Shown here in pieces: positions 1 to 35,628 of a stretch of DNA of 35,628 nucleotides. A program made the translations under genes and the position numbers. The DNA is from Deltaproteobacteria bacterium (GTDB taxonomy: Bacteria > Desulfobacterota > Dissulfuribacteria > Dissulfuribacterales > QOAL01): positions 1 through 35,628 of the forward strand of contig JALVJO010000097.1 of assembly GCA_027028245.1 (NCBI GenBank), written 5' to 3'. The notes below the pieces were generated by a model. The model saw only the letters and a list, made by a program, of their open reading frames with translations. It searched no databases and was not told the origin of the DNA. How positions within the stretch are numbered: position 1 is the stretch's first letter; each line of letters begins with the position of its first letter.

Positions 1-10
1 AGGGATAAAT

Positions 11-796
11 TTACCTGGCAACAGGGCTTACAATGACCTTCTGGGCAAGCCCCTTTCCCAAGGCCACCCTGGAGCCTTTGACGCTGACTATGAGCGGGCC
101 TCCCTTATTGAGCACTTCAACTTCCTGGCCGATGGAAATCCCCATATCGGAAAGCCTTTTTCTTATCTGCGTGCCTCCGTTGAAGTCTGTGATCTTTACC
201 CTTTCACCAGGAGAAACCATGGTGAGGGGCAGACTTCTGCCAAGCTTGCTGCTGCATTCCGGGCACACACCATAAATCGTGCACTTGTTTGAAATAGGCT
301 CAAATCCATACTCCCTGGCGGCATCCCTGATCTTTTCATCCAGTTCTTCGTGTTCGAATTCAACTACCTTGCCGCATCTCATGCACAGCATGTGGTCGTG
401 TCTTTCGCCAACATGGAGATGCTCATACCAGGGGCCCTTTCCGTTCAGTTGCACCTTCTGGGCCAGTCCATAACGGCAGAGAAGATCCAGCACATCTTCC
501 ACCTGGTCTGTTGAGACCTTGACGGATTTCTTGTTGAGCTTTTCCTTTAAATAATCAGTGGTAAGATGGCCTTCGACTGTCAAAAATTCATCGACGATCT
601 GCATTTGAACAGGAGAAAGGGCAGCTCCGGTCTGCTTCAGCAGCCTTAGAAGATCTTCTTTTTCTCTCTGGTGAAGTTTCTGGAAGCAGTTTTCTCCAGG
701 TTCCGGAGGAGTGCCGTCATCCTTGAGTTCACAGGTTTCGCAGTCACCGCATACAACGGGTTCGGATTTCATCTTGTCAAAAAGCCTCTGGAACAC
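11..796 (-). CDS. Fur-family metalloregulator fused to a C-terminal FeoA domain
   Basis: A 261-residue protein with three parts. The first ~40 residues hold a cysteine cluster (C16, C19, C22, C37). Residues ~45-182 form a Fur-type winged helix plus dimerisation domain, with the metal-site signature HDHMLCMRCG (H133, H135, C138, C141) and a second zinc pair C178/C181. Residues ~186-258 match FeoA, the small SH3-like domain of the ferrous-iron uptake system. The start is GTG at 796, preceded by a strong GGGGGAG ribosome site 7 nt away. The gene is divergent from a second Fur gene. Fur repressors sense iron, zinc or peroxide; the FeoA part suggests iron or a link to FeoB, but neither feoB nor another feo gene is in the window. 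FeoA-like SH3 domains are common on DtxR/IdeR repressors and unusual on Fur. Family calls are firm; the sensed metal is not known. Confidence 0.9.
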   Translation of the reverse strand: MFQRLFDKMKSEPVVCGDCETCELKDDGTPPEPGENCFQKLHQREKEDLLRLLKQTGAALSPVQMQIVDEFLTVEGHLTTDYLKEKLNKKSVKVSTDQVEDVLDLLCRYGLAQKVQLNGKGPWYEHLHVGERHDHMLCMRCGKVVEFEHEELDEKIRDAAREYGFEPISNKCTIYGVCPECSSKLGRSLPLTMVSPGERVKITDFNGGTQIRKRLSDMGISIGQEVEVLNKGGPLIVSVKGSRVALGKGLAQKVIVSPVAR

Positions 797-964
797 AATA
801 ACTCTCCCCCTGCAGGCAGGATAAAAAATTGATTTACTGGTATCTCCTTACAGAGATTGTTTTTCATTGTCAATAAGCCTTGACGGAATATGGTAATAGG
901 GTTAGAAAATTTTGCAAAGGCTCACTTAAATTCCGGATCCTCACTTTCTCTTTCAGGAGCAGCA
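797..964. promoter_or_regulatory. Divergent promoter region of the two Fur genes with a Fur-box-like site
   Basis: Leftward promoter: TTGACA on the minus strand at 873-868 and TAAGGA at 850-845, 17 nt apart, reading into the Fur-FeoA gene. Rightward promoter: TTGACG at 880-885 and TAGAAA at 903-908, also 17 nt apart. A 15-bp site at 858-872 (TGTTTTTCATTGTCA) matches 10 of 14 positions of the 7-1-7 Fur box TGATAATnATTATCA and overlaps the leftward -35. Autoregulation by one or both Fur proteins is inference from this layout. Confidence 0.45.
955..959 (+). promoter_or_regulatory. Ribosome site that decides the TTG start of the second Fur gene
   Basis: AGGAG, 5 nt before TTG 965. The upstream ATG at 890 has no comparable site, so this moves the start downstream. 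Confidence 0.6.
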
Positions 965-1423
965 TTGAAATCCGAACTGGAAATATTCAGGGAATTTCTC
1001 AGGAAAAAGGGCATGCGCTATACACCTGAAAGGGAAATCATAATAAAGGAAATCTTTGCCACACATGACCACTTTGACGTGGACAGTCTTTATATCTCCA
1101 TTCGCAGTAAAAAGGGACGTGTATCAAAGGCATCCATATACAGGCTGATTCCCCTGCTCATAGAGGCCAACCTGATTGAAGAGGTCTTTTTTGACGGGGG
1201 GCAAATGTATTACGAGCATATCTACGGCCATGAGCATCACTGCCACCTCCGCTGTGTAAAATGCAGGAGGATCCAGGAATTCAGCGACCAGCGCATGAAA
1301 GACCTTGAACATGACCTGTCAAAACGTTTCAACTACCAGATTCTGAGGCATAAGCTGGAGGTCATGGGCCTGTGTTCTGAGTGTCGTGACAAGGAAAAGC
1401 ATTTGTCTGATGCACCGCCTTAA
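965..1423 (+). CDS. Fur-family transcriptional regulator
   Basis: A Fur repressor: a winged helix followed by the metal-binding block GHEHHCHLRCVKC and a C-terminal CSEC zinc pair. I place the start at TTG 965, giving 152 residues, the normal Fur size. An AGGAG ribosome site lies 5 nt upstream (955-959), and the likely promoter (TTGACG 880, TAGAAA 903) straddles the alternative ATG at 890, which has no ribosome site and would add 25 poorly Fur-like residues. It is divergent from the Fur-FeoA gene and overlaps trmL by 14 nt at its 3' end, so the two are probably co-transcribed. Whether it is Fur, PerR or Zur cannot be decided from sequence alone; the histidine-rich block fits any of them. Confidence 0.9.
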   Translation: MKSELEIFREFLRKKGMRYTPEREIIIKEIFATHDHFDVDSLYISIRSKKGRVSKASIYRLIPLLIEANLIEEVFFDGGQMYYEHIYGHEHHCHLRCVKCRRIQEFSDQRMKDLEHDLSKRFNYQILRHKLEVMGLCSECRDKEKHLSDAPP

Positions 1424-1901
1424 TGTCGTCCTGGTTGAACCAGAGATACCGCCCAACACTGGAAATATCGCAAGACTCTGTGCCGCCACTTCCTCCACCC
1501 TTCACCTTGTCCATCCCCTGGGTTTCAAAACAGACGATAAAAGCCTGAAAAGGGCCGGCCTGGACTACTGGCCCCACGTGGATGTCGTACATTACAAAAG
1601 CCTGGAATCCTTTCTTGAAAAGTTCGGCCGGCATGACCTCCTTCTCTTTTCAACCAGGGGCAGCATGGCCTATACAAGTGCGCCCTTTCATGATAAATCC
1701 TTCCTCCTTTTCGGCAAGGAGACATTGGGGCTTCCCAAGTGGCTCCTGGAAGAAAGAGCTGACCTGACCTACCGTATCCCCATGTGGGGAAAGACCAGGA
1801 GCCTGAACCTGTCAACAGCAGTTGGTATTGTGGTGTACGAAGCCTACAGGCAACTCACGAACGGCTTCAGAGATTTGAGACCGGGATCCCGGGTTTTTTG
1901 A
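1410..1901 (+). CDS. trmL: tRNA (cytidine(34)-2'-O)-methyltransferase, TrmL-type SPOUT enzyme
   Basis: TrmL 2'-O-methylates the wobble cytidine or uridine of tRNA-Leu using SAM. All family motifs are visible: PEIPPNTGNIAR at the N-terminus, the RAGLDYW segment, the knot residues LLFGKETLGLP, and the C-terminal IPM...RSLNLSTAVGIVVYEA. The length from ATG 1410 (163 residues) equals the typical size. A GTG at 1386 is in frame but would add eight residues that family members lack. It overlaps the 3' end of the upstream fur by 14 nt, suggesting translational coupling. It ends in a palindrome followed by six T residues, a possible terminator facing the convergent chrA. Confidence 0.95.
   Translation: MHRLNVVLVEPEIPPNTGNIARLCAATSSTLHLVHPLGFKTDDKSLKRAGLDYWPHVDVVHYKSLESFLEKFGRHDLLLFSTRGSMAYTSAPFHDKSFLLFGKETLGLPKWLLEERADLTYRIPMWGKTRSLNLSTAVGIVVYEAYRQLTNGFRDLRPGSRVF
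1881..1899 (+). terminator. Possible intrinsic terminator overlapping the trmL stop region
   Basis: The perfect palindrome CCGGGATCCCGG (1881-1892) is followed one base later by TTTTTT (1894-1899). The stem is short (4 bp with a GATC loop), so strength is uncertain. It lies inside the last codons of trmL, which reads into the T tract before its TGA. Confidence 0.35.
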
Positions 1902-1907
1902 AGGAAT

Positions 1908-3092
1908 TTACAAAAAGATTATGGCAAGGCCCCCGCCGGCCAGAACCACCCAGAGGATATCCACCTTGAGATAAAGGGCCGAAAAGGCAGCAATGCCTAT
2001 CAGGATTGAGGCAAGCTTCCAGCTTATGGCAAGTACAAAGCTTATGAATACTGCCAGAAGAAGTCCCACGAAGGAGGAAAGAACTCCCCGCATGCACTTT
2101 CTGAAAAGAGTGGCATCCTTGAAGTTTTCGAACACCGGGGCTGAGACCAGCAGGATAAGAAAGGATGGTGTAAATATGGCCCAGGTGCAGGCGGCTGCCC
2201 CGAAAAGACCCTTTAGAAGGTAGCCCACGAAGGCTGCGGTAATGACTATGGGCCCAGGGGTGATCTGGCCCAGTGCTATGCCGTCCATGAGGACCTTTTC
2301 CGTCAGCAGATGTCTCTTGTCCACCACTTCGTGAAGCATGAGGGGAAGAGAGGCATAGCCGCCGCCGTAGGCAAAGAAATCTATCTTCATCATGAGGGCG
2401 CAGAGCTTGCCCACCAGGGGATCTGCAATGAAGATTATGGTAAGGATGCCGGCAACTGCCGCTGTAATGATACCGGCAAACCTGACGGATTCCGAGGACA
2501 TGAGCTCCCTCATGTTCTTGGGCTTTGCTGCCTGCTCCCTGCCGTCGGCTTCTCCGGTCTTTTTTGCCGGGTAGAGAAATATTCCGGCCAGGCCGCAGGC
2601 TATTATTGCCGTTACCGGGCTTCCCTTCACAACAAGATATCCTGCCGCTGCAGCCACCAGCAGTGCATCCTGCCAGGAGCGGACCATCTTTCTTCCAAAG
2701 GACAGGGTTGCATTGGCAACAATGGCAACCACTATTACCTTAAAACCAAGAAAACAGGATTCAACCGGCTTAAGGTTGATGGCATGCATGTAGACCATTG
2801 ACAGGATGGTCATGAAGATAAAGGCAGGCAGGGAAAAGCCGGTATAGGCGGCCAGAGAGCCTATGCCGCCTCCTGCCTTGAGACCGGCATAGGCGGCTGC
2901 CTGCATGGCCGTAGCCCCAGGTATGGTTTGAACAAGGGCCACGCCGTGATCAAAATCCTCTCGTTTTACCCAGTTGTTTTTCCGGCACGACAGATCCTTG
3001 ATATACTTGACCATGGCCGGACCGCCGAAGGCAGTACATCCAAGGCGCAGAAAGGAGAGAAAAAGTTTCAGCGGCGGTACATGCTTTTCCAT
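1908..3092 (-). CDS. chrA: Chromate transporter, CHR family (two CHR domains)
   Basis: A 394-residue multi-pass membrane protein with two homologous CHR halves. The first half carries GCTAFGGPAM and QTIPGATAMQAAAYAG; the second carries FFAYGGGYASLPLM and GQITPGPIVITAAFVGY. The halves are joined by a short charged linker (KKTGEADGREQAAKPK). CHR proteins export chromate, probably in exchange for protons; many anaerobe members are untested and could move other oxyanions such as sulfate. The ATG start lies inside the end of bioB (25-nt overlap), so it is the last gene of a bioA-bioB-chrA transcription unit. No chromate regulator (chrB) is nearby. Family call is strong; the substrate is inferred. 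Confidence 0.92.
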   Translation of the reverse strand: MEKHVPPLKLFLSFLRLGCTAFGGPAMVKYIKDLSCRKNNWVKREDFDHGVALVQTIPGATAMQAAAYAGLKAGGGIGSLAAYTGFSLPAFIFMTILSMVYMHAINLKPVESCFLGFKVIVVAIVANATLSFGRKMVRSWQDALLVAAAAGYLVVKGSPVTAIIACGLAGIFLYPAKKTGEADGREQAAKPKNMRELMSSESVRFAGIITAAVAGILTIIFIADPLVGKLCALMMKIDFFAYGGGYASLPLMLHEVVDKRHLLTEKVLMDGIALGQITPGPIVITAAFVGYLLKGLFGAAACTWAIFTPSFLILLVSAPVFENFKDATLFRKCMRGVLSSFVGLLLAVFISFVLAISWKLASILIGIAAFSALYLKVDILWVVLAGGGLAIIFL

Positions 3093-3991
3093 ATCTGCCT
3101 GATCTCCTCTGCAAGGGCCAGATCCACTTCTGGAGGCCGTCCCCTGGTGGTAAGATACCCGCCTATGAGCATTGCATCGGCACCAGCCATGAAGGCCAGT
3201 GCCTGGACCTGGCCAAGTGCGGTCTCCCTGCCTCCTGCTATCCTTAAGGCACAGCGCGGCATCATTATCCTGAACATTGCAACAGCCCTCAGAATCTCCA
3301 CAACGCTCAAGACGGGAAGATCCTGGAGCCTGGTACCCCTTATTGGAACCAGTATGTTGATGGGCACAGAATCAACATTCAGCTCCGAAAGGGTGCTTGC
3401 CATGGAGAACCTGTCTGACTCTCTTTCTCCAAGGCCTATTATGCCGCCTGAACATACCTCCAGGCCGCACTCCCTGGCATGCTGGATGGTTGCAATCCGC
3501 TCCTCAAAACTGTGGGTTGAGCATATGAGCGGGAAATATTCACGCGATGCCTCAAGGTTGTGATGGTACCTGGAAACACCGGCATTTTGCAAGATTTTTA
3601 TTTTACCCTTGCTCATAATGCCCAGGGAACAACAGACATTGATGCCCACCTTCTGCCTTATCTCAAATACCCTTTCGGCAACCTGTTCCACCGTCCTCTC
3701 AGACGGTCCCCGGCCGCTGGTGACAATACTGAACCGCTGGGCACCGGTCCTGGCAGCCTCTTCTGCTTCCCTGAGGAGCACCTCCACTGATTTCAGTGGG
3801 TACAAGGGCGCGCCGGCTTCAGGAGCAGATGCCGACTGGGCACAAAAGGCACAATCTTCGCTGCAGGCACCAGAGCGCGCATTTGAGATGGTGCAGAGCC
3901 CCATCCTGAAGCCCCTGTTTTCAACCTTCAGGTCAAGGGCCTGGTTCATGAGATCCCGAAGGCCGGCTTTCTGGAATGTTTCGAGGTCCAC
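3068..3991 (-). CDS. bioB: Biotin synthase (radical SAM), variant with altered auxiliary-cluster ligands
   Basis: BioB inserts sulfur into dethiobiotin, the last biotin step. The radical-SAM [4Fe-4S] triad is C43-x3-C47-x2-C50 (GACSEDCAFC). Also conserved are YHHNLE, VCSGGIIGLGE, VPINILVPIRGT and RIAGGRE. The length (307) is slightly below the E. coli enzyme. Compared from memory with E. coli, the [2Fe-2S] ligand C97 is replaced by S88 (RFSIVTSGRGP); counterparts of C128 (C120/C121), C188 (C180) and R260 are retained. Extra cysteines C33, C157 and C247 are present. This resembles BioB of strict anaerobes, for which a different auxiliary cluster has been described. The start is GTG 3991, 10 nt after bioA and without a clear ribosome site, so coupling to bioA is likely. 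chrA overlaps its end. Confidence 0.95.
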   Translation of the reverse strand: MDLETFQKAGLRDLMNQALDLKVENRGFRMGLCTISNARSGACSEDCAFCAQSASAPEAGAPLYPLKSVEVLLREAEEAARTGAQRFSIVTSGRGPSERTVEQVAERVFEIRQKVGINVCCSLGIMSKGKIKILQNAGVSRYHHNLEASREYFPLICSTHSFEERIATIQHARECGLEVCSGGIIGLGERESDRFSMASTLSELNVDSVPINILVPIRGTRLQDLPVLSVVEILRAVAMFRIMMPRCALRIAGGRETALGQVQALAFMAGADAMLIGGYLTTRGRPPEVDLALAEEIRQIWKSMYRR

Positions 3992-4001
3992 TTCGGCTAT
4001 T

Positions 4002-5387
4002 TTAAACCCCGGGCAGCAGGCTGCTGGAAACTTCTATAATGGTGTTCCGGGTCAGTGCCATTATCTCTTCTATCTGCTCAGTAGTTACGGAAAGAGGCAG
4101 GAAAAGGTAAACAACATCTGAAAGGGGCCTTAGAATCAACCCCTTTTCAAGGCCCCTTAGATAGACCTGCCAGCCTGCCCTCTTTGATGCATCAAAGGGG
4201 GTTTTTGATCTTTTATCCTGGACCAGTTCAAATGCTGCCACCATCCCTATGCCCCGGACATCTCCCACCATGGGGATGTCAAGAAAGGCCTTTTTGCCCT
4301 CCTGGAGCCTGGCGACCTTTTCGGGCAGGCCCTCCATGACCCTTTGGGATTCAAAGACTTCCATGGAGCCCAGGGCCGAGGCACAGCATATGGGATTGGC
4401 AGTAAAGGTGTGACCGTGGAAGAAGGTCTTGCCCTGGTTGTAATCAGCGTAGAATGCACTGTATACCTCTTCTGTGGTAGCAGTAACGGCAAGAGGCAGG
4501 GTACCGCCTGTGATGCCCTTGGAAAGGCAGACAAAATCCGGGACGATGCCGGCGTGCTCCATGGCAAACATCCTGCCGGTCCGGCCGAATCCAGTTGCCA
4601 CCTCGTCCAGGATAAGATGAATTCCAAAGCGCGTGCACAGCTCATGCACCCTTGTTAAATAATCGGACGGATAAGATATCATACCTCCAGCTCCCATGAG
4701 CATGGGTTCAAGAATGAAGGCTGCTACATTTTCTGCCTCTTTTCCAAGAAGCCTCTCCAGGAAATCAGCACATTCAAGGCTGCATTCAGGGCCCTCCCCC
4801 GGGACATAACGATTTCCGCATGGACAGCGGTAACAATAGGGTGCCGGAACCGTGAAGGAATCGAAAGTAAGGGCCTCAAAGGGGCCTTCAAAGGCAGGTA
4901 CACCGCCGAGGCTCATGGTTCCTATGGTGTCCCCGTGGTAACCCCGCTCAAGGGCAATGAATTTCTCCTTCCTTTTTTCACCGGTGTGTTTCCAGTACTG
5001 AAGGGACATCTTAATGGCCACTTCACAGGCAGTTGAGCCGTTATCCGAGAAGAAAAATTTTCTTAGCTCGAAAGGAAGAAGACGTGCAAGCTTCTCGGCC
5101 AGGAGCACAGGCCCGCGGTGGGTGGTTCCGGCAAAATGTATCTGGTCCAGTCTTTGGAGCTGTTCCTTGATATGACGCCTTATTACAGGATGGTTATGGC
5201 CATGAACAATGCACCACCATGAAGAAATGGTATCGTAATAGCGGTTGCCTTCCAGGTCCCAGAGATAAACCCCTTCTGCCCTGTCCACAAAAAGGAGATC
5301 CCTTTTTTCAAAATCCTTCATCTGGGTATAGGGATGCCAGATGTATCTTTTATCAAGTTCTCTAAGTGTTTGGTTGTCCATAGGCAT
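4002..5387 (-). CDS. bioA: Adenosylmethionine-8-amino-7-oxononanoate aminotransferase
   Basis: BioA is a PLP fold-type I transaminase that makes 7,8-diaminopelargonate. Visible features are WHPYTQMKDF near the start, the SSWWC substrate-pocket segment at ~55-59, HGDTIGTMSLGG, the PLP aspartate in DEVATGFGRTGRM (~261-273) and the Schiff-base lysine K290 in LSKGITGGTLPLA. The length (461) is slightly above usual because of a cysteine-rich insert at 185-206 (C185, C188, C190, C202, C206) that could bind a metal. Some relatives use lysine rather than SAM as amino donor, and I cannot decide which applies. It is the first gene of the bioA-bioB-chrA unit. Two ATG codons (5387 and 5381) could start it, and the ribosome site is weak. 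bioC, bioD, bioF and bioH are not in the window. Confidence 0.95.
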   Translation of the reverse strand: MPMDNQTLRELDKRYIWHPYTQMKDFEKRDLLFVDRAEGVYLWDLEGNRYYDTISSWWCIVHGHNHPVIRRHIKEQLQRLDQIHFAGTTHRGPVLLAEKLARLLPFELRKFFFSDNGSTACEVAIKMSLQYWKHTGEKRKEKFIALERGYHGDTIGTMSLGGVPAFEGPFEALTFDSFTVPAPYCYRCPCGNRYVPGEGPECSLECADFLERLLGKEAENVAAFILEPMLMGAGGMISYPSDYLTRVHELCTRFGIHLILDEVATGFGRTGRMFAMEHAGIVPDFVCLSKGITGGTLPLAVTATTEEVYSAFYADYNQGKTFFHGHTFTANPICCASALGSMEVFESQRVMEGLPEKVARLQEGKKAFLDIPMVGDVRGIGMVAAFELVQDKRSKTPFDASKRAGWQVYLRGLEKGLILRPLSDVVYLFLPLSVTTEQIEEIMALTRNTIIEVSSSLLPGV

Positions 5388-5645
5388 TTTCTTTAATGTG
5401 TTTAAATGAATATTTTCCCTCTAAACAAACATGAATCTTACACGTTGAATATTTTTTGCCTGGCAGGAGGTCTCCTGGCAGTACAAGTGCGGCTGAAAAT
5501 AAATAGTTATCTAAAGTTTTTTGTCCTTACGGCAGAATTTGAAAGATTAATAAACCCGGGCAAAATTCTAATTTCAAAACATGACAAAGGAAAGGCCTTA
5601 ATTGGTCATGCCCACCTGGATGAATAGCACGCCGGGACAGGAATC

Positions 5646-8600
5646 TCAGCCGGGAGCATCCATGTGCAGGAGAAAGGCACCGGGATTTTCTTGCCTTAAT
5701 GTTTCTGCAATATGGGGATGACAGGTAAAAAAGAGCAGCTGACGCTCACGGGCCAGTTCTCCAATGGCAAGGGCAGTCTTTCTTGTCCGCTCGGGATCGA
5801 AGTTGACCAGGATATCGTCCATCAGCACAGGCAGAGTCTCTCCTCCTGTATCGCAGGCAGACATCATCCCGAAGCGAAGACTTAGGTAAAGCTGCTCGGC
5901 TGTGCCGGCACTGAGCTTTTCCGGCTCCACTCGTTCTCCTTCCCTGGTCACTGCCCAAATATCATTTGTACCTGCAGCTGCCACTATGCCTGTATACCTG
6001 CCAGCGGTTATGGCAGAAAAATAACGTGAGGCAGCCCTTATCACCTCCGGCTGGTTTTCGCGTTCAAATCTTTCCTTTGCAGTCTGAAGTATGTAAAGGG
6101 CCAGGGTTCGCACTGCCCACTTCCTGGACAGCTCTTTCGCCTCCTGAACCAGGCTGGAGCGCTGGGCCATCAGGTTCATATGTTCTTCAGAAGAGGTGAG
6201 CTCTTCCAGTTCCCTGTTGATTTCTGCACGCCTGTTTACAAGCTGGTCAATTTCCATTTCAATCTGCTCCAGATTAAGGGAAAGATCCTCCACATCCCTG
6301 GCGAGCCCGTCGTAGCGTTTATCCCCGTAAAACTTTGATATGGCCTCATAGTCATCACTGCCTGCAACAGCCTTGAGCCGGGCCGAAAGGAGAACCTTTT
6401 TATGGACGAGCTCCTCTCGCTGCTGGAATATCCTGAAAAGCTTTCTGAATTCTCCAGAGGAAGAACAGCCTGCCTCTTTCAGGAGGGCCGAAATCTTCCC
6501 CTCAAGTGCTTTGATTTCATGGAAAAGCCTTTGTTCTTCCTTTTCAAGCCCCTTTGCCTTTTGCCCAAGGAGCCGGTGTTTGATCTCAAGCTCCAGTTCT
6601 TCAGAAAGCTTCTCGGTAAGTATTGACACCTGGGAAGAGATATCAGCAGGTTCTGTTCTCCCGGTGAAAACCAGATTGAAAAGACTGGAAACCGTGTGGG
6701 AAATTGCTTCCATCTCATCCTCTGTGTCCTCCAGTTCCTTGAATAGAAAGTCCTTTTGTGCAAGTTTTTTCCTGGCCTCTTCAAGAAGATCTGCAGTCTG
6801 GATGAATTCATCAGGTTCAAGATAGGTCTCCAGCCCCTTATCTTTCAGCCAGTTCTTCCACTCTCCGGCCGCCTTGGTGGATCTTTGTTCAAGATCTGAA
6901 AGTTCGCTCCTGATTCCTTCAATTTCTTCTTCCAGCACCTTGACTTCCTGTCTCCTGTGCCTGCGGTGCCTTTTAAGATCTTCCAGGGACTTTAATTCCT
7001 TGTCGAGGCCGCTGACCTGAATGGATATATCCTTTGCTGCTTCAAGCAGCAGTGAGGGCTGTTCCTTCCATGGCATGTCAAGGGACTGAAAGCCAGTTTC
7101 TGAAAAAAATACAGCAAGATCTTCTATCTCCTGTCTCAGGGAGTAGGATTCTGCTTCCAGGGATTTGATCTGCTTCATGATTTCCTGGAGCCTGGAAATC
7201 TTCCGGGCTGCAAGGGGCATGTCCCAGGGCTTCAAACCGGGCAGGAGATGATTTTCCGAAATAAAAGCCTTCCACGCGGCTTCATTTTCTGCCATTTCCG
7301 CCTTGGCAGCCTTGATCTGCTCTAAGGACAACCCAATGCTTTCAACAACAGGTTCGAGATCCTGGCTGACAGACTGTATTTCATCCAGGAGCATCTGCCT
7401 TCTGTCAAGAATTTTTACCGCCATTTCAAGCTCTTTGAGGGTATTGGCAAAATCCCCTGAAAGCGATTCTTCACTGATTCCCGTGAGGCGGGAAAGCTCC
7501 TTTCTCTTTCCATGGATCTTTTCCAGGATCCTGGAAAGGCCTTCAAGCCTGGATTTTACGTGTTCCATTCTGGAAACAAGAGATCCCATCTCAAGCTCCA
7601 GAAGGCGTATCCTTTGGGCATTTGCTTTTTTAATAAATAAGGCTGCGGAAAAAAGGAGCGAACCAGCCCCAAGGCATGAAGCCCATGTGAAGGCAGAGCT
7701 TTGGATATAGAAAAGAAGACCAGCCAGGAATAGAAACACCAAACCGCTTCCTGCAGTGATTCCAGGAAGAAGACTTCTTTCCAGATCCTCTTTTTTGCGC
7801 TGAAGTCTTTCGGCTTCCGAGGCATACCTTGTCATGTCTTCCTGAGTTTTTGACAGTTCTATCCTTGAATTTGTCTCTGTGGGTACATACCCGGAAAGGG
7901 TCCTTGCCAGGATGAAGGCGTCCCTGATGGATTCTTCCCCTATACCCTGAAGACAACGGGGAAGAGTCATTTCCCTTAGGAGTGCCTGTCTTCTTGTAAT
8001 CTTTTTTTCCAGTTCGTTCCGCCTTTTCCTCAAGGTTTCCAGGGTATTTTCCAATTCCTGTGCCGCCCTTTTACCTTCTTCAGCTCTCTTCTTTAAGGCT
8101 TCTGTCTCTTTGATCAAGGCAGACGGATCCAGGCCCTCGAGCACGCGAGAATCAGGCTTATCAAAGACCTCGGCCATGCCAGAGTCAATTTTTTCAGAAA
8201 GGATCCCTAACTCCTGGCTCTTTTCCTGGAGTTTTTCTGCAGCGGAATAAAGTCTTTTGGAATTTGCGGCAATGACCAGATAAAGATCCTCATGGGGCAG
8301 CTCCTTGATTTTGGAATTGATTTGACCTTCAAGATCTTCCAGCTCCCTTAAATGGGCCTTCATGTCCTTTTCCCTTATTGCCAGAAGTTCTGAAAGGCGC
8401 CTTCTTTTTTCTTCTGCAGCACCAAGCCTTTGTCGAAACCTTGCTGCAATAGACCTGTCTGCCGCGGAAAAGACCGTCTGCCTTATAAGTTCCTGGCTCC
8501 AGGTGCTTCCAAGGCGCCCCTGAAGTATGGTTAATTCCTCTTCTAGCTGGTGGATCTGTCTGCGGCGGGAATTTCTGAACTCCTGAAGCTGAAAATATTT

Positions 8601-9593
8601 TTCCCTGGCAGGTGGCAGTGCCGAAATCTCTTCCTTTTTCCCGATTAAGAAGGCATCCGGCACTGATGCCTTCATGAGTCTTGCGGCCTCTTCCCTCCTG
8701 CTTGCAACGTCTTTCAGGCTGGTCCTTTTTTCAAAAAGGAGTTTTTCCAGTCCTTCAAGTTCCCAGAAAAGGTCTTCGGAAATACCTTCCAGTCTTTTGT
8801 CCTGGTTCGTGACAGAAAGCTCTGCCTGTACAGAAGAAAGATTTTCCCAGTCCTGCCACATGTCCCTGGCAGCCCTTTTGAGATCAAGGATGCGTGCTGC
8901 CTCCCGCCTGTTTTCCCTGAGTTTGAGAAGCCCTGCCTCAAGTTCCTCCCGGGCATGGACAAGGGCCTGATACCGATCAAGACCCTGCCTGGACTTCTTG
9001 ATCTGGGCATTCAAGGCCTTTATCCGGGCCATTACCTGGTTAAGCGGCTGTTTTCTACCCGAAGGCCTGAAAATGGCATCTCTTTCCTTCTTCAGGCCCT
9101 TTTCCACCTGTGACACGGCCAGAAAGGCAGTTCCAAAGCCTGCCCCGTATATGGCACTCTTGATATCGTCACCACTTAACATCTCAAAATTCCACAGCTC
9201 CTGAAGTCCGAAGCTGAAGACATTATGGTAAAGCTGCCTTGATACTCCTCCAAATATGCCTTTGAGTTTCGAACTATCAAGCTGTCTGCCCCTGCTGTCA
9301 TACAGGCGCAGGATAGTGCTGGAAGTTTTGATCCTTTCAATGGTGATCTCTCCGTATTTTTCAGTTGCAATGGTGATGCGGCCCCCATACCTGCCGCCCC
9401 TTACCGGATGAAACTGTCTTTCCCTTCGTCTGGCATCCGGGAAACCAAAAAACATGGCATTTACAAAGGAGAGAACCGTGGACTTGCCGGCCTCGTTATT
9501 GCCCTGGATTATTATAAGCCCATGGGGAAAGGGCCCTGCTGAAAAATCCATGAGGGCCCCATAGCCCTTTATATGGAAGTGTTTTATGTCCAC
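5646..9593 (-). CDS. YhaN-type SMC/Rad50-like ATPase with a membrane hairpin in the coiled coil
   Basis: A 1315-residue split ABC-type ATPase. Walker A is GNNEAGKST (31-39). The ABC signature LSAGTAEQLYLSLRFG (~1227) and Walker B LPVLMDDILVNFD (~1255-1266) come at the far end, and a switch histidine sits in FFTCHPH. Between them lie ~1100 residues of heptad-like, charged coiled coil. At ~611-631 and ~636-655 two hydrophobic helices interrupt the coil and should form a membrane hairpin. No CxxC zinc hook is visible, unlike Rad50 or SbcC. The start is GTG 9593, 42 nt after the nuclease gene, an arrangement matching Bacillus yhaO-yhaN. The complex presumably processes DNA ends at the membrane. 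The family call is secure; the function is inferred. Confidence 0.88.
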   Translation of the reverse strand: MDIKHFHIKGYGALMDFSAGPFPHGLIIIQGNNEAGKSTVLSFVNAMFFGFPDARRRERQFHPVRGGRYGGRITIATEKYGEITIERIKTSSTILRLYDSRGRQLDSSKLKGIFGGVSRQLYHNVFSFGLQELWNFEMLSGDDIKSAIYGAGFGTAFLAVSQVEKGLKKERDAIFRPSGRKQPLNQVMARIKALNAQIKKSRQGLDRYQALVHAREELEAGLLKLRENRREAARILDLKRAARDMWQDWENLSSVQAELSVTNQDKRLEGISEDLFWELEGLEKLLFEKRTSLKDVASRREEAARLMKASVPDAFLIGKKEEISALPPAREKYFQLQEFRNSRRRQIHQLEEELTILQGRLGSTWSQELIRQTVFSAADRSIAARFRQRLGAAEEKRRRLSELLAIREKDMKAHLRELEDLEGQINSKIKELPHEDLYLVIAANSKRLYSAAEKLQEKSQELGILSEKIDSGMAEVFDKPDSRVLEGLDPSALIKETEALKKRAEEGKRAAQELENTLETLRKRRNELEKKITRRQALLREMTLPRCLQGIGEESIRDAFILARTLSGYVPTETNSRIELSKTQEDMTRYASEAERLQRKKEDLERSLLPGITAGSGLVFLFLAGLLFYIQSSAFTWASCLGAGSLLFSAALFIKKANAQRIRLLELEMGSLVSRMEHVKSRLEGLSRILEKIHGKRKELSRLTGISEESLSGDFANTLKELEMAVKILDRRQMLLDEIQSVSQDLEPVVESIGLSLEQIKAAKAEMAENEAAWKAFISENHLLPGLKPWDMPLAARKISRLQEIMKQIKSLEAESYSLRQEIEDLAVFFSETGFQSLDMPWKEQPSLLLEAAKDISIQVSGLDKELKSLEDLKRHRRHRRQEVKVLEEEIEGIRSELSDLEQRSTKAAGEWKNWLKDKGLETYLEPDEFIQTADLLEEARKKLAQKDFLFKELEDTEDEMEAISHTVSSLFNLVFTGRTEPADISSQVSILTEKLSEELELEIKHRLLGQKAKGLEKEEQRLFHEIKALEGKISALLKEAGCSSSGEFRKLFRIFQQREELVHKKVLLSARLKAVAGSDDYEAISKFYGDKRYDGLARDVEDLSLNLEQIEMEIDQLVNRRAEINRELEELTSSEEHMNLMAQRSSLVQEAKELSRKWAVRTLALYILQTAKERFERENQPEVIRAASRYFSAITAGRYTGIVAAAGTNDIWAVTREGERVEPEKLSAGTAEQLYLSLRFGMMSACDTGGETLPVLMDDILVNFDPERTRKTALAIGELARERQLLFFTCHPHIAETLRQENPGAFLLHMDAPG

Positions 9594-9635
9594 TGGTCAA
9601 TTATGGCAGGCATCAAGGTTTAAGGCCCGGACCCG

Positions 9636-10892
9636 TCATTCTTCCAAAAGGTCCAGGAGCATGAACTCTGCATCTTCCAGGAGAGAATAAATATCACCTG
9701 AAAGAGCGTCAGGACAATCTGCCCTGAAAGCTCTGCTGGCGAGAATCGGTTCAAGCTCCTTTTGGGCAAGCTGCACAAGGCCGGGATCCTTCTTCAAGGT
9801 CTCTGTCTCCCTGAGAAGCATACCCACAAGGTCCCGGGACTTGCGCCTGGATTCAAGATCAATTGGTCTTTTAGAATAATTTTTTATGGAATCAAGCCAT
9901 ATCGGCGGATCCATATATGCCAGCCCATCTCTGAGCTCATTCAGAAGGTCTGAAATGACTTCTTCCTTTCCAAGCTGCCCGGAAAACTCGGAACGGCCTG
10001 TTACGCAAATTCGCAGGACAAGAGGCTTTGAGCCTGACTTTTGCCTGATTTTTTCTATTTTTCCCCATGCCTTGTCCATGAACTGGCCCGGCCCGGAAAT
10101 CATTGCAGCATCCATATCAAGTTCATACCACCTGGCTGCATCCAGGGGGTGAAAGGCCAGGTTCACCTCTCCATCCTGGGAACCCCTCACAAGAAAGGCC
10201 CCTTTTTCACCCTGCTCTGCGAAATTTCTTCCCTGAAGAACACCGGGATAGACCACAAAGGGGTCGGTGCAGAGCTCTTTCCTGGCATGCACATGTCCAA
10301 GTGCCCAGTAATCTACGCGCATGCTGGGGGCAAGATCAGATAAACTGCACGGTGCATATGGATCATGGCCTGCCTGTTTTCCTACTGTACAGTGAAGCAT
10401 GGCGATCCTGAAAAGGCCCTTAGGCCCAGAGGGGACCTTCCTGGCCAGGTTTTCCATAACGGCACGCTGGGGAAAGCTTATGCCAAAGACAGCGGCAAGA
10501 TCCACACCCCCATGCCTCACAATTTTCCACTCGTTGTTGTTTCCGGAAAAGACATGGCAGTTACCTGGAAGTTCCAGGGCCCCTGAAATTTCATCCAGCG
10601 GGTCATGATTTCCATGAACGATAAAGACCTGTATGCCCTTTTCATCAAGGATCTTCATGCCTGCTCTGAAATGAAGAAGGGCCTTAAGATTCTTTTCTGC
10701 CGTATCGAAAAGGTCCCCGCATAGCACTACAAAATCCACCCCTTTGGAGACGGCAAGGTCTACAAGGTTGTCAAAGGCCTTGAAGGTAGAAGACAGCAGA
10801 AGACTGCTTATTTCTTCGTTGACCCGGCCTATGCCGGTAAAGGGCGTACCCAGATGCAGATCTGCTGCATGTATGAAGGAAAAATCAGGCAT
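9636..10892 (-). CDS. SbcD/YhaO-type DNA repair exonuclease (metallophosphoesterase)
   Basis: A 418-residue calcineurin-like phosphoesterase of the SbcD/Mre11 group. The dimetal motifs are present in order: DLHLGTP (D11, H13), CGDLFD (~58-63), HGNHD (~93-97), a later MLHCTVG histidine, and GHVHAR (~195-200). Mre11-type enzymes are Mn-dependent nucleases that trim double-strand-break ends with an ATPase partner, here the downstream YhaN-type protein. The C-terminal ~130 residues are a helical capping region typical of YhaO. The start ATG 10892 has only a weak ribosome site. It is the first gene of a two-gene unit, with the divergent YihY gene 239 bp upstream. Confidence 0.9.
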   Translation of the reverse strand: MPDFSFIHAADLHLGTPFTGIGRVNEEISSLLLSSTFKAFDNLVDLAVSKGVDFVVLCGDLFDTAEKNLKALLHFRAGMKILDEKGIQVFIVHGNHDPLDEISGALELPGNCHVFSGNNNEWKIVRHGGVDLAAVFGISFPQRAVMENLARKVPSGPKGLFRIAMLHCTVGKQAGHDPYAPCSLSDLAPSMRVDYWALGHVHARKELCTDPFVVYPGVLQGRNFAEQGEKGAFLVRGSQDGEVNLAFHPLDAARWYELDMDAAMISGPGQFMDKAWGKIEKIRQKSGSKPLVLRICVTGRSEFSGQLGKEEVISDLLNELRDGLAYMDPPIWLDSIKNYSKRPIDLESRRKSRDLVGMLLRETETLKKDPGLVQLAQKELEPILASRAFRADCPDALSGDIYSLLEDAEFMLLDLLEE

Positions 10893-11069
10893 GTATCTAA
10901 GAAGCTTCCCTGGTATCTGGAATAAAATTCGGCTGAAATTCTAATATAAACTGTCCTGGAGTCCTTCTATCCGAGGCCCCTTGAAATTTTACCTATTATA
11001 TTCAGAATATTAGACGAATCACCACAAATTTTTGCATGCCGGCACCTGGATCCCGGTTGAAGCAGGCGA

Positions 11070-11089
11070 TATTCATGGTTAAATGAATA
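11070..11089. repeat. 20-bp palindrome between the nuclease gene and the YihY gene
   Basis: TATTCAT-GGTTAA-ATGAATA: 7-bp arms with a 6-bp spacer, 43 bp before the YihY start, in an AT-rich divergent intergenic region. The size and symmetry fit a dimeric regulator's operator; I cannot name the regulator. Confidence 0.4.
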
Positions 11090-11131
11090 AAATGCAACTA
11101 TTTTAAGTCTCGCCGGAGGCCCCACACCCCT

Positions 11132-12511
11132 ATGAAAAACCTGGCACAGATGGAAGAATGGCTCTGGGAAGGAAATCTTTTCAAAGAACCCAAAAGTCCT
11201 GCCTGGTTTGCAAAGGCGGCCCTCAGGATTCTATTCATTGTAATCAGGGGATTCGGCAAGCACGACTTTGACCTCAGGGCATGCGCCCTTACATATACCG
11301 TGATTCTCTCCCTGGTACCAGTTCTCGCCATGGGCACTGCCCTTTTGAAAGGCCTTGGTGCCGACAACTACATGAAAAAGGCAGCCTACAAGATGGTTGC
11401 ACAGCTCGAGGAAATCAGCGGCCGGAAACACTCGGATAATACAGCAAATTCTACAGCCTCCGGCACGGGTGTCATTAATTCAGGAACAGAATCCGACGGG
11501 TCTGCACAGCACTTGAAGCTCGCCCTTGACAAGATCTTCGACTACGTGGACAGGACAAATTTTGCTGCACTCGGCTGGCTGGGCATCATAGGCGCCCTTT
11601 TCACTGTGGTTTCCCTTATGACCCATATCGAAGCTGCCATGAATAACATATGGGAGACCAAAAAGTCCAGGAAGCTTGGCAGAAAAGTCATAGATTATAT
11701 GGGACTCATAATACTGCTGCCCCTTTCCATTAACCTTGCTTTCTGGGCCATTACGGCGGCCCAAAGCGAAACTCTCCTGGCAAGGATAACCTCTACCCTG
11801 AGGGTGCCTTGGCTTCTGCCCCTGCTGTTTAAGTTTCTTCCGGTATTTTTGATTGTAGGTACCTTTTCAATACTTTACCATTTCATGCCCAACACCAACG
11901 TGAGGGTCATACCTGCCGTTTCAGGCGGCATCATCGGCGGCATAGGATGGATAATGGCCCAGACTCTTTATTTGAAACTGCAGATCGGGGTGGCAAGATA
12001 CAATGCCATATACGGCTCCTTTGCCACCTTTCCGCTGTTCATTTTCTGGCTCTATATCGGCTGGCTTGTATTTCTCATGGGTGCAGAGACTTCATATGCA
12101 GTCCAGAAATTCAAAAGATACGTTCCCGTCAAGGGCCATATCTCTCCCCTGACAAAGCTTGCGCTTGCTGTGGATGTTCTGGAAATGACCTATGAATATT
12201 TTGACAGCGGTCGTCCTATCACTGCAGAAATTGTCTCTGATGAACTGGGCTATCCGCTCCGGGAGGTTGTAAACGTGGTAACAAAGCTCCAGGAAAGCAG
12301 GCTGCTGATACCGGCCGCCGAAGGAGAACACTTCCTGCCGGGCATTGCTCCCGGTCATCTCAGGAAATCTGATATTTTCCAGGCCGTTTGCGGATCGGCA
12401 GAAAGAAAGGAAACCCACGGAGAAATTCTGGCTGCAGACCTTGCCGAGGATGCAGCTGCCATCCTGGACGGGAAGGCAAAAAAAGGAGATATCCCAGGGG
12501 ACACCTCCTGA
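11132..12511 (+). CDS. YihY/BrkB-family inner-membrane protein with a C-terminal winged helix
   Basis: A 459-residue protein. Residues ~30-330 are the YihY/UPF0761 membrane domain with about six helices, ending in the hallmark YNAIYGSFATFPLFIFWLYIGW and LMGAE. An unusual polar low-complexity loop (~98-125, rich in S, T, N, G) sits in the first periplasmic or cytoplasmic loop. Residues ~340-410 look like a winged helix (PITAEIVSDELGYPLREVVNVVTKL followed by a wing), similar to Rrf2/MarR folds. YihY proteins were once wrongly called RNase BN; their role is not established. A GGAGG at 11115-11119 is 12 nt from the ATG, a rather long spacing. The gene converges on rpsU, 29 bp away. Confidence 0.88.
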   Translation: MKNLAQMEEWLWEGNLFKEPKSPAWFAKAALRILFIVIRGFGKHDFDLRACALTYTVILSLVPVLAMGTALLKGLGADNYMKKAAYKMVAQLEEISGRKHSDNTANSTASGTGVINSGTESDGSAQHLKLALDKIFDYVDRTNFAALGWLGIIGALFTVVSLMTHIEAAMNNIWETKKSRKLGRKVIDYMGLIILLPLSINLAFWAITAAQSETLLARITSTLRVPWLLPLLFKFLPVFLIVGTFSILYHFMPNTNVRVIPAVSGGIIGGIGWIMAQTLYLKLQIGVARYNAIYGSFATFPLFIFWLYIGWLVFLMGAETSYAVQKFKRYVPVKGHISPLTKLALAVDVLEMTYEYFDSGRPITAEIVSDELGYPLREVVNVVTKLQESRLLIPAAEGEHFLPGIAPGHLRKSDIFQAVCGSAERKETHGEILAADLAEDAAAILDGKAKKGDIPGDTS

Positions 12512-12540
12512 ACGTTCATGTCGTAAAGAAAAATAACTTT

Positions 12541-12738
12541 TTAGTAGCGCCTGCGTCTTCTGCTGGCCTTGCGGCGCCTTCTTTCGGCTTCCTGCGCCTT
12601 GCGCCTGCGTTTTACACTGGGCTTTTCGTAAAAACGGCGATTTTTCAGCTCGCGCTGAAGTCCATCAAGCTGCATCTTCTTCTTGAGCAGCTTGAGGGCC
12701 TTTTCAAGGTTGTCCTGAACTTCAACCACTATGGCCAA
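12541..12738 (-). CDS. rpsU: 30S ribosomal protein S21
   Basis: A 65-residue, very basic protein with the S21 pattern: IVVEVQDNLEKALKLLKKKMQLDGLQRELKNRRFYEKPS and an arginine-rich tail. S21 joins the 30S platform near the anti-Shine-Dalgarno region. The start is TTG at 12738, with a strong AGGGGGG ribosome site about 6 nt upstream; no ATG fits. A good promoter (TTGACA and TATATT) lies ~35-60 bp upstream. The classical rpsU-dnaG-rpoD order is broken: rpsU points away from the sigma factor gene and dnaG is absent. Confidence 0.97.
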   Translation of the reverse strand: MAIVVEVQDNLEKALKLLKKKMQLDGLQRELKNRRFYEKPSVKRRRKAQEAERRRRKASRRRRRY

Positions 12739-12770
12739 GGGTATCCCCCCTTTCTCATGAGAATCGTGTT

Positions 12771-12798
12771 AATATATATTCTACTTCCATATTGTCAA
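12771..12798 (-). promoter_or_regulatory. rpsU promoter
   Basis: On the minus strand, TTGACA (12798-12793) and TATATT (12776-12771) are 16 nt apart, reading towards the rpsU TTG start at 12738. This is a near-consensus housekeeping promoter. Confidence 0.6.
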
Positions 12799-12930
12799 CC
12801 TGAATTGCCCGGCTGAGCATATAAATTAAAAAAAAATTCTGCCAAAGGGGTTGGCAAGGGACGTGAACGTGTCTATTTTTCACCACGAATCCAGATGAAA
12901 AATTACCTCAACAAGCCAAATGATATTTCC

Positions 12931-12959
12931 TTGATTTTATCCAGATAGTTTATTATAAT
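12931..12959 (+). promoter_or_regulatory. Promoter of the RpoD-type sigma factor gene
   Basis: TTGATT (12931-12936) and a perfect TATAAT (12954-12959) are 17 nt apart. The predicted transcript starts near 12966, leaving a 5' leader of about 57 nt before the ATG at 13023, with AAGGA 9 nt ahead of the start. This is the strongest promoter-like sequence I saw in the window. Confidence 0.65.
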
Positions 12960-13022
12960 ATGGTGTTTTGTTTGCAATTTTATCTTTAGTTAAGGATTGC
13001 ATAATCTTAAGGACAAACTGCC

Positions 13023-14411
13023 ATGGCCGCCAAAACAGTTCGGAAGCCCCCTGAAGGAGAACATACTGAGTATATGGACCAACTCCTGGAGGCGGGCAAC
13101 AAGGGATCTCTCTCCTACGAAACCCTGAACCAGATCATACCAGACGACATAAAAGATCCAGAAAAACTGGAAGAGATATTCGATATGCTTTGTGAAAATA
13201 ATATAGAAGTTGTGGGCGGGACCTTAAACGACGCCATTAATCTCAAGAAAGATCCGGCAGCACCGAAGGATCCCGGAAATCCTGCAGTGCCGGAAAGTGA
13301 AAAAAAGACTGATCCAGCAAGCAAGAAACATGAGGTGGTTCTGGATGCCGGGGAATATACGGATTCAGAGGAAATTACCACTACCTACCTCAGAGAAATG
13401 GGTCGCTACGAGCTCTTGACTCCGGAAAAGGAGGAGGAGCTCAGCAAGATCATACGCACCGGCTTCAACAGCATTATCTCGTCCATCATGGAGCTGAACT
13501 CTTCCCTGCCCGAGATCGACGCCCTGCGGGAACAGATCAGGATATGGAAGAGGAGGGATCCCACTCTTAAGCCCAAGAAACAGCACCTCAATTATCTTGC
13601 AGAAACCGTCTACAGCATTGCAGACCAGTACGAGGACGACCAGGTTCTGGCAGAGCTGAGAAGATTTGTAAGAATTCAGCAGATCAAGGTTGAGCGCGCC
13701 AAGGACGAGATGATAAATGCCAACCTCCGGCTGGTTGTCAGCATTGCAAAAAGATATATGCACCAGGGCCTTTCACTGGCTGACCTCATACAGGAGGGCA
13801 ACCTGGGCCTGATGAGGGCGGTATTCCGCTTTGACTATACAAAGGGAAACAAATTTTCCACCTATGCAAGCTGGTGGATCAGGCAGGCCATCACCAGGGC
13901 CATTCTTGACAAGACAAGGACCATCCGGCTGCCGGTCCACTTCCTGGAACTGAGGAGCCAGTTCTTCAAGGCATTTTATGCCATGCTCAAGGAATTGGGC
14001 AGGGAGCCCAGCCCGGCTGAGATCTCTGAAAGGACAGGCCTTCCCATGGAAAAGATACTGTCCATCCTTGAGGCATCAAGAGAGCCTGTATCCCTGGAAA
14101 CACCGGTTGGAGACGAAGACAGTACCCTTGGAGATTTCATCGAGAACAAGGACGCGGTCTCACCCTACGAGACAGTCAGGGAAAGGGAACTTACTGAACG
14201 CATAAAGAGTATCCTTGCCACCCTCAGCCCCAGGGAGGAAAAGATCATAAGGCTGCGCTTTGGCATAGGTGAAGACAGCGAGTATACCCTGGAAGAGATT
14301 GGAAGAAGGTTCAATGTGTCAAGGGAGAGGATAAGGCAGATAGAAAAAAAGGCCCTTAACCGCCTGAGGCATTCCAGCCGCAGGGAAAAACTGAAACATT
14401 TCCTGGATTAG
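13023..14411 (+). CDS. rpoD: RpoD-type sigma-70 factor, short form
   Basis: A 462-residue sigma factor with region 1.1 (~15-65), region 1.2 (~112-150), the region 2 block (~224-297) including GNKFSTYASWWIRQAITRAI, region 3 from RTIRLPVH, the region 3.2 finger DEDSTLGDFIE (~364-374) and the region 4.2 helix-turn-helix YTLEEIGRRFNVSRERIRQIEKKALNRLRH. Region 1.1 and the RpoD-like 4.2 helix point to the primary factor. It is shorter than E. coli RpoD (613) because the non-conserved region between 1.2 and 2 is small (~75 residues). The segment after RTIRLPVH (FLELRSQFFKAF) departs from the usual MIET, so a group 2 paralogue is possible. It has its own strong promoter and is divergent from rpsU. 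Confidence 0.88.
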   Translation: MAAKTVRKPPEGEHTEYMDQLLEAGNKGSLSYETLNQIIPDDIKDPEKLEEIFDMLCENNIEVVGGTLNDAINLKKDPAAPKDPGNPAVPESEKKTDPASKKHEVVLDAGEYTDSEEITTTYLREMGRYELLTPEKEEELSKIIRTGFNSIISSIMELNSSLPEIDALREQIRIWKRRDPTLKPKKQHLNYLAETVYSIADQYEDDQVLAELRRFVRIQQIKVERAKDEMINANLRLVVSIAKRYMHQGLSLADLIQEGNLGLMRAVFRFDYTKGNKFSTYASWWIRQAITRAILDKTRTIRLPVHFLELRSQFFKAFYAMLKELGREPSPAEISERTGLPMEKILSILEASREPVSLETPVGDEDSTLGDFIENKDAVSPYETVRERELTERIKSILATLSPREEKIIRLRFGIGEDSEYTLEEIGRRFNVSRERIRQIEKKALNRLRHSSRREKLKHFLD

Positions 14412-14689
14412 GCCTTTTAAGACATGAAGGGCGACCTTCCACTGCCGCGAGCATTCCCGGTTTGTCTCCATTTGTGCCACTGGCAAGGAACGGGTGTTTC
14501 TTGAAAGGTTTCACCACAAGGAAGCCAACTTCAGCCGCAGTCAAGCTGCTGAGATTGGCGATGTCTGTATTCGAGAAGAATTTGAAACTTGCACAGCGGC
14601 TTGGTGAACCTTGAAAGAAATGCACCGATCCTTGCCCTTCTTCGTCTAAGGACAAACTGAGAATACTCCCCCACTGCCGCCCATTTCCC
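14412..14689. other. Intergenic spacer with imperfect direct repeats, no convincing gene
   Basis: A 278-bp spacer between two convergent genes. CCACTGCCGC occurs at 14439-14448 and again at 14671-14680, each followed by a similar CATTTCCC-like stretch. The intervening DNA encodes no recognisable protein on either strand; the longest rightward reading (42 codons to a TGA) does not resemble anything I know. A decayed gene or small insertion is possible but unproven. No rpoD terminator hairpin was seen. Confidence 0.3.
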
Positions 14690-16006
14690 TTACATTTGCT
14701 CCTCTACGTTTAAGACCATCCCAGTCAGGATCTTGGGATAAAAATATGTTGACTTATGCGGCATTGAAAGACCTGCATCAGCAACATTCAGCACCTGTTC
14801 CACAGGGGTGGGATGCATGAAAAAAAGCATCTGGTGCTCCCTGAGAGAACGTACTGCTCCTTCAGAATCTGCTGTATAGAAGATATCCTTTCCGGCCTGG
14901 AGTCTTTCCGGGTCTAATCCAAGCGCCTGTTTGAAAACAAGCTCTTCCAGGACCACCACATCCAGCTCGGCAAGCTCCCGGTGACCTGCTGCCTGAAGCA
15001 GCATCTTTCTTGCATCCTCTTTGGGACACAGCACAAAGGCCCTTTTCCCACGGCCGAACATCAGCGTGATCCCATTGGAACAGGATTCGGACAACCTCTT
15101 CCTGAAGGCCTCGGCATGGGAATGCCCTTGTGCCTCCGACGGCTTTTCCAGTTCTTCCAGGTGAAAATATCGCGATAGTTTTTCCAGTACATCCTGGCAG
15201 CTCATATCCGGCAGCATGTTCACCAGGCGATGAGTGGGCAATACAATCATTCCTGGATCCTTGACATCCACCAGGTAGACCATGGTGTAGTTGTAGGGGG
15301 CATCAGGATCAGCGCCGCAGCGGGCTGCCATTTCCTTTCTGTATTTGATGGCCGTTGTATAGCGATGATGACCGTCTGCTATATAGACAGGCTTGCCCTG
15401 GAAGGACCTGCATATGTCTCTTATGTCAGTGGTGCCGGAGATCCTTTTTAGCCTGTGGATGCTGCCTTGTGCGTCCCTGACCTGAAACAGCTCCTGCCTC
15501 GGGGCAGTTTTCAATATTTCATCCAGGTCATTTTGATGACGGTAGAGCATGAATATCTGGCTGAACTGGGCCCTTGTTGCCAATCGAAGTTTCAGGCGGT
15601 CTACTGTCACCTGCTCAAATGTTCTTTCGTGTGGAAGCACTGTGCCGGAAGACCAGTCTTCTGTCCTTAGGAGGCATACCAGCCCTTTCCTGGTAAACCC
15701 GGCCCCGTCCGCCTCAAATTGTATATCATATGTATAAAGGCAGGGCTTGTTATCCCTGACCAGTGCCTTTTCTCTAAACCAGTTCTTCATGAGGCGGGCT
15801 GCACAGTCATACTTGTCCTTTACCGGAGGCTGGCAGTCACTGGCAGAAGGAAGCTCGAGATGAAAGATGTTATAGGGGCTCTGCCCGGCAAATCTGTCCC
15901 TTTCTTCAATGCTGACCACGTCGTAAGGCGGGGCAAAAAGGCTGTTCATATTGGGGAAAAGTGCCCTGTTATAACAGGTTCCCTGAAAAGGTATTATCTT
16001 TGCCAT
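14690..16006 (-). CDS. DUF1015 family protein
   Basis: A 438-residue soluble protein that matches DUF1015: it begins with IIPFQGTCYN and the family signature FAPPYDVVSIEER, then SPYNIFHLELP, and carries the central YIADGHHRYTTAIKYRKEM block and GTVLPHERTF. The family is widespread in anaerobes and archaea and often lies near serine or amino-acid metabolism genes. Its reaction is unknown; the DGHHRY motif suggests a metal or nucleotide site. The ATG start at 16006 fits the family N-terminus. The next gene on this strand begins 1.4 kb upstream, with its end 200 bp away, so it may be transcribed alone. No function should be assigned. Confidence 0.9.
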   Translation of the reverse strand: MAKIIPFQGTCYNRALFPNMNSLFAPPYDVVSIEERDRFAGQSPYNIFHLELPSASDCQPPVKDKYDCAARLMKNWFREKALVRDNKPCLYTYDIQFEADGAGFTRKGLVCLLRTEDWSSGTVLPHERTFEQVTVDRLKLRLATRAQFSQIFMLYRHQNDLDEILKTAPRQELFQVRDAQGSIHRLKRISGTTDIRDICRSFQGKPVYIADGHHRYTTAIKYRKEMAARCGADPDAPYNYTMVYLVDVKDPGMIVLPTHRLVNMLPDMSCQDVLEKLSRYFHLEELEKPSEAQGHSHAEAFRKRLSESCSNGITLMFGRGKRAFVLCPKEDARKMLLQAAGHRELAELDVVVLEELVFKQALGLDPERLQAGKDIFYTADSEGAVRSLREHQMLFFMHPTPVEQVLNVADAGLSMPHKSTYFYPKILTGMVLNVEEQM

Positions 16007-16206
16007 ACAAGAGGGTTCCCTTCAAAGGGCCAGCAGACCGGAACAAGCAGGAAATCAGAAAAAGGCCTGCGGGCAAACATTTTTGGCAGTTAGCTACTAT
16101 GAGCTGGAGAAAAGGTCAAGCCGTCATGGAGTATCCATACCGGGGGGCGAGGAGCACCAGACAACTAGATTTTAAATATTAACGGAATAAAGGATGGTTA
16201 GAGGCT

Positions 16207-17454
16207 TTATCTAATTCTTTTATCAAGTATACTGAAGTACTTTTTCATGGCAAGTCTTGCATAACGGGCAGCCCTTGTCCCCAGAACGTCCCTGTGGGCT
16301 ACCACAACCCCTACTGCCATGCTTCTTGCACCCCCTTTTTCCCTTGCAATGCCGCAGAACCAGTCATAACGCAGCTCATGGGTATTGTTATCAATGGTGC
16401 CTGTCTTGCCGCCTATTTCCAGGCGGCTCAGGACCCTGTCACGGTTGTATCCATAAAAGGCCTTTCTGGCAGTCCCCGATTTGACAGTGGCCTTCATCAT
16501 GCTGAAGAGGAGATCCGCGGTCCTGGGATTTATCGGTCTTGTAAGTGGATAGATCCGGCTCTGGTATACTGTCTCGCCCTCAAGGGTCTTTATGGAATCA
16601 ATAAAGCTTGGGGCCATTATCACGCCGCGGTTGGATACTGCACCTGCAATGAGGGCCCCATGAAGGGCTGTGATTCTTGTGGCCTTGTTGAATCCGCTTG
16701 CAACCTCAGCAAGACTGAAGGCGTCATCCCTTAGAATTATAGTGCTTTTTTTAACCGGTATCTCAAAGGGTATTTGTTTTTGCCACAAAAACCTTTCTGA
16801 CATCTCCTGAAGGCCCTTTTTCTTCAGGTATAATGCTCCGATTTTTCCAAAGACGGCATTAATAGAATCTTTAAAGGCCTCTTTCAGGGTTACTTTGCTG
16901 GTGTAACGGGTCTTTTTTTCCTTTAGCTGGTATTTGTAAAGGGTGTGCTTGCCTCCGTTAAAGGCAAGTACGGTGTTCGGCCTCATGCCCAGAAATTCTA
17001 TGGCACCTGCCGCTGTTACCACCTTGAATATGCTGGCAGAAGGAACAAGCCTGCGGGTCCATACATGCTCCCCAGGATTCAATCGGTCAAATCCTGACAT
17101 GGCAAGTATTCGTCCGGAAACAGGATCGAGACAGACAATTGCGGTAAATTCCCCCAGGGCCTCGGTCATGAGCGAGTCAAGATATGACTGGAGCTCCTGG
17201 TTGATTGTTGTGGCAGCAGTAAAAGTGCTGCCGCCGCATGCGAAGGTGAAAGCCCGGCTGGTCAGCTGGGAAGCAGGTTTTTCCCCGATAGAGCCCTTAA
17301 GGACCGATATGGAAATTCTGGACAGCTTATTGCTTCCCCAGAATCCAGGGCCTCCAAGGCCCCCTGCAGCACAACATGCAGTATAGAAAAGGAGGTGAAC
17401 GAAAATCAGTAAACCAATTATTTTCAATCTATGACATTTTGAAGGTGTCGTCAT
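16207..17454 (-). CDS. Penicillin-binding protein, transpeptidase domain only
   Basis: A 415-residue D,D-transpeptidase. The serine-enzyme motifs are S141-IF-K144, S197-I-N199 and K350-TG in GGKTGT. A hydrophobic N-terminal segment (~11-30, with cysteines) could be a membrane anchor or signal. The PBP dimerisation module that normally precedes the transpeptidase in PBP2 or FtsI is missing: only ~55 poorly conserved residues separate the anchor from the start of the catalytic domain (TTINQELQSYLDSLM). It would crosslink peptidoglycan or act as an accessory transpeptidase or carboxypeptidase. No mrd, rod or fts genes are adjacent, so its partner is unknown. Related single-domain proteins occur in Desulfobacterota. 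The family is certain; the role is not. Confidence 0.88.
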   Translation of the reverse strand: MTTPSKCHRLKIIGLLIFVHLLFYTACCAAGGLGGPGFWGSNKLSRISISVLKGSIGEKPASQLTSRAFTFACGGSTFTAATTINQELQSYLDSLMTEALGEFTAIVCLDPVSGRILAMSGFDRLNPGEHVWTRRLVPSASIFKVVTAAGAIEFLGMRPNTVLAFNGGKHTLYKYQLKEKKTRYTSKVTLKEAFKDSINAVFGKIGALYLKKKGLQEMSERFLWQKQIPFEIPVKKSTIILRDDAFSLAEVASGFNKATRITALHGALIAGAVSNRGVIMAPSFIDSIKTLEGETVYQSRIYPLTRPINPRTADLLFSMMKATVKSGTARKAFYGYNRDRVLSRLEIGGKTGTIDNNTHELRYDWFCGIAREKGGARSMAVGVVVAHRDVLGTRAARYARLAMKKYFSILDKRIR

Positions 17455-17734
17455 GGCTGGCTCTCATACTATTTTTCAGGCCTCGTGTCCAGACAGGACG
17501 GCCTGTTGTCAAGCAGGGAAAATCCTTGGACAGATAGCTCTGGCAATGTTATTTTTTAAGCGGCAGCATGGAGCTTTTTTGCTGTCTGGAACAATCCATT
17601 TCCAATGGGTATCGGGTCCTAATAAAAGCTGGAGAAGTTATTAAAAAACAGTCATTTTTAAACCTATAGTCTCTTCTACTTGCGGCCGAACAAGAGGTCA
17701 TTGAAGAAACTTTGCGAAAAAGGAGGCTAAACAG

Positions 17735-18133
17735 ATGAAAATCGGAAGAATCGTCCTTTATTCTGCACTGACATTGGTACTTTTGAGCGGATGTGCCAGC
17801 CAGACCGGCTGGCAGCCCACAGTAGACCCCTATAATGATCCAAGGGCAGCCTACATTAACCAGGACCTTGTTGAATGCAAGATGCTGGCCCAGAGAGTAT
17901 CGGGTTATACGCCAGGCGAGGCGGCCAAGGGCGCCCTGGTGGGAGGAGCTATCGGTGCAGCAGCGGGTGCGGCCATTGGAGCTGCGGCAGGCGCTCCTGG
18001 AAAGGGTGCAGCCATTGGAGCTGCGGCAGGCGGCATGGGAGGCGGCACTTATAAAGGACTGGATGCAGAAGCCAAGTACAAGGATGCCTATATCCGCTGC
18101 ATGAGGCAGCGGGGCCACAATGTCATCAACTGA
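17735..18133 (+). CDS. Glycine-zipper lipoprotein
   Basis: A 132-residue lipoprotein with a type II signal peptide (MKIGRIVLYSALTLVLLSGC, lipidated Cys20). The middle (~62-107) is a glycine-zipper region of alternating G and A (GGAIGAAAGAAIGAAAGA), as in 17-kDa surface antigen and OmpA-like relatives, and it can insert in a membrane. The C-terminus has a YKDAYIRCMRQRGH motif with a second cysteine (also C48), perhaps a disulfide. Inside the zipper a 22-bp DNA segment is repeated exactly 39 nt apart. AAGGAGG precedes the ATG with good spacing. A strong stem-loop follows the stop. Function is unknown; an envelope-structural role is inference. Confidence 0.85.
   Translation: MKIGRIVLYSALTLVLLSGCASQTGWQPTVDPYNDPRAAYINQDLVECKMLAQRVSGYTPGEAAKGALVGGAIGAAAGAAIGAAAGAPGKGAAIGAAAGGMGGGTYKGLDAEAKYKDAYIRCMRQRGHNVIN
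17972..18032 (+). repeat. 22-bp exact direct repeat inside the glycine-zipper gene
   Basis: The 22 bases 17972-17993 recur exactly at 18011-18032, offset by 39 nt (13 codons). They encode AIGAAAG-type units, so the zipper grew by in-frame duplication. Confidence 0.9.
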
Positions 18134-18162
18134 CTCTTGAATTTCAGGAAGATCTTTTTGGG

Positions 18163-18186
18163 AAGGGGGGCTGCACGGCCCCCTTT
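18163..18186 (+). terminator. Stem-loop after the glycine-zipper lipoprotein gene
   Basis: AAGGGGGGC (18163-18171) pairs with GCCCCCTTT (18178-18186), with one G-T pair, around a TGCACG loop. It lies 30 nt after the stop. The downstream T run is short (TTTCTTCATTT), so it could be a weak intrinsic terminator or an mRNA-stabilising hairpin. Confidence 0.6.
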
Positions 18187-18242
18187 CTTCATTTGATCAA
18201 CTGCCACCAGGCTCCAGGCGGCCCGATTGTTTATTTTTCTTA

Positions 18243-18271
18243 TTTAAAATTACATGAAAAAATGCTATAAT
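18243..18271 (+). promoter_or_regulatory. carD promoter with extended -10
   Basis: TTTAAA (18243-18248) and TATAAT (18266-18271) are 17 nt apart, and the -10 is extended by TGC (TGCTATAAT). The predicted start near 18278 leaves a leader of ~55 nt containing AGGAGG at 18312-18317. Confidence 0.55.
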
Positions 18272-18333
18272 TATCAAATTTTTTAAGAAATTATGCGAAA
18301 TTTCACTGCTCAGGAGGAGATAAAACTCAAACC

Positions 18334-18873
18334 ATGTTTAAAGTAGGTGATTTGGCAGTTTATCCTGCCCACGGTGTTGGGCTGATTGAAGCCATTGAAG
18401 AAAAAGAGATCGGCGGAGCCACCCTGGTTTTTTATGTCATGAGGATCCTGGAAAATGACATGAAAATCATGATCCCCAAGAACAACACCGAGACAGTCGG
18501 GCTGCGTTCCATCATTTCCAAGAAGGATGTGGAAAGGGTTTATTCCATCCTTGAGGAAAAGGACATAAAATTTACGCCCCAGACATGGAACAGGCGTTAC
18601 AGGGAATACATGGAAAGGATCAAAACCGGATCTATTTTCGACCTGGCGGCAGTATTGAGGGATCTTTATATCCTTCAAATGGACAAACCGCTTTCCTTTG
18701 GGGAAAGAAAGATGCTGGAAACCGCAAAGGCCCTTCTGGTCAAGGAGCTTTCCATTGCAAGAAACAGGGAAGAAGAAGATATAGAAAAGGGCATAGAATC
18801 CATTTTCGGGGTAGAGGAAGTGCAGACGGAACCTGCACCGGAGATGCTCCTGGAAATGAAAACCGACATTTAG
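18334..18873 (+). CDS. carD: CarD/CdnL-family RNA polymerase-binding regulator
   Basis: A 179-residue CarD protein. The N-terminal Tudor-like domain (~1-60) begins FKVGDLAVYPAHGVGLIEAIEE, the surface that contacts the RNA polymerase beta subunit. The C-terminal helical domain (~70-155) includes FTPQTWNRRYREYMERIKTGSIFDLAAVLRDLY and the LSFGERKMLETAKALL segment. CarD stabilises open promoter complexes, classically at rRNA promoters. The last ~20 residues form an acidic tail. The AGGAGG ribosome site is 16 nt from the ATG, unusually far, yet no better start fits the conserved N-terminus. An 11-bp perfect stem follows the gene and the pseudouridine synthase is next. Confidence 0.94.
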   Translation: MFKVGDLAVYPAHGVGLIEAIEEKEIGGATLVFYVMRILENDMKIMIPKNNTETVGLRSIISKKDVERVYSILEEKDIKFTPQTWNRRYREYMERIKTGSIFDLAAVLRDLYILQMDKPLSFGERKMLETAKALLVKELSIARNREEEDIEKGIESIFGVEEVQTEPAPEMLLEMKTDI

Positions 18874-18882
18874 GATGCAGCC

Positions 18883-18915
18883 AGCGCCTTGCACCAGGCC
18901 TTGATGCAAGGCGCT
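18883..18915 (+). terminator. Perfect 11-bp stem-loop after carD
   Basis: AGCGCCTTGCA (18883-18893) pairs without mismatch with TGCAAGGCGCT (18905-18915) around an 11-nt loop, 9 nt after the carD stop. There is no immediate T tract; a T-rich stretch starts about 15 nt later. It may be a terminator, or a processing site between carD and the downstream gene. Confidence 0.55.
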
Positions 18916-18977
18916 GAGACAATTGAGAAATCTTATTTTATTCTCCTGCCGGCTTTCTTTCAAAAGGCTGAATATAC

Positions 18978-19964
18978 ATGCCAGCCCCAAGGGCAGTTAA
19001 AGTTCAGATCAGAAACAGCAGCTCCCGGAAAATAAGACTCAGGGTAGATGATAAATCCCATGGGATACGCCTGGACAAGTTTCTTGCAGCCGGTATTCCC
19101 AGCCTTTCAAGATCCAGGCTTAAACATCTGATTGAGACAGGAATGGTGGAGCTTTCAGGGGAAAGCACCCTGAAGCCTGGGAAAAAATTATCTGCCGGCC
19201 AGTCCGTAATCATAACCATACCTTCACCAGACCCTCTTGACATAATACCAGAAGATATTCCCCTTGATGTCATGTTCGAGGATGAACACCTTGTTGTAGT
19301 GAACAAACCTGCAGGGATGGTAGTTCACCCGGGGGCAGGAAACGACACGGGCACCCTGGTGCACGCCCTCCTGGCCAGATGCCGGGATCTTTCCGGCATT
19401 GGCGGAAGGCTCAGACCGGGCATCGTGCACAGGCTGGACAAGGACACCAGCGGGCTGATTATAGCGGCAAAGACCGATCAGGCTCACAATCTGCTGGCGG
19501 AAATGTTCAGCAAGCGGCTGGTGCAGAAAATATACACTGCGCTGGTCCAGGGGCAGCTGGCAGATTCTTCCGGAATAATAAACCTTCCCATCGGCAGACA
19601 CCCGCACAGACGAACCAGGATGAGCGTCAATCACAGGAATGGACGGGACGCCCTGACAGCCTACCAGGCAGCCGGGAACCTTGGTCCCCACCAACGACTG
19701 GATCTAACGCTGCATACCGGGAGGACACATCAGATAAGGGTGCACTTGAGCCACATCGGCCACCCCATCCTGGGAGACAGGACCTACGGCGGTACAACGC
19801 TGCTCAAGGGACCAGACGGCAGAAAGATGACAGTAAAAAGACAGATGCTCCATTCAAGCCGCCTGGAATTCAGGCATCCGGTCACGGGGGAAAGGATTTG
19901 TCTTGCCGCTCCGCCTCCAGAAGACATGAAGGCTGTAATAAGGTTTCTCTCCAGAATTAAATAA
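18978..19964 (+). CDS. RluA/RluD-family 23S rRNA pseudouridine synthase
   Basis: A 328-residue enzyme. An S4 RNA-binding domain (~22-80, RLDKFLAAGIPSLSRSRLKHLI) precedes the RluA catalytic domain with HRLDKDTSGL (catalytic Asp154), the VVVNKPAGMVVHPGAGN segment, and the RTHQIRVHLSHIGHPILGD signature. RluD isomerises U1911, U1915 and U1917 of helix 69 in 23S rRNA; the S4 domain and length fit RluD rather than RluA, but RluC is possible, so no symbol is assigned. The ATG start at 18978 has no clear ribosome site and the first ~18 residues are poorly conserved; a later start is possible. It converges with comEC, 22 bp away. Confidence 0.9.
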   Translation: MPAPRAVKVQIRNSSSRKIRLRVDDKSHGIRLDKFLAAGIPSLSRSRLKHLIETGMVELSGESTLKPGKKLSAGQSVIITIPSPDPLDIIPEDIPLDVMFEDEHLVVVNKPAGMVVHPGAGNDTGTLVHALLARCRDLSGIGGRLRPGIVHRLDKDTSGLIIAAKTDQAHNLLAEMFSKRLVQKIYTALVQGQLADSSGIINLPIGRHPHRRTRMSVNHRNGRDALTAYQAAGNLGPHQRLDLTLHTGRTHQIRVHLSHIGHPILGDRTYGGTTLLKGPDGRKMTVKRQMLHSSRLEFRHPVTGERICLAAPPPEDMKAVIRFLSRIK

Positions 19965-19986
19965 GGAAATTTCACAGGATCTCCTG

Positions 19987-22479
19987 TCAAAATTCCTGCC
20001 TTCTGCCCGTGTATGCCGAGACCCTGATCCTTCCACTTTGGGGTATCTGCACATCAATTGTGCCGTCCCGGTCTGTCCTGAAGACCTGGACTCCAAGTCT
20101 CTTATATCTCTTGATTACGGCATCTGAGGGAAGCTTAAAGATGTTTTTATATCCCACTGGACAAAGAGCCACCTCAGGCGAGACTGCCTTCAGAAAAGAA
20201 AGGCTGCTTGATGTCCTGCTTCCGTGGTGCGGAATCACCATGACCTTTGATTTTATCCCCTGCAGGGATAGGATCCTTTTCTCCCTCCAATAATCGATAT
20301 CTCCGGTCATAAGTATGTGCCTGCCGCGAAATGCCAGCTTGAATACGAGACACCTGGCATTTCTGGACTTTTTTTCAGGACAGTTCATACAGGGCAGGAC
20401 CTCAATCTTGCTGTCCTGGCCCAAAAAGACAAACTGGGGCCTCTTCCATCTTTTAACAGGTATCTCTTTTATTTCTGCAAGGCTCAGCAGTTCCTCCCAG
20501 GCAGGCAGGGCAGGATTGTCATCGGTGTTCAGCCAGAGCTCGCCTATCCGGAACTGCCTGAGCAGCGAGGGTATGCCCCCTGCATGGTCCTGCTCAGGAT
20601 GAGAAACCGCCAGGACATCTATCTTTGTTATGCCAAGCCTTCTCAGGTACGGTGCCACCACGCGTTCTCCCATGTCGAAGCTGCGGGAACCCCCGGCATC
20701 GGATACCATTACAAGGCCGTTCGGAAATTCCACCACCTGGCAAAGGCCCTGCCCCACATCCACCAGGTGAAATTCCAGGGTAGAGCGGTGTTTCTTTTCA
20801 TAGCCATGAAACAGGGTGACGACAACCAGAAGAAGTGAGACAGCAAGGCTGATCTTTTTAAAGCGGTATTTTACTGCTCCCAGGGGAACCATGAGAAAAA
20901 GTACAGTGATCAGACATATCTGGCTGATGGAAGGAGGCACTACGTGCCTACTGATCCAGCTCAGGGAGGCAGCATGACTGGCCATGCTTGTCAGTAACCT
21001 GATGCCAAGGTCTGCCGGTTGCCAGAACATGCCGGTAATGGAGGGAAAAGCGGCGCTTGATAAGAGTCCCAGGAGCAGTCCCGGGAGTATTAGAAATTCT
21101 GTCAGGGGAACTGCTGCAAGGTTCAAGACAACGGCCGCTGCGCTGAATCTTTGAAAATAAAATGCCGCCAGGGGAGCAGCGAATAAAAAGGCGGCGGCAC
21201 TCAGGACTGCAATTTTTGAAATTTTTGCACGCAATGTCCTGGTGGAAAAATTCAGGGATTCAAAAAGGTGTATCAGGAAAAAGACCACGAAAAAGGATAG
21301 CTGAAAGGATACATCAAAAAGATAAAATGGACTTATAATCAGCAGGATAAGTGCTGCAAGTGCAGTGGAATTTTTGGGGCTGAAATTTTTTTCAAAAAAA
21401 AGCGCAAGGCCCAGGCAAAGAACCATGAAAAAGGCCCTGAGACTCGACGGGGAGAAACCAGCTGTTGCAGTATAAATGAGACATGCCGCAACAGCGGCGC
21501 AGCAGGAGACAAGACGCACGTTCAGGTTCAAAAGGATCCATTGGCTGAAACCTGCCATGAAGCGGACCATTCCCCCGGCAAAAAGGGCAACCAGGGCCAT
21601 GTGGAGGCCTGATACGGCAAGGAGATGACCAAGCCCGGATACGGCAAACCTCTCAGTGAGCTCCTGATCAAACCATGCCCGTTCACCTGTCAGCATGGCC
21701 ATGGCAACTGCCCTGGTTTCATTTACCGTGAAAAAGGCGCTGACGGCATTCATGATGCCTTGTCTCAATTTCTGAATGTATATATGCAGCAGCCCGGTCC
21801 AGGACATGCCCCCTGCCCTTTGGGAAAGAACCAGTAGTTTCAGCGGGCTGGCGGAGAAACCCCTGACCTTTATGCCCCTTAATGCCCACCAGTTCTCGTA
21901 ATCGAATGTGCCGGGTGTCTTGAAGTTTCTGACCTTTCCAAGCGAAGCAGCAAATCTTATTGAACTGCCAGGAGTGATCTGCTGCCAGGCAAGTCCCTTG
22001 AAGGTAACTGTCATGGTCTCGTGGACAGGCGTGCTGCCCCCGGGTTCCTCCAGGGACTCTACAAGCACCCTGCTCCGGCAGCCGACGCTGACAGGTACGG
22101 GGGCATCCAAGACTATGCCGCTGAAAACGAATTCGCCGCCGGTTTCAGAAAGCCCGGAAAGAAGGCGGGATTCTTGCTGGAGGAGCAGAAAGTGATATCT
22201 TTCATGGCAGTAACCGGCTGAAAAAAGGATGATGGTTCCTGCCAGCATACAGAACAGGTACTTCCTGTCCAGGACAAAGCCGCCTTCTTCATGGTCAACC
22301 AAGGATATGAAGAAAATACAGAGGCAAAACAGGAGGGTTCCAGACAGCCACATGCAGTCTGAACTTTCCAGCCCGAACATCTGCCTGGCCCAAAAAATGC
22401 CGGCGCTAAAAGGGACGGCAATCAGGAAAAGAGGGGCCGGCTCAGGCATTGAAGGGTACCTTTGAATCAGGTCATCCAA
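19987..22479 (-). CDS. comEC: ComEC/Rec2 DNA internalisation channel
   Basis: An 830-residue competence protein. After N-terminal membrane helices comes an OB-like DUF4131 domain (~100-200). The Competence membrane domain (~235-500) carries LTGERAWFDQELTERFAVSGLGHLLAVSGLHMALVA. A metallo-beta-lactamase domain (~560-825) has LVDVGQGLCQVV, HPEQDHAGG and MTGDIDYWRE with IPHHGSRTSSS. ComEC translocates single-stranded DNA across the inner membrane and its lactamase domain may degrade the other strand. HPEQDHAGG resembles the usual HxDxDH site with E in place of the first D. It is the last of three leftward genes (nrdJ, DUF2141, comEC) with gaps of 27 and 20 nt, so it may share the NrdR-controlled promoter. 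Comparison with competence genes (comEA, pilin) is not possible here. Confidence 0.95.
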   Translation of the reverse strand: MDDLIQRYPSMPEPAPLFLIAVPFSAGIFWARQMFGLESSDCMWLSGTLLFCLCIFFISLVDHEEGGFVLDRKYLFCMLAGTIILFSAGYCHERYHFLLLQQESRLLSGLSETGGEFVFSGIVLDAPVPVSVGCRSRVLVESLEEPGGSTPVHETMTVTFKGLAWQQITPGSSIRFAASLGKVRNFKTPGTFDYENWWALRGIKVRGFSASPLKLLVLSQRAGGMSWTGLLHIYIQKLRQGIMNAVSAFFTVNETRAVAMAMLTGERAWFDQELTERFAVSGLGHLLAVSGLHMALVALFAGGMVRFMAGFSQWILLNLNVRLVSCCAAVAACLIYTATAGFSPSSLRAFFMVLCLGLALFFEKNFSPKNSTALAALILLIISPFYLFDVSFQLSFFVVFFLIHLFESLNFSTRTLRAKISKIAVLSAAAFLFAAPLAAFYFQRFSAAAVVLNLAAVPLTEFLILPGLLLGLLSSAAFPSITGMFWQPADLGIRLLTSMASHAASLSWISRHVVPPSISQICLITVLFLMVPLGAVKYRFKKISLAVSLLLVVVTLFHGYEKKHRSTLEFHLVDVGQGLCQVVEFPNGLVMVSDAGGSRSFDMGERVVAPYLRRLGITKIDVLAVSHPEQDHAGGIPSLLRQFRIGELWLNTDDNPALPAWEELLSLAEIKEIPVKRWKRPQFVFLGQDSKIEVLPCMNCPEKKSRNARCLVFKLAFRGRHILMTGDIDYWREKRILSLQGIKSKVMVIPHHGSRTSSSLSFLKAVSPEVALCPVGYKNIFKLPSDAVIKRYKRLGVQVFRTDRDGTIDVQIPQSGRIRVSAYTGRRQEF

Positions 22480-22499
22480 AGGGAAACCACCTGTCCTTC

Positions 22500-23030
22500 C
22501 TATTGGGCCCTGATGGTTATAAAGGTGACTTTTCCTGCCCGGACAGGGAATTTCACCTTGTCAAAATCAGGCGGGCCAAGACCAGGTCGTGCATTGTTTG
22601 AAAAACCGTATTGCTCCTTTGGCAGTCCCAGGATGCGGTCGAACTTGTTGTTACGGTTTGTATCGTGATACATCATGACGGCATAACTGCCAGGTGGAAG
22701 GCCGTCAAACTTTATTACGGCCTCTGTTCCTGCAATCTCCACTGCTGCAGACCTGATGGGATCTCTCCTCTCCTCGTAACTCTTTCTGGAGTCGTACAAG
22801 GCCAGCCTCAGCACTCCTGAGGGAGGATCAAGGCCGGTGATCCGGATAATGATGGTGCCTGCGGGAAAGCCGTTTCCTCCAAGTCCCTTATCTCCCCAAG
22901 GGCTTAGTGCATTGCCGGGAAGGCGCGGCTCAGGGCTGTTTGCCTGGGAGCTGTCCGGGAACAGACAGGTCAGGAGCATCAAGACTGCCAGGAAGAACAA
23001 ATATCCTCCCCTGCAATTGACAGATGCCAC
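22500..23030 (-). CDS. DUF2141 secreted protein
   Basis: A 176-residue exported protein. A hydrophobic segment (~11-25) ending near SSQAN looks like a signal peptide. The rest matches DUF2141, a beta-sandwich family: IIIRITGLDPPSGVLRLALYDS, AVIKFDGLPPGSYAVMMYHDTNRNNKFD, then YGFSNNARPGLGPPDFDKVKF. GTG at 23030 starts it; a TTG at residue 11 has a closer GGAGG but would remove the basic n-region of the signal peptide, so GTG is kept. The function is unknown. It sits between nrdJ and comEC with 27 and 20 nt gaps. Confidence 0.82.
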   Translation of the reverse strand: MASVNCRGGYLFFLAVLMLLTCLFPDSSQANSPEPRLPGNALSPWGDKGLGGNGFPAGTIIIRITGLDPPSGVLRLALYDSRKSYEERRDPIRSAAVEIAGTEAVIKFDGLPPGSYAVMMYHDTNRNNKFDRILGLPKEQYGFSNNARPGLGPPDFDKVKFPVRAGKVTFITIRAQ

Positions 23031-23057
23031 GGCGAAATTTTCAGGACGAAAAGGGTA

Positions 23058-25280
23058 TCAGCTGCATTTTGAAAACCCGCATGAACGGCACAGCAGGCAT
23101 CCCTCTTCTATCTCCAGCACTGCCCCGCAATCCGGACAGGCCATTAAGGTATGATCATTCACTTTTATTTCCACATTTGCCACAGAGGCCAGCACCTTGG
23201 CCATTGCATCAGGACAAGAAAGTATCTGGGTGCCCTCAACCCAGCTTGGAGACGGACATCTGATACCTGAAAGCTGCTTTATAATAACCCTGGGACTTAT
23301 GCCTGACCGAAGTGCCAGGGAGATAAGCCTGCTTTCGGCCTCAATCTGGCAGGCTGCACAGCCGCCGGCCTTACCCATCTGGGCAAAGACCTCGCAGAAA
23401 TCGCGGTCATCCCGGTTAACCGTGACATAAAGATTTCCACAGCCTGTCCGGACCTTCTCAGTGACACCATGGGTCCTGAGTGGCCTGGGTCTGGGAGCAA
23501 TCTTCCCGTTTGATTCACAGATACATTCACCCTGGCCAGCAGCCGCTTCCTTTTTCTTCAGGTTAAGGACCTGCACAGGCCTGCTGCCGTACCTGTAAAT
23601 GGTTATACCCTTTAACCCCTTTTCCCATGCCAGCAGGTATGCCTTTCTGACGTCTTCCTCAGAGGCTTCTTCTGGAAAATTGATGGTCTTTGAAACGGCA
23701 TTGTCTGTTGATTCCTGGAATGCCGCCTGTATTGCAATGTGCTCTTCCGGGCTGACATCCATGGAGGTAATGAATATCTTCTTAAGGTCTTCCGGAACCT
23801 CTTCTATGTTCTGCACAGAGCCGGACTCTGCTATCTTTTCCATGAGCTCCGTACTGTATAAGCCCTTTTCCTCCATGGCCTTCAAAAAGAGAGGATGGGT
23901 TTCCACCAGTTCGCTGCCGTCAAGGACCCGCCTTATGTAGCTGACGGCAAAAAGGGGCTCAATGCCGCTGGAGGCTCCGGCGATAATGCTTATGGTGCCT
24001 GTGGGAGCAATGGTGGTAGTAGTGGCATTTCTCATGTAGGGGGTTTCAGGTTTATCATAAATACTGCCCTTGTAAGCTGGGAAATTGCCACGTTTTTCAG
24101 CCAGGGCTGCCGATGCCTTCTTGGATTCGTCTTCGATAAAGGCCATTATCCGCCTGGCAGTTTCCACTGCAGTGCTGGAATTATATGGAATGCCCAGAGA
24201 TATGAGAAGATCTGCAAAGCCCATGACGCCCAGGCCTATTTTCCTGGTTTTCCTGGTCATCTTCCTGATCTCATCCAAAGGGAACTTGTTGGCGTCTATG
24301 ACGTTGTCCAGGAAGTGCACGCTCTCCCAGACGATCTCCTTCAGACCCCGGAAATCTATCTCCATGTCGGCACCAACAAACTTGCCAAGGTTTATAGAGC
24401 CAAGGTTGCATGATTCATAGGGAAGAAGGGGCTGCTCGCCGCATGGGTTGGTGCTTTCTATCTCCCCCAGATGGGGCGTGGGATTGGAACGGTTGATCCT
24501 GTCCAGGAATATGATACCAGGTTCACCGTTTGCCCAGGCCGAATGAACGATTTCAGCAAAGACCTCCGAGGCAGGCAGCCTTCTTACTTCCTGACCGGTC
24601 CTTGGGTTGACCAGGCCGTAACTCTCCCCCCTTCTTGCTGCCTCCATGAATTCCTCGGTCAGGGCCACTGAAATGTTGAAATTATTCAGCCGGTCGGTCT
24701 TTGTCTTGGCGGTAATGAACTTTTCGATGTCAGGATGGTCCACCCTGAGAATTCCCATGTTTGCACCCCGCCTGGTGCCACCCTGTTTTATTGTCTCCGT
24801 GGCCACATCAAATATGGTCATGAAGGAGATGGGACCGCTGGCCACCCCATGGGTAGTCTTGACTATGTCGCCTTCAGGCCTGATCCGTGAAAATGAAAAA
24901 CCTGTGCCCCCTCCGCTCTTATGTATCATTGCGGTATTTTTTACTGCCTCAAATATGCTTTCTATGGAATCTTCTATGGGAAGGACAAAGCAGGCCGAAA
25001 GCTGCCCCAGCACCCTGCCTGCATTCATCAAGGTGGGGCTGTTGGGCATGAATTTCAGGCTGGTCATCATGTTGTAAAACTTGTCTGCCACTGCCTTGAT
25101 ATCTGCATTGCTGTCATATAAACGGTCAGATTCGGCAATGACATCAGCCACCCGCCTGAACATATCCTCCGGGGTTTCTATTACTCTGCCATGATCATCC
25201 TTTTTGAGGTATCTCCTGGCAAGCACCACCAGTGCATTGTCACTTAGGGGAAGATTGGTGCGAGGAAGTTCCTGGTGCAT
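23058..25280 (-). CDS. nrdJ: Adenosylcobalamin-dependent ribonucleotide reductase (class II)
   Basis: A 740-residue NrdJ that reduces ribonucleotides to deoxyribonucleotides without needing oxygen. The active site reads N278-x-C280-x-E282 (STNPCGEQ), with the reducing pair C97 (SACFVLP) and C291. [23 protein letters not shown] and the [17 protein letters not shown] glycine-rich segment are conserved. The C-terminal tail has a CPDC-x-CRSC zinc-finger-like module, typical of B12-dependent enzymes. The start ATG 25280 is 14 nt from AAGGAGG. Two NrdR-like boxes 31 bp apart lie 61-107 bp upstream. No class I (nrdAB) or class III genes are in the window. It leads the nrdJ-DUF2141-comEC cluster. Confidence 0.95.
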
Positions 25281-25340
25281 ATCAGCTGCTGCTGCCTCCT
25301 TGAAAGCTTTTGAAAAAAATGACGACCCTTTTTGAAAAAC

Positions 25341-25387
25341 CTACAATATATAGTTATCCCGTGCCTGAGTTTACATATATTTAGTGC
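25341..25387 (-). promoter_or_regulatory. Two NrdR-like boxes upstream of nrdJ
   Basis: Box 1 (25341-25356, core CAATATATAG) matches all ten core positions of the NrdR consensus acaCwAtATaTwGtgt. Box 2 (25372-25387, core ATATATTTAG) matches eight of ten. They are exactly 31 bp apart, the three-turn spacing known for NrdR operators. Box 1 overlaps a possible -10 (TATATT on the minus strand at 25350-25345). NrdR represses ribonucleotide reductase genes when dATP is high. Confidence 0.75.
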
Positions 25388-25514
25388 AGTTTTATAGAGA
25401 TGTCAAACCGTCCAGAATTACTTTCCCCGGAAGGAAGCATGGGGCAATGCCAATAAATACTTTAAAAAAATTCACCTGGAATTTATTATGCCTGATTCAG
25501 ACAAAATGATTACC

Positions 25515-25519
25515 GGAGG
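25515..25519 (+). promoter_or_regulatory. cysS ribosome site that decides the start
   Basis: GGAGG with a 4-nt gap to ATG 25524. The in-frame ATG at 25488 lacks such a site. Confidence 0.6.
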
Positions 25520-25523
25520 CAGC

Positions 25524-26996
25524 ATGACCCTGTTTATTTACAATACCATGAGCAGAAAAAAGGAAAAATTTGAGCCTCTGACACCGGGAAAGGTGGGCAT
25601 GTACGTGTGCGGCATCACTGCATATGACCGCTGCCATATCGGCCATGCAAGGTCTGCCGTAGTTTTCGATGCCGTGGTAAGGCACCTCAGGAGAACAGGC
25701 TTCAAGGTGACCTTTGTAAGGAATTTTACTGATATAGATGACAAGATTATAAACAGGGCCAGGGAGGAGGGCATAAGCACTGTTGAACTCGCCCAGAGGG
25801 AAATGGAACATTTTCACCATGACATGGAGGCCCTTGGGGTTCTCAAGGCAGATATCGAGCCCAGGGCTACAGAACATATCCCGGATATAATCGCCCTGAT
25901 TGAAACCCTGGTGGAGAAGGGCTTTGCCTATGAAGCCGAGGGAGATGTATATTTCTCCGTGCGGAAATTTCCCACCTACGGCGCACTTTCCAGGAGAAAC
26001 CTGGAAGAGCTGCGGTCAGGGGCAAGGATAAGACCCGGTGAAAAAAAGAAGGATCCGCTGGATTTTGCCCTTTGGAAGGCGGCAAAGCCGGGAGAGCCCA
26101 AGTGGAACAGTCCATGGGGACCTGGAAGACCAGGCTGGCACATAGAGTGTTCGGCAATGAGCATGAAATACCTGGGTCCCACCCTGGACATACACGGAGG
26201 AGGCCTGGATCTGGCGTTTCCGCACCATGAAAATGAAAGAGCACAGTCAGAGGCGGCCACCGGCAGGCAGTTTGTCAGGTACTGGATGCATAATGGATTT
26301 GTTACCATAAAGGGAGAAAAGATGTCCAAGTCCCTTGGCAATTTCATAACCATAAAGGACATCTTGTCGCACTTTCATCCAGAGGCCCTCCGGCTCTTTC
26401 TTCTTTCCAAACACTACAGAAGCCCCCTGGATTACTCTCCGGAGGCACTAAGAGAATCCACAGCTGCCCTTGACAGGTGTTACAAGGCATTGGCAGAGGC
26501 CCATCAGTTTGCCCGTGGACCGGTAAAGAAAAAGCGCCCCATACCCTCTGAGGCCGAAGAAGACCTGAAACTCATTTCAACCCTTGGTACCAGGGTTGAC
26601 GAAGCAATGGATGATGACTTCAACACGGCCCTTGCCCTGGGCCATGTATTTGACGCCGTCAGGGCACTTAACCGGGTACTTTCCATGGCAGCCAGGAAAC
26701 CTTCCGCTCTTTACAAGGATGGCCTTAAAACAGCCTGTACTGCCATAACAGGTGCAGTGGAAAGCCTCGGAATTCTAAAGGAGGTTCCGGAAAATTACCT
26801 GGAGGTGCGAAACAGGCAGGCCCTGGAAGCATCGGGTCTGACACTTGAAGAACTCAACATCCTGATACAGGAGAGAAACCAGTCCAGGAAGGACAAAGAC
26901 TGGGAAAGGGCCGATGAGATAAGGGACCAGCTTTCCAGAAAAGGCATAGTCCTCAAGGATACTCCGGAAGGGACCAGATGGTCTGCGCAACTTTAG
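25524..26996 (+). CDS. cysS: Cysteinyl-tRNA synthetase
   Basis: CysS attaches cysteine to tRNA-Cys. The class I motifs are CHIGHAR (HIGH) and KMSKSLGNF (KMSKS). Zinc ligands include C29 in YVCGITAYD, the C of WHIECSAMS and the H of HHENERAQSE. The C-terminal DALR domain (~350 onward) completes a normal 490-residue enzyme. I choose ATG 25524, where GGAGG (25515-25519) lies 4 nt upstream, over ATG 25488, which has no ribosome site and adds 12 non-family residues. It is divergent from nrdJ and ends 9 bp from the convergent RNA methyltransferase gene. Nothing unusual in the motifs. Confidence 0.97.
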   Translation: MTLFIYNTMSRKKEKFEPLTPGKVGMYVCGITAYDRCHIGHARSAVVFDAVVRHLRRTGFKVTFVRNFTDIDDKIINRAREEGISTVELAQREMEHFHHDMEALGVLKADIEPRATEHIPDIIALIETLVEKGFAYEAEGDVYFSVRKFPTYGALSRRNLEELRSGARIRPGEKKKDPLDFALWKAAKPGEPKWNSPWGPGRPGWHIECSAMSMKYLGPTLDIHGGGLDLAFPHHENERAQSEAATGRQFVRYWMHNGFVTIKGEKMSKSLGNFITIKDILSHFHPEALRLFLLSKHYRSPLDYSPEALRESTAALDRCYKALAEAHQFARGPVKKKRPIPSEAEEDLKLISTLGTRVDEAMDDDFNTALALGHVFDAVRALNRVLSMAARKPSALYKDGLKTACTAITGAVESLGILKEVPENYLEVRNRQALEASGLTLEELNILIQERNQSRKDKDWERADEIRDQLSRKGIVLKDTPEGTRWSAQL

Positions 26997-27005
26997 TAAA
27001 GGTAT

Positions 27006-28307
27006 TTACCTGTCAAGAAGGCTTACGCTTTCTATGTGGTAGGTCTGAGGGAACATATCAATCGGCCTGGTCTTTGACAGCCTGAAACCGCCGCTTGCAA
27101 GGATGTTGATATCCCTGGCCAGTGTCATGGGATCACAGGAGACATAGACTATGCTCTTCAGGCTGCTTTTGCAAAGCAGCCTGCATAGACCTGCAGCCCC
27201 AATCCTGGGGGGATCTATAACTGCGGTATCAAAGTTTCTGCCCTCCCCCGTGCCCTTTAGGTACCTTTCAGCATCTGAATGGATGATCTCAAGGCTTTGC
27301 GACCTCTCTCCAGGATTCCTTTCCAGGTTTTTCTTTGCAGCCTCAACTGCCTGCCTGTCAGATTCCACTGCCGTTACATGAAAACCCCTGGAAGCAAGTG
27401 GTATGGAAAAATTTCCAGACCCGCTGAAAAATTCAATGATGTTTTCCCCTCCAGCCTGCCGGCAGTAATCAACGACTTGTCTGACAAGTATATGATTCTG
27501 GAAAAGATTTGCCTGATAAAATGAACCCGCCGGTGAAAAAAGCCCCTTTTCCGCACCTGGCCCCCGGTAGAAACAAACCGGGCTTGAAATTTTGACTGCG
27601 CGCCTGCCGTGCCTTCCCCCAAGGACAGCAGAAAATCCAGCAAGGTCCAAGAACTTTTGAATCCTTTCAAGCTTGCTGCGCCCTGTGCCCTTGGGGAATA
27701 ATACCGCCCTTCCCGAATCATCAAGGCCGGTTTCAATAATGCAGTTTTTGAACATTTCTGAAGCCGGAAATCCCCTGCTTGTCAGCTGGTTGAGAAGTTT
27801 CAGAATCTCGTCCGCAGGCTGCACAAGTACCGGACAGCTGGAAAGGGGAACGACATCATGGCTTCCGGCCTTGAAAAATCCCCAGGAGGAAGAAGCTCCG
27901 GCCTGCTGCTGACCGGGTACAAGCCGTGCCCTGGCCCTCCAGGAGATCTCCCTTACAGACGGAACAATCGGACTGACAAGGGATGAATCAATACCAGTCT
28001 GCCTTGAAAGTATGGAGGAAAAGATCTCTTCCTTGAATCCTAACTGATTTTCATAGGGAATGTGCTGATAATGGCACCCTCCGCAATCCTTGAAACAGCT
28101 GCAAAAGGGCGCCTTTCTCAGTGGAGAAGGTTCCAGTATCTCAAGAAGTTCTGCCTCGCACCACCTGGCCTTTTCCCTGACCAGCCGGCATTCAGCCACC
28201 TCTCCCGGCAGGACAAAGGGGACAAAGACCACCTTGCCGCCAACCCGTCCGAGACCCCTTCCGCCGTATGCGAGGCCGTCTACATGAACTTGAAATCTTT
28301 TCCCCAA
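27006..28307 (-). CDS. RlmD/RumA-type 23S rRNA (uracil-5-)-methyltransferase
   Basis: A 433-residue SAM-dependent RNA methyltransferase. A TRAM domain (~1-55, VHVDGLAYGGRGLGRV) precedes a [4Fe-4S] site with C69-x5-C75-x2-C78 and fourth ligand C158, as in E. coli RlmD. The SAM motif is FFSGSGNFSIPLA, and the catalytic cysteine is C391 in YVSCDPMTLARDI. RlmD makes m5U1939 of 23S rRNA; other family members modify U747 (RlmC) or tRNA U54 (TrmA), and sequence alone does not fix the target, so no symbol is given. The start is TTG 28307, directly after the TAG of the upstream zinc-ribbon gene in the same frame; a GGAGG lies 14 nt upstream. It converges with cysS. Confidence 0.92.
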   Translation of the reverse strand: MGKRFQVHVDGLAYGGRGLGRVGGKVVFVPFVLPGEVAECRLVREKARWCEAELLEILEPSPLRKAPFCSCFKDCGGCHYQHIPYENQLGFKEEIFSSILSRQTGIDSSLVSPIVPSVREISWRARARLVPGQQQAGASSSWGFFKAGSHDVVPLSSCPVLVQPADEILKLLNQLTSRGFPASEMFKNCIIETGLDDSGRAVLFPKGTGRSKLERIQKFLDLAGFSAVLGGRHGRRAVKISSPVCFYRGPGAEKGLFSPAGSFYQANLFQNHILVRQVVDYCRQAGGENIIEFFSGSGNFSIPLASRGFHVTAVESDRQAVEAAKKNLERNPGERSQSLEIIHSDAERYLKGTGEGRNFDTAVIDPPRIGAAGLCRLLCKSSLKSIVYVSCDPMTLARDINILASGGFRLSKTRPIDMFPQTYHIESVSLLDR

Positions 28308-28640
28308 CTACCCGGCTATTTCCTCCAGGGCCTTTTGGAATTCTTCATCTTCAGCAGCCCGGATAAGCTCTGTCTCCTCTATCTCCACGGATTTGTCCTC
28401 CATATTCTCAGGAAGAAGATCTGAAACATCCACCTGGGATATGTCAGGGGCGCCTCCAGCCGTAGTTTCTCCTGAGACTGATCCTCCAGGAGACGTTTCC
28501 ACCTGCCTGAACCAGTTTACATCACCGTTGTCAGGAAGAAATTGCCCCAGCAGCTCTCTTTGCCGCTCCAGGGAGGCCCCGCACCTGCTGCAGGTTTCCA
28601 GCCAGTCAAAACTTATAAAACCGCATTTCTGACATCTCAT
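28308..28640 (-). CDS. Small zinc-ribbon protein with an acidic tail
   Basis: A 110-residue protein of unknown function. An N-terminal zinc ribbon has CQKC and CSRC pairs (CxxC-x14-CxxC) within the first 25 residues; the rest is low complexity and acidic (ENMEDKSVEIEETELIRAAEDEEFQKALEEIAG). I choose ATG 28640 because GGAG lies 6-7 nt upstream; the next ATG upstream (28652) has no site of its own. It is in the same frame as the methyltransferase gene, separated only by one TAG. Similar short zinc-ribbon ORFs are common in Desulfobacterota, without known function. Confidence 0.78.
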   Translation of the reverse strand: MRCQKCGFISFDWLETCSRCGASLERQRELLGQFLPDNGDVNWFRQVETSPGGSVSGETTAGGAPDISQVDVSDLLPENMEDKSVEIEETELIRAAEDEEFQKALEEIAG

Positions 28641-28791
28641 AATTAACTCCATTCAGCAAAATTGAAAAGATAATGGCAATAGTTTATTCTCAATAGGGAA
28701 CTTCGTTCCTGCAGGCCCGTATTTGCAGCCTTGTTTCAAAAAGATGAGGCGTAATTGACCCTTTTGGTCATCCCGTTAAAAGCTTTTCAGG

Positions 28792-28797
28792 TATAAT
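28792..28797 (+). promoter_or_regulatory. -10-like TATAAT three bases before a lipoprotein start
   Basis: A perfect TATAAT (28792-28797) ends three bases before ATG 28801. No matching -35 at 16-18 nt was found, and no ribosome site is visible. If it is used, the transcript would be nearly leaderless. Confidence 0.3.
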
Positions 28798-28800
28798 TTC

Positions 28801-29145
28801 ATGAAACACGCACTAAAGACAAATCTTCTTCTATTTCTTATCGGACTTTTTGCCCTGAACCTTTGTTCATGCGCATCAAAAGAGCCCCATCTTGCCATTG
28901 ATGCCTCAGTAATAAGCAAGGGACAGACCAAACTTGAAGTAAAAAATTTGGTCGGCGAGCCTGATTACATAACCAATAACAAGCAGGGCGAAGAGGAGTG
29001 GTATTATTACAACGACATAACGCCATTTTGGCGCAAGATATGGATTATAGGAAGATTTTTCGGTCCCAAAAAGGTCGAATCCATACAGGTTACCTTCTAT
29101 CATGACCATGTCTCAAAGGTGATTTATTATGTCACAGAAAAATGA
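28801..29145 (+). CDS. BamE/SmpA-like small lipoprotein
   Basis: A 114-residue protein with a type II signal peptide ending in a lipobox (LNLCSC, lipidated Cys22 or Cys24). The mature part resembles SmpA/OmlA (BamE): [20 protein letters not shown] followed by EEWYYYN. BamE assists outer-membrane protein insertion by the BAM complex; the match is at fold level and this protein may have another role. No other bam gene is close. The ATG at 28801 has no ribosome site and sits just after a TATAAT. The 3' end overlaps pcm by 17 nt, so they are co-transcribed. The downstream stop is TGA. Confidence 0.75.
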
Positions 29146-29785
29146 CCATTTCCGCATAGCCAGAGAAAGAATGGTGGAATCCCAGATTGCAGCCCGTGGG
29201 ATCCGCGACCAGAGACTTCTTGAAGCCATGAAGAAGGTGCCAAGGCATCTGTTCGTGGATGAGGCCCTTTGGGATCAGGCCTATGGGGATTTCCCGCTTC
29301 CAATCGGGCAGGGCCAGACTATCTCCCAGCCCTACATAGTTGCCAGAATGACCCAGGAACTCGGACTCAAGGGGCACGAGAAAGTCCTGGAGATAGGTAC
29401 CGGCTCGGGCTACCAGACCGCCATCCTTGCAGAGCTTGCAGACAAGGTCTACAGCGTGGAGAGGATTCCCGGCCTTCTGCCAAGGGCCAAAAAGGTCCTG
29501 GACCAGCTCGGTTACCACAACGTGCTCATCAAGCTGGATGACGGTACCTGGGGATGGAAGGAGCACGCTCCCTTTGACGCCATAATCGTAACAGCCGGCA
29601 CTCCTGTTATACCAGAGCCCCTCCTTGAACAGCTCAAGGATCCCGGTGTCATGGTAGTTCCAGTGGGGGACGAGTATTCCCAGACACTGACCCGCATAAC
29701 AAAGAAGGATGGGAAAATAGAGACTACCTACCTGGAGGGAGTAAGATTCGTCAAGCTCATCGGAGACCATGGATGGCGGGCATAA
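29129..29785 (+). CDS. pcm: Protein-L-isoaspartate O-methyltransferase
   Basis: Pcm methylates isoaspartyl residues in aged proteins so that they can be repaired. The SAM-binding motif I is [13 protein letters not shown] (86-98). Conserved family segments are [44 protein letters not shown] and [15 protein letters not shown]. The length (218) is normal (E. coli 208). It overlaps the lipoprotein gene by 17 nt and the next gene by 13 nt, indicating coupled translation. In gammaproteobacteria pcm neighbours nlpD and rpoS; here it is with a BamE-like gene instead. Confidence 0.95.
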
Positions 29786-30393
29786 CACAGGCTGCGGCAT
29801 TTGTGCCCTCCCTCCTGAGACGCAGTTACGACTGGATAATTTCCTGGGCTGGAAGAAAAAATGCCGGCTACTTCCTTTTTTTCCTGGCACTGGCTGAGGC
29901 CTCTTTTTTCCCCATTCCCCCGGACGTGCTCCTTATTGCTCTTGGGCTTGCGGTCCCGCAAAAATCCATCCGCTGGGCAGGCATATGCCTGGCAGGCTCT
30001 GTAATCGGCGGCATAATCGGATACGGTCTCGGATACTATTTTATGGCTGTAATAGGTGACAGAATACTGGAATTCTACCATCTGCTTGATAAATACGCAG
30101 AGGTTCAGGCATTATACCAGAAATATGATGCATGGGCCGTTGCGGCTGGAGGATTTACCCCCCTGCCCTATAAGCTTTTTACCATCACTGCAGGTGCCTT
30201 CCGGATAGATTTTGTCACCTTCATCCTGGCATCTGTCATCTCAAGGGGGCTCAGGTTTTACCTGGTGGCGGCCACCATCTATTTTTTCGGACCCAGGGTA
30301 CGCTACTTCCTTGAGCATTATTTCAACCTTTTTACCATTATCTTCGCTCTACTGCTGATAGGAGGCTATTTCCTGATAAAATGGATTTTCTAG
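29773..30393 (+). CDS. YqaA/DedA-type membrane protein
   Basis: A 206-residue protein with about four to five membrane helices. [19 protein letters not shown] is the SNARE-associated/DedA (VTT) motif with its helix-breaking prolines, and [20 protein letters not shown] is the second conserved re-entrant segment. DedA proteins have been linked to lipid flipping (undecaprenyl phosphate in some) and proton-motive-force maintenance; YqaA itself is uncharacterised. It overlaps pcm by 13 nt and the following gene by 13 nt. The start ATG 29773 gives a short extra N-terminus before the first helix. Confidence 0.85.
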
Positions 30394-30842
30394 GAAGAAG
30401 AATAGGTATCATAGGGGCAGGGCTCTGCAACGATGAAATATATCAAACAGCCAGGACTGTGGGCTCACTTGTAGCCGCCAGGGGAGGTCTCCTCTACTGC
30501 GGCGGCCTCGGCGGAGTAATGGAGGCGGCCTGCCGGGGAGCAAGAGAAGCCGGAGGAAATACAGTCGGCATCCTGCCCGGCTCCAAGGCCTCTGATGCAA
30601 ATAAGTTTGTCACGATTCCTGTGGTAACGGGCATGAGTCATGCCAGAAACGTGGTCCTGGTGAGATCATGCGAGGCCCTGATAGCCATATCCGGCTCTCA
30701 TGGCACCCTTTCGGAGATAGCCCTGGGACTTAAGATGTGGAAGCCTGTAATCGGCCTGGAAACCTGGCCGGGGATCCGGGACGTCCACTACGTGGAAACA
30801 CCTGAAGAGGCGGTAGAAAAGGCATTCAGCCTCCTGCCCTGA
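30381..30842 (+). CDS. SLOG-fold TIGR00725 family protein
   Basis: A 153-residue Rossmann-like protein related to the LOG/lysine decarboxylase-like superfamily. GGLGGVMEAACRGA (41-54) is the nucleotide-binding PGGxGTxxE-type loop of this group, and GSHGTLSEIALGLKMWKPVIGL (105 onward) the second motif. LOG enzymes remove ribose monophosphate from cytokinin nucleotides, and other members bind nucleotides or signals; this subfamily is unassigned. It overlaps the upstream DedA-type gene by 13 nt, completing a four-gene chain. There is no stem-loop immediately downstream, but an inverted repeat lies 60 bp after its end. Confidence 0.85.
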   Translation: MDFLGRRIGIIGAGLCNDEIYQTARTVGSLVAARGGLLYCGGLGGVMEAACRGAREAGGNTVGILPGSKASDANKFVTIPVVTGMSHARNVVLVRSCEALIAISGSHGTLSEIALGLKMWKPVIGLETWPGIRDVHYVETPEEAVEKAFSLLP

Positions 30843-30900
30843 ACCTGGATCTGCTCTTGAATCTTCCCTGTGGGAGGAAACCGCCAAACGGACTTCTTCC

Positions 30901-31018
30901 AAATCGGCCTTTTTCCCATTAAGTATTATTCGGATCATTTCGAACCGGTACTATCTTTCAGTTGAATTAACCCATGGTCCCGCGCACATGTCATGGAGAT
31001 GATAAGAAAGGCCGATTT
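30901..31018. repeat. 12-bp inverted repeat in the convergent intergenic region
   Basis: AAATCGGCCTTT (30901-30912) has its exact reverse complement AAAGGCCGATTT (31007-31018), 94 nt apart. The interior has no ORF. The second arm is followed by T residues, so it could end transcription from the left, or be the ends of a small miniature element. Function unproven. Confidence 0.45.
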
Positions 31019-31081
31019 TTTAAGGTGCACGGAACTTTTTGAAGGCATGGGTTGACTTTACCATTGCCCCGGGGAAGGAGA

Positions 31082-33082
31082 CTAAAAATGCGCCCAGTAG
31101 AAGCGCAGTATATTTTCCCTGGGTCTGGCCTCCTTGACCTTCACTTCTATTTCCTGGTCAGGCCTTATCTCCATTCCGGGAAGAACGGGCAGATCAAAGG
31201 TCGTCAGGGTATCCTGAAGGACAGCTGTAAGCCTTCTCTGCCCGACTTCAATTACCCATGCCTTGAGCACTTCCTGTTTCCTGCCTGCAAAGTATTTTAT
31301 CAGCCAGTAGCGCACTGTACCCTGATTGATCTGGGAAGCAGTGGCAAGTCCCTGCTTCAAAACGGGCAAAAGTGCCTCTATATCCTGTCTGGTGTGGAGG
31401 GGCTTTGCCCTTAGCAGAAAGGAGGATATCTGCTGCTGGACTATGAGATCCAGGGCCCGCCTCAGGGGAGACGTCACTGTGGTGTATGCCTGAAGTCCCA
31501 GGCCGGAATGGGGTTCAGGTTCTGTGCCCAGAAAGCCCCTGCTGATGAGCCGCCTCTGCCTGATGTTGGGAAGCAGTGCCGTTTCATTGCCGTTTATGAT
31601 GCTGTCCCTGGGTGGGGGTTGGCTCCTGAAAAGTCCCGGGATATTGTTTTCAATCAGAAACTCGGCTGCAACCTGGTTTGCGAGTATCATGGACTCTGCC
31701 ACCAGAAACCTGGCTGGGCCAGGGGTTACAAGGTTGACAAATACCTGCCCCTTGGAATCCACTGAAATATTGAGTTCTGGAATGGGCAGGGGAAGGGCCC
31801 CGCGGGAAACCCTGTATTTGAGCCTGGCCCGGCAGATGTTGTACAGCTCGTACCAGCGTTCCCTTAGATCAATGGCAGCATCTACGTCCTGGTAACTGAG
31901 CCTCTTGGATACCCTTATAATACTTGGAATAATCTGGGTGGCCTGAATCTGCCCGCTGTCATCCACTGTGACCAGGAAGGAGACAGCCCTCCTGAGTTCT
32001 CCCTGGTGCAGGCTCCAGGCCTCGTGGGAAAGTATTTCCGGCAGCATGGGGATCTGACATTCGGGCAGGTAGATGGTAGTGGCCTTGGAAACGGCCTTTT
32101 CAAAAAGGGGGGTACCTGGTTTTACCTGGAGCCCAATGTCGGTTATGTGGATGCCTATTTCATAACCGGTGGGTATCTTCTCGAAACTTATGGCATCGTC
32201 GAGATCCCTGCTCTCTGTGCTGTCTATGGTATAGACCTCCAGGTCTGTAAGATCCTCCCTGCCTTCACTGAATAGGTCCTCGTGTCTGGTATGGACAAGC
32301 CCTTCGGCCTGCTCCATCACCTGAGGAGGGAAATCGGTTTCCACCTCATTTCTCAGGATTTCCAGGTTTTCGTCTTCGGCCCAGACGCCGGCCTTCACAA
32401 GGGTATCGAACAGGGAAACCTTGCCGGCAATACCGGCCTGTCTGAAAAGAACGTTTACTTCCTGGTAGAATCTGGATTCATCCCCTTTCAGACAGACGTC
32501 CTTTATGGCATCTATCCAGTACTGCCTGTCCTGTTCAGCCACATCCAGGTTTTCCAGGTCGTCCTGCCAGAGGCTTTCCAGCCATCTCCCGCCGGCAACC
32601 AGCTTCTTGAGCCTTTCCGCTTCCCTGGCCCTCTGTTCCAGGAGTCTTTCCACCACAAGCCGAGGCATGACATGTATAGAACCGTCACGAAACTTAAAAT
32701 ATGTATGATCGTCGATGACCGCCCGGATAACAGCTGCTTCGTGGTCAGGAGTGATCTCTTCGCTGAAGGCAAGCCCTGCCAAATCGGAAGGGGACCAGAC
32801 CTCCTGTTCATCAAGAGTCAGCTCCCAAAGTTCCGGTATGTCTATCCTGGATTCCAGTTCACTGCGCCTGGCACTGATGCGTTTGAGCTCTTTAAGGGCC
32901 TCCTGGCGGGTTGTTGCGACCTTTTGGCTTGAGATGTGGATGAAACGGTTCCTGGAGATGTTGACTTCTTTGCCTTTTTCAGTAAGGCAGTGGTACCGCG
33001 AGTTCTTCCTGGCTAGCACCACTGATGTCAGAAACCGCTGATTCTCTAAGAATTCTACTACCTGGCCGCACGTCAGCTCCAT
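31082..33082 (-). CDS. RNase II/R-family exoribonuclease (RNB domain)
   Basis: A 666-residue RNB-domain enzyme. The magnesium site is D287-x5-D293-x-D295-D296 (DSTESRDLDDA), as in E. coli RNase II (D201, D207, D209, D210). The catalytic domain continues through YEIGIHITDI, TTIYLPECQIPMLPEILSHEAWSL and SPLRRALDLIVQQQI. The N-terminus (~1-130) lacks the clear cold-shock domains of RNase R, and the C-terminal S1 domain is short or degenerate. It degrades single-stranded RNA 3' to 5'. The length is near RNase II. It follows the lipoprotein gene at 33101 by 18 nt, likely one unit with it. Confidence 0.9.
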   Translation of the reverse strand: MELTCGQVVEFLENQRFLTSVVLARKNSRYHCLTEKGKEVNISRNRFIHISSQKVATTRQEALKELKRISARRSELESRIDIPELWELTLDEQEVWSPSDLAGLAFSEEITPDHEAAVIRAVIDDHTYFKFRDGSIHVMPRLVVERLLEQRAREAERLKKLVAGGRWLESLWQDDLENLDVAEQDRQYWIDAIKDVCLKGDESRFYQEVNVLFRQAGIAGKVSLFDTLVKAGVWAEDENLEILRNEVETDFPPQVMEQAEGLVHTRHEDLFSEGREDLTDLEVYTIDSTESRDLDDAISFEKIPTGYEIGIHITDIGLQVKPGTPLFEKAVSKATTIYLPECQIPMLPEILSHEAWSLHQGELRRAVSFLVTVDDSGQIQATQIIPSIIRVSKRLSYQDVDAAIDLRERWYELYNICRARLKYRVSRGALPLPIPELNISVDSKGQVFVNLVTPGPARFLVAESMILANQVAAEFLIENNIPGLFRSQPPPRDSIINGNETALLPNIRQRRLISRGFLGTEPEPHSGLGLQAYTTVTSPLRRALDLIVQQQISSFLLRAKPLHTRQDIEALLPVLKQGLATASQINQGTVRYWLIKYFAGRKQEVLKAWVIEVGQRRLTAVLQDTLTTFDLPVLPGMEIRPDQEIEVKVKEARPRENILRFYWAHF

Positions 33083-33100
33083 AAGAACAGATTACTCCCT

Positions 33101-33781
33101 TCAGGGAAGTATCTTTTCAAGTTCCTGAACCGCCTGTTCCAGCCCGTATGCAGCAAGTTCCTCTGCCGTTACCCATCTCATGCCCTGTTTTTTATAAAAC
33201 CGCCAGTTCAAGAGGTTTGATGTCAGTGCTTCCTGTGTCTGGTCAAAGCTGTAACGCCAGAGCACTGCACCATCTGCAACCCTGACCAGGATCAGGGAAA
33301 ATGCCACAGAGGCCGGGGTCTTAACAGCGTAGGGGCTTCCTATTCGCTCCCGAAACCTGTACAGCTTGCCGTACAGTATGGCATCCGCATTGAGGTCCTT
33401 TCCGAAAGACCTTAGTATCCTCAATTCAGACGACTTGACGTTTTTCTGGAGAATGGAATTCAGGAGCCCGAGACACTGGCCCTGACTTACCTCCTTGAAC
33501 CTTGGGTCTTTCAGGACCAGGGAATAAAGAATCCGGGTAACCCTGTCCGCTGCTTCCGGGGTGACATAATAGCTGGTGACAGAAGATTCGCCGCTGATGT
33601 TGCAGGTAGGTCTTTCAGAGGCAGGCTTGGAACTTGCCCTGTCCATGGGCAGGACTGCTATCTTGTTGAGGCGGGGAAGCTTTGTCAGCTCCTTTCCGCC
33701 CCCTATCATTGAGCAGCCTGCACAAAGCATTACTGCCATTGTCAGAACAAACAATACCTGTATTTTTTCTGGCTTTTCCAT
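33101..33781 (-). CDS. Lipoprotein with a TolB/LpoB-like fold pattern
   Basis: A 226-residue lipoprotein: a signal peptide of ~22 residues ends in the lipobox LCAGC. The mature part reads KIAVLPMDRASS and DADAILYGKLYRFRER, then SLILVRVADGAVLWRYSFDQTQEALTSN, an alternating beta-alpha pattern as in LpoB, CsgG or TolB-like peptide-binding lipoproteins. I choose ATG 33781 (AGAGGAG just upstream) over TTG 33784. Location would be the outer membrane, periplasmic face. It precedes the RNase gene by 18 nt and follows hisB by ~79 nt. No function assigned; the fold assignment is by pattern only. Confidence 0.72.
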   Translation of the reverse strand: MEKPEKIQVLFVLTMAVMLCAGCSMIGGGKELTKLPRLNKIAVLPMDRASSKPASERPTCNISGESSVTSYYVTPEAADRVTRILYSLVLKDPRFKEVSQGQCLGLLNSILQKNVKSSELRILRSFGKDLNADAILYGKLYRFRERIGSPYAVKTPASVAFSLILVRVADGAVLWRYSFDQTQEALTSNLLNWRFYKKQGMRWVTAEELAAYGLEQAVQELEKILP

Positions 33782-33860
33782 CAACTCCTCTGACTATTCC
33801 AGCGGCACAAATCTTGATCTTCAAGCAGAAAGGGCCTGAACAGACAGCAAGCCTTTAAAA

Positions 33861-34445
33861 TCAAAGCTTGCCCTTTGTGGATGGAACTCCCTTTACCCGC
33901 CTGTCCAGCAGGGATGCCTTGTCCATTACCCGCCCCAGTGCCTTGAAAATGGCCTCTGATATGTGATGACTATTTTTGCCATACTCTACCTTAACATGGA
34001 GAGTAATGCCACTGTTTACAACCATGGCCCTTAAAAACTCCTCCACAAGCTCGGTATCAAAGGCCCCCACCTTTTCAGTGGGAAATTCTACTTGAAACAC
34101 GAAAAAGGGCCTGTTGCAAAGGTCAATGGCCACAACAGCCAGGGCCTCTTCCATGGGAAGGATCTGAAATGCATAGCGCCTTATGCCCTTGAGTTCTCCC
34201 ATGGCCCTGGAAAAGGCCATGCCGAGACATATTCCCACGTCTTCAACTGTGTGGTGATAGTCCACATGGAAATCTCCCTTGGCATGAATCGTCAGGTCAA
34301 AGAGACCATGTGCAGCCCAGAGGTTCAGCATATGGTCCAGGAAGCCCACGCCGGTTGAGATATCCGTTTTCCCGGTGCCGTCTATGACAAGGCTTATGTC
34401 GATTTCGGTTTCATTGGTGGTTCTGGTGAATTTGCATGCCCTCAT
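33861..34445 (-). CDS. hisB: Imidazoleglycerol-phosphate dehydratase
   Basis: HisB dehydrates imidazole-glycerol phosphate in histidine biosynthesis. The family's paired metal motifs are present: TGVGFLDHMLNLWAAHGLFDL, DYHHTVEDVGICLG and NSHHISEAIFKALGRVMDKA. The length is the normal 194 of the monofunctional enzyme, without the HisN phosphatase domain of E. coli. It binds manganese and forms 24-mers in relatives. The other his genes are not nearby. The start is ATG 34445. It is followed by the lipoprotein gene. Confidence 0.97.
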   Translation of the reverse strand: MRACKFTRTTNETEIDISLVIDGTGKTDISTGVGFLDHMLNLWAAHGLFDLTIHAKGDFHVDYHHTVEDVGICLGMAFSRAMGELKGIRRYAFQILPMEEALAVVAIDLCNRPFFVFQVEFPTEKVGAFDTELVEEFLRAMVVNSGITLHVKVEYGKNSHHISEAIFKALGRVMDKASLLDRRVKGVPSTKGKL

Positions 34446-34557
34446 AATTATGGCCCCTGATGGAGTTTAAGGTTAAGGCGTCAACTGGCCGATTCATTAA
34501 CTGAACGGCGATTTCTCAAAAACAAGATTACCAGCGAATGCGGAGCGCAACAATATC

Positions 34558-34929
34558 TTGGCAAGAAGAAAAAAAAGACCACTTCCCGATATCAAGGACA
34601 TACTGAAATTGCTGGAAAAGGATTTTGAAATCCAGTTATTCCGGCTTCAGGACATTCCAAGTGCCGTGGCCTGGGCAGAAAGAGGCAACATTGCCATACA
34701 CGAGAATTATCATTCCAGGCGCAGGCAGTCCTATCATGTTATATGCGGCGAAAAAGAAAACCTCGAACGATTCTGCCGCAGGATAGGTGTTTCCCCTGAC
34801 TATATTACCGCCTCGGAATTCTTTAGGTTCTGGCACCTGACATGGTTTCCCGAATCAGCAAAACCGCCTGCCGGCAAGACGCCTCCCGGTAATTCTCAGG
34901 GCCTGACGTATATCCATCCCTGCAGCTGA
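34558..34929 (+). CDS. Hypothetical protein, no family recognised
   Basis: A rightward 123-residue ORF lying between two leftward genes. It is basic at the N-terminus (MARRKKRPLPDIKDILKL), then WAERGNIAIHENYHSRRRQSYHVICGE and ENLERFCRRIGV, with HLTWFPES near the end, followed by a proline- and glycine-rich tail. Start is TTG 34558 with a GGAG 12 nt upstream, so the true start could be different. The first ~95 residues look like a real globular protein. It overlaps the 3' end of the DsrE-like gene by 34 nt. I cannot assign a function; it could also be an over-called ORF. Confidence 0.5.
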   Translation: MARRKKRPLPDIKDILKLLEKDFEIQLFRLQDIPSAVAWAERGNIAIHENYHSRRRQSYHVICGEKENLERFCRRIGVSPDYITASEFFRFWHLTWFPESAKPPAGKTPPGNSQGLTYIHPCS

Positions 34930-35246
34930 AGATCTGCCAGTGCCCTTATGGCCGCAGGCACTGTTTCAAAAAAGTCGGGCAGCCTGGAAACCGGGATATC
35001 ATAGGCGGCAAGGGAATTTTCACACAGGTAGATCCGGCCCCCGTCCAGAACAAGCTGCTTCAGATGGTCAAAAAGGGGCCTGTCGCATTTTATGCACCTT
35101 GTAACAGAATCCCCGTTTGCAACTATCTTTACCCTCAGCACTTCTGAGGGGCCTGCAGTTTTAAGAAAATTGAGCCCGTTTTTGACTGCGATATCCCAGC
35201 GTTCCTTTTGTGCAACATGAAGCAGTAGCTTCAGTTCGTCTTTCAT
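34896..35246 (-). CDS. DsrE/DsrF-like protein
   Basis: A 116-residue protein with the DsrE/YchN-like fold pattern: LKLLLHVAQKERWDIAVKNGLNFLK followed by VKIVANGDSVTRCIKC and a third block GRIYLCENSLAAYDI. Family members carry persulfide sulfur on cysteines during sulfur relay or oxidation. Here C-x2-C (RCIKC) and a single C in YLCENS could be the reactive ones. It lies 17 nt downstream of ilvD on the same strand, so probably in the same transcript; a link to sulfur relay is inference from the fold. Not part of a visible dsr or tus operon. Confidence 0.7.
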   Translation of the reverse strand: MKDELKLLLHVAQKERWDIAVKNGLNFLKTAGPSEVLRVKIVANGDSVTRCIKCDRPLFDHLKQLVLDGGRIYLCENSLAAYDIPVSRLPDFFETVPAAIRALADLQLQGWIYVRP

Positions 35247-35263
35247 GGCATGATCCGCCCTTT

Positions 35264-35628
35264 CTATTCTACTATTGCCCCCCTCGCCCCGCTTGAAACC
35301 ATCCTGGCATACCGGGCCATGTAGCCTTCCCTGATCCTGGGCTCAGGCGCCTGCCAGCCTTGCCTGCGTCTTTTCAGTTCCTGGTCGGATACCTTTAGCT
35401 CAATCCGTCTTTCCGGGATGTCTATGGAAATGATGTCTCCTTCCTCTACCAGGGCAATGGTGCCGCCCTCGGCAGCTTCTGGAGATATGTGTCCAATGGC
35501 CGCGCCCTTGGTGCCTCCGCTGAAGCGTCCGTCTGTGAGGAGTGCCACCTGGCGGTCAAGCCCCATGCCTACAATGGCTGAGGTGGGTGAAAGCATCTCA
35601 GGCATACCGGGGCCGCCCTTTGGGCCTT
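35264..35628 (-). CDS. ilvD: Dihydroxy-acid dehydratase, C-terminal part (cut by window end)
   Basis: The 3' end of ilvD. The protein segment [52 protein letters not shown] and [16 protein letters not shown]-like tail is typical of IlvD, an Fe-S dehydratase that forms the 2-keto acids of valine and isoleucine biosynthesis. The serine in DGRFSGGT is the proposed catalytic base. The Fe-S cysteines lie upstream, outside the window. The reading frame runs off the right edge, so the start is not visible. It is 17 nt upstream of the DsrE-like gene. Confidence 0.95.

Follow-up and report, generated by a model that had tools for sequence, protein, structure and literature searches.

The small protein FeoC has a winged-helix fold. 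It provides a precedent for a small cytoplasmic protein that controls the ferrous iron transporter FeoB after its synthesis (accessible part of PMC10710835). How FeoB is switched off at sufficient iron, and what role FeoA plays, are open questions in the field, and the accessible part of PMC8749426 names FeoA, FeoC and multiple FeoA proteins as subjects that need work. In the described FeoA–FeoB and FeoA–FeoA fusions (PMC8980893, PMC8749426), FeoA is joined to Feo parts, a likeness to the protein reported here; the accessible sections of both papers name no Fur fusion, and PMC8749426 mentions an FeoA with 'an additional domain' that is unnamed there. We analysed a gene in which a Fur domain is followed by an FeoA domain, located in the window (the whole 35,628-nucleotide stretch of deltaproteobacterial DNA studied), together with its homologues and neighbours (Table 1).

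Table 1. Coordinates of the features discussed, as positions in the window
Feature	Position	Strand	Basis or remark
Fur–FeoA fusion gene	11..796	-	261 aa, GTG start
Fur domain, residues 57-175	272..628	-	Pfam FUR and fold match
FeoA domain, residues 190-258, second ('type B') FeoA kind	23..229	-	Pfam, two-profile test, fold
Metal ligand block, residues 125-146 (E125, H133, D134, H135, C138, C141, E146)	359..424	-	Each residue in 68/68 fusions
Recognition helix (residues 96-108), lacking the Fur motif T-V-Y-R	473..511	-	Alignment; helix in model
C-x2-C-x2-C ... C-F motif, codons 16-37	686..751	-	Lineage-specific, 5/68 fusions
Intergenic region between the divergent genes, before the ATG at 890	797..889	.	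Holds inverted repeat GTCAATAAGCCTTGAC at 869-884
Classical Fur gene, intact S-I-Y-R	890..1423	+	Pfam FUR, 88.4 bits

The fusion gene carries a GGGGGAG-like ribosome site 5' of its start codon, and both parts of its product were recognised by Pfam: FUR (PF01475) scored 65.8 bits (E = 5e-18; cut-off 23.1) and FeoA (PF04023) scored 71.3 bits (E = 6.9e-20; cut-off 23). DtxR family domains were not found by Pfam in the protein, whose front is FUR and whose SH3 part reached only 19.6 bits for PF18357 (cut-off 25.9), and FeoC was absent from the Pfam matches reported at E values of up to 1. An AlphaFold2 model built on a 41-row alignment, which replaced a poor model from 8 rows (pLDDT 65.9), had a mean pLDDT of 78.7 and showed a winged helix, a Fur dimer core and an FeoA barrel, with the recognition helix at residues 96-108; since its pTM is low (0.45), the model does not fix how the domains are placed with respect to one another. 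The FeoA half matched the solved FeoA 7r7b (Z 14.3, 71 residues, rmsd 1.0; SH3-like fold), and the Fur half matched the solved Fur 2xig_C (Z 12.8, 149 residues, rmsd 3.3). These results bear out the preliminary description, made from the letters alone, in its account of a C-terminal FeoA domain fused to Fur and of the residues C16, C19, C22, C37, H133, H135, C138, C141, C178 and C181.

We searched 395 genomes of the window's phylum with a profile built from eight fusions (the window's and seven full-length homologues). At E 1e-25, 102 genomes were matched, and 75 rows reached the FeoA part; inspection of all 75 gave 68 fusions and seven classical Furs (L178-L184), which were set aside; several of the seven are followed by a separate feoA gene. 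The rows that fell short of the FeoA part matched mainly the Fur part, and 20 of these were fetched as controls. The fusion is thus present in 68/395 genomes, as a single frame and once per genome (the window and L111-L177; in L119 the contig end cuts inside FeoA), and by the count from this search it is spread over 28 family labels. A scan of genome contigs gave 68 loci, seven of them full-length fusions, all titled Deltaproteobacteria; its short-peptide patterns reach close relatives only. A search of 299 genomes in the phylum of a gammaproteobacterial centre returned no fusion at E 1e-30, a result that shows little because it was run without a positive control. In a quick, unrooted tree of the Fur domain minus its recognition helix (123 columns), a single branch (SH-aLRT 99) split the 68 fusions from 36 classical Furs, a pattern that fits one fusion origin rather than repeated fusion. 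Because of this recurrence in the phylum, the earlier judgement that the fusion is uncommon is only half right. Our literature searches, with subscription papers mostly outside their coverage, turned up no published account of it.

The metal sites of the Fur domain were fully conserved. The regulatory Fe2+/Mn2+ site (H, E, H, H, E) comprises H77, E125, H133, H135 and E146, which we take to be the five ligands mapped to H. pylori Fur numbering, and each was present in 68/68 fusions, as were D134 and the two CxxC pairs C138, C141, C178 and C181, the structural zinc site predicted from these residues. The metal block bears the family signature YEHxHLG; a histidine at position 170 occurs in 60/68 fusions (Asn in the window), and extra histidines stand beside the Fe2+ site at H126 (63/68) and H128 (62/68). 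It had been suggested that iron is sensed through FeoA, but the intact Fur metal site is the better place for sensing. The complete Fe2+ site and the adjacent conserved H126 and H128 would also suit a role as an iron carrier, in which the protein would accept Fe2+ from FeoB inside the cell and hold it transiently in the Fur site without signalling. Fur sites, however, hold their metal with high affinity and trigger a conformational switch, properties that suit sensing over delivery, and we consider such a carrier very improbable.

The residues with which Fur reads DNA were lost from the fusions. The recognition helix of the window's protein reads T-D-Q-V-E-D where classical Furs have A-T-V-Y-R or K-A-S-I-Y-R, so that Q-V-E-D occupies the place of T-V-Y-R. 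For comparison, 33 classical proteins were selected from the 61 non-fusion loci of the genome-contig scan, and a set of 36 was assembled from eight of these 33, the seven classical Furs L178-L184, the 20 phylum controls and the window's partner Fur. The DNA-contact Tyr was found in 0/68 fusions versus 35/36 classical relatives, and in 33/33 of the partly overlapping second set. The Arg that follows was found in 1/68 fusions (L161) versus 29/36 classical proteins, and the other seven classical proteins have Asn, as in PerR types; PerR-type proteins have Asn in place of Arg, yet bind DNA. The unfused control Furs of the same phylum carried Tyr in 19/20 (one F) and Arg in 20/20, while the Arg position was acidic in 40/68 fusions. 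In Magnetospirillum Fur, Tyr56Ala gave very weak DNA binding and Arg57Ala none (accessible part of PMC4506495).

The charge of the region had shifted in the same proteins. The recognition helix had a mean charge of -1.7 in the fusions versus +1 to +2 in classical Furs, and the DNA-binding domain a mean of -4.5 versus a classical mean of +1.4 (n = 27) and a range of +1 to +5 (n = 7); the window's own domain, at -1, is mildly acidic and lies within the classical range of -3 to +5. The DNA-facing helix columns 100 and 101 had entropies of 3.05 and 2.54 and column 104 was variable too (uncorrected for kinship), while the core columns 99 and 103 stayed conserved across the fusions; the assignment of buried and DNA-facing positions relies on the helix pattern and on comparison with Fur rather than on the model. 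Such a distribution would be expected of a helix that is retained for folding but no longer reads bases. The Fur fold had been called complete, which holds for the fold and the metal sites and fails for the DNA-reading residues. Since those residues are lost, the fusion may serve the ferrous-iron pump as an iron sensor instead of switching genes. We favour, with a probability of roughly 0.5 and by inference from sequence and gene context, the reading that the fusion is an iron-sensing accessory subunit of the FeoB transporter and no longer a Fur-box repressor. The broader proposal, that this whole branch of Fur left transcription and that its iron switch signals via FeoA to FeoB in a system of FeoB, FeoA and Fur–FeoA, is tentative.

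The fused FeoA belongs to a particular kind. A profile built from the FeoA domains of the fusions gave 71 bits for the genome's second FeoA (92 aa, contig C122) and 26-35 for other FeoA domains, and a profile of stand-alone FeoAs (those behind fusions or classical furs) scored in reverse. From these scores, Fur was joined to one particular FeoA kind that also occurs unfused in the genome's feo operon. The order Fur-FeoA, FeoA, FeoB was found in the operons of many relatives. Three proteins (L143, L156, L175) are Fur-FeoA-FeoA, with feoB in the next frame or the next but one, and in these the fusion seems to have taken up the second FeoA of the operon. Among the 14 genomes searched in the window's order, seven (G346, G365, G205, G270, G290, G310, G066) had the fusion and one other FeoA, and in G384 the fusion was the sole FeoA; each of these eight had one FeoB_C match. 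In this order Fur-FeoA, FeoA and FeoB all persist, but scattered. Contig C122 also encodes a 249-aa DtxR/MntR-like regulator with a terminal FeoA domain (L001 973-1722, L003 2273-3022), which diverges from a feo operon of two FeoA kinds and FeoB, with a FeoC match on the contig. A second feoB of the window's genome lies on contig C136 (L206 4439-6658) with no FeoA nearby; for the feoB genes of the window's genus (on C136, in G346 and in G365), neither FeoA kind was found within 9-12 kb.

Next to the fusion itself, the window begins just beyond the stop codon, and contig C106, which overlaps its first 127 bases exactly, places proC downstream; feoB is not linked in this genome. Among 67 relatives, 32 had feoB at most three genes downstream on the fusion's strand, and 35 had no linked feoB (proC downstream in 11, a cut contig in 1, other arrangements in 23). 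The proC arrangement is confined to the window's order, where it is the predominant one, often with a classical fur on the opposite side. The suggestion that the fusion ties a repressor to FeoB is therefore sustained in its link to FeoB, outside the window's lineage, and not in its DNA-bound repressor, given a Tyr absent from 68/68 fusions and an Arg absent from 67/68. FeoB occurred in 68/68 fusion genomes (table read by eye) versus 298/327 others (Fisher P = 0.005, uncorrected for kinship), a weak association because FeoB is nearly everywhere (366/395 genomes). FeoC matches above 60 bits were found in 13/395 genomes, three of them with the fusion, so FeoC is mostly, not always, absent beside it, as in the phylum generally.

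The classical fur of the window is divergent and lies upstream of the fusion, followed by a SpoU-type methylase gene. Farther along are a chromate-transporter family protein (CHR, two matched stretches; 1908-3092) and, at 3068-5387, a radical SAM protein with a BATS domain (biotin-synthase-like) adjoining a class III aminotransferase, likely a biotin gene pair. In 20/67 relatives, no more than two genes away from the fusion, there is a classical fur whose YR motif is intact, and in the window such a gene adjoins the fusion; together with the conserved Fur dimer core of the fusions, this raises the alternative that the fusion is an antagonist or partner of the adjacent classical Fur, forming heterodimers that are unable to hold DNA and so lift Fur repression, with FeoA as the link to FeoB. 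A similar proposal exists for a Desulfovibrio desulfuricans Fur without a DNA-binding domain (accessible part of PMC545781). However, 47/67 relatives have no adjacent classical fur, feoB is the commoner neighbour (32/67), and the fusion and classical Fur fall in separate clades of the core-based tree; we regard antagonism as improbable.

The DNA upstream of the fusions bears on a further alternative, in which the fusion is a DNA-binding repressor whose rewritten helix reads another operator and whose FeoA modulates activation as the C-terminal SH3-like domain does in DtxR-type repressors. The inverted repeat GTCAATAAGCCTTGAC between the divergent genes is kept in the window, L111, L112, L113 (one base off), L116 and L117, the model has an intact winged-helix fold, and FeoA-like domains occur on DtxR/MntR regulators, one of them in the window's genome; all three are consistent with such a repressor. 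Because the conserved block with GTCAATAAGCCTTGAC overlaps the ATG at 890, the start of fur probably lies further in, as may also be seen from the classical fur of close relatives, which begins at a K-S-E-L stretch. When the GTCAATAAGCCTTGAC region was compared with the Fur box WTGAAAATNATTTTCAW published for delta-proteobacteria (accessible part of PMC545781), no match was significant. This box was not enriched upstream of the fusions, either at the 32 feoB-linked loci (5.53 mismatches versus 5.83 in shuffles) or at the other 36 loci including the window (5.39 versus 5.87). No palindrome shared across the fusion family was found in the upstream regions, where small groups have their own: GTTAACGTTAAC-type repeats occur in one family (TTAACG in L134 and L138, related TGTTAA in L139 and L142), possibly as a group-specific operator. 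A nickel-regulator-like TTGCAA-N5-TTGCAA was met at 10 loci within three mismatches, which is unconvincing as it had no chance control. Separate fusion sub-groups could each read their own operator. Against a repressor of changed specificity stand the DNA-facing positions, which are variable and acidic and not conserved, the lack of a family-wide operator upstream of the fusions, and the fused FeoA, which is of the feo-operon kind and not the kind on the genome's MntR-like protein. We consider this alternative unlikely.

If the fusion is instead an accessory subunit of FeoB, its Fur core would dimerise and bind Fe2+ (or Mn2+) at the five-ligand site once cytoplasmic iron is sufficient. On metal binding, the tethered FeoA, perhaps together with the winged helix, would take up a new position on the G domain of FeoB, and this movement would alter the GTPase activity or stability of FeoB, giving feedback at the pump. 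Where FeoC is missing, the fusion would take over its role for FeoB. In the window's genome, the neighbouring classical fur would retain the transcriptional job while the fusion sits outside the feo operon. Counterpoints to this accessory-subunit reading are that 35/67 relatives and the window have no linked feoB, that the model retains an intact winged helix, which would be compatible with DNA binding of another kind, that the charge of the window's DNA-binding domain falls in the classical range, and that the window's genome has a FeoC match of its own.

The cysteine motif ahead of the Fur domain has a narrower distribution. C16, C19, C22 and C37-F38 were matched in L111, L112, L116 and L119 and partially in L117, and the motif occurs in 5/68 fusions, all within the window's own family. 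Residues 1-27 and 29-31 of the model had pLDDT below 50. As close relatives share the motif, it is a local conserved addition in two genera of one family and not a chance occurrence. The extra cysteine cluster reported earlier is thus genuine and locally conserved but is not a feature of the fusion family; zinc or an Fe-S cluster could be bound there, a role that would apply to this one sub-lineage only.

Iron feedback at the level of the pump becomes directly testable with a natural fusion of an iron sensor and FeoA that apparently no longer reads DNA in the usual way; if the accessory-subunit reading is true, a repressor family was converted into a transporter subunit. What is notable is the loss of DNA-reading residues beside a fully kept iron switch, rather than the rarity of the fusion. 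Compared with the Fur/PerR family, the fusion likewise has the fold, the Cys4 structural site and the five-ligand regulatory site, but it lacks the helix Tyr and Arg, has an acidic DNA-binding domain and carries a C-terminal FeoA. It shares with FeoA an SH3-like domain, of the kind to which the second FeoA in this genome's feo operon belongs; unlike FeoA, this domain sits behind a Fur domain and is unlinked to feoB in the window. With the DtxR/MntR/IdeR repressors the fusion has in common the plan of a winged helix, a metal-binding dimer domain and an SH3-like domain, whereas its front is Fur, its FeoA differs in kind from that of the genome's MntR-like protein, and its helix is atypical of a DNA reader. 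The likeness to FeoC lies in the proposed action of a winged helix on FeoB and not on DNA, and in the cysteine motif of one fusion sub-lineage; in contrast to FeoC, with which it has no sequence match, the fusion carries an Fe2+ sensor and its own FeoA.

Follow-up and report, generated by a model that had tools for sequence, protein, structure and literature searches.

The bioB gene and its genomic setting

The window, by which we mean the whole 35,628-nucleotide stretch of DNA analysed here, carries on its minus strand a bioB gene (3068..3991, (-)), an open reading frame of 307 aa with a GTG start whose product is predicted to be a biotin synthase with the Type II ligand set. This product scores 359 bits against the NCBIfam bioB model TIGR00433 (cut-off 225), and its best matches in the PDB are 8vdw and 8vcw. 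None of the other radical-SAM models of NCBIfam reached its own cut-off, those for HydE, PylB and LipS matching more weakly. The radical-SAM motif CSEDCAFC (3842..3865, (-)), in which C43, C47 and C50 form the CX3CX2C signature of the SAM-cleaving [4Fe-4S] cluster, is invariant in alignment A1.

Ten bp upstream and on the same strand lies bioA (4002..5387, (-)), encoding 7,8-diaminopelargonate synthase (TIGR00508, 518 bits, cut-off 405). The two genes likely constitute an operon, and their order is kept in nearly all loci of the same order that we examined. The host genome (2.86 Mb, 96% complete) contains a single BioB copy, with bioD and bioF-like genes located elsewhere; the bioF matches are strong but remain below the strict cut-off of the model. 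By the curated model, the CX3CX2C motif and the biotin-pathway context, the predicted product of 3068-3991 is BioB.

At its 3' end bioB overlaps by 25 bp with a gene for a ChrA-type transporter (1908..3092, (-)), and the order bioA-bioB-chrA recurs in the same-family genomes examined. Elsewhere in the window, a gene for a Fur-family regulator with a FeoA domain fused to its C terminus (11..796, (-)) adjoins a second, divergently oriented Fur-family gene (890..1423, (+)), and the large chain of a ribonucleotide reductase, with a TSCPD domain at its C-terminal end, is encoded at 23058..25280 (-). No RNA elements were found in the window with Rfam.

Diagnostic residues and the Type II assignment

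The deduced protein contains cysteines at positions 33, 43, 47, 50, 120, 121, 157, 175, 180 and 247. A preliminary description of this DNA had proposed that the classical [2Fe-2S] ligand, C97 of E. coli BioB, is replaced by serine, and both the phmmer alignment to E. coli 1r30 and the MAFFT alignment agree: Ser88 (3728..3730, (-); RFSIV) occupies the position of Cys97 (RFCMG), and none of the alignments run placed a cysteine there. The remaining correspondences proposed at that time were likewise recovered, with Cys120 of the C120/C121 pair (3632..3634, (-)) as the counterpart of Cys128, Cys180 (3452..3454, (-)) of Cys188, and Arg250 (3242..3244, (-)) of Arg260, the last being a position at which other Type II-like sequences frequently have I, K, V or T. 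The E. coli residue numbers used here agree with the chain offset in the phmmer alignment to 1r30. The additional cysteines listed previously, C33, C157 and C247, are present at the positions given, and C175, which had gone unmentioned, joins them. Cys33 (3893..3895, (-)), on barrel strand 1, and Cys157 (3521..3523, (-)), within ICSTH, are Ser and Ile, respectively, in the E. coli enzyme, which shares about 35% identity with the query as well as its fold, the radical-SAM motif and the counterparts of C128, C188 and R260. Cys33, Cys120 and Cys180 are predicted to be ligands of the auxiliary cluster. As S88, C33 and C120 are common to three genomes of the same genus and many of the same family, and C157 nearly so, these residues do not stem from sequencing error.

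We take 8vdw and 8vcw, which according to their Foldseek titles are the biotin synthases of Veillonella parvula and Blautia obeum, to be the structures reported by Lachowicz and co-workers, judging from organism and release date. Among sequences of solved structures, these two (1e-72 and 9e-61, respectively) match the query ahead of E. coli 1r30 (3e-53). Moreover, at the six diagnostic positions (C33, S88, C120, C157, C180 and R250) all three proteins are identical, and they share the radical-SAM motif. An AlphaFold model of the query (mean pLDDT 94.2, pTM 0.92) places C33, S88, C120, C180 and R250 on barrel strands and C157 just past a short helix. In VIA-align comparisons, this model scored Z values of 44.3 with 8vcw and 43.9 with 8vdw, which we regard as tied (rmsd 1.2-1.4), compared to 41.5 with 1r30 and 34.1 with HydE as the next best. 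The hosts of both Type II enzymes are apparently anaerobic. They differ from the query in that overall identity is about 40-43%, that the query adds C175 and C247, and that its C121 has no counterpart in B. obeum.

A tree of 132 BioBs, computed by a quick method with SH-aLRT support after leaving out eight columns of the ligand region, places the query in a 61-row clade together with 8vdw and 8vcw (SH-aLRT 96), apart from 1r30, which falls with most of the C88-bearing aerobic sequences into another group (support 94). A third group contains many Desulfobacterota-like sequences with the same pattern of C33 without C88, so the tree does not support a single clade for all Type II-like sequences. 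The division into Type I and Type II enzymes, and the [4Fe-5S] cluster with ligated sulfide in the latter, are credited to Lachowicz et al. 2024 (JACS, 10.1021/jacs.3c05481) in PMC11138216 and PMC11099021. Sequence, fold, tree and host metabolism thus all favor the earlier suggestion of an anaerobe-type BioB with a different auxiliary cluster, and we predict with high confidence that the query is a functional Type II (anaerobe-type) biotin synthase, whose putative [4Fe-5S] cluster is assigned from homologues about 40-43% identical to it. The query therefore adds a member to the type described in 2024, and nothing in the gene points to a further variant, an option which the preliminary description had also raised and which is unsupported for an enzyme whose candidate ligands are the same as those of the two crystallised Type II proteins.

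Natural variation and alternative readings

Cys180 is invariant in all 132 BioBs, whereas the other candidate positions vary. C33 without C88 occurs in 112 sequences, C88 without C33 in nine, and both in eleven (ten Campylobacterota and L073), while no sequence lacks both. The proposal that C33 is a new ligand is thus well supported, as this residue is found in 123 of the 132 proteins, including every one without a cysteine at the C97 position. This distribution also bears on the idea that the query might be a Type I enzyme holding a [2Fe-2S] cluster in which Ser88 substitutes for Cys97. Such an enzyme would be in line with the retention of C120, C180 and R250 from the Type I set, and serine can ligate iron. 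However, many relatives that otherwise resemble the query have Gly at 88 (the pattern CGCCCR in nine sequences, and more), so no side chain is required there; C33 accompanies the absence of C88 in 112 of 112 cases; and the tree, from which the ligand columns had been removed, still groups the query with Type II. We therefore reject Ser88 as a ligand and consider a Type I enzyme of this sort very improbable.

No greater likelihood can be given to an enzyme that is neither Type I nor Type II and recruits C121, C175 or C247, three cysteines of the query that have no equivalent in the B. obeum protein. C121, adjoining C120, is also present in 8vdw but is Ala in most relatives. Among the loci checked, C175 is limited to the genus of the query and C247 occurs outside the query only in L011, so neither is a family ligand. 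Given this poor conservation, and a core residue set identical to that of Type II, the three cysteines were rejected as ligands. Least probable, and almost negligible in our estimation, is a BioB-like radical-SAM enzyme acting on another substrate in the manner of HydE, PylB or LipS. The superfamily is shared and these families do give weaker matches, but the BioB model alone passes its cut-off, the gene is the sole bioB of a genome in which bioA adjoins it and bioD is present, and the fold scores a Z of 44 to BioB against about 34 at most to HydE; a function outside biotin synthesis was rejected on these grounds.

Returning to the Type II assignment, the relatives show that its predicted auxiliary site is plastic, as seen from substitutions at positions 120 and 157. 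Among the 112 proteins with C33 and no C88, both positions are cysteine in 77; in 23, C120 is combined with V, I, T or A at 157; in ten, D, S or A at 120 is combined with C157; and in two, D120 occurs with A or I. Across all 132 BioBs, 81 have both cysteines, 27 only C120, 21 only C157 and three neither. By parsimony, the tree requires at least 12 changes at C157. When dependence was tested phylogenetically for C33 with C88 and for C120 with C157, there were too few independent pairs to give significance, so the "one or the other" pattern of C120 and C157 is descriptive.

The earlier proposal of C157 as a ligand accordingly has partial support, less than that of C33: the residue is present in both Type II structures, but V, I, T or A takes its place in 25 of the 112, including genomes of the same order with a sole BioB. 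These same-order relatives mostly adjoin bioA, and theirs is the only BioB found per genome at a comparable score, so their enzymes probably work without C157, which would then be a non-essential, auxiliary or second-shell residue. Furthermore, six sequences (L028, L032, L037, L044, L046 and L047) have just six cysteines in the aligned region, namely the three of the radical-SAM motif plus C33, C120 and C180. The simplest reading is that the latter three may suffice for the cluster and that C157 is dispensable. Whether this extends to Type II in general, with an auxiliary site of C33, C120 and C180, an exchangeable C157, and some lineages carrying D, S or A at 120 while keeping C157, is a proposal that we put forward tentatively, at a little under even odds.

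Several sequences in the sample depart from these patterns. Of the candidate ligands, L109 and L131 (Natronococcus occultus) have just C33 and C180, with D120 and no C157, and L008 and L009 combine the Type I set (C88, C120, C180, R250) with C157 and have Gln or Tyr at 33. The Campylobacterota BioB resembles the query in C33, C157 and C180 but differs from it by additional C88 and C122, the lack of C120 and a Met at 250 (the Arg260 position), and forms a separate tree branch (L005, L006 and L138-L149). It presumably corresponds to the group that NCBIfam lists as NF006308/PRK08508. Two other Campylobacterota genomes in the sample, L136 and L137, have an ordinary Type II gene in its place, which suggests transfer.

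Proposed chemistry, lifestyle and implications

In the mechanism that we envisage, the SAM-cleaving cluster would generate a 5'-deoxyadenosyl radical that abstracts hydrogen from dethiobiotin. The inserted sulfur would then be the sulfide that the auxiliary [4Fe-5S] cluster binds, and not one of the bridging sulfides of a [2Fe-2S] cluster that is sacrificed. Judging from natural variation, the auxiliary cluster may be held by C33, C120 and C180, so that one iron is free to take the extra sulfide, with C157 presumably located nearby yet non-essential.

The host encodes the dissimilatory sulfite reductase DsrA (571 bits), and a search covering the heme-copper type of oxidase gave no match in its genome, which together suggest an anaerobic sulfur metaboliser. 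A comparable relation to oxygen emerges from the reference sequences. BioBs of Selenomonas, Fusobacterium, Bacteroides, Eubacterium eligens and Ilyobacter, which are anaerobes, have C33 and no C88, whereas the reverse pattern, C88 without C33, is seen in the aerobic or facultative E. coli, Acinetobacter, Staphylococcus, Paenibacillus and Mycobacterium, and also in Alicyclobacillus. The named references thus agree with an oxygen rule in which C33 without C88 goes with anaerobic and C88 without C33 with aerobic or facultative life, except for Natronococcus, an aerobic archaeon whose BioB has C33, G88, D120, I157, C180 and R250.

With this gene, the Type II biotin synthases gain a sulfur-metabolising, apparently anaerobic lineage. 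The bioB family model gives one name to both types and leaves the two chemistries unseparated, while positions 33 and 88 separate most of them. If the three-cysteine reading is true, Type II BioB would be a family of swapping ligands instead of a fixed four-cysteine set, and the query would stand at one end of its range. Its relatives, as natural "mutants" at C157 and C120, could reveal which cysteines hold the sulfur-donating cluster.
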